DNA of 64,000 bases from Pedobacter psychrotolerans (GTDB lineage Bacteria > Bacteroidota > Bacteroidia > Sphingobacteriales > Sphingobacteriaceae): the NCBI RefSeq assembly GCF_004340665.1, contig NZ_SLWO01000010.1:1-64000 (forward strand), given 5' to 3'. The position numbers and the translations under genes were made by a program. Position 1 is the stretch's first letter; every line of letters begins with the position of its first letter. The notes under the pieces were generated by a model, which was given only the letters and a program-made list of their open reading frames with translations, was not told where the DNA came from and did not search any database. Of this stretch, positions 1 to 64,000 are shown in pieces.

Positions 1-1068
1 GTGAAATTAGTTGATGACTGATAATTGGTTCCATCAATGCTATAAGTTAAGCCTGAACCTGTTGGCGCAGTTACCGTGATGGTTCCGGTTGCTGTGGTGC
101 AGGTAGGTTGTACCGCAGTAGCCGTTGGTGCAGCTGGCGTTGCAGGTTGCGCATCAATAGTGATGCTGGTCGAAGCAGAAGTACAACCATCGCTGTTTCT
201 TGTTGTAACAGAATAAGTGCCCGATGCGACGTTGGTAAAATCTGTCGAAGCCTGATAGTTCGTGCCGTCAATGCTATAAGTTAAGCCTGATCCTGTTGGC
301 GCAGTTACCGTGATGATTCCGGTCGCTGTAGTACAAGTTGGTTGTACCGCAGTAGCCGTTGGTGCAGCTGGCGTAGCAGGTTGCGCATCAATAGTTACAC
401 TGGTCGAAGCAGAAGTACAGCCATCACTGTTTCTTACCGTTACCGAATAAGTGCTCGAAGAAACATTATTGAAAGTAGTAGATGCCTGATAGTTCGTACC
501 ATCAATGCTGTAGGTGAGGCCTGAACCTGTTGGCGCAGTTACCGTGATCATGCCTGTTGCCGTGGTGCAGGTTGGCTGTACAGCAGTAGCCGTTGGTGCA
601 GCTGGCGTGGCAGGTTGCGCATCAATAGTGACGCTGGTTGCAGCGGAAGTACAGCCATCGCTGTTTCTTGTTGTAACAGAATAAGTGCCCGATGCGACGT
701 TGGTAAAATCTGTCGAAGCCTGATAGTTCGTGCCGTCAATGCTATAGGTAATTCCTGTGCCGCTTTGTGCGGTAACATTTATTGTCCCTGTAGCGGTGGT
801 ACAAGTAGGCTGTATCGCTGATACTGTTGGCGAAGCTGGTGTTACCGGCTGCGAATTGATGGTTACATTGGTAGCCGCAGAGGTACAACCATCACTGTTT
901 CTAGCCGTTACAGAATAATTACCTGGCGTAACAGCTGCGAAAGTGGTTGAAACCTGATAGTTGGTTCCGTCAATGCTATAAGTATAGCCTGAACCCGTTG
1001 GCGCAGTTACCGTAATGCTACCTGTCGCCGTGGTGCAGGTTGGCTGTACCGCAGTAGCCGTTGGTGCA
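1..1068 (-). repeat. 78-residue (234-bp) repeats, C-terminal block, 5 copies
   Basis: A marker encoding APTGSG recurs at about 58, 292, 526, 760 and 994, exactly 234 bp apart; the copy at the left edge is cut. Each unit reads roughly ...APTATAVQPTC...TAPTGSGLTYSIDG...SDGCTSAS..., with two cysteines that could form a disulfide within the domain. The copy at about 760 is the most divergent. Confidence 0.93.
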
Positions 1069-4000
1069 GGAACCGGACCAGCTGGCTCTGTAATGGTTAT
1101 ATCTTGATTGGTTGAGCAGCCGTTTGCGTCTGTAACTGTAACGGTATAAGTACCAGCGGTAAGGTTATTGGCTGTGACCGATGCCTGTACCGGATTGGTA
1201 TTCCATGAATAATTATATGGACTGGTACCTCCACTTGCCGAAGCAGTTGCACTTCCTGTATTTGAACCGTAACAAATTACATTTTGAGCAGTAATATTGA
1301 TGCTTAATGCAGCAGAAGGCTGTGCAATGGTTACACTTTTGCTACTGGTACATCCATTTGCATCAGTAACAGTTACGGTATAAGTACCTGCGGCAAGATT
1401 ACTTGCAGTAGCAGTGGTCTGTACTGGCGAAGTATCCCATGAATAAGTATATGAACCAGTACCACCAGTAGCCGAAGCGGTTGCACTTCCCGTATTCTGT
1501 CCAAAACATTTTACATCTACAGGTGGAATATCAACATTCGCTACCAATGCACTTGGTGGCTGGCTAATGGTAATGTTTTCCGTTCTAATGGTACCAACGT
1601 TATCAGTAACCGTAACAGTATAACTACCCGCTGCAAGATTATTTGCTATAGCAGTGGTTTGCACTGGTGAGGTGTTCCATGAATAAGTATATGGTGAGGT
1701 ACCACCTGTTGCCGTTACCGTAGCTGAGCCATCATTATTTCCATAACATCTTACATTTGTACCGGTTGTGCTGATGTTCAGTGTAGATGCATCAATTGTA
1801 ATGGTCACTACAGCTGTAGAACAATCCCCATCTACATCACATACATGGTAAGTAAAGGTATCTGTTCCGCTGGTATTTGGTTTTGGTATATAGGTAAATG
1901 ATCCATCTGTATTCATTGTTACTGAACCCAGCGTTGCGCCTCCGTCAGTACCAATTAAAGACCATGAATTACCCCCATCACCACTTGGCGTATCATTTGT
2001 TGATGCGTTTCCAGAAACTGGAACGCCTGGTGTTGTATTTCCGGAATCATTAACTGCAATGGGCTGACAGTTACCTGCTGTAACCGTAAATGATGATGAT
2101 GTAGAACAGCTTTTGGCATCCGTAACGGTTACGGTATAAGTACCGGCCGCTTTATTGCTGATGTCTTGTGTGGTTTCGCCTGAGTCCCATTGATAAGTAT
2201 ACGGTGTTGTTCCACCTGAAAGTGTAATATCAACAGACCCATTATTAGTGGCTCCACAGGTTGAGTTAATCACTGTTCCGGTAATGCTTAATCCGGCAGC
2301 AGGTTGTGTAATGGTTACATCCTGAGTGGTTGAACAGCCACTGTCATCCGTTACGGTTACCGTATAAGTGCCTGCAGCCAGATTATTTGCTGTGGCAGAC
2401 GTTTGCATCGGATTGGTATTCCATGAATAGGTATATGGACTGGTACCTCCGGTTACTGAAACAGTTGCACTACCAGTGCTTGCTCCAAAACAGTTCACGT
2501 TACTTGAAGAACTAATTACTGCTGTTAAATTAGCCGGGCGTGTTAGTGTTACGCTAGCTGATGCACCAGATGTACATGAACCAAGTGTTGCAGAAACAGT
2601 ATAGGTTCCTACAGGAGCCGTTACCTGGTCACCAGCAACGGTTACACCTGCAGACGGGCTTACCGTATAAGTATATGCTGCACTATAATTGGTGATGGTA
2701 AAACTACCTGTTGGTGTGCATGAGGTTGGCTGAACAACCGCACCAAGGGCTGGAGTTGCAGGTGTTGCAGGTTGTGGATCAATGGTTACACTGATGGCAG
2801 CCGAAGTACAACCATCGCTGTTTCTTACCGTTACCGGGTAGGTACCTGATGCAACATTGGTAAAACTTGCCGATGACTGATAGTTTATACCATCAATGCT
2901 ATAGGTTAATCCCGAACCCGTTGGCGCAGAAACTGTAATAGTGCCTGTTGCCGTAGTACAAGTTGGTTGTACCGCAGTCGCAGTTGGTGCAGCTGGTGTG
3001 GCGGGTTGTGCATTAATCGTAATACTCGTCGCAGCAGAAGTACAGCCATCGCTATTTCTTACCGTTACTGAATAAGTGCCCGGTGAAACGTTTGTGAAAT
3101 TAGTTGATGACTGATAATTGGTTCCATCAATGCTATAAGTTAAGCCTGAACCTGTTGGCGCAGTTACCGTGATGGTTCCGGTCGCTGTAGTACAAGTTGG
3201 TTGTACCACAGTAGCCGTTGGGGCAACTGGCGTAGCCGGTTGCGCATCAATAGTGATACTGGTCGAAGCGGAAGTACAGCCATCGCTGTTTCTTACCGTT
3301 ACCGAATAAGTGCCAGAAGCTACATTATTAAAAGTGGTCGAAGCCTGATAGTTGCTGCCGTCAATGCTATACGTTAATCCCGAACCCGTTGGCGCAGAAA
3401 CTGTAATAGTGCCTGTTGCCGTAGTACAAGTTGGTTGTACCGCAGTCGCAGTTGGTGCAGCTGGTGTGGCGGGTTGTGCATTAATCGTAATACTCGTCGC
3501 AGCAGAAGTACAGCCATCGCTATTTCTTACCGTTACTGAATAAGTGCCCGGTGAAACGTTTGTGAAATTAGTTGATGCCTGATAATTGGTTCCGTCAATG
3601 CTATAGGTTAAGCCTGAACCTGTTGGCGCAGTTACCGTGATGGTTCCCGTTGCCGTGGTACAGGTAGGTTGTACCGCAGTAGCCGTTGGGGCAGCTGGCG
3701 TGGCAGGTTGCGCATTAATCGTGATACTGGTCGCAGCTGAAGTACAGCCATCGCTGTTTCTTACCGTTACCGAATAAGTGCCCGATGCTACATTATTAAA
3801 AGTGGTAGATGCCTGGTAGTTCGTACCATCAATGCTATAGGTTAAGCCTGAACTGGTTGGCGCAGTTACCGTGATCGTGCCTGTTGCCGTGGTGCAGGTT
3901 GGCTGTACAGCAGTAGCCGTTGGTGCAGCTGGCGTAGCAGGTTGCGCATCAATAGTGATGCTGGCCGAAGCAGAAGTACAGCCATCACTGTTTCTTACCG

Positions 4001-7000
4001 TTAACGAATAAGTGCCCGGTGAAACGTTTGTGAAATTAGTTGATGACTGATAATTGGTTCCATCAATGCTATAAGTTAAGCCTGAACCTGTTGGCGCAGT
4101 TACCGTGATGGTTCCGGTTGCTGTAGTACAGGTAGGTTGTACCACAGTAGCCGTTGGTGCAGCTGGCGTGGCCGGTTGTGCATCAATAGTGATACTGGTC
4201 GAAGCAGAAGTACAACCATCGCTGTTTCTTACCGTTACCGAATAAGTACCTGAAGTTACACTATTAAAGGTTGTCGAAGCCTGATAGTTCGTGCCGTCAA
4301 TGCTATAGGTTAAGCCTGAACCCGTTGGCGCAGAAACTGTAATAGTGCCTGTTGCTGTGGTGCAGGTAGGTTGTACCGCAGTAGCCGTTGGTGCAGCTGG
4401 TGTGGCGGGTTGTGCATTAATAGTTACACTAGTCGCGGCAGAAGTACAGCCATCGCTGTTTCTTACCGTTAACGAATAAGTGCCCGGTGAAACGTTTGTG
4501 AAATTAGTTGATCCCTGATAGTTCGTACCGTCAATGCTATAGGTTAATCCCGAACCTGTTGGTGCAGTTACCGTGATACTGCCTGTTGCCGTGGTACAGG
4601 TTGGCTGTACAGCCGTTACAGTTGGTGCAGCTGGCGTGGCCGGTTGTGCATCAATAGTGATACTGGTCGAAGCAGAAGTACAACCATCGCTGTTTCTTAC
4701 CGTTACCGAATAAGTGCCCGGTGAAACGTTTGTGAAATTAGTTGATGACTGATAATTGGCTCCATCAATGCTATAAGATAAGCCTGATCCTGTTGGCCCA
4801 GTTACCGTAATGGTTCCGGTCGCTGTGGTGCAGGTAGGTTGTACCGCAGTAGCCGTTGGTGCAGCTGGCGTGGCGGGTTGCGGGTTGACTGTTACACTGG
4901 TCGAAGCAGAAGTACAGCCATCGCTGTTTCTTACCGTTAACGAATAAGTGCCCGATGCGACGTTGGTAAAATCTGTCGAAGACTGATAGTTCGTGCCATC
5001 AATGCTATAGGTGAGGCCGCTGCCCGTTGGCGCAGTTACCGTGATAGTTCCGGTCGCTGTGGTACAGGTTGGCTGCACAGCAGTTACCGTTGGCGCAGCT
5101 GGTGTGGCTGGTTGTGCATTAATCGTGATGCTGGTCGAAGCAGAAGTACAGCCATCGCTGTTTCTTGTTGTAACAGAATAGGTGCCCGGTGAAACGTTTG
5201 TGAAATTAGTTGATGACTGATAATTGATTCCATCAATGCTATAAGTTAAGCCTGAACCTGTTGGCGCAGTTACCGTGATGGTGCCTGTGGCCGTGGTGCA
5301 AGTAGGTTGTACCGCAGTAGCAGTTGGTGCAGCTGGCGTGGCAGGTTGCGCATCAATAGTGATACTGGTCGAAGCAGAAGTACAGCCATCACTGTTTCTT
5401 ACCGTTAACGAATAAGTGCCAGAAGCTACATTATTAAAAGTGGTCGAAGCCTGATAGTTGCTGCCGTCAATGCTATACGTTAATCCCGAACCCGTTGGCG
5501 CAGAAACTGTAATAGTGCCTGTTGCCGTAGTACAAGTTGGTTGTACCGCAGTCGCAGTTGGTGCAGCTGGTGTGGCGGGTTGCGGGTTGACTGTTACACT
5601 GGTTGATGAAGAAGTACAGCCATCGCTGTTTCTTACCGTTACTGAATAAGTACCTGAAGCTACATTATTAAAAGTGGTAGATGCCTGATAGTTAGTGCCG
5701 TCAATGCTATACGTTAAGCCCGAACCTGTTGGCGCAGTTACCGTAATGGTGCCGGTTGCCGTAGTACAAGTTGGTTGTACCGCAGTAGCCGTTGGTGCAG
5801 CTGGCGTGGCAGGTTGGGCGTTGATCGTGATGCTGGTCGCAGCAGAAGTACAACCATCGCTGTTTCTTGTTGTAACAGAATAAGTGCCCGATGCGACGTT
5901 GGTAAAATCTGTCGAAGCCTGATAATTTGTTCCATCAATGCTATACGTTAAGCCTGATCCTGTTGGCGCAGTTACCGTAATGGTTCCGGTCGCTGTAGTA
6001 CAAGTTGGTTGTACCGCAGTAGCCGTTGGTGCAACTGGCGTGGCCGGTTGTGCATTAATTGTGATGCTGGTCGAAGCAGAAGTACAGCCATCGCTGTTTC
6101 TTACCGTTAACGAATAGGTGCCCGGTGAAACGTTTGTGAAATTAGTTGATGACTGATAATTGGTTCCATCAATGCTATAAGTATAGCCTGAACCTGTTGG
6201 CGCAGTTACAGTGATGCTGCCTGTGGCCGTGGTGCAAGTAGGTTGTACCGCAGTAGCAGTTGGTGCAGCTGGCGTGGCAGGTTGCGCATTAATCGTGATG
6301 CTGGTCGAAGCAGAAGTACAGCCATCACTGTTTCTTACCGTTAACGAATAAGTGCCCAGTGAAACGTTTGTGAAATTAGTTGATGACTGATAATTGGTTC
6401 CATCAATGCTATAAGTTAAGCCTGAACCTGTTGGCGCAGTTACCGTGATGGTTCCGGTTGCTGTAGTACAGGTAGGTTGTACCGCAGTAGCCGTTGGAGC
6501 AGCTGGCAGGGCATTTACTATTGCGCTAAATGTTTTTGAACAACCATCGCTATTGGTATAGGTAATGGTTGCATTGCCTGCCGCAACGCCTGTTACCAAA
6601 CCTGTATTGCTTACCGTAGCGATTGCCGTATTGGATGAAACCCAGGGGTTAGTTGTGGCTGCCGTACCCGAACCCGTAAGCTGGGTGGTTGAATTGACGC
6701 AGACACTGCTTGTTCCGGTAATGGTTGGTAAAGCATTCACCGTGATGGTTACTTGTTTCGTACAACCATTATTATTGGTGTAGGTAATGGTTGCATTGCC
6801 TGCCGCAACGCCTGTTACCAAACCTGTATTGCTTACCGTAGCGATTGCCGTATTGGATGATACCCAGGGGTTCGTTGTGGCTGCCGTACCCGAGCCAGTA
6901 AGCTGGGTAGTTGAATTGATACAGACACTGGTTGTTCCGGTAATGGTTGGTAAATCATTCACCGTAAAAGTAACCTGCTGCGAACAACCATTCATATTGG

Positions 7001-9161
7001 TGTAGGTAATGACCGTTGTGCCTGCTGCCACCCCTGTTACTAAACCGGTATTGCTTACCGTAGCCACTGCAGTATTGGATGATACCCAAGGGTTGGTAGT
7101 GGCAGCTGTAGCCGAACCAGTTAGCTGTGAAGTTAAACCCACACAGGCATTGGTTGTGCCAGTAATGGTAGGCGCCGCATTAATGGTGATTGTTTTTGTT
7201 GTAGAACAGCCTGTATTATTAGTATAAGTAATGGTGGTTGTTCCTGCAGAAACCGGTGTAACCAATCCATTATTATCAACAGTGGCAATTGCAGTGTTTG
7301 AAGATACCCATGGATTGGTTGTAGCCGGAGTATCCGAACCAGTTAACTGTATAGTAGAACCACCTACACAACCCGATGCCGGGCCGGTAATGGTAGCCGG
7401 AACACAGGAATCAGTAATGGTATAAGTAGAACTATTTTGTCCATTGGTACAGGTACTCAGTTCACCCACAGCCAATCCTGATGATGGATTGGTTAAGGTC
7501 ATGATAATGGTTTCATCAGGTTCTGGAGAAATCAGATCAGTATTGATTTTGATATAAGGCTCCAGACTAATGCCAGTGGCACTCGTACCATCGTAAGTGC
7601 CCGCCGGAATTGCAACCGTTACATTGCCTGTAGCTGCCGTAGGTGTACTATAATCAGAGCCTCTGGTGGCCGTACCACTTAAAACTAAATCTATAGTCGT
7701 TGCAGTTGTAGTCGTACCTTTAATTAAAAATTTAGGTAAATTTGCTGTAGGCGTAGTCTCAGGGCCAGTTCCAGTAGATGAGCTAAAGGATACTAAACTA
7801 GACAAAGAAGTAAGGCTTACATTATCTAAAAAATTTCCGGCTCCAATCTGAGTAGGACCGCCAGCGGAGCTTACCGCACGGTAACCAAAAGACACCTTTT
7901 GAATGGAACCAGTGGTATTTCGCCAGGTACCTGTGTATTGCGTCCAACCATTTGCATCAGTCTCTGTTGAGGTAAGGGTAGTGGTGGCTGGTGTTAGTAC
8001 CGATCCGGAGTGGGGAGCGGCTACCGCATTGTTATCCGTAAACTCCGCAACATCGATATCATTAATCCGTAAACGCATTACATCCGTACCACTTCTTCCC
8101 CTATGGGCAAAAGACCAGGTAAAGGTTTCACCATTTAACACGCAAATGGGTCGCTGTTCCAGCATGCCATTGGTAAAAGCATTTAATTCAACGAAAAAGG
8201 TGCCTTGCTTAGCAGAAACACCCATCCCCGGGCCATTCCACATTTCGATATAACTTCCATCTACAGGTATGGTAGTTGCATCTTGCATAGCCACGGCCTC
8301 AGTTGCACTCCAACCTGGCACAGTATTTTCCCTGGTTTGCTGATAACTTGCACCAGTATAACCTTGTTCAAACCCTCCATTTGTAAATGCACGTACATAA
8401 GGCGAGGCTGCTTCAAAAACCTGTAGTTCTGTAGGATCAAAATAGTCGTGCTGAAGATCAATGACCATTATATAACGGGCTTTGTGAATACCGACATTCA
8501 GATTCAGCTGTCCACCAGTAGTGGCGGTATGCCCTGGAAAAACTGGACCTAACACCGTACCTGCGGTACCAGGAACTGTACCAGTAGAACCTTGTCCAAA
8601 TACTCCTCCAGCAGTAGGATCAGTATAGATTAAGCGATTAAAGAGCGATACATCTGCCCCGGTAGTATAATTATTAGGATTAACATAACTACCCTGCGTA
8701 GGAACCAGACCAGGAACCTGGGTGGCTACGGCACTTGGGAAACTCACAAACATGAAACGGCGTAGCCTGTTGATATTTGCACGGTCTCCAAGGGTAATGC
8801 TACTGATAAAATAATCAGCCCCCAAATCAACCATAAACCATTCTGCATTGGTACCTGTGGAGGCATTATTAGTGTGCGCAAACGCATTGAAATTTCCATC
8901 AACGAGATTGGAATTTGGATAAGTCGCTGCATCAAGGTTTGATGATGAAGTAACCGTTTTACCCAACGCTAAGTTGGTTTGTGCCTGCACGAGACCAACC
9001 TGCATGCCAAAAACCAGCAAAAATAATAAGGCCAGTTTTACAAAGAAACCGAAAGAAGATTGGTTGTTAACAGGAGGTATTTTAAACGGCGAAACCACCC
9101 TAAAATCTTGAGAGATGGATAGATTTCTTGTAGTACATGCAGAAGGGTAAAGTTTTTTCAT
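1..9161 (-). CDS. Giant repetitive secreted surface protein (adhesin-like), 3' end outside window
   Basis: One reading frame stays open from an ATG at 9159-9161 to the left edge (at least 3,053 residues, no stop in the window). Residues 1-60 form a signal peptide with an unusually long n-region (hydrophobic core about 41-58, likely cleavage A60|Q61). Next come an F5/8 type C (discoidin-like) domain starting NLALGKTVTSSS (about 62-225), a jelly-roll-like domain (about 280-440), a Calx-beta-like stretch (about 445-565), four BIG_2 Ig-like repeats, 16 copies of a 78-residue repeat, five SprB-type repeats interrupted by a cadherin-like/VCBS-like domain, then five more 78-residue repeats. Such proteins in Bacteroidetes are usually exported by the type IX system using a C-terminal domain, which would lie outside the window. 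Surface adhesion or glycan binding is inferred. The ATG was chosen because it gives the signal peptide; no TAnnTTTG box was found upstream. Confidence 0.9.
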   Translation of the reverse strand, partial: MKKLYPSACTTRNLSISQDFRVVSPFKIPPVNNQSSFGFFVKLALLFLLVFGMQVGLVQAQTNLALGKTVTSSSNLDAATYPNSNLVDGNFNAFAHTNNASTGTNAEWFMVDLGADYFISSITLGDRANINRLRRFMFVSFPSAVATQVPGLVPTQGSYVNPNNYTTGADVSLFNRLIYTDPTAGGVFGQGSTGTVPGTAGTVLGPVFPGHTATTGGQLNLNVGIHKARYIMVIDLQHDYFDPTELQVFEAASPYVRAFTNGGFEQGYTGASYQQTRENTVPGWSATEAVAMQDATTIPVDGSYIEMWNGPGMGVSAKQGTFFVELNAFTNGMLEQRPICVLNGETFTWSFAHRGRSGTDVMRLRINDIDVAEFTDNNAVAAPHSGSVLTPATTTLTSTETDANGWTQYTGTWRNTTGSIQKVSFGYRAVSSAGGPTQIGAGNFLDNVSLTSLSSLVSFSSSTGTGPETTPTANLPKFLIKGTTTTATTIDLVLSGTATRGSDYSTPTAATGNVTVAIPAGTYDGTSATGISLEPYIKINTDLISPEPDETIIMTLTNPSSGLAVGELSTCTNGQNSSTYTITDSCVPATITGPASGCVGGSTIQLTGSDTPATTNPWVSSNTAIATVDNNGLVTPVSAGTTTITYTNNTGCSTTKTITINAAPTITGTTNACVGLTSQLTGSATAATTNPWVSSNTAVATVSNTGLVTGVAAGTTVITYTNMNGCSQQVTFTVNDLPTITGTTSVCINSTTQLTGSGTAATTNPWVSSNTAIATVSNTGLVTGVAAGNATITYTNNNGCTKQVTITVNALPTITGTSSVCVNSTTQLTGSGTAATTNPWVSSNTAIATVSNTGLVTGVAAGNATITYTNSDGCSKTFSAIVNALPAAPTATAVQPTCTTATGTITVTAPTGSGLTYSIDGTNYQSSTNFTNVSLGTYSLTVRNSDGCTSASTSITINAQPATPAAPTATAVQPTCTTATGSITVTAPTGSGYTYSIDGTNYQSSTNFTNVSPGTYSLTVRNSDGCTSASTSITINAQPATPVAPTATAVQPTCTTATGTITVTAPTGSGLTYSIDGTNYQASTDFTNVASGTYSVTTRNSDGCTSAATSITINAQPATPAAPTATAVQPTCTTATGTITVTAPTGSGLTYSIDGTNYQASTTFNNVASGTYSVTVRNSDGCTSSSTSVTVNPQPATPAAPTATAVQPTCTTATGTITVSAPTGSGLTYSIDGSNYQASTTFNNVASGTYSLTVRNSDGCTSASTSITIDAQPATPAAPTATAVQPTCTTATGTITVTAPTGSGLTYSIDGINYQSSTNFTNVSPGTYSVTTRNSDGCTSASTSITINAQPATPAAPTVTAVQPTCTTATGTITVTAPTGSGLTYSIDGTNYQSSTDFTNVASGTYSLTVRNSDGCTSASTSVTVNPQPATPAAPTATAVQPTCTTATGTITVTGPTGSGLSYSIDGANYQSSTNFTNVSPGTYSVTVRNSDGCTSASTSITIDAQPATPAAPTVTAVQPTCTTATGSITVTAPTGSGLTYSIDGTNYQGSTNFTNVSPGTYSLTVRNSDGCTSAATSVTINAQPATPAAPTATAVQPTCTTATGTITVSAPTGSGLTYSIDGTNYQASTTFNSVTSGTYSVTVRNSDGCTSASTSITIDAQPATPAAPTATVVQPTCTTATGTITVTAPTGSGLTYSIDGTNYQSSTNFTNVSPGTYSLTVRNSDGCTSASASITIDAQPATPAAPTATAVQPTCTTATGTITVTAPTSSGLTYSIDGTNYQASTTFNNVASGTYSVTVRNSDGCTSAATSITINAQPATPAAPTATAVQPTCTTATGTITVTAPTGSGLTYSIDGTNYQASTNFTNVSPGTYSVTVRNSDGCTSAATSITINAQPATPAAPTATAVQPTCTTATGTITVSAPTGSGLTYSIDGSNYQASTTFNNVASGTYSVTVRNSDGCTSASTSITIDAQPATPVAPTATVVQPTCTTATGTITVTAPTGSGLTYSIDGTNYQSSTNFTNVSPGTYSVTVRNSDGCTSAATSITINAQPATPAAPTATAVQPTCTTATGTITVSAPTGSGLTYSIDGINYQSSASFTNVASGTYPVTVRNSDGCTSAAISVTIDPQPATPATPALGAVVQPTSCTPTGSFTITNYSAAYTYTVSPSAGVTVAGDQVTAPVGTYTVSATLGSCTSGASASVTLTRPANLTAVISSSSNVNCFGASTGSATVSVTGGTSPYTYSWNTNPMQTSATANNLAAGTYTVTVTDDSGCSTTQDVTITQPAAGLSITGTVINSTCGATNNGSVDITLSGGTTPYTYQWDSGETTQDISNKAAGTYTVTVTDAKSCSTSSSFTVTAGNCQPIAVNDSGNTTPGVPVSGNASTNDTPSGDGGNSWSLIGTDGGATLGSVTMNTDGSFTYIPKPNTSGTDTFTYHVCDVDGDCSTAVVTITIDASTLNISTTGTNVRCYGNNDGSATVTATGGTSPYTYSWNTSPVQTTAIANNLAAGSYTVTVTDNVGTIRTENITISQPPSALVANVDIPPVDVKCFGQNTGSATASATGGTGSYTYSWDTSPVQTTATASNLAAGTYTVTVTDANGCTSSKSVTIAQPSAALSINITAQNVICYGSNTGSATASASGGTSPYNYSWNTNPVQASVTANNLTAGTYTVTVTDANGCSTNQDITITEPAGPVPAPTATAVQPTCTTATGSITVTAPTGSGYTYSIDGTNYQVSTTFAAVTPGNYSVTARNSDGCTSAATNVTINSQPVTPASPTVSAIQPTCTTATGTINVTAQSGTGITYSIDGTNYQASTDFTNVASGTYSVTTRNSDGCTSAATSVTIDAQPATPAAPTATAVQPTCTTATGMITVTAPTGSGLTYSIDGTNYQASTTFNNVSSSTYSVTVRNSDGCTSASTSVTIDAQPATPAAPTATAVQPTCTTATGIITVTAPTGSGLTYSIDGTNYQASTDFTNVASGTYSVTTRNSDGCTSASTSITIDAQPATPAAPTATAVQPTCTTATGTITVTAPTGSGLTYSIDGTNYQSSTNF
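1075..2540 (-). repeat. SprB-type repeats with one cadherin/VCBS-like insert
   Basis: Reading the minus strand, five units of about 78-80 residues carry the SprB signature (C-x-G...SATASASGGTSPYTYSW...AGTYTVTVTDANGC). They lie near 1080-1320, 1320-1560, 1560-1790, 2075-2310 and 2310-2540. The interval 1795-2070 encodes a different domain containing NDTPSGDGG, GSFTYIPKPN and DTFTYHVCD, typical of bacterial cadherin-like/tandem-95 repeats. The related segment 2540-2765 (TPALGAVVQPTSC...) joins this block to the 78-residue repeats. Confidence 0.85.
2765..6508 (-). repeat. 78-residue (234-bp) repeats, main block, 16 tandem copies
   Basis: The APTGSG marker recurs sixteen times between about 2917 and 6427 at exact 234-bp spacing. 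Units are mosaics: three alternative versions of the segment before TYSVTVRNSDGC (encoding VSPGT-, VASGT- or NNVASGT-like variants) are shuffled among copies. One of them returns at 3081, 3549, 4017 and 4485, spacing 468 bp, so part of the block has a two-unit register. The run around 3303-3476 is identical to 5409-5582, nine units away. Confidence 0.93.
6510..7420 (-). repeat. BIG_2-like Ig repeats, 4 copies of 222 bp
   Basis: Four consecutive 74-residue units (starting near 6565, 6787, 7009 and 7231 on the plus scale) encode the pattern ITGT...VC-x-NSTTQLTGS...NPWVSSNTAIATVSNTGLVTGVAAG.ATITYTN..GC. This is characteristic of bacterial Ig-like group 2 domains. The unit at the 7231 end is the most diverged. 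Confidence 0.88.
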
Positions 9162-9804
9162 ATGTAATGGATGAAAATTTAATAGCAGTATTTTTTTGTA
9201 ATGGTTGTCTTGAGTATTGATGCTGATGTGTGGCGGCTAAAAGAAAAGCAACTTGTTGAAAGAGCTAAATAAAAATGGAAATGTGTCGTAAGATTGAAGG
9301 ATTGAAATGGTCTATCTGGGCATCTATATAAAATCTTTATATGATAAAAATCCTGGGAGATTTTAACCTGAATGATAAATGCATTTATATTTGCTTGGTA
9401 ACTTTCTATAAGTCATCCGTAAAAATGGGATGAGATGAATGCGCTGTTAATTTAGTAAGTGAGTTATTGTTTGCTTAGTAAAAAATAGACCACAGTTAAG
9501 TCATTAATTACTTTTCCCTTACATCGAATGTATTACAAGTAAATATGATGAAGAATAGCCAATCGGCAGAAAGGCATTATCACTCCATAAATAAGGGTTT
9601 ATGCTCTATGAAAATAAATATCAACAGAGAATTCTGAACCAAAAAAAGCACAGTATTTTTACTCATATTTTCGAACAAAAACCCGTATAAACCACGAAAA
9701 CGAAACTATGTTGATTACGTATATTAACGCAGTAAACTAAGCCAAAAACTATTGCTGTAAAAAATGGCAACAAATTAGTAATCGCTCATTCCAAACAACT
9801 GCAT
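9162..9804. other. Intergenic region between divergent genes, no gene seen
   Basis: This AT-rich stretch of 643 bp separates the minus-strand giant gene from the plus-strand kinase gene. One TATATTTG octamer matching the Bacteroidetes -7 element lies at 9386-9393 on the plus strand but has no clear -33 partner and is 410 bp from the next start. A 30-codon ORF beginning near 9545 has no support. Both promoters presumably lie here. Confidence 0.5.
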
Positions 9805-11853
9805 ATGCATAAATTTTTACTTGGTGTAGCCATAACGCTTTGCTTTTTATCTTGTTCCAAAAACAAGCCTCATCAAACTGATACAGGGTTTTCCGATCAG
9901 GTCAAAGAAATTTTAAAAAAGGTTGATACCATGAATCGGCATGGGCAAGGCAAACAAGCCTTGTTATACATGGATTCTGCCTATCTGAACTTAAAAAAAC
10001 CAAGTGTTAAAGAACTATTCCAACGATTTAATGCCAAGTTCGATTACTATCATGATTATAATGAAAATGGTGTACTGGCGAATTTATATGCTGATAGTAT
10101 GCTTATCATTTTAAAGGGAAGGGAGCATATATTTAAATCTGAGTATGCCAATGCTTTATTTGCTAAGGGAGACGCCATATTAATGTCGAAAAACTATAAT
10201 ATGGCCTTTAATTTCTATTACAAGGGTCAGCGCTTTGCAGCAAAGAATTTAGAACCCTGCTTAAGTTATGGCTACACCTATCGGCTCGGCTTTTTGAGGT
10301 ATAAGCAGGAACGATATCTTGATGCCATATACTTTTTTAAACAGGCCTTTAAAGAAGGAGACCAATGCGATGATAATAAAACCCTGTATGATATCTATTT
10401 TTCCAGACACAGTTACCTGAATATCATCGGAATTTGTTTTGAACGAATTGGCAGACCAGACAGTGCCATTCATTACTATAGAAAATCATTACAGTTTTTA
10501 AACCAGCATCCACAGCAGCTCCCGTCTAAAAAAGAGTTTACTCTAAGGGCTACTGGAGTAGTTTATGGTAATCTTGGCGGTGCTTATCTAAAAGCAGGAC
10601 AATTTGGTTTGGCAGAACAATCCCTTAAAAGGAGCATTGCCATAAATGGTCAGTCGAAATTTTATAAACTGGATGCGCTTACGGCAAAAATTAAACTTGG
10701 TTACCTTTATTTAAAGATTAACCATTTGAAAGAAGCCAGTGCTTTAATTGATACCATGCAACTGGAAGCTGAAAGCCCCGAAATAGCAGCGCCAATAGAT
10801 GTTAAACTAAGGCTTTATAAACTGGAATGGCAGTATTTTAATAAAATAAAAAATATCCCTCAGGCATATGAATACCTCCAGCTTTACTACAATGTGCGTG
10901 ATTCTATAGAACAGAAAACGCTCGGTTTAAAGGCAAGCGATATCGACATGTCTTTCAAAAATAATGAGCAGGAATATCAACTCAACACACTGAATCAGGA
11001 AAAGGATGTACAGGGAGGTTATCTTGCTGCTTCAGTCGTAACCTTGCTGATTGTCATCCTTACGGTATTTATATTATGGTACAAAAAGAGGGAATTAAAG
11101 GCACTGAACATTCAGATTACCGAAAAAAATACCAGTATGCAAAATGTGTTAACCGCACTGGAACAAAGTCAGCGGGAGAATACCCGGATGATGCAAATTG
11201 TAGCTCATGACCTCCGTAGTCCACTGGCCGCTGCTATCAGCATTACCGGACTTTTAAAACATGCCGATCTTACGGAGGATGAGCATAAAATGCTCGATTT
11301 ACTGGAAACTTCCAGTGTACAATCGCTGGATATGATTAGCGATTTGTTAAATATTAATACCAACTCTGCTAATATGAAAACAGAAATGGTAGAATTGAAT
11401 TCACTTGTAGCCTACTGCATTAGTTTGTTGCAGTTTAAAGCTCAGGAGAAAGCGCAAAATTTGATTTTTACAGGCGTAAAAGTTACCATAAAAGCGAATG
11501 GAGGAAAAATCTGGCGGGTAGTGAGTAACTTAATTGTTAATGCAATTAAATTTAGTCCAATTGGTGCAGATATAGAAATTCTAATGATCAAAAGTGATCA
11601 TGCGGTTTTGATCAAAATTAGCGACAAGGGCATCGGGATACCGATAGATCATAGAGAAAAAATCTTCGATATGTTTACCGATACCAAACGTGAAGGTACT
11701 TCAGGTGAACATTCTTTTGGTATTGGCCTGGCCATCTCCAAACAAATTGTGGAGGCACATCATGGCGACATCTGGTTTGAAAGTAAGGTTGATGAGGGAA
11801 GTATATTTTATGTATCCTTGCCCCTGGACGATCATGCTTACACGAACGCATAG
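9805..11853 (+). CDS. TPR-containing lipoprotein sensor histidine kinase
   Basis: A 682-residue membrane kinase. Residues 1-17 are a lipoprotein signal ending in the lipobox LSC (C17). Residues about 30-390 are helical TPR-type repeats (for example SYLNIIGICFERIGRPDSAIHYY and GNLGGAYLKAGQFGLAEQSL). One membrane helix lies at about 408-430, followed by a short coiled coil. The HisKA domain has the phospho-acceptor H468 in AHDLRSPL. The HATPase domain shows an N box (NLIVNAIKFSP), a G1 box DKGIGIP (D607) and a G2 box SFGIGLAIS. It should autophosphorylate and pass phosphate to a response regulator, but none is encoded nearby, so it is an orphan here. The ATG follows the AT-rich leader and gives the lipobox. 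Confidence 0.92.
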   Translation: MHKFLLGVAITLCFLSCSKNKPHQTDTGFSDQVKEILKKVDTMNRHGQGKQALLYMDSAYLNLKKPSVKELFQRFNAKFDYYHDYNENGVLANLYADSMLIILKGREHIFKSEYANALFAKGDAILMSKNYNMAFNFYYKGQRFAAKNLEPCLSYGYTYRLGFLRYKQERYLDAIYFFKQAFKEGDQCDDNKTLYDIYFSRHSYLNIIGICFERIGRPDSAIHYYRKSLQFLNQHPQQLPSKKEFTLRATGVVYGNLGGAYLKAGQFGLAEQSLKRSIAINGQSKFYKLDALTAKIKLGYLYLKINHLKEASALIDTMQLEAESPEIAAPIDVKLRLYKLEWQYFNKIKNIPQAYEYLQLYYNVRDSIEQKTLGLKASDIDMSFKNNEQEYQLNTLNQEKDVQGGYLAASVVTLLIVILTVFILWYKKRELKALNIQITEKNTSMQNVLTALEQSQRENTRMMQIVAHDLRSPLAAAISITGLLKHADLTEDEHKMLDLLETSSVQSLDMISDLLNINTNSANMKTEMVELNSLVAYCISLLQFKAQEKAQNLIFTGVKVTIKANGGKIWRVVSNLIVNAIKFSPIGADIEILMIKSDHAVLIKISDKGIGIPIDHREKIFDMFTDTKREGTSGEHSFGIGLAISKQIVEAHHGDIWFESKVDEGSIFYVSLPLDDHAYTNA

Positions 11854-12107
11854 ATATATAGTGTGCTTTCATTTTAACCGATATAAATTCAAATTAGCGC
11901 ATGATTTAGTTTGGAGGCTATTTTGAATATCAATATATCCGTTACTACGATTTGCAGCCATCCAACCAAATAGGATTAATGATGTGCCTTATAATACTAT
12001 TAGAACAGTTTATTTTAATAGTACATGATGCCAATATAGAAGGCTTATTCAATAATGACATATTAGTTGCGATTCTAAACCTTTAGCATCATTAACCTTT
12101 TTTATAC

Positions 12108-13598
12108 ATGCGCGTATCCCCTTTGATAATAAGCTATTTCCTATTTTTTATGACATCAAATATCGTAGCAACCGCACAGGATTTACCACAACAAACCCTG
12201 TATCCCTGGAAAAGTAAATCCGGATTGATCGGATTTAGCGATCAAGACAATCACATAAAAATCACACCTCAATATGAAGATGCCAGTCTTTTTACCAATG
12301 ACTTTGCTGTAGTACAAAAGGGTAGAAAAAATGGCGTAATAGATCAAACAGGAGCGGTTAAACTGGATTATGAATACGACAGAATTGAACTTGTGCCCAT
12401 TGGAAAAGAAACCCTAGCGATTACCAAGCAAACATATAATGCCTGGTGGAAGATCCAAAAATGGAAAATTTTCCCTGGTTTTTCAGTTATGGGTGGAACC
12501 AATGATAAAAGATGGTTTGATAAGGATGTGCCCAGAATAAATTGGAAGGTTATTTTACTTCGGAACAATCAAACGGTCATCAGCTCCAATCACAATCCAA
12601 ATGAATATCCTTATCCCTCATCTGGTATCTTCAGTTTTCAGGATAAAATTTTAATTAATGATCAATTATATCAAATTGGTAAGGAGAAAATCCAGCCAGT
12701 TGGCCATCATATCACTGCTATTCTTGCAAATGCTACCCTACTACAAAAAAAAGGCCATTCATATACACTTTTAGATCAGCATCTGAAACCTTTAAACGAC
12801 GATATTTTCAAAATTCCTGCAGGGATAACCGTAGAAGTGAACGGACATCAACAGGAAATACAAACTGAAAGAATAGACGCCGGGACCAGGGTGAAATTGA
12901 ATTTTATGCAAAACCAGGATCAACATGTTTTTATCTACCCTGATTTAGACAAAACTTTTCCTAAAAAAATAGACCCATATTTTGATCAAAAGATAGCCGC
13001 ATCTTCCATCCTTGCACATGCATCAATGATTTATTCCATACCCAACATCCCCTATTTTATCATTCGGAGCAATGTTAAAAATAAATCTGCATTTTATATC
13101 CTTCACCAAAACGGCACCTGGGAAAGCGACCGAAAAAAAACAAAAGATTTTATCATCAGTTCTAATGGGGGCAACTTAATGTACCCTGACGCCAGTGATT
13201 TGGGTATTAACCGTGCTCTACCCACCAACTTTAACATCAGAAGAGTTGAACAGATCCGTGCGAATAAATCATGGTTTTTAGTTACAGGAAGCAATCAGAA
13301 TAGCACTGATATGCGATCGGGAATTTTTGATAAGGATAGTCAAAATTGGATTTTGCCAATGGAATATACCAGCCTGTATGAATTAACGGCTTATCCGAAG
13401 CTATGGCGCTTTGAGCTTCAGAACGAGGCCGATTTCAAAAAGAAAAAATATGGATTGATCGACGTAACCACTAAAAAAATCACGGTTGCTCCTCAATACA
13501 ATAGCTTGGATGCCGATGCAAAAGCAGGCATTTTCAATGGAGAAAAATGGGATTACTTTTATATTAATCCCCTAACTGGCACAGCCTATAAAGAGTAG
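12108..13598 (+). CDS. Secreted WG-repeat protein
   Basis: A 496-residue protein with an N-terminal signal peptide (hydrophobic stretch about 5-22, ending near ATAQ). Two WG (KWG) beta repeats lie at about 30-95 (GLIGFSDQDNHIKITPQYEDA, then NGVIDQTGAVKLDYEYDRI) and another near the C-terminus (YGLIDVTTKKITVAPQYN). The middle is not recognised. WG-repeat proteins are common in Bacteroidetes envelopes, with no firm biochemical role. It lies 254 bp after the kinase and is probably transcribed separately. The start was chosen because the signal peptide begins there. Confidence 0.82.
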   Translation: MRVSPLIISYFLFFMTSNIVATAQDLPQQTLYPWKSKSGLIGFSDQDNHIKITPQYEDASLFTNDFAVVQKGRKNGVIDQTGAVKLDYEYDRIELVPIGKETLAITKQTYNAWWKIQKWKIFPGFSVMGGTNDKRWFDKDVPRINWKVILLRNNQTVISSNHNPNEYPYPSSGIFSFQDKILINDQLYQIGKEKIQPVGHHITAILANATLLQKKGHSYTLLDQHLKPLNDDIFKIPAGITVEVNGHQQEIQTERIDAGTRVKLNFMQNQDQHVFIYPDLDKTFPKKIDPYFDQKIAASSILAHASMIYSIPNIPYFIIRSNVKNKSAFYILHQNGTWESDRKKTKDFIISSNGGNLMYPDASDLGINRALPTNFNIRRVEQIRANKSWFLVTGSNQNSTDMRSGIFDKDSQNWILPMEYTSLYELTAYPKLWRFELQNEADFKKKKYGLIDVTTKKITVAPQYNSLDADAKAGIFNGEKWDYFYINPLTGTAYKE

Positions 13599-13790
13599 GT
13601 TTTACTAAATAAAAGGGGTGAATATTGTATTTTATCATTTTGAACACCCTGTCTTTCACACACAACTTCAAAGAAAAAAAAATGGCAAATGCGCAGATTT
13701 TTTGTAAAAACAAAGTTGTGTGGCTACTATAATCCTATGTATTACCTAAAAAATAGGATAGGGGTTCTAATGTATCCAATTATTATAATA

Positions 13791-13832
13791 ACCACCCCCA
13801 ACCCCTCCTTGAAAAAAAGGAGGGGAGTTGGA
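13791..13832. repeat. C-rich hairpin repeat, family C copy 1
   Basis: The core is a 9-bp hairpin, cccctcctt (13802-13810) with aaggagggg (13817-13825). Related copies occur at 54719-54762 and, more degraded, at 41337-41377. All are intergenic. Confidence 0.75.
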
Positions 13833-13869
13833 TTTCACGATGCGGTTTGCCTCGACAAATGTTATTTTT

Positions 13870-14375
13870 CACGCCCTTTCGCTTCCACGGGAAAGGGGCC
13901 GATAGGTGGATAGGGCTATTTTTCCTATCGCTGTCATTCAGAGCGCAGCGAAGAATCCCTGCGTTTATAACCGCTTTCTTCATATTACTACCGAACCATT
14001 TTTTCACTCACTAGCTGCGAACATAGACCTTTCTCTTTCAGGGGAAAGGTGCCGATAGGCAGATAGGGACTATTTTTCCTATCACTGTCATTCAGAGCGT
14101 AGCGAAGAATCCCCGCGTTTATAACCACTTCCTTTATATTACTACTACCGAACCATTTTTTCACCCACTAGTTGCGAACATAGCCCTTTCTCTTTCAGAG
14201 GAAAGGTGCCGACAGGCGGATAGGGGTTTAATTCACTATCAATTTGGATACAAGGTTCAAAGATTCCTCCACTGCGGTCGGAATGACGATTTCTCCGAGT
14301 GGGATTTATTTTTCTAGCCCTTTACCTTTCATGGGAAAGGTGCCAATAGGCGGATAAGGGCTATTTTGTATCAGC
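13870..14375. repeat. Degenerate tandem repeat of about 157 bp, family D
   Basis: Two nearly full copies (about 13870-14025 and 14026-14182) contain in order gggaaagg.gccgatagg, a block reading gtcattcagagcg(c/t)agcgaag, and gcgtttataacc. Two truncated copies of the left part follow at 14183-14240 and 14316-14375. The inverse of the cattcagagcg block reappears at 44446-44471. No protein is encoded. Confidence 0.8.
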
Positions 14376-14432
14376 ATTAATACTTACCAGTTCATAAAAC
14401 AGTGCTAATTTTATCAGCTGAGACTAACAAAG

Positions 14433-16568
14433 ATGATGAATAAATATTGGCTTACCCTTACAGCCTGCGCAGTGGCTGTTACTGCTAACGCTCAGAAAAA
14501 AACTTTAACCGCTCAGGATTATGCAAGAGCCGAAAGTTTCATGGGCTATAATACCTCAAAATTTGTTGACAATTTGATTTCACAGCCGAATTGGCTTGCA
14601 GGCGATCAATTCTGGTATACCAAAAAATCAGCCAAAGGCACTGAAAACTATCTGGTAGATCCCGTTAAAAAAACAAAAACCTTAACTACTGCATATGGCA
14701 GTGATTCTTCACCCGCAGCAGGAAGAAGAAGAGGAAATGAGGTAATCTCGCCCGATGGCAAAAAAGCCATTCTGATTAAAGATTATAACCTCTATGTTAA
14801 AGATGTAGCCAGCGGAAAGCTGACGCAACTTACTACCGATGGGATAAAAGATTATGGTTATGCTACCGATAATGCCGGCTGGAAACACAGTAATGCTCCA
14901 ATCTTACGTTGGTCGCCGGATTCAAAAAAGATCGCCACCTTTCAACAGGATCAGCGCAACTCAAACGATATGTATCTCGTGACCACCAATGTGGGTGCTC
15001 CAAAATTAGAGGCCTGGAAATATCCTTTACCGGGCGATAAACAAATTCCTACCATCAGAAGGGTGATTATTGATATTGAAAACCCAAAGGTGATTTCCCT
15101 AAACATACCTGCTGATCCTCATCGGGCCACATTGAGTGATGATATTTCGAGTAGTGGTACATTTGATGACATCGACTGGAAAGCTGATGGTACAGAACTG
15201 GCTTTTGTTTCTACATCTCGCGATCATAAAAATGAAAAATTCAGAATTGCGAATGCCACAACCGGCAGTGTTAGGGACGTATTTGAAGAAACGGTTAAGA
15301 CACAATATGAATCTGGTCAGGGCGAAATTAATTGGCGGTATTTACCTGATTCCAAAGAAATTATCTGGTATTCTGAACGCGATGACTGGGGTCATTTATA
15401 TCTTTATGATGCCACTACAGGAACGGTAAAAAACCAGATTACCAAAGGCAATTGGGTGCTAACCCGTCTAATTAAGGTCGATCAAAAAAGCCGCACACTC
15501 TATTTTATGGCTAGTGGCCTCGATAAAATTAATCCCTATTTTGAACATTTCTACAAAATTGGCTTCGATGGAAAAAACCTAACAGATTTAACGCCTGAAC
15601 CTGGGAACCACGAAGTAAGATTATCGCCATCTGAAAAATATTTTATTGACAGCTTTTCTCAACCAGATGTGCCAGCCGTAATGGTTTACCGAGAAATCAA
15701 CGGTAAACTGGTTACTCCGATAGAAAAAACAGATGTATCCAGATTAGCGGCAACTGGCTGGAAAGCACCAACACCTATTTCGGTTAAAGCAGGCGACAAT
15801 AAAACAGACATTTATGGTTTAGTTTTTACACCAACTAAAATGGATGCCGGCAAAAAGTATCCGGTAATTGATTACATTTATCCAGGTCCACAAGGTGGTA
15901 GCGTGGGCAACTGGGGATTTGCAGCCTCTCGTGGAGATCATCAAGCGCTTGCGGAACTGGGCTTTATTGTCGTTTTGATGGAGGGTACCAGTAATCCTAA
16001 CCGTTCAAAAAGTTTTCACGACATGAGTTATGGCAACATGGCTATTAATACATTGCCTGATCAAATTACCGCCATTAAACAATTGGCTACAAAATATCCG
16101 ATTGATACGACTAAGGTAGGTATCTGGGGGCATTCGGGCGGTGGTTTCGCTACTGCAGCGGCCATGTTCCGTTATCCTGATTTCTTTAAGGTGGGCATTG
16201 CTGAATCAGGAAATCACGACAACAGGAATTATGAAGATGATTGGGGTGAACGCTACAATGGTTTAGCAGAAAACGCCGATTACGAAGCTCAGGCTAATCA
16301 GAACTATGCCAAAAACTTGAAAGGAAAATTAATGCTTGTACATGGTATGATGGACGATAACGTACCACCTTACAATACGCTATTAGTAGTAGAAGCTTTA
16401 GAAAAGGCAAATAAATCATTCGATTTAGTCATCTTCCCGAATAGTGCACATGGTTATGGATCATATTCACCCTACATGATGAGGCGTAGGTGGGATTATT
16501 TTGTTCAGCATCTTTTAAATGCAGAACCGCCGAAAGATTACAAAATGCAAGGCACTGTCATTCAATAA
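14433..16568 (+). CDS. S9 family prolyl oligopeptidase / dipeptidyl peptidase IV-like
   Basis: A 711-residue secreted serine peptidase, probably releasing N-terminal dipeptides in the periplasm. The signal peptide is residues 1-21 (ending NAQ). A DPPIV_N beta-propeller fills about 75-430 (with RWSPDSKKIATF and SERDDWGHLYLYD), then the alpha/beta-hydrolase S9 domain (about 480-700). The triad is visible: S568 in GHSGGG, D641 in MMDDNV and H673 in AHGYG. The nucleophile motif GHSGGG differs from the usual GWSYGG of true DPP-IV, so exact specificity is uncertain. Two adjacent Met codons (14433 and 14436) are equally possible starts. A strong terminator follows the stop. Confidence 0.92.
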   Translation: MMNKYWLTLTACAVAVTANAQKKTLTAQDYARAESFMGYNTSKFVDNLISQPNWLAGDQFWYTKKSAKGTENYLVDPVKKTKTLTTAYGSDSSPAAGRRRGNEVISPDGKKAILIKDYNLYVKDVASGKLTQLTTDGIKDYGYATDNAGWKHSNAPILRWSPDSKKIATFQQDQRNSNDMYLVTTNVGAPKLEAWKYPLPGDKQIPTIRRVIIDIENPKVISLNIPADPHRATLSDDISSSGTFDDIDWKADGTELAFVSTSRDHKNEKFRIANATTGSVRDVFEETVKTQYESGQGEINWRYLPDSKEIIWYSERDDWGHLYLYDATTGTVKNQITKGNWVLTRLIKVDQKSRTLYFMASGLDKINPYFEHFYKIGFDGKNLTDLTPEPGNHEVRLSPSEKYFIDSFSQPDVPAVMVYREINGKLVTPIEKTDVSRLAATGWKAPTPISVKAGDNKTDIYGLVFTPTKMDAGKKYPVIDYIYPGPQGGSVGNWGFAASRGDHQALAELGFIVVLMEGTSNPNRSKSFHDMSYGNMAINTLPDQITAIKQLATKYPIDTTKVGIWGHSGGGFATAAAMFRYPDFFKVGIAESGNHDNRNYEDDWGERYNGLAENADYEAQANQNYAKNLKGKLMLVHGMMDDNVPPYNTLLVVEALEKANKSFDLVIFPNSAHGYGSYSPYMMRRRWDYFVQHLLNAEPPKDYKMQGTVIQ

Positions 16569-16574
16569 GGTTTT

Positions 16575-16604
16575 AAGGTCTCGAAATTATCGAGACCTTT
16601 TTTA
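16575..16604 (+). terminator. Rho-independent terminator of the S9 peptidase gene
   Basis: A perfect 10-bp stem aaggtctcga (16575-16584) / tcgagacctt (16590-16599) with a 5-nt loop runs into a T tract just after the stop codon at 16568. Confidence 0.93.
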
Positions 16605-16668
16605 TAATCCAAAATGAAACTTATCGGCAAGCAATGAGTTTATCTGATAAATATCAAGCTAATCTAAA

Positions 16669-17346
16669 ATGGGAAAAACGAGAAGTGTAAACAAGGTGAT
16701 TATTACGGGTACAACCGGAATGGTTGGAGAAGGAGTTCTGATTTGTTGTTTAAATAGTCCTGAAATTGATGCTATTTTGGTGATCAACCGAAAACCATGC
16801 GGCTATACACATCCTAAACTGAAAGAAATTATTCATCAGGATTTTTTCAACTTCGCCCCCATTGAGCACGAGCTTTCGGGTTACAATGCTTGTTTTTTTT
16901 GTTTAGGGATTTCTTCAGTTGGTGTCGCTAAAGAACCATATTATAAAATGACCTATACCTTAACGATGCATGTGGCTGAAACGTTAAGCAGGTTAAACCA
17001 AAACATGACCTTTTGTTATGTCTCAGGAAGTGGCACTAATCCTAATGGTAAATTAAGCTGGCAGAAAGTTAAGGGTAAAACTGAAAATGATTTAATGCAG
17101 TTGCCTTTTGCTCAGGTATACAATCTACGTCCGGGTTTTATCAAGCCCATTAAAGCGCAGAAGTATGCACATACCTTCTATAAATTTATTAACTGGCTCT
17201 TTCCCATTGGAAGAGCAGTTTCAAAAAATGGATTCTGTACCATGCAGGAACTTGGTGAAGCGATGATTAATACCCTTAGTCATCATAATGAAAGAAGGGT
17301 GCTTGAAGGAAGTGAAATTATTAAATTAGCCAAAGAACCATCATAA
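16669..17346 (+). CDS. NAD(P)-binding Rossmann-fold protein (atypical SDR/epimerase)
   Basis: A 225-residue protein with an N-terminal dinucleotide-binding motif GTTGMVGEG (residues 14-22) after a hydrophobic beta strand. A CFFCLG strand follows, then YVSGSGTNPNGK and YNLRPGFI, a layout seen in atypical SDR proteins of the HTATIP2/FMP52 type. The substrate cannot be read from the sequence. There is no signal peptide, so it should be cytoplasmic. It stands alone between two terminators. Confidence 0.78.
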   Translation: MGKTRSVNKVIITGTTGMVGEGVLICCLNSPEIDAILVINRKPCGYTHPKLKEIIHQDFFNFAPIEHELSGYNACFFCLGISSVGVAKEPYYKMTYTLTMHVAETLSRLNQNMTFCYVSGSGTNPNGKLSWQKVKGKTENDLMQLPFAQVYNLRPGFIKPIKAQKYAHTFYKFINWLFPIGRAVSKNGFCTMQELGEAMINTLSHHNERRVLEGSEIIKLAKEPS

Positions 17347-17350
17347 ACAA

Positions 17351-17390
17351 AAAATGGATGATTGCTTTATAAGCCATCATCCATTTTTAT
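17351..17390. terminator. Bidirectional terminator between convergent genes
   Basis: A perfect 12-bp inverted repeat, aaaatggatgat (17351-17362) and atcatccatttt (17377-17388), has T-rich tails on both strands. It sits between the end of the plus-strand NAD-binding gene and the minus-strand 59-residue gene. Confidence 0.9.
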
Positions 17391-17405
17391 TAAATGCAAA
17401 GCGCA

Positions 17406-17585
17406 CTATTTTTTATTGTCGACTTTGCGCTGATTATCTTTATTCGATGTTTGATCAGAACGTTGGCCACCACCATTGGTAATGCCCTGAATTTTCTTAT
17501 CTGTTTTAACATCATGATTTGCTCTGTCTGCGATTGAACTTCCCTGAACCGTAGAGTTGTTTTTTGGTGTGCCCGTATCTTTCAT
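17406..17585 (-). CDS. Small hydrophilic hypothetical protein, 59 aa
   Basis: An ORF from ATG (17583-17585) to TAG (17406-17408) encodes 59 residues. It is rich in Asn, Asp, Lys, Gln and Ser (begins MKDTGTPKNNSTVQ; contains GITNGGGQRSDQ) with no cysteine, membrane segment or known motif, so it is probably disordered. Its stop lies 16 bp from the bidirectional terminator, which supports a real transcribed gene. Function unknown. Confidence 0.6.
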   Translation of the reverse strand: MKDTGTPKNNSTVQGSSIADRANHDVKTDKKIQGITNGGGQRSDQTSNKDNQRKVDNKK

Positions 17586-17872
17586 AGCTGTAATATTTAG
17601 TGAATAATTATTTGCTGAGCGCTATTATAATAACCGATACGGATTAAATAGGTTTTCATTTTTTTCAATTGAATCAAATATTGATGGGATTTTATGGCCT
17701 TTTTCAGTTTTGAAGTGCTCTACATTACCAACTCAAACAAATCCCAACTCCAACGCCTTCCCCACTCACCACCTATAATTCCAAACATAATTGTATTAAA
17801 TCGATTACTTGGATTGGTTTTTGTTTAATTCGACTTTTGATTATTAATTTAGCAGTTCAACGAAACACATCC

Positions 17873-19573
17873 GTGAAAAAAATTTTATTCTCCTTTGCCA
17901 TTCTGTGCGCCATTACTTTTTCTGCAGCTGCACAAAAGCAAACCTATTTACAAATGTTAGCCAATCAGCCTAAGTGGGTAGACTCTGTTTTTAACAAGCT
18001 AAATCGCCGGGAGCGCATTGCGCAAATGTTTTTCGTTCGGGCACATACCAATTTAGGACAGAAATATACAGATTCAGTTGGTCAGGTCATAAAAAGAGAA
18101 CAGTTAGGTGGCGTTATATTTTTTCAGGGTGGCCCGGTTAGACAAGCCAAGGCAACAAATGCTTACCAAAAACTAAGTCACGTACCTTTAATCGTAGCCA
18201 ATGATGGCGAATGGGGATTGGGAATGCGTTTGGACAGCACCATTTCTTTTCCCTATCAAATGACATTGGGTGCCATTCAAAATAAAGATTTAATTTACAA
18301 AATGGGCCAGGAAGTCGCCAAAGATTTCAAGCGAATGGGCATGCAAATGAACTTGGCTCCTGATGCAGACATCAACAATAACCCTAAAAACCCGGTAATT
18401 AATTATCGTTCTTTTGGAGAAAACAAATATAATGTGACGAATAAAACCGGCGCTTATATGAAGGGCATGCAGGATGCTGGTCTTTTAACTACCCTTAAGC
18501 ATTTCCCGGGCCATGGCGATACGGATGTGGATTCACATTATGATCTTCCGCAGCTCACTTTTGGTGCCACACGCTTGGATACACTTGAAATGTATCCGTT
18601 TAAAGAGTTAATCAAACAAGGTGCATCAGGGGTTATGATTGCGCACATGAACATTCCATCTTTAGACACGACCAAAAATTTACCATCTACATTATCAAAA
18701 CCAATTGTAACAGGCATTTTGAAACAAAAGCTTGGCTTTAAGGGGTTGATTATTTCTGATGCGATGGACATGAAGGGCGTAGTAAAATATTACAAAAATG
18801 GTGAAGCAGATTTGCGTGGGATCATTGCCGGAAACGATATTATAGAGCTTTCTGAAAATAGCGACCGGGCAATTAAACTGGTTCGTAGAGCCGTTAGACA
18901 AGGTAGAATAGACATTAAAACGATTGATGAAAGTGTCCGTAAGATTTTAACTGCGAAATACTGGGCGGGCTTATCAAAACACGACACAGTGGACACAAAA
19001 GGCCTGATTGCAGGTGTAAACCGTACTGCGAGTAATGCTTTGGTTCAGGAACTGGCCAATGCTTCTGTTACACTACTAAAGGGTAAAGAAAATATTAAAA
19101 ATATGGTTCCGATCAGAAGGACGGCAATCATCAGTATTGGTGTTCCAACCGTTACAAAATTCCAAAAAGAGGTTTCAAAGGGGTTTTATAATTCAGTTTA
19201 TTATGTACTGGACAAAGATGCAAGCGCTACCCAAATCTCTAATATTGCCCGTGAAATTGGTGCATTTGATCAGGTGATTGTAGGCATCCATGATGCACGT
19301 TCAAGACCTGCAAATAACATCCCGCTAAATGCTGGTGTAAAGAATTTTATTAAAGAATTAAGCACTAAGAATGCGGTATTTGCATTATTTGCGAATCCTT
19401 ATAATCTTGCTGGTTTACCTGGTTTAGAAAAGAGTAAAGGCTTAATCGTTGCTTATCAAAAAGAAGACTACATGCAAATTTCTGCAGCAGCTGTGATTAA
19501 TAATAGGTTAGTGCCTACCGGAAAATTACCTGTTAGCATTTTACCAAATTATAAATATGGTGACGGTTTGTAA
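17873..19573 (+). CDS. Glycoside hydrolase family 3 enzyme (NagZ-like beta-N-acetylhexosaminidase)
   Basis: The enzyme is 566 residues if read from the GTG at 17873, which directly precedes a signal peptide (KKILFSFAILCAITFSAAAQ). A TTG 12 codons upstream (17837) would add a non-signal extension. The GH3 barrel has the NagZ signature KHFPGHGDTDVDSH, and the nucleophile is D296 (GTG numbering) in ISDAMDMKGV. A GH3 C-terminal domain follows and the protein ends at GDGL. It probably removes beta-linked GlcNAc from peptidoglycan fragments in the periplasm. Many Bacteroidetes homologues have a beta-lactamase-fold domain after this point; here the ORF stops and repeat DNA begins. Confidence 0.9.
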   Translation: MKKILFSFAILCAITFSAAAQKQTYLQMLANQPKWVDSVFNKLNRRERIAQMFFVRAHTNLGQKYTDSVGQVIKREQLGGVIFFQGGPVRQAKATNAYQKLSHVPLIVANDGEWGLGMRLDSTISFPYQMTLGAIQNKDLIYKMGQEVAKDFKRMGMQMNLAPDADINNNPKNPVINYRSFGENKYNVTNKTGAYMKGMQDAGLLTTLKHFPGHGDTDVDSHYDLPQLTFGATRLDTLEMYPFKELIKQGASGVMIAHMNIPSLDTTKNLPSTLSKPIVTGILKQKLGFKGLIISDAMDMKGVVKYYKNGEADLRGIIAGNDIIELSENSDRAIKLVRRAVRQGRIDIKTIDESVRKILTAKYWAGLSKHDTVDTKGLIAGVNRTASNALVQELANASVTLLKGKENIKNMVPIRRTAIISIGVPTVTKFQKEVSKGFYNSVYYVLDKDASATQISNIAREIGAFDQVIVGIHDARSRPANNIPLNAGVKNFIKELSTKNAVFALFANPYNLAGLPGLEKSKGLIVAYQKEDYMQISAAAVINNRLVPTGKLPVSILPNYKYGDGL

Positions 19574-19579
19574 ATAAAA

Positions 19580-19675
19580 TCGTCTTCCTGAACTTGATTC
19601 AGGATCTAATTAAATAGGTGCTGAACTGAATTTACTGCTTAGCTTTCCGCTGCGCTACAGGTCAGCATGACGATT
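19580..19675 (+). repeat. Dispersed repeat family B, direct copy
   Basis: The segment starts with a small hairpin (cctgaacttgattcagg) and runs through tccgctgcgctacaggtcag. An inverted copy with only a few differences lies at 54514-54612. No coding sequence. Confidence 0.88.
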
Positions 19676-19701
19676 CTGTTAGCGGATCTCCTCAAAAAAT
19701 C

Positions 19702-20340
19702 CGTCATTGCGAACTGAAGGGAAGGGTTTAGCGATGGCGTGAAGCAATCTGTTGCGATTAGACTGACGAAGTTCCCTACCGCTCATCCCACTGAAACTTC
19801 GTAAGTCAGTTGGTCTAACTTACGAAGTCTCAAAGGCCGGTGCGTAGCAAGACTTCGACAGTTTTCATGTGCATCTAAAGTTTCGTTTAAAATAGATTGC
19901 TTCCCCGAAAGGTCGGGGCAGGCTGTCGTTCCTCCTCGCAATGACGGCAAGAGGTGTCGTCATTGCGAACTGAAGGGCAGGGTTTAGCAATGGTGTGAAG
20001 CAATCTGTTGCGATTAGACTGACGAAGTTTTCCACCACTACCTCCCTGAAACTTCGTAAGTCGGTTGATCTAACTTGCGAAGTCTCAAAGCCAGTGCGTA
20101 GCAAGACTTCGACAGTTTTCATGTGCATCTAAAGTTTCATTTAAAATAGATTGCTTCCCCGAAAGGTCGGGGCAGGCTGTCGTTCCTCCTCGCAATGACG
20201 GCAAGAGGTGTCGTCATTGCGAACTGAAGGGCAGGGTTTAGCAATGGTGTGAAGCAATCTGTTGCGATTAGACTGACGAAGTTTTCCACCACTCTCCCCC
20301 ACTAAAACTTCGTAAGTCAACATCGAAAGCCAGCGCCCAG
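19702..20340. repeat. Three tandem copies of a palindromic 245-255-bp element, family A
   Basis: Copy starts at about 19702, 19958 and 20212 are 254-256 bp apart; the third is truncated. Copy 1 has 11-bp terminal inverted repeats, cgtcattgcga (19702-19712) and tcgcaatgacg (19936-19946). Inside are gaagcaatct (19741-19750) with agattgcttc (19894-19903), and an 11-bp arm pair acttcgtaagt (19796-19806) / acttacgaagt (19818-19828). The nested arms would fold into a long branched hairpin. Degraded relatives occur at 30057-30106 and 54373-54710. Confidence 0.9.
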
Positions 20341-20427
20341 CTTCTTTACCTAGTATTTAACCTTTCCTCATAAAACTAAAACAATTTCTTTCTGAAAGTG
20401 ATTATCTAAAGATAAAACCTTAAAGTT

Positions 20428-20628
20428 ATGATAGACCCAAAAGATAATTACTCAGAAGACCCAAACGATGCTTTACGCAGAGAGGATGATGTAGACAATA
20501 TCAATGAGATAGATGGTGATGATCCAAGTATTGAATATGATAAGGATAAGTTGGAGCAAGCAGATGAAGCATCCAGACCGTCATACGAATTAAATGTAGA
20601 CGACCTGAAAGATGATGAAGATAATTAA
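20428..20628 (+). CDS. Small acidic hypothetical protein, 66 aa
   Basis: A short, very acidic, hydrophilic protein (many Asp and Glu, for example EDDVDNINEIDGDD and DDLKDDEDN) with no cysteine or membrane segment. It has no recognised domain and is probably disordered. A clear ATG and a strong terminator 12 bp after its stop support it as a gene. Function unknown. Confidence 0.7.
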   Translation: MIDPKDNYSEDPNDALRREDDVDNINEIDGDDPSIEYDKDKLEQADEASRPSYELNVDDLKDDEDN

Positions 20629-20640
20629 TGATTAAAAATA

Positions 20641-20687
20641 AAGCCGCAGATTATCAGATATTAAATCTGCGAATCTGTGGCTTTTTT
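20641..20687. terminator. Bidirectional terminator
   Basis: The stem aagccgcagatt (20641-20652) / aatctgtggctt (20672-20683), with one G-U pair, is followed by six T on the plus strand and a T-rich run on the minus strand. It serves the acidic-protein gene and the convergent thioredoxin-fold gene. A related hairpin ends the genes around 59.6 kb. Confidence 0.88.
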
Positions 20688-20703
20688 GCTTTGGTCTTTC
20701 AGC

Positions 20704-21237
20704 TTATTTAGCCTTCGGTTTATAAGTATCTGGATCAACCGCGGCAACCGTCCAGCCTTTCAAAAATGAAGTGATTTTTTTCACATCATGCCCCACTTTC
20801 TTTTTGCCATTGGCATCTACTTCATCCGTTTCCAGATAGGCAGAATTTTCGATGTGAAGCACTTTACCTTTTCCATCCAATACCACGAAAACCGGGTAAC
20901 CGAAACGGTTAGGAAATCCTAAATATTTCATCGCCTCATCATTGTGGTGTTCTTTATCCCAATTAACGAGCACATATTCATAATAATCATTGATGGTTTT
21001 TTTCAATACGGCATTTGAGTCTACCAATTGATGAAAAGCAATGCACCAGCTACACCAGTTTCCACCTACCTGAACCAGCACATGTTTATTTTCCTTCGCC
21101 GCTTTTTGTGTTGCAGCTTTCAAATCGGCCATGGCGTTTGCTTCAGGATTGTATATGTGTACCCCTGCAGTTTTAGACTGTCCGAATGTTACTGTAGATA
21201 TTAACACAGCCGTTAATAAAATAAATAGCTTTTTCAT
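20704..21237 (-). CDS. Secreted thioredoxin-fold protein
   Basis: A 177-residue protein with a signal peptide (residues 1-19, ending TFGQ). The thioredoxin fold carries a C62-S-W-C65 active site within GGNWCSWC, followed by a cis-Pro-type loop (FGYPVFVVLDGKGK). The fold resembles the Thioredoxin_7/DUF255-like group, which act in periplasmic thiol-disulfide exchange; its partner is unknown. It is a single-gene unit, convergent with the acidic-protein gene and divergent from the tatD-like gene. Confidence 0.88.
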   Translation of the reverse strand: MKKLFILLTAVLISTVTFGQSKTAGVHIYNPEANAMADLKAATQKAAKENKHVLVQVGGNWCSWCIAFHQLVDSNAVLKKTINDYYEYVLVNWDKEHHNDEAMKYLGFPNRFGYPVFVVLDGKGKVLHIENSAYLETDEVDANGKKKVGHDVKKITSFLKGWTVAAVDPDTYKPKAK

Positions 21238-21330
21238 AAATGATATTAATTATGATGTAAAATACTAAAGAAGAGGGATTTTATAAGTTAACAGCAAATT
21301 CTTTACAGTAAAAATACTTTTTACAAAGCC

Positions 21331-21338
21331 TATATTTG
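21331..21338 (+). promoter_or_regulatory. Bacteroidetes -7 promoter box, tatD-like gene
   Basis: TATATTTG fits the TAnnTTTG consensus and ends 8 nt before the ATG at 21347, implying an almost leaderless transcript. No clear TTTG is seen at the -33 position. Confidence 0.6.
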
Positions 21339-21346
21339 AATATCGA

Positions 21347-22003
21347 ATGGATTTTTTAGACATACATACACACCAGGCTGCCCAAAAAAAAGGTATCACA
21401 AGTATCCAAAGTTTATCACTAACCAGCGATATTTTCCTGGCCATGCCCAAAACGAAGCCTATTTCAATCGGACTTCACCCCTGGTATGCCACCCTAGATA
21501 AACTGGAGATGCAAATGAAGTATATGAGTGTGTTGGCCAGTCAGCAGAATGTTAAACTAATTGGTGAATGTGGTTTAGATCGGCTAAAAGGTGCGCAAAT
21601 TGAAAATCAAATCTCCATTCTGGAAATACAAATTAAGCTGGCCGAAAAATTAAATAAACCTTTAATTTTGCACTGCGTAAAAGCTTTTTCTGAATTAATA
21701 GAAATTAAAGACCGGCTGAAGGTTAATGTCCCGATGATTATTCACGGCTTTAATAAAAATGAGGCGTTAGGCCTTCAACTACTAAAAAAGGGTTTTTTGT
21801 TATCGTTTGGCACGGCAATTCTGAAAGAAAATTCTGGTGCTTCAAAGCTTATCCGCGACACAGATCTGTTTTTCTTGGAGACCGATGATTCGGGAATACC
21901 AATTGAGGAAATCTATAATGCTGCTGCTAAGTTGAAAAATTGTTCAGTTGATGCACTCAAAGCTTGTATGTTTGCTAACTGGAAAAAATTAGATTTACTG
22001 TAA
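21347..22003 (+). CDS. TatD family metal-dependent hydrolase
   Basis: A 218-residue amidohydrolase-fold protein, a little shorter than E. coli TatD (about 260). Metal ligands of the family are visible: H7 and H9 in DIHTHQ, Glu in GECGLDR, His in LILHCVKA, His in IIHGFN and Asp in LETDDSG. Family members are metal-dependent nucleases acting on 3' ends or mismatched DNA. It is the first gene of a plus-strand run: tcdA follows after 16 bp and the addA-like gene after it. The DNA-repair neighbours fit a nuclease role, by inference. Confidence 0.88.
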   Translation: MDFLDIHTHQAAQKKGITSIQSLSLTSDIFLAMPKTKPISIGLHPWYATLDKLEMQMKYMSVLASQQNVKLIGECGLDRLKGAQIENQISILEIQIKLAEKLNKPLILHCVKAFSELIEIKDRLKVNVPMIIHGFNKNEALGLQLLKKGFLLSFGTAILKENSGASKLIRDTDLFFLETDDSGIPIEEIYNAAAKLKNCSVDALKACMFANWKKLDLL

Positions 22004-22019
22004 ATTCGTATAAAATTAT

Positions 22020-22814
22020 ATGTCAGATGTTTCTTGGCTTTCGCGTTCTGCCCTATTGGTTGGTAATGATGGAATTGAAAAATTGCAGAATAAACATGTC
22101 CTGGTCATTGGCCTGGGTGGTGTAGGTTCTTTTGCTGCAGAATTTATTTGCCGCTCGGGTATTGGTGAAATGACCATTGTAGATGGTGATGTGGTAGATC
22201 CTACTAACCGGAACAGGCAATTACCTGCCTTAGCCACCAATCATGGCGTAAGTAAAGCTGAAATTATGCAGGAGCGATTACTTGCCATAAACCCGGAACT
22301 GAAACTTAATGTCGTAAATACTTTTCTTAGCCCTGAAAAGTGCAGGGAAATTTTAGAATCAAGATTTGATTACATTATGGATTGTATAGATAGTGTGATG
22401 CCAAAGATCACCTTGCTTTCTACTGCTTTAGAAAAAAATATTCCGATTGTAAGCTCAATGGGTGCTGGTGGTAAAATGGACCCGACGAGATTAAGAATTG
22501 CGATGTTACCAGATACTTATCAATGTGTTTTCGCCAGTTATGTTCGAAAAAGATTAAACAAACTCATGAACGCTAGTAAAATCAAAGCTGTGTTCTCTAC
22601 AGAGGAAATGGATAAAAACTCCATGATCATGACGGATGGTAGTAATTTTAAACGATCTGCTTATGGCACGGTTTCGTATCTGCCTGCGGCTTTCGGTGGT
22701 GCCTGTGCATCAGTGGTAATTAGAGATTTGCTAGGCCTTAAAATTGAAATGGCAGAAAGACCAGCAAGGATAAGCCATAAAACATTAGCGAAAAAGAAAA
22801 TCAAAAAAAGTTAA
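22020..22814 (+). CDS. tcdA: tRNA threonylcarbamoyladenosine dehydratase
   Basis: A 264-residue E1-like protein of the ThiF/MoeB superfamily. It shows the nucleotide-binding motif GLGGVGSFAAE, the acidic strand MTIVDGDVVDPTNRNRQ and the later DCIDSV and SSMGAGGKMDPT segments typical of TcdA (CsdL). The enzyme uses ATP to cyclise t6A at position 37 of ANN-decoding tRNAs. Length matches the family (about 268). It lies 16 bp after the tatD-like gene and 8 bp before the addA-like gene, so the three probably share a transcript. Confidence 0.93.
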   Translation: MSDVSWLSRSALLVGNDGIEKLQNKHVLVIGLGGVGSFAAEFICRSGIGEMTIVDGDVVDPTNRNRQLPALATNHGVSKAEIMQERLLAINPELKLNVVNTFLSPEKCREILESRFDYIMDCIDSVMPKITLLSTALEKNIPIVSSMGAGGKMDPTRLRIAMLPDTYQCVFASYVRKRLNKLMNASKIKAVFSTEEMDKNSMIMTDGSNFKRSAYGTVSYLPAAFGGACASVVIRDLLGLKIEMAERPARISHKTLAKKKIKKS

Positions 22815-22822
22815 AAAACACT

Positions 22823-25800
22823 ATGCCCAAACCACTTAAAATACTTCAGGCTTCTGCCGGTTCTGGTAAAACATTCAGTTTAACGGCGCACTATCTGACT
22901 TTACTTTTCTCTGGTGAAAATAAATATCGTGAGATTTTAGCGGTAACCTTTACCAATAAAGCCACAGAAGAAATGAAAACCAGGATTCTGGAAGTTTTAC
23001 TTGGGCTGGCAAAAGGTAATCCCTCAAAAAAAATAGATGATTATCGAAAATTGGTTCTCGTTGCTTATCCTCAATTAAATGCACAGGAACTTCAATTTAA
23101 AGCGGATAAAATTTACCGAAAAATCCTCCATGACTACAGCCGCTTTTCTGTAAGTACCATTGATGGTTTCGTGCAAAAGGTTATCCGTGGCTTCGCTTTT
23201 GAACTCGGACTAAATGCCGATTATAGTTTAGAAATGAATTATGACAAGGTAAAAGATGATCTGGTAAATAAACTGGATGAAGCCTTAGACACTAATCAGC
23301 AACTTTTGCAGTGGATTATAGATTTGGCCATAGAGCGCATTAGCGATAACAAAAGCTGGAATTATAAATTTGAACTCTATAATTTAATAGGTGAGATTTT
23401 CTCCGAACGCTTCCAAATTTTTGAAGATGCGGTAACCGCCTTGGGGCTGGAAAATATTGATGAACTCTTTAAAAAATACATCAGCCTAACCAAAGCAGAA
23501 ATTAAAAATTTTGAAGAGGAAATTATCCGCCTGGCAATGGAAGCCAATGAGGCACTTAATGTTTTGGGGGTAGAAAATGAACATTTTAAGGGAAAATCAA
23601 GAAGTGCCTTAGCCAAAATTATACTGGTAGCGCGTGGCGACTTTTCTAAAGTAGAATCGCTTTTTAATTTAATAGACGAACCAGAAGAGTGGTTTCAGAA
23701 AAATGCAAATTCCCCAGAAGCCTTTGAAGTGGTGAATCCAATTCTTCAGCAAATAAAAAACCATTATTTAACACACTTACCTAATTATAGCCTCGCCATT
23801 GCATTCAATAAAAACTTGTACTATTTAAGGCTGATGCAGGAGATTGCGATGTTACTAAAAGAATATCGTGCAGAGAATGATAACCTTTTAATTAGCGATG
23901 CCCAAAAATTAATATCTGGCATTACAGAAGATGCTGGCGACAATCCATCTTTCATATGGGAAAAAGTAGGAAACCGATATCGCAATTTTCTTTTTGATGA
24001 ATTTCAGGATACCTCAACCAGTCAGTGGGGTAGTTTTAAATCTTTACTTACCAATGCAATGGCCACACCAAGCGAAGATTTGACCGATCATCTAATTGTT
24101 GGCGACACCAAACAATCTATTTACCGATGGAGAAATGGTGACTGGAATATCCTGCATAAACATGCTAAACGCGAAGTGGGTATAGAAAACGTTGTGGAAG
24201 AAAGTCTTGCAGAAAACTACCGCAGCACAGAAAACATCATCACATTTAATAATTTTATCTATCGGTCAATTCCATTAACGCTACAAAACGAACTTAACAC
24301 AAACTTAGCTTCTAAACCAGAAAGTATTGCCAATTGGTGGGCCAACGAGAATTATACCCAAATCATCACCGATATTTATAGTGCTTCCACGCAAAATTTT
24401 GCGGGCAATACCTTAAAGGGAGGCACGATCAAAATTAAAAAATTTGGTAAGGAACATGCTCCCGATGAGGCCCGTTTCACGGAAACTGTATTTAGAGATA
24501 TTGCCTTGAATGACGTGATCGAAGAAATTAAAATTTTAAAAGATCAGCAGAATTATGCCTTGAAGGACATCGCCATTTTAGTGCGGTCTAATAGCGAAGC
24601 TTTACTTACCGTGCGCAAATTGATGGAGCACCATCTTCCTGTTTTATCGGGCGATGCCTTGTTAATTTCGAATAACTCCGCCATTCAACTCATCATTAAT
24701 ACCTTAAAAGTATTAATTGGTTTAGAAGCTCAAAGTGCGCTATATAAGGCAAACTGCATAGCACTTTACCATTCTTTACAGGGCAAAGAACCTGATGCCA
24801 ATCATTACATTAACCTCACCAGCAAGACACTTAATCAGCTTTCTGCAGTATTGCCTTTATCTTTATGCGAAAACTGGCAAAGCTGGCTTCAACTTCCATT
24901 ACCAGAATTGGTAGAGATTTTAATAGAAAGTTATGGCTTAAAAACGCTTACTGCTCACCTGCCCTATCTTTTAGCTTTTAGAGATTTAACCGCAGCAGCA
25001 GGAAAATCAGGAGAAAAAGGAATTATTGCCTTCTTAACCTGGTGGGAAGAAGATGGGGTTAAAAAATCGCTTCCATCACCAGAAGGTGCAGATGCTATCC
25101 AGATCATCACCATCCACAAATCAAAAGGGCTTGCATTCAGAGCAGTTTTTGTTCCCTTCTGCAACTGGGAAATTAAAGGAAAAGCAAATGGAACCTTCTG
25201 GGTATCATCTGAAGAAACAGTTTATAAAGAACTTAAGGGCATTCCGCTGAAATATAATGAAGCCCTGTCTGATTCGGCAATAGCAAAAGCCTATTATGAG
25301 GAATTGCTATACAACAATATGGATGCATTAAATATGCTCTATGTAGCTACCACACGCTCGAAAGATTACCTCTATATCGCTACGATGGCTAAAAAAGAAT
25401 TGAAATTATCCAACATGGGTGATGTTATCAATTTAACTTTTGACCACGAATTTGATGAAAATGGGGTATACGAAATAGTAGATTACATTTCGACGGAAAG
25501 CAAAATTGATGAAAATGACTTTATTGATTTAAAGCATTATCCAACCACCACACGCCTGTCTGAACTTTACATTCCTTCTGAAGAAAAACATTTAAGGCAT
25601 TTGGTTAATATCGAAAAATCTGGCAGGAAAGGCTCTTTACTACATGATATTCTGGCCAATGCCAGTAATGAAACAGAAACAGACAAATACATTACCACCT
25701 TGATTCTGGATGGTATTATACAGGAAGAGGAAAAGGAGCAGCTGAAATCAAAAGTTTTATCGGTATTGGAAAACCCTGATTTAAAAGCTGTTTTAAGCAG

Positions 25801-26041
25801 GGCAACCGGAAGTATAACGGAAAAAAGCATTATTGATACAAAGGGCAAACTTCATCGGCCAGATCGTATTTTATTTCACGAGAATGAAGTAATCATTCTG
25901 GATTATAAATTTACGCTTACAGAAAGCGATAAACATATTGAACAGGTTGAAAATTACAAAAATCTGCTCATGGAGATGGGACACAGCCAGATAAAAACCT
26001 ATTTATTTTACGCCGTTAGCGGTAAATTAAAATTAGTGTAA
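22823..26041 (+). CDS. addA: AddA-like UvrD-type helicase with C-terminal PD-(D/E)XK nuclease
   Basis: A 1,072-residue protein with the superfamily 1A helicase motifs in order: Walker A ASAGSGKT (10-17), TFTNKATEEM, motif II DEFQD (392-396), GDTKQSIYRWR, ENYRST, TIHKSKGLAF and LYVATTRSK. The C-terminus carries RecB-type nuclease residues: H in SLLHDIL, D in RPDRIL and D1027-Y-K1029. AddA pairs with AddB to resect double-strand breaks for RecA. The AddB-like partner lies one gene downstream. The stop is followed after one base by the ATG of the DUF1016 gene, so the two are translationally close. It is shorter than B. subtilis AddA (about 1,230). Confidence 0.92.
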   Translation: MPKPLKILQASAGSGKTFSLTAHYLTLLFSGENKYREILAVTFTNKATEEMKTRILEVLLGLAKGNPSKKIDDYRKLVLVAYPQLNAQELQFKADKIYRKILHDYSRFSVSTIDGFVQKVIRGFAFELGLNADYSLEMNYDKVKDDLVNKLDEALDTNQQLLQWIIDLAIERISDNKSWNYKFELYNLIGEIFSERFQIFEDAVTALGLENIDELFKKYISLTKAEIKNFEEEIIRLAMEANEALNVLGVENEHFKGKSRSALAKIILVARGDFSKVESLFNLIDEPEEWFQKNANSPEAFEVVNPILQQIKNHYLTHLPNYSLAIAFNKNLYYLRLMQEIAMLLKEYRAENDNLLISDAQKLISGITEDAGDNPSFIWEKVGNRYRNFLFDEFQDTSTSQWGSFKSLLTNAMATPSEDLTDHLIVGDTKQSIYRWRNGDWNILHKHAKREVGIENVVEESLAENYRSTENIITFNNFIYRSIPLTLQNELNTNLASKPESIANWWANENYTQIITDIYSASTQNFAGNTLKGGTIKIKKFGKEHAPDEARFTETVFRDIALNDVIEEIKILKDQQNYALKDIAILVRSNSEALLTVRKLMEHHLPVLSGDALLISNNSAIQLIINTLKVLIGLEAQSALYKANCIALYHSLQGKEPDANHYINLTSKTLNQLSAVLPLSLCENWQSWLQLPLPELVEILIESYGLKTLTAHLPYLLAFRDLTAAAGKSGEKGIIAFLTWWEEDGVKKSLPSPEGADAIQIITIHKSKGLAFRAVFVPFCNWEIKGKANGTFWVSSEETVYKELKGIPLKYNEALSDSAIAKAYYEELLYNNMDALNMLYVATTRSKDYLYIATMAKKELKLSNMGDVINLTFDHEFDENGVYEIVDYISTESKIDENDFIDLKHYPTTTRLSELYIPSEEKHLRHLVNIEKSGRKGSLLHDILANASNETETDKYITTLILDGIIQEEEKEQLKSKVLSVLENPDLKAVLSRATGSITEKSIIDTKGKLHRPDRILFHENEVIILDYKFTLTESDKHIEQVENYKNLLMEMGHSQIKTYLFYAVSGKLKLV

Positions 26042-26042
26042 G

Positions 26043-27113
26043 ATGGAAGAAATAAACGCTTTATATGGAAATGTACTTGATATACTGAATAAGTATAGAA
26101 CCTATACTTACAAGGCAATTAATACGGCCATGGTTATTTCATATTGGCAAATAGGTAAAGCAATAGTTGAAAATGAACAGGGTGGGAATGTTAAAGCATC
26201 ATATGGTGATAAGATTCTACAATCGCTATCAAAAAAACTAAGTGTTGATTTCGGTAAAGGTTTTTCCTATTCCAACCTAAGAAATTTCCGCCAATTTTAC
26301 CTAACTTATCAAGATGATCAGATTTGCTACGCAGTGCGTAGCAAATCTGAAAATACAGAAGTTCAAGACAATCATTCAAATTATGTACTTCGTAGTAATC
26401 TGAGCTGGACACATCATCGCTTAATTATGAGAGTTGAGAATGCACAGGCAAGAAAATATTATCTTAAAGAAGCAGAGAGGCAAAATTGGAGTACGAGAGA
26501 ATTGGAGCGGAATATAAACTCCTCATATTTTCAACGAATTTTAACTCATCAAAATGAAGTAAAAAAACCAGGTCTTAACAATCAGTCTTCGGAAGATTTT
26601 ATTAAAGATCCATATGTTTTAGAATTTTTGAAAATTGACGAATCATCCTTTACAAATGAAAAAGAAATAGAAGCGAGAATAATTAATCACTTACAACAAT
26701 TTCTATTAGAGCTAGGAAAAGGTTTTTCATTTGTTGGAAGGCAATTTAGAATAAGTACAGAAACAAGTCACTTTTATATAGATTTAGTATTTTACAACTA
26801 CATTTTAAAATGTTTCGTACTGTTTGACTTAAAAACTACCAAATTAACACATCAAGATGTAGGGCAAATGGATATGTACATTAAAATGTTTGACGATCTA
26901 AAGAAACAAGATAATGACAATCAAACAATTGGCATAATTCTTTGCACAGACACTGAAGAAACTGTTGTAAAATACTCTATGTTAAATGATAGCAAACAAT
27001 TATTTGCTTCCAAATATCAAATGTATTTACCAACCGAAAAACAATTAGCAGACTGGATTTATAAAGATAAAGCAATCATCGAAGCTCAACTAAAAAACGA
27101 AAGTAACGAGTAA
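26043..27113 (+). CDS. DUF1016 / YhcG-type PD-(D/E)XK nuclease domain protein
   Basis: A 356-residue protein with the two-part DUF1016 layout. The N-terminal helical part (about 1-160) contains FSYSNLRNFRQFYLTY, then LSWTHHRLIMRVENAQARKYYLKEA. The C-terminal nuclease domain has D247 in FYIDLVFYN and D262-L-K264 as the D...(D/E)xK core, followed by QMDMYI. Family members elsewhere are linked to restriction-modification islands and plasmids. Here it sits 1 bp after the addA-like and 15 bp before the addB-like gene, an unusual place. Residues about 90-120 form an extra loop rich in Asn and Ser, encoded by a palindrome. It looks AT-richer than its flanks, hinting at insertion. A role with AddAB is only inferred. 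Confidence 0.9.
   Translation: MEEINALYGNVLDILNKYRTYTYKAINTAMVISYWQIGKAIVENEQGGNVKASYGDKILQSLSKKLSVDFGKGFSYSNLRNFRQFYLTYQDDQICYAVRSKSENTEVQDNHSNYVLRSNLSWTHHRLIMRVENAQARKYYLKEAERQNWSTRELERNINSSYFQRILTHQNEVKKPGLNNQSSEDFIKDPYVLEFLKIDESSFTNEKEIEARIINHLQQFLLELGKGFSFVGRQFRISTETSHFYIDLVFYNYILKCFVLFDLKTTKLTHQDVGQMDMYIKMFDDLKKQDNDNQTIGIILCTDTEETVVKYSMLNDSKQLFASKYQMYLPTEKQLADWIYKDKAIIEAQLKNESNE
26318..26350. repeat. 33-bp perfect palindrome inside the DUF1016 coding sequence
   Basis: A 16-bp left arm (26318-26333, starting tcagatttgc) and a perfectly complementary 16-bp right arm (26335-26350) flank one central base (g at 26334). It encodes the loop ...QICYAVRSKS... just before the conserved LSWTHHR segment. 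Confidence 0.95.
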
Positions 27114-27128
27114 TATTTAAATAATAAT

Positions 27129-29984
27129 ATGAAACCCTTTTTACAAGAAGTTGCTGAAGACTTAATAGAAAAATTTGGCTCGGATTTGCAACACTGCGCA
27201 ATCGTTTTCAATAATAAACGTCCATCTGCTTATATGCAGAAATACCTGGCTGATATTATTGGCAAGCCTTTTTTTAGTCCGGCATTTTATACCATCCAAG
27301 AGTTTTTTGCTACTGCTACACCTTATAAAATTGCCGATTTTTACCTGCAGTTTTTTACACTTCATAAAATTTACAACCAGTTACTGACCGAAGAAAAACT
27401 GGAGCTCATTTCCAGTCATAAATTTTTCCCTTTAGCAAAGATAATTTTAAGCGACTTTACACAAATAGATAACGATCTGGTTGATGCCGGAAAACTCTAT
27501 CGTGATTTGGAAGATATCTCCGTCATCAATAAAGATTTCGATTACCTCAGCCCAGAACAATATCAATTTCTGGCTCAATTCTGGACATCTTATTCCGAAG
27601 GCAAGCACAAGAAGCAACAAGAGCTTTTTATTAAAATGTGGCGCCGGATGCCAAAGCTTTATCACAAATTTCATGCTTTATTAAAGGAACAGGATTATCT
27701 AACCAATGGTTATGTTTATCGGCACCTGGCCGAAGAAAAAGAGCATGCTAAAGATTTACCTGTAAACTTTGAAAAAGGCAAAATCATTTTTGTTGGTTTC
27801 AATGCCTTAACCAGCGCAGAGGCAAAAATTTTCACACAACTTCAGGAGGCAAATCAAGCTTTATTTTATTTCGATGCCGATGATTATTACGTGAATGATC
27901 CTTTACAGGAAGCAGGATTATTTTTAAGGAAAAACCTGAATCAACTCGGCTTGAAAAATGTATTCGAAAACAAACCCAGCCTGATGAAAACCGAAGAACA
28001 TCAGGTGAATGTTTTTAAAGTTCAGGGGCAATCGGCACAGGCAAAAATCCTGAATAATATACTGGAAGATGATTATGCTGAAAGCAATGAAATAGGCTCA
28101 ACTGTAGTGGTTCTGGCTGATGAAAGCCTGTTATTACCTGCTTTGCAAACAATCCCGACTTCTTATCATGGCAAAGATATCGACCTGAATGTAACCATGG
28201 GTTTTGCTTTATCTACATCCAGTATTTTTGGCCTGGCAGATTTATGGTTTTCATCTCAATTGGAAATTACACATACCGGAAAGATTTCCTACAAAAACGT
28301 GGAGGCTTTTTTAACCCACCCGCTTACGGGCCTGAGCCATAAAATTCGTGATAAAATTCTGACTGCCATTTTGAAAGAAAACGAGGTAGAAATTGCACAT
28401 GAAAGGCTTTTAAGGCAAAGCGGGTTGTTTGAAGTGTTCTATAAAAAAATTGATCATCCAAAACAGGTTGTTCCATACCTGCTGGAAGTGCTGGATTTCA
28501 TTTTAACCAGGTTATCAAATGCTAAAACGCTCAAGAAAATTGATGCAGAGCTTTTTGTGAAAACCATACAGGAATTAAACCGGCTGCATGATACTTTTGG
28601 CAAGCATATCGGTAATGAAGAAATTCAGTTCGTTATCTATCTGGTTCAAAAATCGTTACAAGCTATTGCTGTGCCCCTTTCCGGGGATCCATTAAATGGG
28701 ATTCAATTAATGGGTTTGCTCGAAACCCGGAACTTAAATTTCGATAAGGTGGTGATTTTAGGTTTTAATGAAGGGATTATTCCGAAATCTTCCATTGGCA
28801 ATAGTTTTATTCCTGATTCTATTCGCCGGGTATACGGTTTGCCTGTTTTAGAAAATCTTGATGCCATCTCCTCATACATGGTTTACCGTTTAATGCAAAG
28901 GGCAAAAAATATCAACTTTGTTTATAATAGTTTAACTGATGAAAGTACAACTGGCGAAGCGAGCAGAATTTTAAAACAACTGGAGTATGAAAGCGGATTC
29001 GGTTTTACTTATCATGAACTTAATCTGGATGTAAAAACAGAACCTTTTAAAGAAGTTCGCATCGAAAAAACCAATAATGTTTTTATCCAGGAAACCCTTC
29101 AAAAATACCTCGATAAAAAGAAAGTACTTTCGCCATCTGCCTTAACACAATACATTTCCAATCCAATCGATTTTTTCTTCAACTACATCGCTGGGATTAA
29201 AGAACCAAAAGAAGTGAGTGCCGTTGTAGAGGCGAACGAAATTGGTTCTATTTTACACAAAGTGATGGAGTACTTTTATCAGGATTTGATGAAAGCTGAA
29301 ATTACTTTGGAACGAATTAAGGCGAAAAGGAAGCAGATACCTGCACTTATTGAAAAAGCTTTTAATGCTGTAATGTTTAATCATCCTGATAAAGTGATGG
29401 AGTATAAAGGCATGCAAAAAGTTATCCTGTCAATTGTTGATGCCTACGTAAACATTATTGTGAACCAGGATGAATCGCAAACACCTTTTCATATTATCAG
29501 TTTAGAACAGAAGGTAGAAGCAGAGATTAATTTCCCTTTAAATGGCAAGGATGCCAGTGTTAAAATTTTCGGTTATATTGATCGGGTTGATATAAAAGAT
29601 GGGGTGACTAAAATTGTTGATTACAAAACCGGAAGTGATAAATTAACTTTTAAAGATGTGACAGAACTTTTTAATTCAGATGGCAAACACATCAACAAAG
29701 CATTGGTTCAAACCTTACTTTACACTTATGCCTATGAACAGTTTTCGGGTAAAACTTTTGTTGAGCCGAATTTGTATGTTGTTAAAACCATGGCTGTGGA
29801 TGGTGTTTGGTTCAAATCTGGAAGACAAACGCTTTCTGGTGAATACCTGGAAGAAATTAAACCTGAATTTTTAGCAGAACTTAGAAAAAAACTGACTGAG
29901 CTTTTTGAATCGCCATATTTTGTTGCAAGTGCCGTGGAAGATAATTACAAATACTCTATTTACAAAACGCTGTTCGGGAAGTAA
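27129..29984 (+). CDS. addB: AddB-like PD-(D/E)XK nuclease family protein, no Fe-S cysteines
   Basis: A 951-residue protein. The N-terminal two-thirds align in style with inactivated AddB helicase domains (no Walker A; late motifs LMGLLETRNLNFDKVVILGFNEGIIP present). The C-terminal nuclease starts at SPSALTQYISNPIDFFFNY (about 667) and carries H in GSILHKVM, D in YIDRVD and D831-Y-K833. Classical AddB has four cysteines holding a 4Fe-4S cluster around the nuclease domain. This protein has a single cysteine (C23), and the usual CPF position is NPI, so the cluster is absent. Together with AddA it should process DNA ends. It follows the DUF1016 gene by 15 bp and ends the operon. Confidence 0.87.
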   Translation: MKPFLQEVAEDLIEKFGSDLQHCAIVFNNKRPSAYMQKYLADIIGKPFFSPAFYTIQEFFATATPYKIADFYLQFFTLHKIYNQLLTEEKLELISSHKFFPLAKIILSDFTQIDNDLVDAGKLYRDLEDISVINKDFDYLSPEQYQFLAQFWTSYSEGKHKKQQELFIKMWRRMPKLYHKFHALLKEQDYLTNGYVYRHLAEEKEHAKDLPVNFEKGKIIFVGFNALTSAEAKIFTQLQEANQALFYFDADDYYVNDPLQEAGLFLRKNLNQLGLKNVFENKPSLMKTEEHQVNVFKVQGQSAQAKILNNILEDDYAESNEIGSTVVVLADESLLLPALQTIPTSYHGKDIDLNVTMGFALSTSSIFGLADLWFSSQLEITHTGKISYKNVEAFLTHPLTGLSHKIRDKILTAILKENEVEIAHERLLRQSGLFEVFYKKIDHPKQVVPYLLEVLDFILTRLSNAKTLKKIDAELFVKTIQELNRLHDTFGKHIGNEEIQFVIYLVQKSLQAIAVPLSGDPLNGIQLMGLLETRNLNFDKVVILGFNEGIIPKSSIGNSFIPDSIRRVYGLPVLENLDAISSYMVYRLMQRAKNINFVYNSLTDESTTGEASRILKQLEYESGFGFTYHELNLDVKTEPFKEVRIEKTNNVFIQETLQKYLDKKKVLSPSALTQYISNPIDFFFNYIAGIKEPKEVSAVVEANEIGSILHKVMEYFYQDLMKAEITLERIKAKRKQIPALIEKAFNAVMFNHPDKVMEYKGMQKVILSIVDAYVNIIVNQDESQTPFHIISLEQKVEAEINFPLNGKDASVKIFGYIDRVDIKDGVTKIVDYKTGSDKLTFKDVTELFNSDGKHINKALVQTLLYTYAYEQFSGKTFVEPNLYVVKTMAVDGVWFKSGRQTLSGEYLEEIKPEFLAELRKKLTELFESPYFVASAVEDNYKYSIYKTLFGK

Positions 29985-30106
29985 AGCGGAAAGCTAAAAG
30001 GTGAAAGCAGAAAGATCAAAGCAGAAAGCGAAAAGCTTAAAGTATATCTGCTCGTCTAATCGTCTTTGCGAGGAGGCTTTTTCAGCCGACGAAGCAATCT
30101 GTCCAA
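29985..30106. repeat. Purine-rich AAAGC repeat (family E) plus partial family A
   Basis: Directly after the addB-like stop, 29985-30045 is a run of gaaagc/aaaagct units in the coding orientation. At 30057-30106 a degraded family-A end is seen (gaggaggctttttcagccg, then gaagcaatctgt). Confidence 0.75.
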
Positions 30107-30196
30107 TAAACAAATTTTATAATACCCAACTTGAACATCTTTACGTTTCGAAACAATAAACAATTGCGATTAAAATCTTAATACCTAAATTTACCT

Positions 30197-30754
30197 ATGC
30201 TCACCCTAAACTTCACTAAATTCCCTGTACTCGAAACCGAACGTTTAATTCTTCGCGAACACAGTCTTTCTGATGCAGAAGTTTTATACGCAATGCGCAC
30301 TGATGAAAATATCATGAAGTACATTGACAGAGAAAGACCTGAAGATGTACAAGCAGTTAAAAAAGTGATAACCAAGTTTAACGAAGGATTTGAAAATGGG
30401 AATAACTTAGCCTGGGTAATTGCGTTGAAAGAAAAGCCGACACAAATGATTGGAACCATTGGCTATTGGCAAACAGATTATGCCAACCATAGGGCAGAAA
30501 TCGGCTACATGCTCCATCCCGATTTCTGGAGACAAGGAATTATTTCTGAAGCAATAAAAAAAACTATCGATTTTGGCTTTGAACAGATGAACCTCCATAC
30601 CATTAAGGCCAACATTAATACGGGTAATGATGCTTCGCGGCAAATATTGCTTAAACATGGTTTTATAAAAGAAGCCCTTTTCAGGCAGGACTATTACTTT
30701 AAAGGTAAGTTTCTAGACAGCGAAATTTATGGATTAATTAATCCAAATCATTAA
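30197..30754 (+). CDS. GNAT family N-acetyltransferase (RimJ/RimL type)
   Basis: A 185-residue protein. The opening strand FPVLETERLILREHS is typical of Acetyltransf_3 (RimJ/RimL) proteins. The acetyl-CoA pyrophosphate loop lies in IGYMLHPDFWRQGIISEA, followed by INTGNDASRQILLKHGF and the closing FKGKFLDSEIYGL. It transfers acetyl from acetyl-CoA to an amine, possibly a protein N-terminus or a small amine; the substrate cannot be told. It stands alone. Confidence 0.92.
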   Translation: MLTLNFTKFPVLETERLILREHSLSDAEVLYAMRTDENIMKYIDRERPEDVQAVKKVITKFNEGFENGNNLAWVIALKEKPTQMIGTIGYWQTDYANHRAEIGYMLHPDFWRQGIISEAIKKTIDFGFEQMNLHTIKANINTGNDASRQILLKHGFIKEALFRQDYYFKGKFLDSEIYGLINPNH

Positions 30755-30972
30755 ATTACTATAGCTTATTGTATTCGGCATTTTAATATTCAATAATATT
30801 AACCATTATAAATGTTTCGAAATAGCCATGGTTTCAATACTATAGAAGCATTAAAGATATCATTCCGAAATTATATTTTAATTTTCTGCCACTAATCAAA
30901 AAGAACACATTTACACCTTAAAAAAAGCCTTATTTACCATTATAATTATTACAAAATACAAGCCTAATTGCC

Positions 30973-31004
30973 TTTGGTTTGGTAGCGATTAATAATTATA
31001 TTTG
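30973..31004 (+). promoter_or_regulatory. Promoter of the pyruvate dehydrogenase beta gene
   Basis: A -7 box TATATTTG (30997-31004) with a -33 TTTG (30973-30976) 20 bp upstream matches the Bacteroidetes sigma-ABfr consensus. It ends 21 bp before the ATG at 31026. It also overlaps the TTG at 31002, ruling that codon out as the start. Confidence 0.8.
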
Positions 31005-31025
31005 CCACCGTTATTAAAATTTACA

Positions 31026-32012
31026 ATGAGAGAAATCCAATTTAGAGAAGCACTACGCGAAGCCATGAGCGAAGAAATGCGTAAAGATGACCGCGTTTTT
31101 TTATTAGGTGAAGAAGTAGCAGAATATAACGGTGCATATAAAGTAAGTCAGGGTATGCTTGATGAATTTGGTGCAAAACGTATTATCGATACCCCTATTG
31201 CCGAATTAGGTTTCGCTGGGATTGCAACAGGTGCCGCAACTGCTGGCCTTATTCCAATTGTAGAGTTTATGACATTTAACTTCTCATTGGTGGCCATTGA
31301 TCAAATTATCAACGGTGCTGCAAAAATTTTATCAATGAGTGGTGGTCAGTTCTCTTGTCCAATGGTTTTCCGTGGACCAACAGGTAACGCTGGTCAGTTA
31401 GGTGCACAACACTCACAAAACTTCGAAAATTGGTTTGCCAATACACCAGGTTTAAAAGTGGTTATCCCATCTACGCCTTACGAAGCGAAAGGTTTATTAA
31501 AACAAGCTATTATTGATCCGGATCCGGTTATTTTCATGGAGTCTGAAGTAATGTATGGCGATAAAGGTGATGTTCCTGCTGAAGAATATTACATTGAATT
31601 TGGCAAAGCAAACGTAACAAAAGAAGGTACTGATGTAACCATCGTAACTTTCGGTAAAATGTTAACCCGCGTAGTGAATCCAGCTGTAGAAGAATTAATT
31701 AAAGAAGGAATCAACGTTGAGGTAATCGATTTACGTACTGTTCGTCCGATTGATTATGATACCATTATCCAGTCTGTGAAGAAAACAAACCGCTTAGTTG
31801 TAGTGGAAGAAGCATGGCCATTGGCATCACTTTCAGGTGAGATTGCTTTTATGGTACAGAAAAAAGCTTTTGATTATTTAGACGCACCAGTTTTACGTAT
31901 CACTTGTGCTGATGTTCCACTTCCATATTCTCCAACTTTAATTGCAGCAAGCTTACCAAACGCTGAAAAAGTAATTAAAGCGGTTAAAGAAGTAATGTAC
32001 GCAACAAAATAA
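31026..32012 (+). CDS. pdhB: Pyruvate dehydrogenase E1 component, beta subunit
   Basis: A 328-residue transketolase-like protein beginning MREIQFREALREAMSEEMR. It has the pyrimidine-binding domain (GEEVAEYNGAYKVSQG, DTPIAELGFAGIATGAA, RGPTGNAGQLGAQHSQ) and the C-terminal domain (VIDLRTVRPIDYDTI, RLVVVEEAWP, DVPLPYSPTL) of E1-beta. With an alpha subunit it decarboxylates pyruvate using thiamine diphosphate. No alpha or E2 gene is adjacent; split arrangements are common in Bacteroidetes. The ATG was chosen because the promoter -7 box covers the upstream TTG. A terminator follows. Confidence 0.95.
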   Translation: MREIQFREALREAMSEEMRKDDRVFLLGEEVAEYNGAYKVSQGMLDEFGAKRIIDTPIAELGFAGIATGAATAGLIPIVEFMTFNFSLVAIDQIINGAAKILSMSGGQFSCPMVFRGPTGNAGQLGAQHSQNFENWFANTPGLKVVIPSTPYEAKGLLKQAIIDPDPVIFMESEVMYGDKGDVPAEEYYIEFGKANVTKEGTDVTIVTFGKMLTRVVNPAVEELIKEGINVEVIDLRTVRPIDYDTIIQSVKKTNRLVVVEEAWPLASLSGEIAFMVQKKAFDYLDAPVLRITCADVPLPYSPTLIAASLPNAEKVIKAVKEVMYATK

Positions 32013-32041
32013 ATCGAGACACTTAGTCTATTTCAAAATAT

Positions 32042-32076
32042 AAATCCTCCAAAGCAATTCGGGGGATTTTTTTTGT
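32042..32076 (+). terminator. Rho-independent terminator of pdhB
   Basis: A 9-bp stem aaatcctcc (32042-32050) / gggggattt, with one G-U pair, is followed by eight T. Confidence 0.9.
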
Positions 32077-32100
32077 TTCATTTTCTTTACCTTGTAAGTA

Positions 32101-32490
32101 CTCACAATTTAAACACATAGGGCATGTAAATAACATTTAGAGCTTATATGATCCTTATGTTTCTTATATGGGAATAATTCTAAAAGCTACTGTGATTTCT
32201 ACCAATTAAGGCATATAAAAAACATATAAGCTTAATGTTACTTGTGTTTCTTATATGGTAATAATCTAAAAGCTACTGTGATTTCTACCAATTAAGGCAT
32301 ATAAGAAACATATAAGCTTAATGTTACTTATGTTTCTTATATTGGTAAATCAATAGCAATTATAAATTCTACTACATTTAAGGCATCTAATAAATGGTAA
32401 GCTTATATGATCCTCACGTTATTATATGGTAATAATCTAAAAGCTACTATGATTTCTACCAATTAAGGCATATAAGAAACATATAAGCTT
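32101..32490. repeat. Four-copy 86-bp tandem array of hairpins
   Basis: A unit containing aaaagctactgtgatttcta then ccaattaaggcatataag recurs at 32182, 32268, about 32354 (degenerate) and 32439, spacing 85-86 bp. Each unit boundary carries inverted arms: catataagaaacat (32298-32311) with its complement (near 32329-32342), about 16 nt apart. Strongly AT-rich, no ORF. It fills the gap between pdhB and the pentapeptide gene and runs to about 70 bp before the latter's ATG. Confidence 0.9.
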
Positions 32491-32556
32491 AGATGGTCCA
32501 TATCAACGGCAGTGAAAAATTATTTTTATCTTCGTTTGTCCAAATTATACCAACTG

Positions 32557-33129
32557 ATGTCCGAATATTTAGCTAATAAAACCTTTGAAAAAGCCGATTT
32601 TACTTTAAACACATTACTCAAAGGTGAATATGAAAACTGTAAATTCCTTTATTGTGATTTCTCCAATTCAGATTTAAGCAGTATCAAGTTCTTAGATTGT
32701 GAATTCATTTCCTGCAACTTAAGTTTAGCTACGCTAACCAAAACATCATTCAACGATGTAAATTTTAAAGATTGTAAAATGCTGGGTCTACGTTTCGAAA
32801 ACTGTAACGATTTCGGTTTAGCCTTCAGCTTTGACAGTTGTAAACTTGACCATTCTTCCTTTTATAAACTCAAACTAAAAAAGACCATTTTTAAAAACAA
32901 TCAACTCCATGAAGTGGATTTTACTGAATGTGATTTGAGCAGTTCGAGTTTTGATTACTGCGATTTCCTTAATGCAACCTTCGACAAAACTAATCTTGAA
33001 AAAGCAGATTTTAGAACCGCAACTCATTATATAATCGATCCAGATAAAAACAGAGTGAAGAAAGCCAGATTCTCTCAATCCTGTTTAGCGGGTTTATTAA
33101 CTAAATACGACATTCTCATCAGTCAGTAA
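32557..33129 (+). CDS. Pentapeptide-repeat protein, Qnr-like
   Basis: A 190-residue right-handed beta-helix protein built of A(D/N)LXX-type pentapeptides (for example YENCKFLYCDFSNSDLSS, TECDLSSSSFDYCDF and KTNLEKADFRTA). It ends in a Qnr/MfpA-like tail (KKARFSQSCLAGLLTKYDI). A non-repeat break lies around KMLGLRFENCNDFGLAF, like loop 1 of Qnr proteins. Qnr proteins mimic DNA and protect gyrase, but the function here is not shown. A GTG at 32512 would add 15 residues; the ATG at 32557 fits the family start (MSEYLANKTFEKADF). Confidence 0.87.
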   Translation: MSEYLANKTFEKADFTLNTLLKGEYENCKFLYCDFSNSDLSSIKFLDCEFISCNLSLATLTKTSFNDVNFKDCKMLGLRFENCNDFGLAFSFDSCKLDHSSFYKLKLKKTIFKNNQLHEVDFTECDLSSSSFDYCDFLNATFDKTNLEKADFRTATHYIIDPDKNRVKKARFSQSCLAGLLTKYDILISQ

Positions 33130-33142
33130 TCCTCTATTTTTA

Positions 33143-33150
33143 TAATTTTG
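33143..33150 (+). promoter_or_regulatory. Putative -7 box, DUF1801 gene
   Basis: TAATTTTG matches TAnnTTTG and ends 15 bp before the ATG at 33166. No TTTG is visible near -33. Confidence 0.45.
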
Positions 33151-33165
33151 TAAGTCAATCATATT

Positions 33166-33537
33166 ATGGAAAAACAGGAACCAAAAACGATTGATGATTA
33201 TATTGCTCAATTTCCGCTAGAAACACAAAGAATTTTGCAGCAGGTTAGAGAAGCCATTCAACAGGCTGCACCCAATGCCAAAGAAGTAATCAGCTATAAA
33301 ATGCCAGCGTTTAAACAAAACAGGGTTTTAGTTTATTTTGCAGCTTACGCTAAGCACATTGGTTTTTACCCTAAGGGTTCCGGAATCGAAGCTTTTAAGC
33401 ATGAGTTTGAAAATTACAAATGGAGCAAAGGAGCAGTTCAGTTTCCTATTGACCAACCCATGCCGCTAGATTTAATCACCAGAATTACCACATTCAACGT
33501 TAACAGCGATTTAGAAAAGAATAAACGAAGAAATTAA
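33166..33537 (+). CDS. DUF1801 (YdhG-like) domain protein
   Basis: A 123-residue cytosolic protein covering the whole DUF1801 domain: TIDDYIAQFPLETQRILQQVR, APNAKEVISYKMPAFK, VLVYFAAYAKHIGFYP and the C-terminal KWSKGAVQFPIDQPMP. The fold is frataxin-like; no enzymatic activity is established for the family. It lies 36 bp after the pentapeptide gene and may have its own promoter. Confidence 0.9.
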   Translation: MEKQEPKTIDDYIAQFPLETQRILQQVREAIQQAAPNAKEVISYKMPAFKQNRVLVYFAAYAKHIGFYPKGSGIEAFKHEFENYKWSKGAVQFPIDQPMPLDLITRITTFNVNSDLEKNKRRN

Positions 33538-33687
33538 TCAAGTACTTTTTCATCATTCAACAGCTAATAATCAATTAACAAAGGCTTTTTCACTAAAATT
33601 GTTACAATCTTTTGATGTAATACCAAAAATATTGTAAGTTTAAAGTTTTTAAGATGCCAACTCTTAATTCTTTTTTTAAACCAACCA

Positions 33688-36579
33688 ATGTTACGCGTAG
33701 ATAGCTCAAAACCTTGTAAAATTGTATACTCATTGTGCAAACATGAGTATTTGGGCTATTTAATTGAACCTCACATTGTTCAGCTAAATCCCAACGGAGA
33801 TTTTTCTTTTACTTATCAAAGAATTTTTACCCACACAGCGGAAGAGTTTAAGGCTTGCTTAACCGAAATTGATTATAAGCTGATTAAAATTTTAGATGAT
33901 ATTGAACAAGATTCAGTCATTAAAAAACACTATAAAAAACTCATCAGGCCTACTGAATTTTTTGCTAAAATTTTCGATGATAAGTTTTACGAGAATGTTC
34001 GCCCAAGGATTGAGAAAAAATTAGCAGAAGCATTGGAGATGTTAAAGGTTAAAAATGAACTTTACATCATGGATAAAGATGGCTGGCCGGTAGAACGTAA
34101 GATAGAACTTGCAGCAGAACCTGCATCAATTTTATTCCATTTCCGAAGAAATGAAACAGAAACACGATATTTTCCAACCATAAAGTACCAGAACCTGCGC
34201 ATTGAATTTATGTTTAAAGAGGCGCAGATCATTAGCAATAAGCCAGCCTGGTTATTGCTGAATGATGTTTTATACTTTTTTGATCAGGATATAGAAGGAA
34301 AAAAATTGCAGCCGTTTTTAGCTAAACGGTATATTGCCATCCCGAAATCTACGGAAGCAACGTATTTTGAAAAATTTGTTGCCCCGCTGATCGAAAAGCA
34401 TCACGTGTATGCTGAAGGCTTTGAAATTAGAACAGAACAATTTGAAGCAACACCAGTCATTAAGGTATTGTATGTTGATGGTGGAATCTCACAAATTCAA
34501 CTGTTCTTTAAATATGGTGAATACCATTTTTCTATAGAAAATGCACATAAAGTAACCGTTCGACTGGAGAAAACAGCCGATAATTACATTTTCCATCGCA
34601 TTAAACGTTCTGCTGAATGGGAAAAGAAGCAGTTTAATTTATTGCTTTCACTAGGCTTAAAAAAAACAAGTGCACTTTTCAGCAATTTGGAGGTAGACAT
34701 TACGGATGAAAACCCCAGCTATGCAGCAATTAACTGGGTAAATGAGCATATTGAATTGCTACAGTCGCTGGGCTTTGAAATTGAGCAGGCAACCGGCCAG
34801 AAACGTTTTGTATTCGGCACCAGTAAAATTGATTTGGAAGTTAAAGAAGGTAATGATTGGTTTGATATCAATGCCGTAGTTTGGTTTGGAAAATATCAGA
34901 TTCCCTTTCTCTCTCTGAAGCAGCATATTCTTCATAAGAGACGAGAATTTCTGTTACCCGATGGCGAAGTGGCCATTATCCCTGAAAAGTGGTTTACGCA
35001 GTATGGAAGCTTATTCAGCCTTGCAGAAACGGGCAAAACATTACGACTTAAAAAACATCATATTGGCTTGCTCAACGATTTAGCGGAGGATAGTTTGGCT
35101 AATGTAACACTGGAACGCAAATTACAGCGCCTATCAGACTTTGAAGATATAGCCGATACACAAATGCCCGTTCATTTTAAGGGCAGTCTTCGCGATTATC
35201 AAAAAGCCGGTTACAATTGGTTTAGTTTTTTACGTGAATATAATTTCGGTGGCTGCCTGGCAGATGACATGGGTTTGGGTAAAACAATCCAGACGCTGGC
35301 CATGTTGCAAAAAGTAAAAGAAGATGATCAGCTACTGGCCACGCCAAGTACCTCTTTGATTATTATGCCTACCTCGCTAATTTACAACTGGTTAACCGAG
35401 GCTAAAAAATTTACGCCCAAACTTAAAATTTATGCCCATACTGGCAGCAATCGAAATAAAAATGTCGAGATTTTCGCCAATTATGATATTATTATCACTA
35501 CCTACGGTGTTACCAGAGTTGATGTAGAAGAATTAAAGAATTTTTATTTTAATTATGTTATTCTGGATGAAAGTCAGAACATTAAAAATCCGGCTTCCAA
35601 ATCTTTTAAATCAGTTAGAAGCCTGAAATCCAGGCATCGATTGATTCTGAGTGGTACACCCGTAGAGAATTCCGTGGGTGATCTTTGGTCGCAACTTACC
35701 TTCCTCAACCCAGGCCTGTTGGGTACTCAGGCATTTTTTAATGAAGAATATGTGCAGGCTATAGAGAAGAGAAAAGATGAAGAGAAAGCACGTAAGCTTC
35801 AAACCATCATTAAGCCTTTTGTATTACGCAGAACCAAAGAGCAGGTTGCGGCAGAATTACCACCGAAAACCGAGCAGGTGATTTATTGCGACATGAGCGA
35901 AGATCAGGCTGCTTACTATGAAAAAACAAAATCGGCTTACCGCAATGATCTATTGCAGAGCATGGATGATGGAACTTTCGCACAGAAACAGGTTCAGCTG
36001 TTACAGGGATTAACAGCTTTACGTCAATTGGCTAATCACCCGGTGATGATTGACGGAACTTACCTTTCTGACTCAGGTAAATTTGAAAATGTAATTCACA
36101 CACTGGATAATGTGCTTAAAGGTGGGCACAAAGTATTGGTATTTTCACAGTTTGTAAAACATTTAGATATCTTTAAAAAGCATTTTCAGGCTGAGCAAAT
36201 TCCATTCGCTTATTTGGATGGAGCTACGCGTAACCGCGGAGAAATTGTATCTGAATTTCAGCAAAATAATGACTTAAAAGTTTTCCTGATTTCTATAAAA
36301 GCTGGTGGCGTGGGCTTAAACTTAACACAGGCAGATTATGTTTTTATCTTAGACCCCTGGTGGAATCCTGCAGTAGAACAGCAAGCTATTGACAGAACAC
36401 ACCGCATTGGTCAGGATAAGAAGGTTTTCATTTATAAATTTATCGCGAAAGACACTGTAGAAGAGAAAATTCTTGCACTTCAGAACCGTAAAAAATCGCT
36501 TGCCAATTCCTTAATCACTACGGAGGAGAGCTTCTTTAAGTCTTTAAGTAAAGATGATATCAGGGATATCCTGAATTAA
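33688..36579 (+). CDS. SNF2 family DEAD/DEAH-box helicase
   Basis: A 963-residue Swi2/Snf2 ATPase. A long N-terminal region (about 1-490) resembles bacterial SNF2_assoc segments but lacks a clear SWIM zinc finger. The ATPase core shows DDMGLGKTIQT (526-536, Walker A K532), the DESQ box (627-630) in place of DEAH, and SGTPVENSVGDLWSQ. In the second lobe are SQFVKHLDIF, SIKAGGVGLNLTQAD, DPWWNPAVEQQAIDRTHRIGQ and DTVEEKI. Such proteins translocate on double-stranded DNA; in bacteria the HepA/RapA-like and SWIM-associated groups act in transcription or repair. No neighbour suggests a restriction or phage-defence context. Confidence 0.93.
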   Translation: MLRVDSSKPCKIVYSLCKHEYLGYLIEPHIVQLNPNGDFSFTYQRIFTHTAEEFKACLTEIDYKLIKILDDIEQDSVIKKHYKKLIRPTEFFAKIFDDKFYENVRPRIEKKLAEALEMLKVKNELYIMDKDGWPVERKIELAAEPASILFHFRRNETETRYFPTIKYQNLRIEFMFKEAQIISNKPAWLLLNDVLYFFDQDIEGKKLQPFLAKRYIAIPKSTEATYFEKFVAPLIEKHHVYAEGFEIRTEQFEATPVIKVLYVDGGISQIQLFFKYGEYHFSIENAHKVTVRLEKTADNYIFHRIKRSAEWEKKQFNLLLSLGLKKTSALFSNLEVDITDENPSYAAINWVNEHIELLQSLGFEIEQATGQKRFVFGTSKIDLEVKEGNDWFDINAVVWFGKYQIPFLSLKQHILHKRREFLLPDGEVAIIPEKWFTQYGSLFSLAETGKTLRLKKHHIGLLNDLAEDSLANVTLERKLQRLSDFEDIADTQMPVHFKGSLRDYQKAGYNWFSFLREYNFGGCLADDMGLGKTIQTLAMLQKVKEDDQLLATPSTSLIIMPTSLIYNWLTEAKKFTPKLKIYAHTGSNRNKNVEIFANYDIIITTYGVTRVDVEELKNFYFNYVILDESQNIKNPASKSFKSVRSLKSRHRLILSGTPVENSVGDLWSQLTFLNPGLLGTQAFFNEEYVQAIEKRKDEEKARKLQTIIKPFVLRRTKEQVAAELPPKTEQVIYCDMSEDQAAYYEKTKSAYRNDLLQSMDDGTFAQKQVQLLQGLTALRQLANHPVMIDGTYLSDSGKFENVIHTLDNVLKGGHKVLVFSQFVKHLDIFKKHFQAEQIPFAYLDGATRNRGEIVSEFQQNNDLKVFLISIKAGGVGLNLTQADYVFILDPWWNPAVEQQAIDRTHRIGQDKKVFIYKFIAKDTVEEKILALQNRKKSLANSLITTEESFFKSLSKDDIRDILN

Positions 36580-36656
36580 GTTGATTAATTTATCAACATC
36601 ATTTTAAAACTGTATCATTTTCTGTTTGTTAAGTAAATAATATTAAACGTACTATC

Positions 36657-36971
36657 ATGGAAAACGAAAATTTAAATAGAGCACTTGACAATGTAAAAGA
36701 AGCTTGGAAATATCCAGAATTATTTCAAAATATTTCAAGATCAGAGCGCTGGCTATCTGGTGCGGTTGGAACCTATTTGCTTTTTAAAGGGTTAACCAAT
36801 GTATTTTCGCATCCGGTTATCGCATTAACTGGTGCAACTGCTGGAGCAGGATTACTGTACAGAGGATTGACAGGATATTGCCCGCTTAAAGATTTACAAG
36901 AACAACGCGAAGATTTGATTCCTGATGAAATTGTCATCAAAGAAACTTATTTAGCAGATGATCTGGCGTAA
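36657..36971 (+). CDS. DUF2892 (YgaP-like) small membrane protein
   Basis: A 104-residue protein with the DUF2892 core SERWLSGAVGTYLLFKGL, then two close hydrophobic helices (about 33-48 and 53-72), ending in GLTGYCPLKDL, the family's usual closing motif. In E. coli YgaP this part is the membrane anchor of a rhodanese; here it is free-standing. Function unknown. A charged tail with several Glu and Asp follows. Confidence 0.85.
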   Translation: MENENLNRALDNVKEAWKYPELFQNISRSERWLSGAVGTYLLFKGLTNVFSHPVIALTGATAGAGLLYRGLTGYCPLKDLQEQREDLIPDEIVIKETYLADDLA

Positions 36972-37037
36972 TAAATTGAATACGAAATTTCTATTTCTTA
37001 ATAAACTGGTTAACTTTAAAAAAGATAACCTATAATT

Positions 37038-37820
37038 ATGAGCAAATACGCATTACTTTTTATTCCAACCCTATTTGGTATGTCGGCATTGGCGCAGGAT
37101 AAAAAAACAGATCCGGCAAAAGAAGCGGCTAAAACAGAAATTTGGGAACCTGTTCCGAAAATTGTTACACCGGGACATCTACCTCAAGACGCACCTTCTG
37201 ATGCAATTGTTTTATTTAATGGAAGAAATCTGGATGCCTGGCACTCCGTTAATGATCCAACAAAACCTGCTGCGTGGACAATAGATGATGGCTTTTTTAC
37301 CGTTAAGAAAGGCACTGGAAATATTGAAACCAATAAAAAGTTTACCGATTATCAACTTCATATGGAGTGGAGGATTCCTGCTAACATTACAGGAACAAGT
37401 CAGGCAAGAGGAAATAGTGGTGTATTTTTAGCCTCAACCGGACCTGGTGATAATGGATATGAGATTCAGATCATGGATTCTTATCAAAATAAAACATATG
37501 TTAACGGGCAAACCGGAAGTGTATATAAACAAGGGATTCCGTTAGCTAATGCCAATAAGAAACCAGGTGAATGGCAATATTATGATATCATCTGGAACGC
37601 ACCGAGATTTAATGAGGATGGCACAGTGCTTAAACCTGCAACTGTAACCGTTATTTTGAATGGCGTATTATTACAGAATAATTTTGTTGTAAAGGGAGAA
37701 ACCAGATGGATTGGCGCACCTGAATACAAAAAGCATGGTGCCGCATCAATTAAACTTCAAGATCACGGCGACCCTAGCCCAGCTATTAGTTTCAGAAACA
37801 TCTGGATTAGAGAACTTTAA
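37038..37820 (+). CDS. Secreted DUF1080 (3-keto-disaccharide hydrolase-like) protein
   Basis: A 260-residue protein with a signal peptide (residues 1-19, ending ALAQD) and one DUF1080 concanavalin-like domain: IVLFNGRNLDAWHS, GFFTVKKGTGNIETNKKF, LHMEWRIP, GNSGVFL, YEIQIMDSY and the closing ISFRNIWIRE. Members act on glycans in the periplasm or outer membrane, some on 3-keto sugars. The gene is isolated and ends in a shared terminator. Confidence 0.9.
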   Translation: MSKYALLFIPTLFGMSALAQDKKTDPAKEAAKTEIWEPVPKIVTPGHLPQDAPSDAIVLFNGRNLDAWHSVNDPTKPAAWTIDDGFFTVKKGTGNIETNKKFTDYQLHMEWRIPANITGTSQARGNSGVFLASTGPGDNGYEIQIMDSYQNKTYVNGQTGSVYKQGIPLANANKKPGEWQYYDIIWNAPRFNEDGTVLKPATVTVILNGVLLQNNFVVKGETRWIGAPEYKKHGAASIKLQDHGDPSPAISFRNIWIREL

Positions 37821-37849
37821 TTGATTTCAAAATAAAATTACTACTTCTA

Positions 37850-37902
37850 AGCGTTGTCAACTTTGGATCCAGCTTGCTATTAAAGTTGACAACGCTATTT
37901 TT
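37850..37902. terminator. Bidirectional terminator between DUF1080 gene and aat
   Basis: A perfect 15-bp stem agcgttgtcaacttt (37850-37864) / aaagttgacaacgct (37882-37896) is followed by a T run on the plus strand. The aat stop codon lies in its right arm. Confidence 0.92.
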
Positions 37903-38524
37903 CAAGCATCTTCATATACACTTCCCGCTCAATCATTTCAGCTCCCAAACTCATCAAATGATCATTCGGCAACTGACAATCAATCAAATCGAGATCCAGC
38001 TTGCTTAAATATATTAAGGCCGCTTTTGAGGCATTACTCACGGTACTAAACATACTTTCACCACAAAAAACACGGTTTATTTTTATTCCGTACAAACCAC
38101 CAACCAATTGTTCATGATGCCATACTTCCACACTGTGTGCATAGCCATGCTGATGAAGGTTGATGTACGCAGCCTGCATTTCATTGGTAATCCACGTTCC
38201 ATCTTGCCCTTTTCTTGGTGTATTGGCACAGTTAAATATTACTTCTTCAAATGCCGTATTTAGCGTAATTTTAAATACCTCATCACGTAATATTTTCTTC
38301 ATGCTTTTACTTACCAAAATACGGTTGGGATAAATTACACAACGTTCATGAGGTGCATACCATAAAATAGGCTCACCTTCGCTGAACCAGGGAAAAATTC
38401 CATTCGAATAAGCCAATAGCAGCCTTTCCAAACTTAAATCGCCACCAACAGCAAGCAAACCATCATCTTCAGCCAGGGCTGGATTAGGGAAAATCATTTC
38501 GTGATCTGGCAATTGAAAAAACAT
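37895..38524 (-). CDS. aat: Leucyl/phenylalanyl-tRNA-protein transferase
   Basis: A 209-residue enzyme from the ATG at 38524 (a TTG two codons earlier is also in frame). Family motifs are clear: FPNPALAEDDGLLAVGGDL, GIFPWFSEGEPILWYAPHER, DGTWITNEMQAAYINLH, GYAHSVEVW, LVGGLYGI, GESMFS and LIDCQLPNDHLMSLGA. It attaches Leu or Phe from aminoacyl-tRNA to N-terminal Lys or Arg, marking proteins for ClpAP. TATTTTTG at 38528-38535 (minus strand) resembles a -7 box but ends 3 nt before the ATG, too close to be convincing. The gene is divergent from the DUF1800 gene. Confidence 0.96.
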   Translation of the reverse strand: MFFQLPDHEMIFPNPALAEDDGLLAVGGDLSLERLLLAYSNGIFPWFSEGEPILWYAPHERCVIYPNRILVSKSMKKILRDEVFKITLNTAFEEVIFNCANTPRKGQDGTWITNEMQAAYINLHQHGYAHSVEVWHHEQLVGGLYGIKINRVFCGESMFSTVSNASKAALIYLSKLDLDLIDCQLPNDHLMSLGAEMIEREVYMKMLEK

Positions 38525-38597
38525 ATGCAAAAATAAGAAAGAAAAATAACGATTAAACCCCTGCGTTTAAATAGTGTCCTACACTAAACTGTTTACT

Positions 38598-40037
38598 ATG
38601 AACGCGAAAGATAATTCCCTCCGAGTAAAGCATCTTTACAATAGAGCAGGATTTGGTATTTCTTATGCTGACCTGCATAAAATTAGCAGAAAAAATATAG
38701 AAAAAATTGTTGCAGGATTATTAAAAGAATCTAAAGATGATTCAATCACGCTGGTTGATGGTAGCGAATCCAAGCGTCAAATGTTAGTTCAGGCTGGTTT
38801 GTACGCCAAAAAAAATCTTAGTGATGAAGAAAAGAAAATCAGGCAGGAAATTACCCGAATGCAGAACGAGGTAAGCAAAGACCTGAACATTGCCTGGATC
38901 TATAAAATGATCAACACCACTTCACCACTGCGAGAAAAGATGACCCTTTTTTGGCATGGCCATTTCGCATGTCGCAGTAATGAGCCCTTGTATGCGCAAC
39001 AGCTTAATAACATTCAGAGAACACATGGATTAGGAAGTTTTAAAACACTTTTAATGGAGGTTTCAAAATCGCCAGCCATGTTGCAATACCTGAACAATCA
39101 ACAAAACAGGAAAGGCAAGCCCAATGAAAATTTTGCACGCGAATTGATGGAACTGTTCACATTGGGAAGAGGAAAATATACTGAAAATGACATTAAAGAA
39201 TCTGCCAGATCGTTTACCGGATGGATGTACGATAAAGACGGAACTTTCATCTTCAGGCAAAACCTTCACGATGATGGCACCAAAACATTCTTCGGAAAAA
39301 CTGGCAATTTCGACGGTGAAAATATTATTGATTTGATTTTAGCCAAACCAGACACTGCCGAATTTATTGCACGAAAAGTTTATAAGTTCTTTGTGAATGA
39401 TCAACCGAATGAAGTACATGTAAAGGAATTGGGTGATCATTTTTATGCTGCGAATTATGATATTTCAGCATTAATGAAAAAAATGTTCACTTCTGATTGG
39501 TTTTATAGTCCAGAAAATGTAGGCACCAAAATCAAATCTCCGATTGAATTTTTGGTAGGCCTAAGCCGTGAATTTTATGTTACTTACAATAAACCGCAAA
39601 TATTAATACAGTTACAAAGTAGTTTGGGCCAATACCTGTTCAACCCACCAAATGTAGCCGGTTGGCCTGGCGGGCAAAACTGGATTGACAGCTCATCACT
39701 TATGCTGAGAATGCGCATTCCTTCTTTGGTTTTAAATGATGGCGAAATCGATTTTAGTGGCAAAGCTGATCCAGAAGATGAGGCTGTTATTGCCTTGAAT
39801 AAAAATGCAACAGCCAATGCTAATAATAACGCAAAGCCGAAATCCTATGTAAATGCCAATGCCGACTGGTCAAAGTTTTTGAGCACTTTTCCTAAAGGAA
39901 TATCGCCATTGGAGCTTACTGAGTTTCTTTTACAACCTAAACTGAATGATAAAATTGTTAAAATGGTGAGCGATAACAAAGGGCTTAGAAGTACTGCTGT
40001 AGAAATCACCAGTATGCCAGAATATCAACTCGTTTAA
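38598..40037 (+). CDS. DUF1800 domain protein
   Basis: A 479-residue protein beginning MNAKDNSLRVKHLYNRAGFG, the usual start of the family; a GTG 8 codons upstream is less likely. Conserved blocks are FWHGHFAC, the repeated motif NENFARELMELFTLGRG, YTENDIKESARSFTGW, FFGKTGNFDGENIIDLIL and the late FNPPNVAGWPGGQNWI. The biochemical role is unknown. It is followed after 16 bp by a DUF1501 gene, a pairing conserved across many bacteria, which supports a joint function in the envelope. Confidence 0.93.
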   Translation: MNAKDNSLRVKHLYNRAGFGISYADLHKISRKNIEKIVAGLLKESKDDSITLVDGSESKRQMLVQAGLYAKKNLSDEEKKIRQEITRMQNEVSKDLNIAWIYKMINTTSPLREKMTLFWHGHFACRSNEPLYAQQLNNIQRTHGLGSFKTLLMEVSKSPAMLQYLNNQQNRKGKPNENFARELMELFTLGRGKYTENDIKESARSFTGWMYDKDGTFIFRQNLHDDGTKTFFGKTGNFDGENIIDLILAKPDTAEFIARKVYKFFVNDQPNEVHVKELGDHFYAANYDISALMKKMFTSDWFYSPENVGTKIKSPIEFLVGLSREFYVTYNKPQILIQLQSSLGQYLFNPPNVAGWPGGQNWIDSSSLMLRMRIPSLVLNDGEIDFSGKADPEDEAVIALNKNATANANNNAKPKSYVNANADWSKFLSTFPKGISPLELTEFLLQPKLNDKIVKMVSDNKGLRSTAVEITSMPEYQLV

Positions 40038-40053
40038 CCTAAATCCCAAGGAA

Positions 40054-41253
40054 ATGAACAGAAGAAATTTTTTAAGAAATACAGGTTTTGTTGCCGCAGG
40101 CTCCCTATTTGTTCCAGCATTTATGAAACCCTTCGAGGCTATGGCGCTTGATGAGCTGAGCCTTTATAAAAACCTGGTAGTGGTACAACTTTCTGGTGGC
40201 AATGATGGTTTGAACACCGTAGTCCCTTTTGGAAATGACCTCTATTATCAGAAAAGAAAAAGTATTGCTATTAAGCCAGAGGATGTAATCAAACTTAACG
40301 ATATGCAAGGGCTAAACCCCAACATGGCGGCCTTACAAGAAATTTATGATCAAGGCTGGATGACTATTATCAATGATGTCGGTTATCCAAATCCGGATCG
40401 TTCACACTTCCGCTCTATGGATATCTGGCAAACTGGTAGCGACAGCAATCAGTTCTTGTCAACCGGATGGATTGGTCGTTACCTGGACAGCAACTGCCAG
40501 ACTTGCAAATTTCCATACACAGCTATTGAAGTTGATGATTCATTATCCCTGGCCATGAAAGGTCAAACAAAAAAAGGAATTGCACTGAAAGATCCGGCAG
40601 CGCTTTTCCGTAACACCAATAACCCTTTTTTTAAAGCGGTGCTGCAAAATGACCAGGAACATTTAGATGAAGATAATTTAGGCTATTTGTATAAAACCAT
40701 GATAGAGACGCAGTCATCGGCCAGCTACATTCAAAATACTTCTAAAATCTATCAGTCTAAATTTACTTATCCATCAAGCGGCTTTGCCAACCAGCTTAAA
40801 ACGGTTTCTAAATTCATTTCTTCAGGTTTAAAAACCCGGGTTTATTATGTCTCGCTTAGCGGTTTCGACACTCATGTGAATCAAATTGGCCAGCAAGGTA
40901 ATTTACTAAAGCAGTACAGCGAAGGGATGGCTGCTTTTATAAAAGATCTTAAAAGCAATAATAAACTGGATGATACGCTGGTTGTTACTTTTTCAGAATT
41001 TGGTCGGCGTGTGGAACAGAATGCAAGCAGTGGTACTGATCATGGTACGGCGAACAATATGTTTGTATTTGGTGGCCGCCTTAAAAAGCAAGGTATTTTT
41101 AATGCTGCACCTAACTTAAGCGATTTAGATAGCGGCGATTTAAAATATCAACTTGACTTTCGTCAGGTTTATGGTACTATCTTAGACAAGTGGCTGGATG
41201 TAAATAATGGAGATATTTTAAATAAAAAATTCAATACGCTGGATTTTATTTAA
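40054..41253 (+). CDS. DUF1501 domain protein (sulfatase/alkaline-phosphatase-like fold)
   Basis: A 399-residue protein with a twin-arginine-like signal (MNRRNFLRNTGFVAAGSLFVPAF), so it may leave the cytoplasm folded through Tat. Family motifs: LVVVQLSGGNDGLNTVVP, PNPDRSHFRSMDIWQTG, YYVSLSGFDTHVNQIGQQGNLL, VVTFSEFGRRVEQNASSGTDHGTANNMFVFGG and the closing VYGTILDKWL. The fold is related to metal-dependent sulfatases, but activity is not established. It is the second gene of the DUF1800-DUF1501 operon. Confidence 0.94.
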   Translation: MNRRNFLRNTGFVAAGSLFVPAFMKPFEAMALDELSLYKNLVVVQLSGGNDGLNTVVPFGNDLYYQKRKSIAIKPEDVIKLNDMQGLNPNMAALQEIYDQGWMTIINDVGYPNPDRSHFRSMDIWQTGSDSNQFLSTGWIGRYLDSNCQTCKFPYTAIEVDDSLSLAMKGQTKKGIALKDPAALFRNTNNPFFKAVLQNDQEHLDEDNLGYLYKTMIETQSSASYIQNTSKIYQSKFTYPSSGFANQLKTVSKFISSGLKTRVYYVSLSGFDTHVNQIGQQGNLLKQYSEGMAAFIKDLKSNNKLDDTLVVTFSEFGRRVEQNASSGTDHGTANNMFVFGGRLKKQGIFNAAPNLSDLDSGDLKYQLDFRQVYGTILDKWLDVNNGDILNKKFNTLDFI

Positions 41254-41336
41254 TTTTTCACTTATCAGTTGGTATAACACCATAACTGTTCGGAAGATTA
41301 TGATTTGTCAATTGAAAACTGTTATTGAATGGTTAA

Positions 41337-41377
41337 CCACCCCCTGCCCCTCCTAAATTAAGAGGCGAGTTCCCCTC
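41337..41377. repeat. C-rich hairpin repeat, family C copy 2 (degraded)
   Basis: The block accaccccctgcccctcct, a short spacer and a partly complementary aagaggcgag follow the pattern of 13791-13832. The hairpin is imperfect. Confidence 0.55.
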
Positions 41378-41474
41378 ATAGCTATATAATGTAAACTACA
41401 ATTAATCTTCCAATTGAGGTATAAAACCGACCGAAATAAAGATAGTTAGATTTTCACCAGGATAAAGTTTGAGT

Positions 41475-41522
41475 ATTATGTTATCGGTTGGTGAAGGCAC
41501 CAACCGATAACATAATCTTTTC
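41475..41522 (+). terminator. Long perfect hairpin, likely terminator of the DUF1800-DUF1501 unit
   Basis: A 19-bp perfect stem (41475-41493 with 41498-41516, core ttatcggttggt) closes a 4-nt loop (aagg) and is followed by cttttcc. It is 221 bp after the DUF1501 stop and 16 bp from the end of the convergent small gene, so it could serve either side, though only the plus strand has a T tract. Confidence 0.6.
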
Positions 41523-41537
41523 CTATAGAGTGAAATA

Positions 41538-41882
41538 CTATTTCCTTTTCAATAAATATACGGCACTATTATTTTCACCTTCTGTGAAAACCTGAAAAAG
41601 TTCGTAACCATAAGATTTCGATTTATTCACAAAATCTAATGCAGAAGTAAATTCCATTTTCTTTCCATTATCATCTTTAATGTAAGTATTGTTATAATCA
41701 TCTGCAGGCTGCCCATATTCTACAGAAACAAAAAACTTCTCAGAAAATACTTTCTCAATCTGCCTGACTTGAATATATGTTGCAGTAATTTCGCTTAACT
41801 TAACTCCATTTACGGTTTGTGCTTTAACATTGGATAGCGCAAAGCCAGCCATCAGTGTGGCTAAAATCATTACTTTTTTCAT
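41538..41882 (-). CDS. Secreted small hypothetical protein, 114 aa
   Basis: It has a signal peptide (MKKVMILATLMAGFALSNVKAQ, cleavage about residue 21) and a compact mature part with no cysteine and no motif recognised. The mature part includes VNGVKLSEITATYIQVRQIEK and SKSYGYELFQVFTEGENNSAVYLLKRK, which looks like a small alpha/beta domain. Function unknown; probably periplasmic. Confidence 0.75.
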   Translation of the reverse strand: MKKVMILATLMAGFALSNVKAQTVNGVKLSEITATYIQVRQIEKVFSEKFFVSVEYGQPADDYNNTYIKDDNGKKMEFTSALDFVNKSKSYGYELFQVFTEGENNSAVYLLKRK

Positions 41883-42003
41883 AACCTTTTTTCTTTTGTG
41901 TGTGGCCTTAAATTAAACACAATCAAATAATAAAAAAAGCAGAATCAACTGGCAAAATGTAACATTTATATCGCAAAATAATCTTAACTAAAAAAAATAG
42001 AAA

Positions 42004-42372
42004 ATGAACTTTTTAGGCAATATCATCTGGGTTGTTTTTGGCGGGCTTTTTATCTTCTTCGAATATATTATCGGAGGGTTAATCCTTTGCCTAACCATAG
42101 TTGGCATTCCATTTGGGATTCAATGCTTCAAATTTGCTATTGTTGGCCTGGCTCCTTTTGGCGTTAAAATCACTGATACTTCCTCCAATACTGGCTGCTT
42201 ATCAACCATTATGAATATACTCTGGTTAGTGTGTGGCGGATTTTGGATTGCCTTAACCCATTTGTTTTTCGGAATCTTATTCTGTATTACTATCGTAGGC
42301 ATTCCTTTTGGTAGGCAACACTTCAAACTAATGAACCTGGCTTTTACACCATTTGGAAAATCAATTTCTTAA
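42004..42372 (+). CDS. yccF: YccF domain membrane protein
   Basis: A 122-residue inner-membrane protein with an internal duplication. The motif CLTIVGIPFGIQCFKFA...LAPFG (about 29-56) returns as CITIVGIPFGRQHFKLM...FTPFG (about 93-119), each next to a hydrophobic helix, as in the YccF family. Function unknown. The gene is monocistronic. Confidence 0.9.
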   Translation: MNFLGNIIWVVFGGLFIFFEYIIGGLILCLTIVGIPFGIQCFKFAIVGLAPFGVKITDTSSNTGCLSTIMNILWLVCGGFWIALTHLFFGILFCITIVGIPFGRQHFKLMNLAFTPFGKSIS

Positions 42373-42423
42373 ATGCCTTTTCATAGAAAAATAAAAACTG
42401 ATCGGAAGATAAATCACTCGAAA

Positions 42424-43398
42424 TTATTGAATAAGGCCAATTGATTTGGAATGCTCAATGGCCTCATCGCTGGTTTTAAATAAACAAGTATGTACATCCT
42501 GTGCCTGAATCCTTTGCATTAATACTTCCGTATCCATTGCTCGTTCAGGCCTGATATTCCGGATATAAACAGCCTCAATATTGTTGGGATATCTTTCCAC
42601 AATTTGGGTATAAATTTCAGGATCATGCTGTGAGTTGTCGCCAAAGAAAATGAATTTCTGATTTGGAAATGCATTAAGAATCCGCATCACCCTTAGCAGT
42701 TTCCCTTCATGACCTGTTTTCCCGGTTTTAATTAAATCGCGCCATCGCTTTAAGGTATTGAGTAAAAAAGCACCATCAGGCAGTTGATTAAAGCGAAAGG
42801 TTTCTACCAGGTAATCGTACAGATTCCATTCACTGCTGCTAACATAAAAAAAAGGATTTGGCTGATTCTTGTCTGTATGCGATAAAGCCAGTTGTTGGTA
42901 ATGGCTTGCCGCATCAGGAAATGTTTTCCTAGTATGCGGATTTTTAATAAAAAGTTCCCGAAGCCGTCTGCCAATGGTTGCAGAATGAGAGATCATTACT
43001 GTATCATCCACATCAGAAATAAATGCATACTGCGTAATGTGCGGCACATAGACCTTCCCCTCACAAGCATTTAAAACATTATCATGCTCATCAACAGCCT
43101 CCACATTAACAGTATGCCAGCCCGCTTTAACATCTTCAACAGCCTCCCATTCAAATTTAAAAAAGCCATCCTGTTCAGTTTTCTGATAAACAGTTTGTCC
43201 AAAGAATTGCAATCTCACTCTTACCAATGGATAAGGTTTTAATATAAAAAGCTTTAAAAGATGGACGATGTTTACAAAAATATTATTGCTGTAAACCTGT
43301 TTGCTTTTCGCTTTACGCTTAAATACATGGCCATAAACAACAAGGTTATGCTTATGCCCATAACCATGATATACCTTTACACTTACAGATTTATTCAT
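42424..43398 (-). CDS. App1-type phosphatidate phosphatase-like protein (DUF2183)
   Basis: A 324-residue protein from the ATG at 43398; a TTG at 43422 would add 8 residues. The N-terminal beta-sandwich-like part (about 1-120) is followed by the DUF2183 HAD-like domain with D129-V-D131-D-T133 (ISDVDDT), the FYVSSSEWNLYDYLVETFR block, KTGHEGKLLRVMRILNAFP and the acidic motif FFGDNSQHDPEIY. Yeast App1 is a magnesium-dependent phosphatidate phosphatase. No signal peptide is visible. It is divergent, 59 bp away, from a diacylglycerol-kinase-like gene, which would catalyse the opposite step. Confidence 0.88.
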   Translation of the reverse strand: MNKSVSVKVYHGYGHKHNLVVYGHVFKRKAKSKQVYSNNIFVNIVHLLKLFILKPYPLVRVRLQFFGQTVYQKTEQDGFFKFEWEAVEDVKAGWHTVNVEAVDEHDNVLNACEGKVYVPHITQYAFISDVDDTVMISHSATIGRRLRELFIKNPHTRKTFPDAASHYQQLALSHTDKNQPNPFFYVSSSEWNLYDYLVETFRFNQLPDGAFLLNTLKRWRDLIKTGKTGHEGKLLRVMRILNAFPNQKFIFFGDNSQHDPEIYTQIVERYPNNIEAVYIRNIRPERAMDTEVLMQRIQAQDVHTCLFKTSDEAIEHSKSIGLIQ

Positions 43399-43457
43399 TG
43401 ATATTAAAACAGAGTTTAACAAAAGTTGTTTGTGTTGTAAGCCACTAGGTTAAGCAC

Positions 43458-44312
43458 ATGAAATTACTATTTATTATAAATCCAGGTTCTGGTAGCCACG
43501 ATCTCAATTTAAAGGAAGTAATTTCTTCACATTTTTCTTCAAAAGATGTCATCATCGAATTATTTGAGCTCCCTAAAGACTGCTCATTGGAAAAAATTAA
43601 AGAAAAAATTGATCAGGAGAAGGCAGACCGGGTGGTGGCTGTTGGTGGAGACGGAACCTTAAAACTGGTGGCAGAATGCTTGCTAAATACAGATATTCCA
43701 ATAGGAATTATCCCTGCAGGATCTGCAAATGGAATGGCTAAAGAATTGGGTATTCCAACAGATATAGAACTGGCACTTGATTTAGTTGTAAGCGGAAACC
43801 CTAATAAAATTCATGCGGTTAAAATTAACGATCAGCTTTGTATCCACCTGTCAGACTTAGGTTTTAATGCTTATCTGGTTAAGAAATTCGATGCAATGCC
43901 CGAACGTGGTATGTGGGGTTACGCTAAAGCTACCTGGCATGCGTTATGGAACCATAAACGCATGCAAATTGAATTGAACATCAAGGGGGAAACTATTAAA
44001 TCTGCCGCAGCAATGGTGGCGATTGCCAATGCAACGATGTATGGTACAGGGCTGAAAATAAATCCTGACGGAAAACTGAATGACGAATTATTTGAGATTG
44101 TTGTGGTTAAAGATTATTCCTATCTGGAAATTCTAAAAATCTGGCTGACTAAACTTCCATTTAATCCGAAAAAAATAGAGGTTTTTCAAACTTCAGAAGT
44201 GAAAATATTTTCAAAGCACAAAGCACATTTCCAGGTAGATGGAGAATATATTGGTAAAGTAAATGAAGTCAGTGCTAAAATTTTACCTGCCTCGGTAACC
44301 GTGATTATATAA
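43458..44312 (+). CDS. Diacylglycerol/lipid kinase family protein
   Basis: A 284-residue protein with the DAGK catalytic fold: INPGSGSHD near the N-terminus, ATP-binding VGGDGTLKLVAE (G63-T67), IPIGIIPAGSANGMAKELGIP and the C-terminal metal-site region (INPDGKLNDELFEIVVV, VDGEYIG). It resembles YegS and DgkB-type kinases that phosphorylate diacylglycerol or other lipids with ATP. Membrane association is likely peripheral, since no membrane helix is seen. Confidence 0.92.
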   Translation: MKLLFIINPGSGSHDLNLKEVISSHFSSKDVIIELFELPKDCSLEKIKEKIDQEKADRVVAVGGDGTLKLVAECLLNTDIPIGIIPAGSANGMAKELGIPTDIELALDLVVSGNPNKIHAVKINDQLCIHLSDLGFNAYLVKKFDAMPERGMWGYAKATWHALWNHKRMQIELNIKGETIKSAAAMVAIANATMYGTGLKINPDGKLNDELFEIVVVKDYSYLEILKIWLTKLPFNPKKIEVFQTSEVKIFSKHKAHFQVDGEYIGKVNEVSAKILPASVTVII

Positions 44313-44657
44313 CCGGAGCTATTGAGAAGAATGAATCATGGACATGTTAATCACTAATTACATATTTCTTTTTATGGACAAAGAAACATTTTTAGCAACT
44401 AAAAAGGTTCAGTGTTAGAATTGAAGGTAGTAGTTAAAATGTGGAGATTCTTCGCTACGCTCTGAATGACAATGAGGTGTAAAAATAGAGATCTGTATAT
44501 TATAATGGTACTAAGTCAAGTTTAGCAAGATGACTGTTCATATCACGTTGGGTGAACGAAAGGCGGATTCATTATACTAAAATAAACAGTTGATCTGCGA
44601 AATCCCTGTAATCTGCGGGAAACAATTCTTAGTAATTTAAGCTATACGCACTACACT
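44313..44657. other. Intergenic region with small repeat remnants
   Basis: No gene is seen. It contains gattcttcgctacgctctga (44446-44465), the inverse of part of repeat family D, and an unrelated pair of short blocks near 44595-44622 (gatctgcgaaatccctg; aatctgcgggaaac). Confidence 0.6.
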
Positions 44658-45047
44658 TTAAAAATACCTTCTATGGATCTGAATAGTAAAATACAGTCTA
44701 AAGAACTCTGCAATAAAACAAACCCGAAAAAGAACGTTAAACCAGGCTTCACTTAGATTCATTAATTCCGGTAAATAAGTAATGAAACCAATAGAAAAAA
44801 TCCAGATAATTAATCGAAAAGGGAACTGCACATAATAAGCGATAAATCCGAATTTTCGGAATAAAAGCAAACCCATAGTAGAAACAAAAAGCAGCACAAA
44901 CAAAAATAGCGTTAGCCATACTTTTACCTGCGAAACCAATTGATCTGGAATTTCATTTAAATGCGTGATGATTCCCCAGAACTGTTTAGTCAATAAAATG
45001 ATGCTGATCATATCCAGAATGGCAAAAAATCGAACTGTATTTTTCAT
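44658..45047 (-). CDS. Small membrane protein, four predicted helices
   Basis: A 129-residue hydrophobic protein with helices at about 7-22, 41-63, 70-93 and 105-122, separated by short charged loops, ending in HRRYF. No family recognised. Its ATG follows the stop of the TonB-C gene with no gap (TAAATG), so the two are translationally coupled and probably work together in the envelope. Confidence 0.72.
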   Translation of the reverse strand: MKNTVRFFAILDMISIILLTKQFWGIITHLNEIPDQLVSQVKVWLTLFLFVLLFVSTMGLLLFRKFGFIAYYVQFPFRLIIWIFSIGFITYLPELMNLSEAWFNVLFRVCFIAEFFRLYFTIQIHRRYF

Positions 45048-45701
45048 TTATTTACAATATTTCGAAAGATAAGCATCTGCTAAAGTGCTTCCCATATTTC
45101 TAACAAAAGAAAAATCCTCACAAGCACCTTGATTATCGCCCTGCTTAATTTTTTTAAGACCAGTTTCTATCATTGAGTTCAGGTACTCATCATCAATGCC
45201 CAATTGCTTTTTAATGGCTATAAACTGAGCCTCCTGCCCGGGCTTTGCCTGATCTATATTTTTATAGAAATTGATCACAGAATTGGTTAATGCTTCTTCT
45301 GATTGGTAAACCCTAATGGCAGCTTCCATCGCCGATGTGGATCTACCTTCACATTGATATCCTTCCAGCCTAAAATTTACCGGAATAACCACCACAGTTG
45401 TGGTATCATAACCGGAAGGTACCTGCCATTTGCCACTGCTTAGCCGCACTAGCCTAAGGGCTTCATCATCCAGATCTGTCAAAATACCTTTCGTAATTTT
45501 GGAAAAGTAAATTTTGCCCTGCTCATTTAATTTAAAGCTAACCTTAACCGTTCCTTGAATACAGTTTGCTTTAGAAAAAGATGGATAGATGGTATTCTGT
45601 TTTAAAAAATCAGCAATGCTCCCCTTTCCAGCTTGGAACTGAACTTGTGCAGATACACATGCACTGACAAAAATAAAGCAAATGGTAATAAGCACTTTCA
45701 T
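45048..45701 (-). CDS. TonB C-terminal-domain-like periplasmic protein
   Basis: A 217-residue protein with a signal peptide (residues 1-18, ending SAQ) and a TonB-C-like domain at about 28-115 (YPSFSKANCIQGTVKVSFKLNEQGKI, then DLDDEALRLVRLSSGKWQVP). The rest (about 120-217) is helical and unrecognised. Unlike true TonB there is no membrane anchor or proline-rich linker, so energy transduction is doubtful. It forms a two-gene unit with the membrane protein that follows. Confidence 0.83.
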   Translation of the reverse strand: MKVLITICFIFVSACVSAQVQFQAGKGSIADFLKQNTIYPSFSKANCIQGTVKVSFKLNEQGKIYFSKITKGILTDLDDEALRLVRLSSGKWQVPSGYDTTTVVVIPVNFRLEGYQCEGRSTSAMEAAIRVYQSEEALTNSVINFYKNIDQAKPGQEAQFIAIKKQLGIDDEYLNSMIETGLKKIKQGDNQGACEDFSFVRNMGSTLADAYLSKYCK

Positions 45702-45744
45702 ATTAATTTACGTAAAAAATAACTTCAGCGATTAAGTCTTTACA

Positions 45745-46440
45745 TTATTGGGCATTTTTCAAATGAAGTGACAATATGATATTCGGATCAGGGCAGTTTT
45801 CCAGGTATTGATCTCGTTGGCTAAACTTACATACACCCGCATAATCTCCCTTTAAATTACCCATATTCAGAATAACCTGAAAGTGTAAATGTGGCGGCCA
45901 GTTCCCATTCTCTTCCTTCGTCCCCAATGTAGCAAATTTTGCTTTGGCGGGAATAAAATCACCTTCCTTTAACCCGTTTAAAGACTCCAGACTTAAATGC
46001 CCGTACAGCACATGAAATGTAAAACCCTCTATTTCATAATTCAGAATAATGGTTGCGCCATAATCTCCAAAATGATTGTTATTGGCAAAGCTATGAACAG
46101 TTGCATCATAGAAATTATAAATAGCAGTTCCTGCCGGACCCCAAATGTCCACACCTAAATGCAATCTTCTTGGCTCTTCTTCTGTATCAAAATGAGCACT
46201 TCGCGTATAAATGGTTCGGTGTTCATTATAACCTCCAATTCCGTATCGTGCGTTATGCTTTAAAAGTTTCTGTTCTACCCATTTAGAGAACAAATCAGTA
46301 TCTGCTAAAGTTTCAGTGGTAAGTTCAGTATTCCCCGCTGTAAAATCCAAGGGCAAAAGCTGATCTGTATTTTCATTAAAATCAACAACCTTTTCTATCA
46401 GTGAAGCATTCGCATTAATAACTTGTTCAAAAGTTTTCAT
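45745..46440 (-). CDS. M23 family metallopeptidase-like protein without signal peptide
   Basis: A 231-residue protein with the LytM/M23 zinc site: H-x(3)-D in LHLGVDIWGPAGTAIYN, the GHLSLESL motif and HLHFQ. M23 enzymes cleave peptidoglycan cross-bridges or are inactive regulators. No signal peptide or membrane segment is seen, which is unusual for a cell-wall hydrolase; similar domains are also found fused to aminotransferases in cytosolic proteins. The role is therefore uncertain. The start gives the longest reasonable N-terminus (MKTFEQVINANASLIEK). Confidence 0.85.
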   Translation of the reverse strand: MKTFEQVINANASLIEKVVDFNENTDQLLPLDFTAGNTELTTETLADTDLFSKWVEQKLLKHNARYGIGGYNEHRTIYTRSAHFDTEEEPRRLHLGVDIWGPAGTAIYNFYDATVHSFANNNHFGDYGATIILNYEIEGFTFHVLYGHLSLESLNGLKEGDFIPAKAKFATLGTKEENGNWPPHLHFQVILNMGNLKGDYAGVCKFSQRDQYLENCPDPNIILSLHLKNAQ

Positions 46441-46540
46441 TGTATTTAAAATAGATGTATGATGGATCGTAGCTTAGTAAGTAGCTTTATAAAAATGATA
46501 AACCGAATGGTATTCAAGCGGCTTTTAAGCACAAATTAAA

Positions 46541-46577
46541 CAAAAAAGAACCCGCAGGTATGTCATCCGTGCGGGTA
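46541..46577 (-). terminator. Terminator of the hflX-rbfA operon
   Basis: On the minus strand a stem acccgca/tgcgggt (46550-46556 with 46570-46576) is followed by tcttttttgttt. It is 39 bp after the rbfA stop. Confidence 0.85.
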
Positions 46578-46615
46578 TAAAATCTCTATTCAATCAGCAA
46601 TTGCTTCATCGTAGA

Positions 46616-46993
46616 TTATTCGGCTTCCTCATCAGGCTGCCTTGGTTCCTTTGCAATTTTTTCAAAAAGATGATCCATGCGCTCAACATATTCATTGGTA
46701 TCATCAACAAAAAAAGTAAGTTCAGGAACTACCCTTACCTGATGACGGATTCTGGCACCTAATTTATACCGGATCTCACCGGCATGTGCATTAACTGTAT
46801 TGATGGATAATGTGGTGTTATTGGTATTAAAAAAACTCAGATATACTTTAGCTACGGCTAAATCTGGCGATACCCTTACACGGGTAATGGTTACCAATGT
46901 ATTGGGCAGAAATGAGCCGCCTTCACGTTGAAAAACCTGTGCCAATTCTTCCTGTAGTACTCCTGCAAATTTTTGCTGACGTTTACTTTCCAT
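46616..46993 (-). CDS. rbfA: 30S ribosome-binding factor A
   Basis: A 125-residue KH-like protein. Motifs: ESKRQQKFAGVLQEELAQVFQ, VTITRVRVSPDLAVAKVYLSFF, IRYKLGARIRHQVRVVPELTFFVDDTNEYVERMDHLFEKI. RbfA matures the 16S rRNA 5' end and helps late 30S assembly, notably in the cold. It follows hflX by 11 bp in the same direction, making a ribosome-maintenance operon. Confidence 0.96.
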   Translation of the reverse strand: MESKRQQKFAGVLQEELAQVFQREGGSFLPNTLVTITRVRVSPDLAVAKVYLSFFNTNNTTLSINTVNAHAGEIRYKLGARIRHQVRVVPELTFFVDDTNEYVERMDHLFEKIAKEPRQPDEEAE

Positions 46994-47004
46994 ATCTTCT
47001 GTAA

Positions 47005-48192
47005 TTAATAAAGTAAATTATCATACGGGTATCTTGCAGTATGCGCAGCTTTAACCTTGTCGTACAATAAAGTTTTAAACTCTTCTATATTCTCTTTCTC
47101 GGTCGCCGAAATAAATAAAACTGGCGCTTTACCGTGACTCATCCAACTTTTCTTAAAATCTTCCAGACTTAATTTCCCATCGTCATCATCTCCCTCAGTT
47201 TCTGGCGATACATAAGCATCAATCTTATTAAAAACCAGGATCATGTCTTTGTCAATTGCACCAATATCTTTTAAAGTTTCATTAACGATATGAATCTGAT
47301 CTTCAAAATTTGGATGCGAAACATCCACCACATGAATTAAAATATCAGCTTCGCGAACTTCATCCAGAGTAGATTTGAAACACTCAACCAGGTGGTGAGG
47401 CAGTTTTCTGATGAAACCAACCGTATCAGATAAAAGAAATGGCAGATTTTCGATCACCACTTTTCGTACTGTAGTATCCAGTGTTGCAAAAAGTTTATTT
47501 TCTGCAAACACTTCAGATTTAGACAGCATATTCATGATGGTTGATTTACCCACGTTGGTATAACCCACCAAAGCTACACGAATGAGCTGCCCACGGTTTT
47601 TACGCTGCGTTTCATTCTGTTTATCAATTAACCGCAAACGTTCTTTAAGTAAGGAGATTTTATTTAAAATAATCCTTCTATCACTTTCTATCTGTGTTTC
47701 ACCTGGTCCACGCATCCCAATACCACCTTTTTGGCGTTCAAGGTGAGTCCACATACCTGTTAGCCGAGGTAAAACATATTGCAATTGTGCCAACTCTACT
47801 TGTGTTTTAGCCTGGGCAGTCTGGGCTCTGCCAGCAAAAATATCGAGAATCAGATTACTCCGATCCAATACTTTTACGCCAAGTTCGCGATCGATGTTTC
47901 GCAATTGAGATGGAGACAATTCATCATCAAATACTACGGTATCAATCTCTTCCGATTTTACATATGCTTTAATTTCTTCCAGTTTACCTGTACCTACAAA
48001 AGTAGCACGCTCTGGCTTTAACATCTTTTGTGTGAAATTCTTTTCCACTACGCCACCCGCTGTTTCAACCAAAAAGGCCAACTCATCCAGGTATTCTCTC
48101 GTTTGTTCTTCTTTTTCGCCTGGCGTAATTACACCAACCAATATGGCCCGTTCCTGCTTTATCGCAGTATCATAAAATTTTTGTTTTCCCAT
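47005..48192 (-). CDS. hflX: Ribosome-associated GTPase HflX
   Basis: A 395-residue protein from the ATG at 48192; a TTG ten codons upstream overlaps the promoter box and was rejected. The N-terminal HflX domain contains LDELAFLVETAGG, ARATFVGTGKLEEIK, FDDELSPSQLRNIDRELGVKV, DRSNLILDIFAGRAQTAQAKTQVELAQL and the glycine-rich GGIGMRGPGETQIESDRR. The GTPase domain follows, with GYTNVGKST (G1), the G3 DTVGFI, NKID (G4) and SATE (G5). HflX splits stalled or hibernating 70S ribosomes. It is in an operon with rbfA. Confidence 0.96.
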   Translation of the reverse strand: MGKQKFYDTAIKQERAILVGVITPGEKEEQTREYLDELAFLVETAGGVVEKNFTQKMLKPERATFVGTGKLEEIKAYVKSEEIDTVVFDDELSPSQLRNIDRELGVKVLDRSNLILDIFAGRAQTAQAKTQVELAQLQYVLPRLTGMWTHLERQKGGIGMRGPGETQIESDRRIILNKISLLKERLRLIDKQNETQRKNRGQLIRVALVGYTNVGKSTIMNMLSKSEVFAENKLFATLDTTVRKVVIENLPFLLSDTVGFIRKLPHHLVECFKSTLDEVREADILIHVVDVSHPNFEDQIHIVNETLKDIGAIDKDMILVFNKIDAYVSPETEGDDDDGKLSLEDFKKSWMSHGKAPVLFISATEKENIEEFKTLLYDKVKAAHTARYPYDNLLY

Positions 48193-48202
48193 GTAATATG
48201 TG

Positions 48203-48210
48203 CAAAGATA
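48203..48210 (-). promoter_or_regulatory. -7 promoter box of hflX
   Basis: TATCTTTG on the minus strand fits TAnnTTTG and ends 10 nt before the ATG at 48192, implying a very short leader. Confidence 0.65.
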
Positions 48211-48465
48211 CAAATTTTGCAAACTTGTAATTTCATTTACAACCTATTAGGTGACTGGAATGTTTCCTTTTGAAATGATTTACCTTTTGTCGTACCAAAT
48301 TGAGCACAGAATCAACATGAAGCAATAAATCATTACTTAAGGTTTACATATGAAATCGAATAAGTATGAATATTCTGGACAAACTCAACAGTTGTTAAAT
48401 GTTTATAAAAATAAAAGTACAATCAAGCACTAAAGGTTAAATTCGTATCCTAAAACTGAAATCAA

Positions 48466-49842
48466 TTGGCAAAAACAAAAACAGCATATTTCTGTCAGAG
48501 TTGTGGTTACGAATCGGCAAAGTGGTTGGGGAAATGTCCATCATGTGGGCAATGGAACACATTTGTGGAAGAAATTATAGAAAAGACTGCCACAGCTGTA
48601 CCAACCTGGAAAACTGAAACAAGTTCAAGAAAATTAAGCAAGCCCAGTAAGGTTGATGAGATCCAGTCATCTATTGAGAGAAGAATTTTAACCGGGGATA
48701 AGGAGCTAGACCGTGTTTTAGGAGGTGGCCTGGTAGAAGGCTCATTGGTATTGATTGGTGGAGAGCCTGGTATTGGTAAATCAACGCTGATGCTACAGTT
48801 GGCATTAAACTTAAAAGGGAAAAAACTCTTGTATATTTCTGGTGAGGAAAGCGAGCAACAAATAAAAATGCGTGCTGAGAGGATCAAGGAAAGTCCATCT
48901 GCAAATTGCTACATCTTAACTGAAACATCCACGCAGAATATCTTTAAACAAATTGAAATACTGGAACCTGAAATATTGGTAGTAGATTCGATTCAAACCT
49001 TACATTCTTCTCACATCGATTCTACGCCGGGAAGTGTGTCACAGGTAAGGGAATGTACGGCAGAACTGCTTCGATTTGCAAAAGAAACCGGAGTTCCTGT
49101 TTTCCTGATTGGCCATATTACTAAAGATGGTGCCATCGCCGGACCAAAAATATTGGAACACATGGTTGATACGGTATTACAGTTTGAAGGCGACAGGCAT
49201 CATGTATATCGCATTTTGAGGTCCATTAAAAACCGTTTCGGGGCAGCTGCTGAACTTGGAATATATGAAATGCAGGGAAGTGGCTTGAGGGAGGTCTCCA
49301 ATCCATCAGAAATTTTGCTATCTCAACGCGATGAAGAATTAAGTGGTATAGCCATATCTGCTATGCTGGAGGGCGCACGCCCCATGTTAATTGAAACACA
49401 GGCCTTGGTTAGCGCCGCCGCTTATGGCACACCGCAACGATCGGCTACTGGTTTTGATACCAAACGAATGAATATGCTTTTGGCCGTATTGGAAAAACGT
49501 TGTGGTTTCAGGTTAAGCACACAGGATGTATTCCTCAATATTGCTGGCGGCATTCGAGTGGAAGATCCTGCGATTGATCTGGCAGTGTTAATTGCGATTA
49601 TTTCTTCCCATCAGGATATTTCCATTTCATCCAAAAATTGTTTTGCGGCAGAAGTAGGCTTATCCGGAGAGATTAGAGCAGTAAACCGGATTGAACAACG
49701 TATTGCTGAAGCAGATAAACTGGGGTTTGAAACCATTTACATCTCAAAGTATAACTTAAAAGGAATTGATATTGCTAAATATAATCTGGAAATTAAAGCA
49801 GTAAGCAAAATTGAAGAGGTTTTTGAAATGATCTTTGGGTAA
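48466..49842 (+). CDS. radA: DNA repair protein RadA
   Basis: A 458-residue protein. It starts with TTG, which is needed to give the family's N-terminus (AKTKTAYFCQSCG). A four-cysteine zinc finger (C10, C13, C24, C27) precedes the RecA-like ATPase with Walker A GGEPGIGKST (98-107), a Walker B strand ILVVDSIQT and the RadA signature KNRFG (255-259). The C-terminal Lon-protease-like domain (about 290-458) includes LRLSTQDVFLNIAGGIR. RadA drives branch migration of recombination intermediates. No repair gene is adjacent. Confidence 0.96.
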   Translation: MAKTKTAYFCQSCGYESAKWLGKCPSCGQWNTFVEEIIEKTATAVPTWKTETSSRKLSKPSKVDEIQSSIERRILTGDKELDRVLGGGLVEGSLVLIGGEPGIGKSTLMLQLALNLKGKKLLYISGEESEQQIKMRAERIKESPSANCYILTETSTQNIFKQIEILEPEILVVDSIQTLHSSHIDSTPGSVSQVRECTAELLRFAKETGVPVFLIGHITKDGAIAGPKILEHMVDTVLQFEGDRHHVYRILRSIKNRFGAAAELGIYEMQGSGLREVSNPSEILLSQRDEELSGIAISAMLEGARPMLIETQALVSAAAYGTPQRSATGFDTKRMNMLLAVLEKRCGFRLSTQDVFLNIAGGIRVEDPAIDLAVLIAIISSHQDISISSKNCFAAEVGLSGEIRAVNRIEQRIAEADKLGFETIYISKYNLKGIDIAKYNLEIKAVSKIEEVFEMIFG

Positions 49843-50182
49843 ATGGATGAGATGATAGGGGAATTCGTTCAACAGATTTTCCCCATTTTGATTATAAAAT
49901 TCCCCACCATCCATATACCCTCATTTTTGGCACACTCAATAAAATCAATCAAAACGCTATAAATCAAATCATTACAACACAACCTTAGCCTTTTCCCATT
50001 TTTGGATTAACGTTTGCCTAAGGTAATATGTTGTACATCATGGGATGTGATCTATAACAATAGGGATGATTTTCCTCGTTAGCGGTAGCTAACGAGGATT
50101 TTTTTTGTTCGCATGATTTACCTAAATTTTAGATAACTTTAGATTAGATAAATAACTGGATCAAAACTTTAAATCATAACCA
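49843..50182. other. Intergenic region with one terminator
   Basis: 340 bp between radA and the DUF4920 gene. Apart from the terminator at 50073-50107 it holds AT-rich DNA with no ORF. TAACTTTA at about 50146 resembles, but does not match, the -7 consensus for the next gene. Confidence 0.6.
50073..50107 (+). terminator. Rho-independent terminator downstream of radA
   Basis: A perfect 10-bp stem cctcgttagc (50074-50083) / gctaacgagg (50088-50097) with a ggta loop is followed by attttttttg. It is 230 bp after the radA stop and 75 bp before the next gene. Confidence 0.9.
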
Positions 50183-50647
50183 ATGAAAAAAATCATCTTA
50201 AGTGTATCTTTTTGTCTGTTAGCCATCGCTGGTTTTTCACAAACGGCATACACAGGTCAGAAATTTGGAGAAGAAGTAAAACCCGGAGATGTTAAAACTG
50301 CTGCTAAAATGGAAGCGGCAATGGGTAGTAAAACTACTGCTGACATGAAAATTACCGGTAAGGTGGTAGATGTTTGCAAGAAAAAGGGTTGCTGGATGAC
50401 CTTGGAAATGCCGAATGGTGATCCGATGCGGGTAACCTTTAAAGATTACGCCTTTTTTATGCCAATGGATATTGTAGGTAAGAATGTAGTGCTGGATGGT
50501 TTAGCAAAAAAACAAACCATCTCTGTAGAAACTTTACGCCACTACGCAGAAGATGCTAAAAAATCACCTGAAGAAGTAGCTAAAATTACCGACCCTAAAA
50601 AAGAGCTGGCCTTCGAAGCTAAAGGCGTGGTCATTCTGGATAAATAA
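50183..50647 (+). CDS. Secreted DUF4920 domain protein
   Basis: A 154-residue protein with a signal peptide (residues 1-20, ending GFSQ) and one DUF4920 domain. The domain has an OB-like core: ADMKITGKVVDVCKKKGCWMTLE, then RVTFKDYAFFMPMDIVGKNVVLDGL, RHYAEDAKKS and FEAKGVVIL. The two cysteines in C-x(4)-C are conserved in the family and could bind a metal or a disulfide. Function unestablished; expected in the periplasm. Confidence 0.88.
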   Translation: MKKIILSVSFCLLAIAGFSQTAYTGQKFGEEVKPGDVKTAAKMEAAMGSKTTADMKITGKVVDVCKKKGCWMTLEMPNGDPMRVTFKDYAFFMPMDIVGKNVVLDGLAKKQTISVETLRHYAEDAKKSPEEVAKITDPKKELAFEAKGVVILDK

Positions 50648-50648
50648 T

Positions 50649-50690
50649 AAAAGCTGAAAGACTAAAGCGAAAAGCAAAAAGCCTAAAAAC
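50649..50690 (+). repeat. Purine-rich AAAGC repeat, family E copy 2
   Basis: A polypurine run immediately after the DUF4920 stop. The 26 nt at 50650-50675 are identical to the reverse complement of 61055-61080, which lies 3' of a minus-strand gene. Confidence 0.85.
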
Positions 50691-50692
50691 AA

Positions 50693-50731
50693 AATACCCC
50701 TGATACATATTGTACAAGGGGTATTGTTTTT
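50693..50731. terminator. Bidirectional terminator between DUF4920 gene and ilvE
   Basis: A stem aatacccct (50693-50701) / aggggtatt (50717-50725) has T-rich tails on both strands. Confidence 0.92.
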
Positions 50732-50743
50732 AAAAATGTTTCC

Positions 50744-51808
50744 TTATAAAACCCAGTTCCAGCCAAATTCATCTGGCGCTAAGCCATAACGGATATCGTT
50801 TAGTTGTTTAGCAATGCCATTTGAAATCGATCTGGTTGATGGATCAGTTAATTGATAAACTTCACCTTTATAACCAATCTGCCCAACATGCGTAACTGTT
50901 GCTGCAGTACCTGCAGCAAAAGCTTCCGTTAAACTTCCATTTTGAATCCCTTCGATCACTTCTTTAACCGAAACCCTGCGTTCTTCTACCTCAATACCAG
51001 ATGCTGTGGCTAATTTGATAATCGTATCACGCGTAACACCATCTAAAACCGTGCTGCGCACAGATGGGGTAACCAATTTACCATTAATTACAAAAATTAA
51101 GTTGGCAGTTCCAGCTTCTTCAATATATTCATGAGCGATAGAATCGGTCCAGATTAACTGATCAAAGCCTTCTTTCCGAGCTTGCTCAAAAGGATATAAT
51201 GAACGGGCATAGTTTCCTGCAGTTTTTGCAAAACCAACGCCACCCTCATCAGCACGTGTAAATTCAGTTTCAATTTTCACCTTTAATGCCGAACTGTAAT
51301 ATGGCCCTGTTGGCGTAGTTAATAAGGCAAATTTATAAGTATCAGAAGCTCTAACGCCTAAATAAGGGTCAGTAGCAAACATTACCGGACGAATATATAA
51401 AGCATAATCTTCTTGATTTGGCACCCATTTCTCATCGATCGAAATTAATGACGCCAGGCCCTGCATAAATATTTCTTCAGGAATTGTAGCCATAGACATT
51501 CTCTCTGCCGACTTATTAAAACGCTCAAAGTTTTTATTGGCACGAAACACACTGATTTTGCCATCAGGTTGTCTGTAAGCCTTTAAACCTTCAAAAATTG
51601 CCTGTCCATAATGAAGCGCAGAAATTGCCGGACTCATTGGAATTGGCCCATATGGAAGAATTTGTAAGTTTTTCCATTCGCCATCTTCGTAATCGGCTGT
51701 AAACATGTGATCGGTAAAAACCTTACCGAATGGTAATTGGGAAAAATCAGTTACAGTCAAACGTGTTTGATCTGTTTTCGTGATTCTTATATCTAATGTC
51801 TCGGTCAT
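50744..51808 (-). CDS. ilvE: Branched-chain amino acid aminotransferase
   Basis: A 354-residue fold-type IV PLP enzyme. Key segments: ALHYGQAIFEGLKAYRQPDG, IRPVMFATDPYLGVRAS, the Schiff-base lysine in GVGFAKTAGNYARSL, DQLIWTDSIAHEYIEEAGTANLIF and VLDGVTRDTIIKLA. It transfers amino groups between Leu, Ile or Val and 2-oxoglutarate. The single-gene unit ends in a shared terminator. Length fits the longer BCAT type (about 355) found in Bacteroidetes. Confidence 0.95.
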   Translation of the reverse strand: MTETLDIRITKTDQTRLTVTDFSQLPFGKVFTDHMFTADYEDGEWKNLQILPYGPIPMSPAISALHYGQAIFEGLKAYRQPDGKISVFRANKNFERFNKSAERMSMATIPEEIFMQGLASLISIDEKWVPNQEDYALYIRPVMFATDPYLGVRASDTYKFALLTTPTGPYYSSALKVKIETEFTRADEGGVGFAKTAGNYARSLYPFEQARKEGFDQLIWTDSIAHEYIEEAGTANLIFVINGKLVTPSVRSTVLDGVTRDTIIKLATASGIEVEERRVSVKEVIEGIQNGSLTEAFAAGTAATVTHVGQIGYKGEVYQLTDPSTRSISNGIAKQLNDIRYGLAPDEFGWNWVL

Positions 51809-51953
51809 TGTATTTTATTTTTGAATGAGCAAATTTTGAATGATTGAGAGTTCTGCAATTTGAAAATTCAGTCATTTTTTTCGTTCACTCAGTCTGTCAT
51901 TTAATTTTTGCAAAATAGCAAAAAAACCGCTTTTATAATAGCATTATTTGATA

Positions 51954-52919
51954 TTAATCTTTGCTTTTGAGTGTTTTAAGTACACTTAGTACCCAGCCTT
52001 TCCCCCACTCTTCCATTTGATCATTATTCCATAGGAAGGGATAAAAAATCCTTTTCTGAAAACGTGGAGGCAAATATTTCTGCCAGTTGGTTCCTCCGGT
52101 TGCAGCCACATCAACAGGGTCTTTTTCCAGGTAACGAACAGCAGATTTATAATGAGATAACGGCCATTCTACGTTAACATACAAATCAAGTTTACGCAGT
52201 TCTTCTGCAAGCGCAGAAACATCAGCACCACTCGCTTGTAATTGATGAAATAAGGCTGAAAAGTTAGTTAATGAGCGATCTTTAGCCAATTGCAAAAATT
52301 GAGCTGCATATTTTTTAATAAACTGCTTTAGTGTTAATGTTTGTTTTCCGGATGCCAGCTCAGTTGCCCCAAATTTCCAATAAATATATTCAAACTGCTC
52401 CTCGATAGTTGCTGTTTTTAATTCTTCTCTTTTACTTTTATCTACTAAACGAATAAAATCTGTAGCACAAATCTCTATCATTCTATATTGCCCTGATTGG
52501 AAACCACTTGCGGGTAAAAGCGACATTCGGAATTTTAAGAACTGTTCCTTCTCCATGCCATCCACCATAACTTCAAAAGAAGTGGTTAGCGCATTAAAAT
52601 AGGCATTTATTCTTTTTACACGTGCTGTAAAAAATGCTACAGTTAAATTTTCATGCTCTGCAATTTGCCTGCATTCGTGCAAGCAGAGTTTAAAATAAAG
52701 CTCTGTGATTTGATGATACATGATAAAAATTTCTTCATCAGGAATCGGTGTTTTCGGGCTTTGTAAACTCAATAAAGTATCCAGATGGATATAATCCCAG
52801 TAGGTGAGGAAATCAGCATATAGCAATCCATCCAAATAGGAAGCCATATCCTGACCCATGGCTGTATATTTTTGCTGAAGTTGATTTAATTTATCTTTAA
52901 TCTCAGGTGTAAAGTCCAT
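51954..52919 (-). CDS. kynA: Tryptophan 2,3-dioxygenase family protein
   Basis: A 321-residue all-helical heme dioxygenase. Family motifs: YADFLTYWDYIHLDTLLSLQ, FIMYHQITELYFKL (distal-side His), LLPASGFQSGQYRMIE, the likely axial His in WPLSHYKSAVRYL, and the substrate loop ATGGTNWQKYLPP. It opens the indole ring of tryptophan to N-formylkynurenine. No other kynurenine gene lies nearby. A near -7 box (CACCTTTG) sits upstream, with one mismatch. Confidence 0.9.
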   Translation of the reverse strand: MDFTPEIKDKLNQLQQKYTAMGQDMASYLDGLLYADFLTYWDYIHLDTLLSLQSPKTPIPDEEIFIMYHQITELYFKLCLHECRQIAEHENLTVAFFTARVKRINAYFNALTTSFEVMVDGMEKEQFLKFRMSLLPASGFQSGQYRMIEICATDFIRLVDKSKREELKTATIEEQFEYIYWKFGATELASGKQTLTLKQFIKKYAAQFLQLAKDRSLTNFSALFHQLQASGADVSALAEELRKLDLYVNVEWPLSHYKSAVRYLEKDPVDVAATGGTNWQKYLPPRFQKRIFYPFLWNNDQMEEWGKGWVLSVLKTLKSKD

Positions 52920-53062
52920 TGTTTTGGTTTATCCAAACAAAGGTGATAAAGATTTTTGTAGAAATAGCTAAATTTTCTACATTTGGACTGAAGGCGATGG
53001 GGTACCGCCAAAACCGCCAAAACAGGCTGATGACTCCTACAATTTTACTAAATTGAATTCAA

Positions 53063-54352
53063 ATGCCTGTTAAAAATTTAATAGCAAGATTTCTGCTATC
53101 TATCAATCGTTTTGTAAAACAAGATTTTAGTTTAATATGCGCTAATGCCATTAGGTGGATATTTTATTCCATACTTATTGGTGGAATAGTTGGATCAGCA
53201 TCGGCTTTATTTTTAGTCACATTAAATTGGGCGACCAATTTGCGTGAGCATCATTTGTGGATGATTGCCTTTTTGCCTTTAGCTGGCTTAGCTATTGGCT
53301 TAAGTTATCATTACTGGGGGAAGGCAGTGGTTAAAGGGAATAACCTTTTAATTGAGGAATTACAAAGCCCAAAGCAGGTGATTCCTTTAATTATGGCGCC
53401 ATTAATTTTTGCCGGAACGATTCTTACCCATTTATTTGGTGGCTCCGCGGGTCGGGAGGGAACGGCGGTGCAAATTGGAGGTGCATTTGCAGATCAGCTG
53501 ACTCATTTATTTAAGCTGAAACCTAGCGAACGAAAAATCATTCTAATTTGCGGAATAAGTGCTGGTTTTGCTTCTGTTTTTGGAACGCCGATGGCCGGAG
53601 CAATTTTCGGATTGGAAGTATTTGTATTGGGGAGTGTAATGTATAGCGCCATTTTACCGTCTTTTATTACAGCAATTATTGCGGACTATGCCTGCAAAGC
53701 ATGGGGTGTAGACCATACCCACTATTCAATCGTTTCAGTACCAGGAATGAACTTTACCAACCTAATGTTATCGCTTGGATCAGGAATAATTTTCGGATTA
53801 GCCGCACGAAGCTTTTCGATGCTTAACCACGCGATATCCGGATTATTTAGCAAGATAAAATATCCGCCCATCAGACCATTCATTGGAGGCGCTATGCTGG
53901 TAATCATTATTTTTTTGATCGGGAATACCAGATATATAGGACTTGGCATTCCCGTTATTGTTGAATCGTTCACACAACAAGAACCTTATTATACCTTCGC
54001 CATTAAGCTCTTTTTAACAGCACTTACATTAGGTTGTGGTTTTAAAGGTGGTGAAGTAACACCGTTGTTTTTTATCGGAGCAACCTTAGGAAGTTTCTTA
54101 AGTCTTTTAATGCCATTACCTGTTGGATTGCTAGCCGGAATGGGGTTCGTTGCTGTCTTTTCTGGCGCTGCAAATACACCGCTGGCTTGTATTTTTATGG
54201 GGATAGAATTGTTTGGAATGGAATCAGCGATTTACATTGCTTTAGCCTGCATCGCAGCATACTTCTTTTCTGGTCATGCCGGAATTTACAAATCACAAGC
54301 CATTGGCAGCACTAAACTTTGGGGTATTAAAAAACATCAGTTTTTAGGGTAA
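53063..54352 (+). CDS. ClC family chloride channel/transporter
   Basis: A 429-residue polytopic protein (about ten hydrophobic helices) without C-terminal CBS domains. Family signatures: GGSAGREGT (126-134) with the gating glutamate E132, the helix-N motif GGEVTPLFFIGATLG, and AAGMGF/FSGAANTPLACIFMGIEL later. The first selectivity loop (GSGIP in many members) is not obvious. The gating glutamate suggests a chloride/proton antiporter or channel. It is a single-gene unit ending in repeat DNA. Confidence 0.93.
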   Translation: MPVKNLIARFLLSINRFVKQDFSLICANAIRWIFYSILIGGIVGSASALFLVTLNWATNLREHHLWMIAFLPLAGLAIGLSYHYWGKAVVKGNNLLIEELQSPKQVIPLIMAPLIFAGTILTHLFGGSAGREGTAVQIGGAFADQLTHLFKLKPSERKIILICGISAGFASVFGTPMAGAIFGLEVFVLGSVMYSAILPSFITAIIADYACKAWGVDHTHYSIVSVPGMNFTNLMLSLGSGIIFGLAARSFSMLNHAISGLFSKIKYPPIRPFIGGAMLVIIIFLIGNTRYIGLGIPVIVESFTQQEPYYTFAIKLFLTALTLGCGFKGGEVTPLFFIGATLGSFLSLLMPLPVGLLAGMGFVAVFSGAANTPLACIFMGIELFGMESAIYIALACIAAYFFSGHAGIYKSQAIGSTKLWGIKKHQFLG

Positions 54353-54372
54353 ATAACACTCGTATGTCTTAT

Positions 54373-54710
54373 CGTCATTGCGAACTGAAGGGCGGGGTTT
54401 AGTGATAGAGTTAAGCAATCTTTCCTTCTAAATAGAATGCTTCCGCGAAAGGTCGGGCAGGCTGTCGTTCCTCCTTCCAAAGGACGATTTTTTGAATAGA
54501 TTCCCTATCGCTGAATCGTCTTGCTGACCTGTAGCGCAGCGGAAAGCTACGCAGTAAATTCAGTTCAGCACCTTATCTAAATAAGATCCTGAAACAAGTT
54601 CAGGAGGACGAGTCTTTGAAAAGGACGACAAGTGTATCGTCATTGCGAACTGAAAGGTAGGGCTTAGTGATGGAGTGAAGCAATCTCTCTTGTTAAATAG
54701 ATTAAGCTAA
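54373..54710. repeat. Composite repeat: family A - inverted family B - family A
   Basis: Family-A left ends start at 54373 and 54638 (cgtcattgcgaactgaa). Between them 54514-54612 is the inverse of family B at 19580-19675, sharing ctgtagcgcagcggaaagct and most flanking bases. The order here (A, B inverted, A) differs from that at 19.6 kb (B, A, A, A). Confidence 0.88.
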
Positions 54711-54718
54711 TTCAACCA

Positions 54719-54762
54719 CCCCGCCCTTTGGGCACCCCTCCTTAAAAAAAGGAGGGGAGTAG
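54719..54762. repeat. C-rich hairpin repeat, family C copy 3
   Basis: The hairpin cccctcctt / aaggagggg is identical in its arms to the copy at 13791-13832. It may also act as a weak terminator for the convergent genes. Confidence 0.78.
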
Positions 54763-54826
54763 CGATCGCAGTAACCACTTATTAAGGATTTTAGTTGTAA
54801 AAAAAGTTAACAGGCGATAACAGAAC

Positions 54827-56128
54827 CTAATACAACACCCTAAACTTGATAGTATGTTCAATCTTTTTCAAAGATTTAAACAGTTGCTTATCATATTGTG
54901 CATTGATATCTGTAATGGCATAACCGATTTCCGGGTTTGTCATTAAAAACTGCCCTACAATATTAATATCATGTTTAGCAAAAACGGTATTAATCTGAGC
55001 CATAATGCCTGGCACATTTTTATGAATGTGGATTAAACGATGAGATTTATCAATTTTTGGTAACTGCAAATTCGGGAAATTGCTACTTAAATAAGTTGCC
55101 CCGGTATTCATAAAATCAGCTACACGCTTAGGGATAAAATCTATATTTCGTGGATTATTTTTAGGATCGTCAAATACTACAATACCTTGTCTGGTACAAA
55201 CATCAAAATCTAACTTGTTCTTCGCATTACCTAAATAACCAATGGTTTTAAGTTTAACGGCATCTTTCAGTTGCTCTTTTGTTAATTTCTCGCCATTAGC
55301 GAGTATAACAATCCCCACATCTTTTACATACTTTTCTTCGAAAGATGTTTTCTGCCGAATAGAAAGTCCATCGTTTTTGAGAATGGCTATTGTTGCCGGG
55401 TCAACATCACCAATAACCAGACAAAGAATCCTGTTTTTAGGATATGAAATTGCCCGGGGTAAATCGTTAACATATAAAAACTCATCAAAACTTGGTGTTA
55501 CATGATCAGCCTTGGCAACAATACTTTCACGGGCAATATTTTCAGTGAAAGCAAAAAACTTATTAATCAATCCACTTTCACGCAACTGAAAATCTGAATA
55601 GCCATCACCAATTCCGAATAACATCCCTTCCAGCTTTAAATGCTGAAGCAGCTTCACTTTACCACCTTCTTCACTTAACGGATTGGCATGATCGTAATCA
55701 ATAATTTTTCCATCACCTGTAGTTACAAAGGTATTGGCGTAGATATTTTCCTTTTTAATATGGTACTGACTTACAACCGGCGTAATAAATTCTTTAAAAC
55801 CACCTGAAACAATCAGCACATCATCAGCATGCTTTTTAAAAAACTCAGCATTACGAGAAAAAGAAGTAGACACCTTTTTCTTAAGGTGCTTAATCAATAA
55901 TTTGAGATGCTCTTCATTGGCTTCCAAAAGTTTCACCCTTTGCGCCAGACTTTCAGAAAATGATAATTTGCCTTCCATGGCAAAATTAGTGTAATCCTCT
56001 ATTTTTTGAAAAATGATCTCTTTATCAGGGTGGTTTTTTAGAGAGATTCTGGCAAGTTCATCTAAAGCTTCTACCTGAGTAAAAGTGCTGTCAAAATCGA
56101 TAATGTAATACGCTTTTTGTTTAGGCAT
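54827..56128 (-). CDS. Phosphoserine phosphatase-like HAD enzyme fused to a SerA remnant with ACT domain
   Basis: A 433-residue fusion. Residues 1-215 are a SerB-type HAD-IB phosphatase: D11-F-D13-S-T, SGGFKEF, the Lys motif in GGKVKLLQ and GDGYSDFQL. Residues about 228-350 resemble the substrate-binding half of D-3-phosphoglycerate dehydrogenase (DVDPATIAILKN, LKTIGYLGNAKNKLDFDVCTRQGIVVFDDPKNN), but the central Rossmann NAD domain is missing: the chain goes straight to RVADFMNTGATYL. Residues about 360-433 match the SerA ACT domain (RLIHIHKNVPGIMAQINTVF, closing TIKFRVLY). It probably makes serine and may be serine-regulated; that is inference. Its ATG overlaps the stop of the NAD epimerase gene (TAATG). 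Confidence 0.87.
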   Translation of the reverse strand: MPKQKAYYIIDFDSTFTQVEALDELARISLKNHPDKEIIFQKIEDYTNFAMEGKLSFSESLAQRVKLLEANEEHLKLLIKHLKKKVSTSFSRNAEFFKKHADDVLIVSGGFKEFITPVVSQYHIKKENIYANTFVTTGDGKIIDYDHANPLSEEGGKVKLLQHLKLEGMLFGIGDGYSDFQLRESGLINKFFAFTENIARESIVAKADHVTPSFDEFLYVNDLPRAISYPKNRILCLVIGDVDPATIAILKNDGLSIRQKTSFEEKYVKDVGIVILANGEKLTKEQLKDAVKLKTIGYLGNAKNKLDFDVCTRQGIVVFDDPKNNPRNIDFIPKRVADFMNTGATYLSSNFPNLQLPKIDKSHRLIHIHKNVPGIMAQINTVFAKHDINIVGQFLMTNPEIGYAITDINAQYDKQLFKSLKKIEHTIKFRVLY

Positions 56129-57090
56129 TATTTTAAATATTGAGTAATTTCTGTGATGATTTGGTTAACAGGTTTAAAATGTATTCCCGTTTGCTCAATC
56201 ACTTTAGTATTATCATAGTAACTTAATGTTACGCTGCTTGTTGCGGTATCTTTTGTTATGGATGGTTCTTTCCTGGTAAATACTGACACCAGTTTGAGTG
56301 CTCGCCAGGCCAGACCGAGCATCCAGGGCTTGGCTTCTCTGGTAGGCGCATTTACTGCAAAACCTTGTGCTATTTGTGTAAATAAATCTTGATAATGCAT
56401 ATTGCCTGAAGAGATAATAAACCTTTCGCCAGTTACTTCAGCTGCCATTAATAAGATCATGGATTGTGCAACATCTTCTACATCAACAAAACCCGATGCC
56501 CCATTGGTATAAAAAGGTAAGCCTTCCTTCACCAATTTAAAAATAGCGCCACTCCCTTCGAAACCCGCACTCTTACCCATAATTATTGATGGATTCACGA
56601 TTACGCCATTAAGACCCTCGTTAATGCCTCTCCAAACTTCCATTTCACCTTCATATTTAGAAAGGCCATAAGCATGAGCTTTTGAATCATACTCCCAAAA
56701 ATCTCTTTCAGAAATCTGCTTCCCTTTTTTTGCAATCCCTAATGCAGCAATAGAACTTACGTGTAACAGCCGGCAATTATTTTCGATACAAAGGTTTACA
56801 ATATTCGAAGTACCATCAATATTCACATGAAAGAGTTGCTTTTTATGTTTAGAGTTAAGGGACACAAATGCAGCACAGTGGTAAACCTGGGTAACACCAG
56901 AGAAGGCTTCTTCTAACGTAGATGGCTCATTAATATCAGCCATAAACCATTCAATCAGCGCATTATCTTTAATCAAATCTGGTATTTTAGATTTTTCTCT
57001 TCTCAAAGCACGAACAGTTAAACCTTGATCAGTTAACTGCTTAATTAATTCAGCGCCTAAAAATCCTGTTCCTCCGGTTACCAGTATCAT
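56128..57090 (-). CDS. NAD-dependent epimerase/dehydratase (extended SDR)
   Basis: A 320-residue protein with the Rossmann motif GGTGFLG (residues 6-12), VYHCAAFVS, HVSSIAALG, the catalytic Tyr-Lys in YGLSKYEGEME, and NPSIIMG. It resembles dihydroflavonol-4-reductase/3-beta-HSD-like SDRs; the substrate is unknown. It is coupled to the phosphatase fusion by a 1-nt stop-start overlap, so the two are co-translated. Confidence 0.88.
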   Translation of the reverse strand: MILVTGGTGFLGAELIKQLTDQGLTVRALRREKSKIPDLIKDNALIEWFMADINEPSTLEEAFSGVTQVYHCAAFVSLNSKHKKQLFHVNIDGTSNIVNLCIENNCRLLHVSSIAALGIAKKGKQISERDFWEYDSKAHAYGLSKYEGEMEVWRGINEGLNGVIVNPSIIMGKSAGFEGSGAIFKLVKEGLPFYTNGASGFVDVEDVAQSMILLMAAEVTGERFIISSGNMHYQDLFTQIAQGFAVNAPTREAKPWMLGLAWRALKLVSVFTRKEPSITKDTATSSVTLSYYDNTKVIEQTGIHFKPVNQIITEITQYLK

Positions 57091-57161
57091 TTTATTTTTT
57101 TCGAGCTATGTGTGGAAATACGCATTCAAAAATAGATATTTGAGGCGAGAGTTTTAAATAT

Positions 57162-58343
57162 ATGTCGTTAACGGATTTCTTTTCCCCGGTAAACCCTGAT
57201 AGTTTCACCCCCAAACAAGGTTTTTTTACCAGTCAGCTGGGATTAAAAGCACACATTTACACCTCTACCTTTCCTGATTTTGATGAACATACCTATGATT
57301 TAGCCATCATTGGGGTGCTTGATGGAAGAGGAGCTGTAAATAATGAGGGTTGCGCACTGGCGCCTGATTATTTTAGAGAGAAGTTCTACAAATTAAATGA
57401 GGGTGCCTTTACCAGCAAGATTGTAGATTTGGGTAACATCAAACATGGTGCAACCATTGCTGATACTTATATTGCCATTAAAATGGTGGTTTCCGATCTT
57501 ATTAAAAAGGACATTATCCCAATTATTATCGGCGGCGGACAAGATTTAACGTATGCACAATATTTAGGTTATGAAGACCTGGAGCAAAAGGTTGACCTGG
57601 TGGTGATTGATAATCAATTTGATATTGGTGATGATGAAAGTGATGGACTGGAAACCCGTTCTGATTGTTATCTCAATAAGATTTTCTTACATCAGCCTAA
57701 TTTTTTATTTAACTACAGTAATGTTGGCTATCAAACCTATTTTGTAAACCAGGAAAGCTTAAGTGTAATGGATAAATTATATTTTGATGTACATCGTTTA
57801 GGCGAATTTGCACAGGATATTAGTTTAACGGAGCCGATCATACGCAATGCGAATATGATCAGTTTCGATTTAGGTTCGATTCGTTCTGCCGATGCAGCAG
57901 CAAATGCGAATACCACTCCAAATGGTTTTGATGGGGAAGAAGCATGCAGGATTTCGAGATACGCCGGCATGAATGATAAGCTAACTTCAATTGGCTTTTA
58001 CGAGTTTAATCCGGCCTACGATAATAACGGACAAACAGCCTTTTTGCTGGCACAGATGGTTTGGTATTTTGTGGATGGGTTTTATGCCCGCAAAAAGGAT
58101 TTCCCGCTTACCCCAAAATCACAATTCATGATTTACAGAACCAGCCTGAAAGATGGTTCGGGAGAAATGATGTTTGTAAAAAGCAAAAAATCCGATCGCT
58201 GGTGGATGCAAGTGCCTTATCCATCAGGTCAATCTAAAAATGAACGCTACCACTTGGTGCCTTGCCGATATGACGATTACCAGACCGCGGTAAATGGTGA
58301 AATGCCGGATTTATGGTGGCGAACCTATCAAAAGCTATCATAA
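57162..58343 (+). CDS. Arginase-fold protein with degraded metal site
   Basis: A 393-residue protein of the ureohydrolase (arginase/agmatinase/formimidoylglutamase) fold. The three metal-ligand motifs are recognisable but changed. GGDH is GGGQD (Q127 for His). DAHxD is D150-N-Q152-F-D154 (Q for the second His). DxDxxDP is D236-L-G238...D244 (Gly for the second Asp). Three of six ligands are thus lost. A long C-terminal tail (about 300-393; WWMQVPYPSGQSKNERYHLVP) has no match in arginases. It is probably not a normal ureohydrolase, and automatic labels as formimidoylglutamase should be doubted. It is divergent from the epimerase gene. Confidence 0.82.
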   Translation: MSLTDFFSPVNPDSFTPKQGFFTSQLGLKAHIYTSTFPDFDEHTYDLAIIGVLDGRGAVNNEGCALAPDYFREKFYKLNEGAFTSKIVDLGNIKHGATIADTYIAIKMVVSDLIKKDIIPIIIGGGQDLTYAQYLGYEDLEQKVDLVVIDNQFDIGDDESDGLETRSDCYLNKIFLHQPNFLFNYSNVGYQTYFVNQESLSVMDKLYFDVHRLGEFAQDISLTEPIIRNANMISFDLGSIRSADAAANANTTPNGFDGEEACRISRYAGMNDKLTSIGFYEFNPAYDNNGQTAFLLAQMVWYFVDGFYARKKDFPLTPKSQFMIYRTSLKDGSGEMMFVKSKKSDRWWMQVPYPSGQSKNERYHLVPCRYDDYQTAVNGEMPDLWWRTYQKLS

Positions 58344-58378
58344 TTTTAACCGCCTATTTTCGTTAAATACAATATAAC

Positions 58379-58386
58379 TATCTTTG
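58379..58386 (+). promoter_or_regulatory. -7 promoter box of the TlpA/ResA-like gene
   Basis: TATCTTTG matches TAnnTTTG and lies 23 bp before the ATG at 58410. A -33-like tttcg sits about 17-20 bp upstream. Confidence 0.6.
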
Positions 58387-58409
58387 AATCAGTTAAACCA
58401 AACCAACCT

Positions 58410-59555
58410 ATGAAAAAAATATTCTTATCTGCATTGGCAATATTGCCGCTTGCAGCACTTGCACAAAAACCATTTACGCTGAATGGCGATGTAAAAGGCC
58501 TGAAAACCGGAGATAAAATTTATCTAATTTACCAGGGCGATGGAAAAAACGTTACTGATTCTACCACTGTAACGAATGGTGCTTTCGCATTTAAAGGCAC
58601 AGTTACCAATCCGGCACAAGGAAGCTTATATCTGAATAAAAACCCATTTGTTAATCGCCCGGCACAAGGTGAAAAATTAGATGGTTTATCGATCTATGTA
58701 GAACCAGGAACCATCAAGTTAGCGGCAGCAGATTCTTTAAAAAACGCAACGATTAGCGGTTCTCCAGTTAATGATGATGCAAAGAAATTAAAAGCACTTA
58801 CTAAGCCTGTTAATGACCAGCTGATGGCAATTAATACAGAATACAATGGCTACACTGCTGAGCAAAAACAAGATAAAGTGAAAATGGAGGCTTTAAGTGC
58901 CCGTTATGAAAAAGCTGCCCAAGGCTTAACCCCACTTTTGTTGCAGTTTGCGAATGCAAATCCTAAATCATATATCAGTTTAAGTGCCATTGGACAATTG
59001 GCTAGCGATCCTGATCAGGCCGCTGCAGCAGAGAAAGCATTTTATGCTTTATCACCAGAGTTAAAATCAAGCCCTAGCGGGAACAAACTTACCCAATTAT
59101 TTGAGGCTGGAAGAAAAACTGCTGTTGGCGCAATGGCTATGGATTTTACGCAAACAGATACCGCTGGCAAACCTGTGAAATTATCTAGTTTTAAAGGCAA
59201 ATATGTACTGGTTGATTTCTGGGCATCATGGTGTGGACCTTGTCGTCAGGAAAACCCAAATGTAGTAGCTGCCTATAACAAATTCAAGGATAAAGGTTTT
59301 ACCGTTTTAGGTGTTTCTTTAGATCGTCCGGGTAAAAAAGATGCCTGGTTAAAAGCAATCGCTGATGATAAATTAGCATGGACACAAGTATCAGATTTGA
59401 AATTCTGGGACAATGAAGTCGCTAAAATGTATGGTATTCAATCTATTCCGGCAAACTTCCTGATTGATCCGTCTGGTAAAATTATTGCTAAAGGATTAAG
59501 AGAACAGGCTTTACAAGATAAGCTTCAGGAATTATTGGGAAGCAAATCTAAATAA
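58410..59555 (+). CDS. Periplasmic TlpA/ResA-type thiol-disulfide oxidoreductase with DUF4369 domain
   Basis: A 381-residue protein with a signal peptide (residues 1-18, ending ALAQ). A DUF4369 beta domain (about 22-120; FTLNGDVKGLKTGDKIYLIYQ) is followed by a helical linker (130-235) and an AhpC/TSA-Redoxin domain (about 245-381) with the active site W-C275-G-P-C278 and the cis-Pro loop SIPANFLIDPSG. Such proteins reduce disulfides in the envelope, often for cytochrome maturation. It is a single-gene unit with its own promoter and terminator. Confidence 0.93.
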   Translation: MKKIFLSALAILPLAALAQKPFTLNGDVKGLKTGDKIYLIYQGDGKNVTDSTTVTNGAFAFKGTVTNPAQGSLYLNKNPFVNRPAQGEKLDGLSIYVEPGTIKLAAADSLKNATISGSPVNDDAKKLKALTKPVNDQLMAINTEYNGYTAEQKQDKVKMEALSARYEKAAQGLTPLLLQFANANPKSYISLSAIGQLASDPDQAAAAEKAFYALSPELKSSPSGNKLTQLFEAGRKTAVGAMAMDFTQTDTAGKPVKLSSFKGKYVLVDFWASWCGPCRQENPNVVAAYNKFKDKGFTVLGVSLDRPGKKDAWLKAIADDKLAWTQVSDLKFWDNEVAKMYGIQSIPANFLIDPSGKIIAKGLREQALQDKLQELLGSKSK

Positions 59556-59574
59556 GCGTTTATCCCCTAAAAAT

Positions 59575-59627
59575 AAAGCCGCCGATTCGCAGATTATTAT
59601 CTGTAAATCGGCGGCCTTTCTATTTTT
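59575..59627. terminator. Bidirectional terminator between the thioredoxin gene and purD
   Basis: A perfect 10-bp stem gccgccgatt (59578-59587) / aatcggcggc (59606-59615) with an inner cagat/atctg arm. T-rich tails follow on both strands. Its layout resembles the terminator at 20641-20687. Confidence 0.92.
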
Positions 59628-59632
59628 ACGAA

Positions 59633-60904
59633 TTATATTAAATCAAACCCGATATCTTCTCTGAAATATTTCCCGTCAAAGTAAATTCTGCCGGCATCAG
59701 CGGTTGCTGATTGTAAGGCAGTAAACAAATCTTTCTGTAAACTGGTGATGGCAATTACCCTGCCGCCATTGGTTTTTACTACATCATTATCTAAAAGTGT
59801 ACCGGCATGGAAAGCAGTAGAATGACGTAAGTTTTCAATTCCACTGATGGCTTTTCCTTTCAAATATTCTCCGGGATAACCTCCGGCTACGATCATCACC
59901 GTGGCAGCAGTTTGCTCAGAAATAACCAGGTTAACCTGATTCAACTGCTTATTGGCTGTTGCAAGGAACAATTCTACTAAATCATTTTCAATACGCGGAA
60001 TTACACTTTCTGTTTCCGGGTCACCCATGCGGGCATTGTATTCAATTACAAATGGATCATCACCTACTTTAATTAATCCGAAGAAAATGAAGCCTGTATA
60101 ATCGATATTATCTTTTCTTAACCCTTCAACTGTAGGTCTGATAATGCGTTCTTCTACTTTTTGCAGGAAATCAGGTGTAGCAAATGGAACTGGAGAAACC
60201 GAACCCATACCACCTGTATTTAAGCCAGTATCGCCAAGGCCAATTCTTTTATAATCTTTTGCGGATGGAAGTGTAATGTAATTTTCTCCATCACTTAAAA
60301 TGAATACAGAAAGTTCAATGCCACTTAAAAATTCTTCAATTACAACTGTTGCTCCGGCTGCACCAAATTTACCACCAAGCATTAATTTTAGTTCTTCCTG
60401 TGCTTCAACAGTTTCTGTACAGATTAGAACACCTTTACCTGCAGCTAAACCATCGGCCTTTAAAACCACTGGCAAGGCATGGGTTTCCAGATAGGCTAAA
60501 CCTTGCTCTAAAGTATCAGGGGTAAAGGACTTTGATGCCGCGGTTGGAATACCATGGCGATCCATAAATTGTTTAGAAAAATCTTTACTTCCCTCTAAAA
60601 TTGCACCTTCTTTTTTAGGTCCGATTACCGGAATATGAGCAATGGTTTGATCAGCAAGAAAAAAATCATGAATACCATTTACCAAAGGTTCTTCCGGGCC
60701 AACTACAACCAGTTCGATATTTTCTGCTAAAACAATCTTTTTTATGGAATCGAAATCGTTTACGTTGATGTTAATGTTGGTACCGTAAATTCCTGTCCCG
60801 CCGTTTCCTGGTGCAATAATTAATTTATCGCAGTGCGAAGACTGGCTCATTTTCCAGGCAAATGCACTTTCTCTGCCGCCCGAACCTAAAAGTAAGATAT
60901 TCAT
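59633..60904 (-). CDS. purD: Phosphoribosylamine-glycine ligase
   Basis: A 423-residue ATP-grasp enzyme of purine synthesis (PRA + glycine to GAR). Motifs: MNILLLGSGGRESAFAW, GPEEPLVNGI, KDFSKQFMDRHGIPTA, the ATP-grasp lysine segment VLKADGLAAGKGVLI, EEFLSGIELSVF, SAKDYKRIGLGDTGLNTGGMGSVSP and YNARMGDPETES. Length is typical (about 425). It is monocistronic with a promoter box directly before its ATG. Confidence 0.97.
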   Translation of the reverse strand: MNILLLGSGGRESAFAWKMSQSSHCDKLIIAPGNGGTGIYGTNININVNDFDSIKKIVLAENIELVVVGPEEPLVNGIHDFFLADQTIAHIPVIGPKKEGAILEGSKDFSKQFMDRHGIPTAASKSFTPDTLEQGLAYLETHALPVVLKADGLAAGKGVLICTETVEAQEELKLMLGGKFGAAGATVVIEEFLSGIELSVFILSDGENYITLPSAKDYKRIGLGDTGLNTGGMGSVSPVPFATPDFLQKVEERIIRPTVEGLRKDNIDYTGFIFFGLIKVGDDPFVIEYNARMGDPETESVIPRIENDLVELFLATANKQLNQVNLVISEQTAATVMIVAGGYPGEYLKGKAISGIENLRHSTAFHAGTLLDNDVVKTNGGRVIAITSLQKDLFTALQSATADAGRIYFDGKYFREDIGFDLI

Positions 60905-60909
60905 ATGGG

Positions 60910-60917
60910 CAAAGATA
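60910..60917 (-). promoter_or_regulatory. -7 promoter box of purD
   Basis: TATCTTTG on the minus strand ends 5 nt before the ATG (60904), so transcription should begin at or next to the start codon (leaderless or nearly so). Confidence 0.6.
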
Positions 60918-61051
60918 ATATTTTAGTGGTAAGATGTAAGTATCGGTATATGAGTATAAAATATTAAGATTTAAGCATCAAGTATCATGATGCAAGTATT
61001 AGACGATTTTGCCGAAATCAATATCAACACTATATAATAAAACTTTTAATT

Positions 61052-61117
61052 GTAGCTTTTCGCTTTAGTCTTTCAGCTTTGGTCTTTAAGCTTTCTGCTT
61101 AAGTCTTTTAGCTTTAA
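61052..61117 (-). repeat. Purine-rich AAAGC repeat, family E copy 3
   Basis: Read on the minus strand, a run of aaagc/gaaag units begins 3 bp after the SDR stop. 61055-61080 matches 50650-50675 exactly (26 nt) in inverted orientation. All three copies in the window lie just 3' of a gene in the coding sense. Confidence 0.85.
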
Positions 61118-61119
61118 CA

Positions 61120-62001
61120 CTAACTTCCTTTTGCGCTTCTTGTCATTTGCTCCAGCATATCCCACATTTCATTTGGAATTGCTTCTAAGCCATTCATTTG
61201 TCCGGCACCCTGTAACCACTCTCCCCCATCAATTGTAATTACCTCACCATTAATGTATCCTGAAAAATCGCTGACCAGAAATGCAGCAAGATTGGCTAAC
61301 TCCTGATGTTCTCCTACCCTTTTAAGCGGCACACGATTTTTAAAATCGAATTTTTTAGCTAAATCGCCTGGCAACAATCTTTCCCATGCTCCCTTCGTAG
61401 GAAATGGCCCTGGTGCGATGGCATTAGTTCTTATACCGTACTTCCCCCATTCTACCGCCAATGATCTGGTTAAAGCCAAAACACCACCTTTTGCACAGGC
61501 AGATGGAACAACATATGCAGAACCTGTAAAAGCATAAGTGGTTATAATATTTAAAACCGTAGCAGATTGATTTTCCTTAATCCAATGTTTACCAAAAGCC
61601 AAAGTGCAATTTACGGTTCCTTTTAAAACAATATCAATAATTGATGAGAAAGCATTAGCGGATAAACGTTCAGTAGGTGATATAAAATTCCCTGCAGCAT
61701 TATTTAATAACACATCAACAGATCCAAATCGCTCTAGGGTTTTCGCAAGCACATGATCTACTTGTTCTGCATCGCGAACATCGCAGGCAACAGCCAAAAC
61801 CTTTCCACCAGTTTTTTCTTCCATCTCATCGGCAGTTTTCTGCAAAACTTCCTGTTTCCGACTGGTGATGACTAAGTTAGCACCAAGTTTAAGAAAATAA
61901 ATACCCATTGCCTTGCCCAATCCTGTTCCACCACCAGTAATAACAATGGTTTTTCCTTTTAAAGCATCTTCTCTAAGCATTGGTGAGTTATAGTTGAACA
62001 T
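61120..62001 (-). CDS. SDR oxidoreductase, 2,4-dienoyl-CoA reductase-like
   Basis: A 293-residue classical-length SDR. Cofactor motif GGGTGLGKAM (residues 22-31) after KTIVITG, NNAAGNFISPTE, and a catalytic region SACAKGGVLALTRSLAVEWGKYGIRTNAIAPGPF. The usual YxxxK tyrosine is replaced (S-x-x-A-K), as in mammalian mitochondrial 2,4-dienoyl-CoA reductase, which supports that assignment. It would reduce dienoyl-CoA during oxidation of unsaturated fatty acids with NADPH. An enoyl-CoA isomerase-like gene lies 147 bp upstream on the same strand. Confidence 0.85.
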   Translation of the reverse strand: MFNYNSPMLREDALKGKTIVITGGGTGLGKAMGIYFLKLGANLVITSRKQEVLQKTADEMEEKTGGKVLAVACDVRDAEQVDHVLAKTLERFGSVDVLLNNAAGNFISPTERLSANAFSSIIDIVLKGTVNCTLAFGKHWIKENQSATVLNIITTYAFTGSAYVVPSACAKGGVLALTRSLAVEWGKYGIRTNAIAPGPFPTKGAWERLLPGDLAKKFDFKNRVPLKRVGEHQELANLAAFLVSDFSGYINGEVITIDGGEWLQGAGQMNGLEAIPNEMWDMLEQMTRSAKGS

Positions 62002-62148
62002 ATGAGGTAAGGTATTTAGGTGAATAGTTGGTTAGTTGTTTTTTGGATTGTTAGATTGTTTAATTGCTAAATTGTTAGCACAGGGTAACTGACTAGGTTT
62101 GGAAATTGATAAATTGTTTGAATTGAATAATCGACTCTAAATCCCATC

Positions 62149-62910
62149 CTATTTCCGCTGCAAATTGGCCAGAATGGTTTCTAAAATATGTCTGGTATTG
62201 GGTGACCACCATTGCGCCAGCATTTTTTCTAGCGTGGCAGATTGATCTGCTGTCATGGCGGCAATTAATTCTTCACGAATATTGAGTTTACTCTGCGACC
62301 AGGTATTGCTTTCCTGCTCCATAAACTTTTTAATCTTTCGTTCTGCTGCCGTAAGTAAGCTTTCATTTTTAACCAACTCATCAACCAAACCAACCTTTAA
62401 AGCTTCTTCAGGGCTAAATAGTTTTCCGGTTAATAAACTGCGGGTGGCTTCTCCTTTTCCAATCCAAAAGGAATAAAGCTGAAAAATGCTATTTGGGACG
62501 ATAATACCTACAGGCACTTCATTCAGTCCGATGATGTATTGACCTTCGGCCATTACTCTTGCATCACAAGCTAATGCGATTACACATCCTCCTGCCGGAC
62601 TATGGCCGCTGATAGCCGCAACCATTGGCTTTTTAAAGGAAACCAGATTTGCCGTAAAATTAAAAAAGAGTTGAAAAAAGGATTTTGCTTCTGCTTCGTT
62701 GTAACCATAAAGTTCTACCAAATCTAAGCCTGCCGAAAAAAACGGAGCTTTTCCGGTTAATATCACACCACCAATATTGTCATCAGCGGCTATATTCTTA
62801 AGCATATCATCCAGTTCGGTAATCAGCTCCCTTCCCAGAGCATTTGATTTCCCTTTGTCGAGTGTAATGGTTGCCAGGCGATCTTTAACACTTACTTTAA
62901 TTGTATTCAT
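62149..62910 (-). CDS. Enoyl-CoA hydratase/isomerase family protein
   Basis: A 253-residue crotonase-fold protein. Oxyanion-hole segments are FFSAGLDLVELYGY and GHSPAGGCVIALACD; NEVPVGIIVP holds the catalytic glutamate position of isomerases. It resembles mitochondrial Delta3,Delta2-enoyl-CoA isomerase (ECI1) more than hydratases, which have an extra glutamate in the first segment. With the dienoyl-CoA-reductase-like neighbour it would feed unsaturated acyl-CoA into beta-oxidation; this is inferred from family and position. Confidence 0.88.
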   Translation of the reverse strand: MNTIKVSVKDRLATITLDKGKSNALGRELITELDDMLKNIAADDNIGGVILTGKAPFFSAGLDLVELYGYNEAEAKSFFQLFFNFTANLVSFKKPMVAAISGHSPAGGCVIALACDARVMAEGQYIIGLNEVPVGIIVPNSIFQLYSFWIGKGEATRSLLTGKLFSPEEALKVGLVDELVKNESLLTAAERKIKKFMEQESNTWSQSKLNIREELIAAMTADQSATLEKMLAQWWSPNTRHILETILANLQRK

Positions 62911-62971
62911 GGTAATCGTATGAGATTTGAGTATAAAGCATGAACTAAATAAGTTATGCTTGCATAATAAT

Positions 62972-62979
62972 CAAATTTA
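62972..62979 (-). promoter_or_regulatory. Putative -7 box, enoyl-CoA isomerase gene
   Basis: TAAATTTG on the minus strand matches TAnnTTTG, about 61 bp upstream of the ATG at 62910. Confidence 0.4.
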
Positions 62980-62990
62980 TCTATTTTTCT

Positions 62991-64000
62991 TTATTTAACC
63001 TCATAAGTATAAACTTTTCTCGCCAAATGGCCAGAGGCATCTATACCTTCAATAACCACTCTGTACTGTCCGGCTTCATCGGCATTGTAAAATTCAAACT
63101 TTGCTTTTCCATCTTTTTGTGCAACCACCTGCGGATTCCAATAAATGGTCGTTCTTAGATCTTTACGTGTGCTATTGGTTGTGGCACCATCATATACTGG
63201 TGCATAAAAAACCCTTGAAACCGAGAAACCTTTTGGATTTATACTGACAATTCCGGGTGCATACCTGTTGTAATTGGAAGTTCCCCCACCTCGTTTAGTG
63301 GTAATGATAATGACGCCACCACCACCTTGAGAACCATAAATAGCAGTATTGCCTATGCTTTTTAATAGCTCTATAGATTCTACATCACTTGGCACAATAT
63401 TGTCTAAAAATTCTGATTCTACCCGCATTCCATCCAAAACAATCGACATTGGTGTGTTCTGACTTCTCATCAAATAAGGTACATTGCCCCTAAAAATTAC
63501 CCCAGGCAGCCTACCTTGTAAACATTGAGATAAGGTTACGCAAGTAGAAAGGTCATCACTTGTCATGATAAAATCTGCACGACCTGCACCATTTAAGTTT
63601 GCAGAGTTTTTAGCTGGGTTTTTCTTTTCGGTAACAGTTACCTCGTCCAGTTTAATAGTCCTTTCCAATAAACCCAGCCGTGTCATTTCATTAAAGTAGT
63701 TATCACTTTCTTTAATATATTTCATGAGGCTGTTATTCACATTAATTTCTACATCAGGGCTATTCTTGCTTTTTGTTACCACCTGGCCTGGCACTACATC
63801 AATGTTAATATCTACAAATTTTCTTTCCGTTTTGGTTCTGGCCTGTACTACAAATTTGGTACTGTCTTCATAGCTCAGGTTATCAAAAACAAATTTCCCT
63901 TCTGCATTGGTTACTGTATCAATGATAAAAGTTGAACCTTTAGTCGCCATCAACATCACCTTTCCACCAGCAACAGGTTTATTCCCCTTCATGACGGTGC
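62991..64000 (-). CDS. TonB-dependent-receptor plug domain protein, 5' part outside window
   Basis: The C-terminal part of a larger protein; the frame is open through the right edge (reading ...TVMKGNKPVAGG), so the Met at 63992 is probably internal. A beta-sandwich carboxypeptidase-regulatory-like domain (KPVAGGKVMLMATKGSTF, NAEGKFVFDNL) is followed by a TonB plug: LSQCLQGRLPGV, MSIVLDGMRVE, VESIELLKSIGNTAIYGSQGGGGVIIITTKRG. The protein ends about 100 residues later without the 22-strand barrel. Bacteroidetes have such plug proteins with MG2-like domains; their function is not established. Outer membrane or periplasm is expected. Confidence 0.87.
   Translation of the reverse strand, partial: TVMKGNKPVAGGKVMLMATKGSTFIIDTVTNAEGKFVFDNLSYEDSTKFVVQARTKTERKFVDINIDVVPGQVVTKSKNSPDVEINVNNSLMKYIKESDNYFNEMTRLGLLERTIKLDEVTVTEKKNPAKNSANLNGAGRADFIMTSDDLSTCVTLSQCLQGRLPGVIFRGNVPYLMRSQNTPMSIVLDGMRVESEFLDNIVPSDVESIELLKSIGNTAIYGSQGGGGVIIITTKRGGGTSNYNRYAPGIVSINPKGFSVSRVFYAPVYDGATTNSTRKDLRTTIYWNPQVVAQKDGKAKFEFYNADEAGQYRVVIEGIDASGHLARKVYTYEVK

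What the first reader, a model, noticed from the sequence alone, without database searches (positions are those of the whole stretch)
26043..27113. DUF1016 nuclease gene embedded between addA-like and addB-like genes
A PD-(D/E)XK protein of the YhcG/DUF1016 family sits 1 bp after the AddA-like stop and 15 bp before the AddB-like start, so the three are almost certainly one transcript. AddA and AddB are obligate partners and their genes normally touch. DUF1016 genes are better known from restriction-modification islands. Either a mobile gene landed cleanly in the operon, or a third nuclease works with this AddAB-like enzyme. The catalytic core D247...D262-x-K264 looks intact.
Basis: partly seen in the sequence, partly recalled or inferred. 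Interest (0 to 1): 0.7.

Follow-up and report, generated by a model that had tools for sequence, protein, structure and literature searches.

The report
Mobile nuclease gene inside recombination operon
A stand-alone nuclease gene has slipped between two partner DNA-repair genes in some soil bacteria and passes between species at that spot; relatives of the same gene sit beside several other everyday genes, so it looks like a travelling passenger rather than a missing third part of the repair enzyme.

Summary
In detail: an intact DUF1016/YhcG gene lies 1 bp after addA and 15 bp before addB. It is not a third AddAB subunit. Of 142 genomes of the genus (Pedobacter, inferred) with both genes, 103 have under 60 bp between them. 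Seven carry this DUF1016 in the gap, two clear remnants, one a distant DUF1016, 11 unrelated genes, one only repeats. A relative with 98% identical AddA/AddB carries a Schlafen-like gene there, imported with about 60 bp of addB. Carriers are patchy on the AddAB tree. In 11 of 11 within-group carrier pairs DUF1016 has the lowest dS of five neighbouring genes (2 of 10 in saturated between-group pairs): it moved without its neighbours. Other DUF1016 lineages sit in seven further recurrent junctions, such as argF'|argB and gcvT|comB, mostly one clade per junction. There inheritance is mostly vertical under purifying selection. Best reading: an operon-embedded, occasionally exchanged nuclease cassette, probably defensive. 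Homing-like self-spread is not excluded. The junction is no exceptional hotspot.

The parts
21347..22003 (+). tatD-like hydrolase gene, upstream neighbour; the tatD|tcdA junction holds another DUF1016 lineage in 4 relatives
   Evidence: ORF (name recalled); junction survey
22020..22814 (+). tcdA-like (ThiF family) gene
   Evidence: PF00899 E 4.3e-41
22823..26041 (+). AddA-like helicase-nuclease gene
   Evidence: UvrD-helicase and UvrD_C; RecB-like/AddA models below cut-off
26042..26042 (+). 1-bp gap between addA stop and DUF1016 start
26043..27113 (+). DUF1016/YhcG nuclease cassette, 356 aa, no other + strand ORF of 80 aa or more and no recognisable promoter in the insert
26073..26537 (+). DUF1016_N helical domain (residues 11-165) with weak HTH/ParB-like similarity
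   Evidence: PF17761 and sub-threshold PF17762; weak ParB/Noc Foldseek rows
26595..27044 (+). YhcG_C PD-(D/E)XK nuclease domain (residues 185-334)
   Evidence: PF06250; NucS/EndoMS-like fold
26781..26834 (+). catalytic core D247 (26781-26783), D262 (26826-26828), K264 (26832-26834)
   Evidence: codons read
27114..27128 (+). 15-bp gap before addB
27129..29984 (+). AddB-like nuclease gene
   Evidence: PDDEXK_1 E 3e-25

Best explanation
The gene is a stand-alone, single-gene nuclease cassette embedded in the addA|addB junction, not a component of AddAB. SHOWN: it sits at the translation start of addB, is patchy among close relatives, exists also as decayed remnants, and in within-group carrier pairs has a younger common ancestor than its flanking genes, so it has passed between species at this fixed site. 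INFERRED: it is translated from the addA-addB message (no recognisable promoter of its own) and moves by homologous recombination between the conserved end of addA and start of addB. INFERRED, most likely role: a host-beneficial DNA endonuclease acting on foreign DNA, because related lineages at other junctions are mostly inherited vertically under strong purifying selection.
For: Gap under 60 bp in 103 of 142 genomes; G056 (AddA 92%, AddB 93% identical) has a 5-bp gap, G073 (98%) a different gene. Patchy carriers on the AddAB tree, interleaved with empties. Remnants G104 (508 bp) and G112 (415 bp) keep both ends of the gene. dS of DUF1016 lowest of TatD, TcdA, addA, DUF1016 and addB in 11 of 11 within-group carrier pairs, e.g. 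G000-G082 0.16 vs 1.01-1.13 (TatD saturated), G085-G041 0.07 vs 0.95-1.08. dN/dS 0.06-0.12 in those pairs. GC 30.7-34.1% vs 32.7-39.1% in the flanks. A recombination tract is visible where the slot was refilled in G073. Other DUF1016 lineages at five other junctions: dN/dS medians 0.045-0.097, dS ratio to flank medians 0.85-1.10. PADLOC's best model is the defence candidate PDC-S02 (E 1.4e-130).
Against: No activity, transcript or phage data. PDC-S02 is a candidate label only; the papers were seen as a listing, not read. In the 10 between-group pairs (G000 or G082 against the other five) dS is saturated or above 1.3 and DUF1016 is lowest in only 2 of 10. Flank footprints for the DUF1016 transfers themselves are weak: the first 30 nt of addB are 93-100% identical in all 13 pairs printed, including pairs that share no cassette; only the Schlafen import in G073 has a clear tract. 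Seven carriers are a small sample and the dS pairs share genomes. The purifying-selection figures at other junctions come from sets from which shortened copies had been left out (see full report).
Confidence: 0.68

Rival explanations
1. Homing-like selfish nuclease: the DUF1016 protein cuts the cassette-free addA|addB junction (or nearby) and is copied into it by recombination repair, as free-standing homing endonucleases of T4-like phages do.
For: PD-(D/E)XK nuclease with a weakly HTH-like part; mostly one clade per junction; intact, decayed and empty alleles side by side at two sites (addA|addB; tatD|tcdA); cassette younger than flanks in within-group pairs. T4 free-standing endonucleases lie between conserved genes and some replace others at the same place (PMC2988022, passages and one reference title seen).
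Against: The Schlafen-like cassette shows the same pattern (nt 89% vs 75.5% for addB) without a DUF1016 nuclease. At five other junctions the full-length DUF1016 genes are mostly about as old as their flank and under purifying selection, which pure selfish spread does not predict. Whether a target-recognition segment varies between sites is unsettled: the N parts are 37-40% and the nuclease 48% identical between sites, but the variable stretch 95-118 could not be compared between sites.
Confidence: 0.2
2. Third subunit or regulator of AddAB: the nuclease works with the AddA-like and AddB-like proteins.
For: Tight same-strand spacing with no recognisable own promoter; intact catalytic residues under purifying selection; a second, distant DUF1016 entered the same junction in G036.
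Against: 103 of 142 genomes have under 60 bp in the gap; none of 17 other-genus genomes inspected has a match to this protein there; AddAB stays where the cassette is decayed or another gene fills the slot; DUF1016 relatives are equally tight at argF'|argB and gcvT|comB.
Confidence: 0.05
3. The addA|addB junction is a special hotspot that attracts defence cargo.
For: 22 of 142 genomes have more than 200 bp in the gap, with about eight kinds of content.
Against: The argF'|argB junction is at least as variable: 46 of 138 genomes have 200 bp or more (contents identified in only some). Several cargo genes at addA|addB are not defence-like (outer-membrane protein, PAD_porph, small unidentified proteins).
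Confidence: 0.07

Closest known systems
YhcG / DUF1016 family (PF06250 + PF17761; COG4804)
   Same: Both Pfam domains at full strength, invariant PD-(D/E)XK core. PMC1189080 (passages) predicts a nuclease resembling YraN-like Holliday-junction resolvases, role unknown, with no obvious conserved neighbourhood.
   Different: That paper noted a type I restriction context only in Methanosarcina acetivorans; here the gene sits in a recombination operon, and relatives in the genus sit in other recurrent junctions, mostly one clade per junction.
PDC-S02 phage-defence candidate (PADLOC)
   Same: Window protein matches PDLC04807 over residues 3-353, E 1.4e-130; the G036 protein also matches PDC-S02.
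   Different: A single gene between addA and addB, with none of the genes read around it (21347-29984) a defence gene by name. No activity shown.
Free-standing homing endonucleases (Seg/Mob) of T4-like phages
   Same: Single nuclease genes between conserved genes, exchanged by recombination, some replaced by other endonuclease genes at the same place (PMC2988022, passages and one reference title).
   Different: T4 examples are GIY-YIG and HNH, in phages, several with demonstrated cleavage; here PD-(D/E)XK in bacterial chromosomes, cleavage untested, and mostly vertical inheritance at the other junctions.
AddAB / RexAB / RecBCD helicase-nuclease
   Same: The flanking genes encode an AddA-like and an AddB-like protein.
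   Different: The DUF1016 gene is no conserved part of it.

Membership tests
YhcG/DUF1016 | DUF1016_N plus YhcG_C domains over the Pfam cut-offs | tested here: met
   141.7 and 193.7 bits against cut-offs 32.8 and 32.5
YhcG/DUF1016 | D...D/E-x-K catalytic residues | tested here: met
   D247, D262, K264 invariant in 35 sequences; 91 of 92 in the genus set, D or E at 262
AddAB complex component | constant co-occurrence with addA and addB | tested here: not met
   7 intact of 142 genus genomes, 0 of 17 other-genus genomes inspected
AddAB complex component | physical interaction or effect on AddAB activity | not testable with these tools
   needs biochemistry
Free-standing homing endonuclease | nuclease gene between conserved genes, with empty alleles in relatives | tested here: met
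Free-standing homing endonuclease | transfer of the gene apart from its flanks | tested here: met
   lowest dS of five genes in 11 of 11 within-group carrier pairs; 2 of 10 between-group pairs, which are saturated or nearly so
Free-standing homing endonuclease | co-conversion of flanking sequence | tested here: inconclusive
   clear for the Schlafen cassette in G073, weak for DUF1016 pairs
Free-standing homing endonuclease | cleaves the cassette-free allele | not testable with these tools
   needs an in vitro cleavage assay
Free-standing homing endonuclease | spread mainly horizontal | tested here: inconclusive
   met at addA|addB in within-group pairs, not met at five other junctions, where the median dS ratio to the flank is 0.85-1.10
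PDC-S02 defence candidate | match to the PADLOC models | tested here: met
   E 1.4e-130
PDC-S02 defence candidate | protection from phage | not testable with these tools
   needs plaque assays

The most novel reading that the evidence does not exclude
DUF1016 proteins are the bacterial-chromosome counterpart of free-standing homing endonucleases: each clade recognises one gene junction, cuts the cassette-free allele and is copied into it, living off the host operon's transcript and translation start, and is later domesticated (for example for defence), which explains its long vertical persistence at some junctions.
Probability: 0.2. Interest if true: 0.8.

Novelty: new variant of a known kind. 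Interest (0 to 1): 0.52.

Why it matters
Operons of partner genes are usually read as functional units, and a gene between two subunits invites the guess of a third subunit. Here comparative data show that a nuclease family repeatedly occupies start/stop junctions beside core genes (recombination, arginine synthesis, glycine cleavage and others; names from sequence) as single-gene cassettes, mostly one lineage per site, and at the window's site has passed between species without its neighbours. That warns against guilt by association for DUF1016 in this genus and makes a testable system: the same junction exists as empty, intact, decayed and otherwise filled alleles in relatives. The listings of my library searches (most of them capped lists) showed no title or abstract start that describes DUF1016 genes as operon-embedded or mobile in this way; only listings and passages of three papers were seen, and most subscription journals are not held.

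Tried and rejected
Third-subunit reading: rejected by the genus survey. Special-hotspot reading: the argF'|argB control was at least as variable, so not claimed; that control is imperfect because its contents were identified only in some genomes, and the roughly 1030-bp gap shared by many may be another operon gene. The tcdA|addA junction looked loose in the listed coordinates, so it was not used as a tight-junction control. Whole-region transfer as the cause of similar cassettes: rejected for the within-group pairs because tatD, tcdA, addA and addB all have higher dS. GC alone: lower in the cassette, but other inserts are low too, so weak. Structure: the model is moderate (mean pLDDT 76.1, pTM 0.44); Foldseek best hits are NucS/EndoMS nucleases (2vld, E 5.5e-05; 5gke, E 1.7e-04), over about 130 columns (TM-score by query length 0.27), and ParB/Noc rows are weak (E 0.059 and above). 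No sequence relative in the PDB up to E 1. Comparison of domains between sites found no fast-changing N part apart from residues 95-118, which could not be compared between sites. In one search site B (18 rows) and site C (8 rows) came out as not monophyletic because members at the same or the adjoining junction had been left out; with L193 added, site B is monophyletic (support 0.469), and site C with L167, L204 and L207 is too. 'Third remnant' G143 (179 bp) rests on my reading of the first bases; tblastn found no hit there. The 1760-bp and other inserts' ORFs were read from a mechanical ORF list, not gene-called.

Full report
WHAT IS THERE. The window comes from a genome whose genus set holds 145 genomes; named contigs that match in length and place are Pedobacter, so I call the genus Pedobacter by inference. 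The gene 26043-27113 (356 aa) is an intact DUF1016/YhcG protein between an AddA-like gene (22823-26041) and an AddB-like gene (27129-29984), with gaps of 1 and 15 bp. D247, D262 and K264 are invariant in a 35-sequence alignment. The genome holds three PF06250 copies.

THE JUNCTION IN THE GENUS. AddA and AddB were both found in 142 of 145 genomes, always on one contig and strand (in G087, G090, G091 and G139 one of the two was matched in two pieces and I used the piece nearest the junction). The gap is under 60 bp in 103, 60-200 bp in 17 and over 200 bp in 22. Contents of the 22: this DUF1016 intact in 7 (G000, G082, G137, G085, G041, G060, G051); its remnants in 2 (G104, G112); a distant DUF1016 in G036; a Schlafen AlbA_2/HATPase_c_4 gene in 2 (G073 by Pfam, G065 by 95% identity); an outer-membrane beta-barrel gene in 3 (G005 by Pfam, G074 and G087 by similarity, the G087 copy not in one frame); a C5 plus a D12 DNA methyltransferase in G010; GIY-YIG-like ORFs in 3 (G009 by Pfam, G101 and G140 by the same opening residues), G009 also with a PAD_porph gene and an unidentified one; small unidentified proteins in G011 and G028; short repeats in G039. 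Of 50 loci found by a pattern scan of 84,980 species genomes with this protein as query, 8 lie at addA|addB (6 intact, 2 remnants), titled Pedobacter or Sphingobacteriaceae. In 17 genomes of other genera of the family, tblastn with the window protein finds nothing in the addA-addB stretch; 13 have raw gaps of 20-76 bp and 4 have raw gaps of 628-1752 bp. These 17 were picked from the listed rows in which addB gave a row of its own.

HOW IT SITS. In 15 of 61 compared genomes the empty junction reads TAATATGCAG. In 12 of these ATGAAACC follows; in the other 3 (G067, G092, G136) the next codon is ATA or ATT, so there addB most likely starts at the ATG one base after the addA stop. In carriers the DUF1016 ORF starts at that same position (TAATATGGAA and variants) and addB uses the next ATG. 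No -33/-7 promoter of the type recalled for Bacteroidota (TTG, 17-23 bases, TAnnTTTG) occurs on the + strand from 25700 to 27200, whereas both Schlafen cassettes have one just before their gene. Expression from the addA message is therefore likely but inferred.

IT MOVES WITHOUT ITS NEIGHBOURS. On the AddAB tree of 61 genomes the carriers fall in several places among empties. The closest relative, G073 (AddA and AddB 98% identical), has the Schlafen gene instead; its first 60 nt of addB are 73% identical to G000 but 95% to G065, and beyond that the identity to G000 is 90-100%. Its Schlafen gene is 89% identical in nucleotides to that of G065 against 75.5% for addB. For DUF1016, nucleotide identity is 96.3% for G000-G082 against 86.0% for addB, and 98.1% for G085-G041 against 87.0%. 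dS of DUF1016 is the lowest of tatD, tcdA, addA, DUF1016 and addB in all 11 within-group pairs (G000-G082; 10 pairs among G137, G085, G041, G060, G051): 0.07-0.80 against 0.95 or more. In the 10 pairs between the two groups dS is saturated or above 1.3, and DUF1016 is lowest in 2, tatD or tcdA in 6, with 2 ties; these say little. dN/dS of DUF1016 in the 11 pairs is 0.06-0.12, so the protein is kept functional. Against: the local flank signature for DUF1016 transfers is weak, because the first 30 bases of addB are conserved in all 13 pairs printed.

THE FAMILY SITS IN OTHER RECURRENT JUNCTIONS. I examined 95 Pedobacter DUF1016 loci, taken mainly from the upper part of the list, which was itself cut (a sample biased to close relatives). 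57 of 95 fall in eight recurrent junctions (gene names recalled from the sequences). With both neighbours on the same strand: addA|addB 7, DUF2157|yjbQ 8, gcvT|comB 7, argF'|argB 5, tatD|tcdA 4. With a divergent upstream gene, so that DUF1016 leads the downstream gene: yyaL-like|dipeptide epimerase 19, recQ|TolB-amidohydrolase 4. With the downstream gene on the other strand: DUF2157|LysE-like 3. A ninth place with three loci (L171, L173, L177) has both neighbours on the other strand and is not counted. Neighbours of most of the remaining loci were not identified. The recurrent junctions hold one clade each, except that the two DUF2157 junctions share one (printed supports 0.469 to 1.0; only 3 of the 4 tatD|tcdA copies are in the tree). 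The downstream gene is on the same strand and within 20 bp or overlapping in 45 of 94. argF'|argB has DUF1016 in at least 12 of 138 genomes (11 by coordinates, plus a frameshifted copy in G067). At tatD|tcdA, 4 of 57 regions carry DUF1016, two intact and two shortened. In the window's genome the other two copies are at argF'|argB (intact) and at DUF2157|LysE-like (broken by a stop). Outside the genus, contexts include type I restriction genes (L052, L056, L058, L082) and single housekeeping genes (L064, L066, L069, L072, L080) (neighbours named from sequence).

HOST GENE OR SELFISH GENE. At five other junctions the ratio of DUF1016 dS to flank dS has medians 0.85-1.10 and dN/dS medians 0.045-0.097. 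Rows dropped: of 19 epimerase loci 17 were used (L193, shortened, and L169 left out), of 8 yjbQ loci 7 (L204, split, left out), and argF'|argB used 5 of at least 12 carriers; only pairs below saturation count (for the ratio 28 of 136 epimerase pairs). So the sets favour intact copies. Some pairs do look transferred: DUF1016 dS is under half the flank dS in 25 of 136, 3 of 21, 0 of 21, 1 of 10 and 1 of 6 pairs at the five sites (many of the 25 have a saturated flank). Long, mostly vertical maintenance under constraint suggests a benefit to the host, so I favour a defence-type nuclease (PADLOC candidate PDC-S02) over a purely selfish one. The addA|addB lineage is the more mobile one, and homing-like spread there is not excluded.

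CONTROL. The argF'|argB junction has 200 bp or more in 46 of 138 genomes (28 with 700 or more), so addA|addB, with over 200 bp in 22 of 142, is not an exceptional hotspot.

KNOWN OR NOT. PMC1189080 (passages) places YhcG among PD-(D/E)XK nucleases and found no obvious conserved neighbourhood. PMC2988022 (passages) describes free-standing homing endonucleases between conserved T4 genes, the closest analogue in behaviour. PMC1193525 (passages) treats the distribution and co-occurrence of AddAB. Nothing in the listings reports DUF1016 genes as operon-embedded or exchanged cassettes; these are listings, most of them capped.

VERDICT. The wider pattern, one nuclease family embedded mostly clade by clade in recurrent junctions of core genes, is the interesting part.

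Noticed in passing
L272 (G056) and L273 (G067), arginine operon: Four-helix-bundle genes (TIGR02436 in the two L272 copies; similar ORFs in L273) sit in two further junctions of the same gene run that carries DUF1016 between argF' and argB: a second family of embedded single genes.
   Followed up: partly
G000:C1:26412-27362 (L167): The window's genome carries another DUF1016 copy beside a DUF2157-like gene, interrupted by one stop codon; the G082 copy at this place (L172, 329 aa) is intact and the G073 copy is split.
   Followed up: partly
L102 (G024), L098 (G039), and G131: Insertions of 159-288 bp at addA|addB contain a recurring sequence of the kind GATTGCTTCGTGCCTCGCAATGACG, with what looks like its reverse complement nearby, resembling a small interspersed element.
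   Followed up: no
L085 (G087), around 2076-2091: addA of G087 is split into two reading frames while addB is intact; real or an assembly error.
   Followed up: no
order survey, genus g3 of the same family: The g3 genomes shown gave no AddA/AddB match at E 1e-6, unlike g2 (53 further genomes without a match were not listed), so AddAB may be missing or very diverged in that genus.
   Followed up: no
L089 (G073) and L090 (G065): Schlafen AlbA_2/HATPase_c_4 cassettes carry their own promoter-like sequence and repeat-like stretches after the gene, unlike the DUF1016 cassette.
   Followed up: partly
L262, L263, L264, L265: In four other-genus genomes the raw addA-addB gap is 628-1752 bp with unidentified ORFs.
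   Followed up: no
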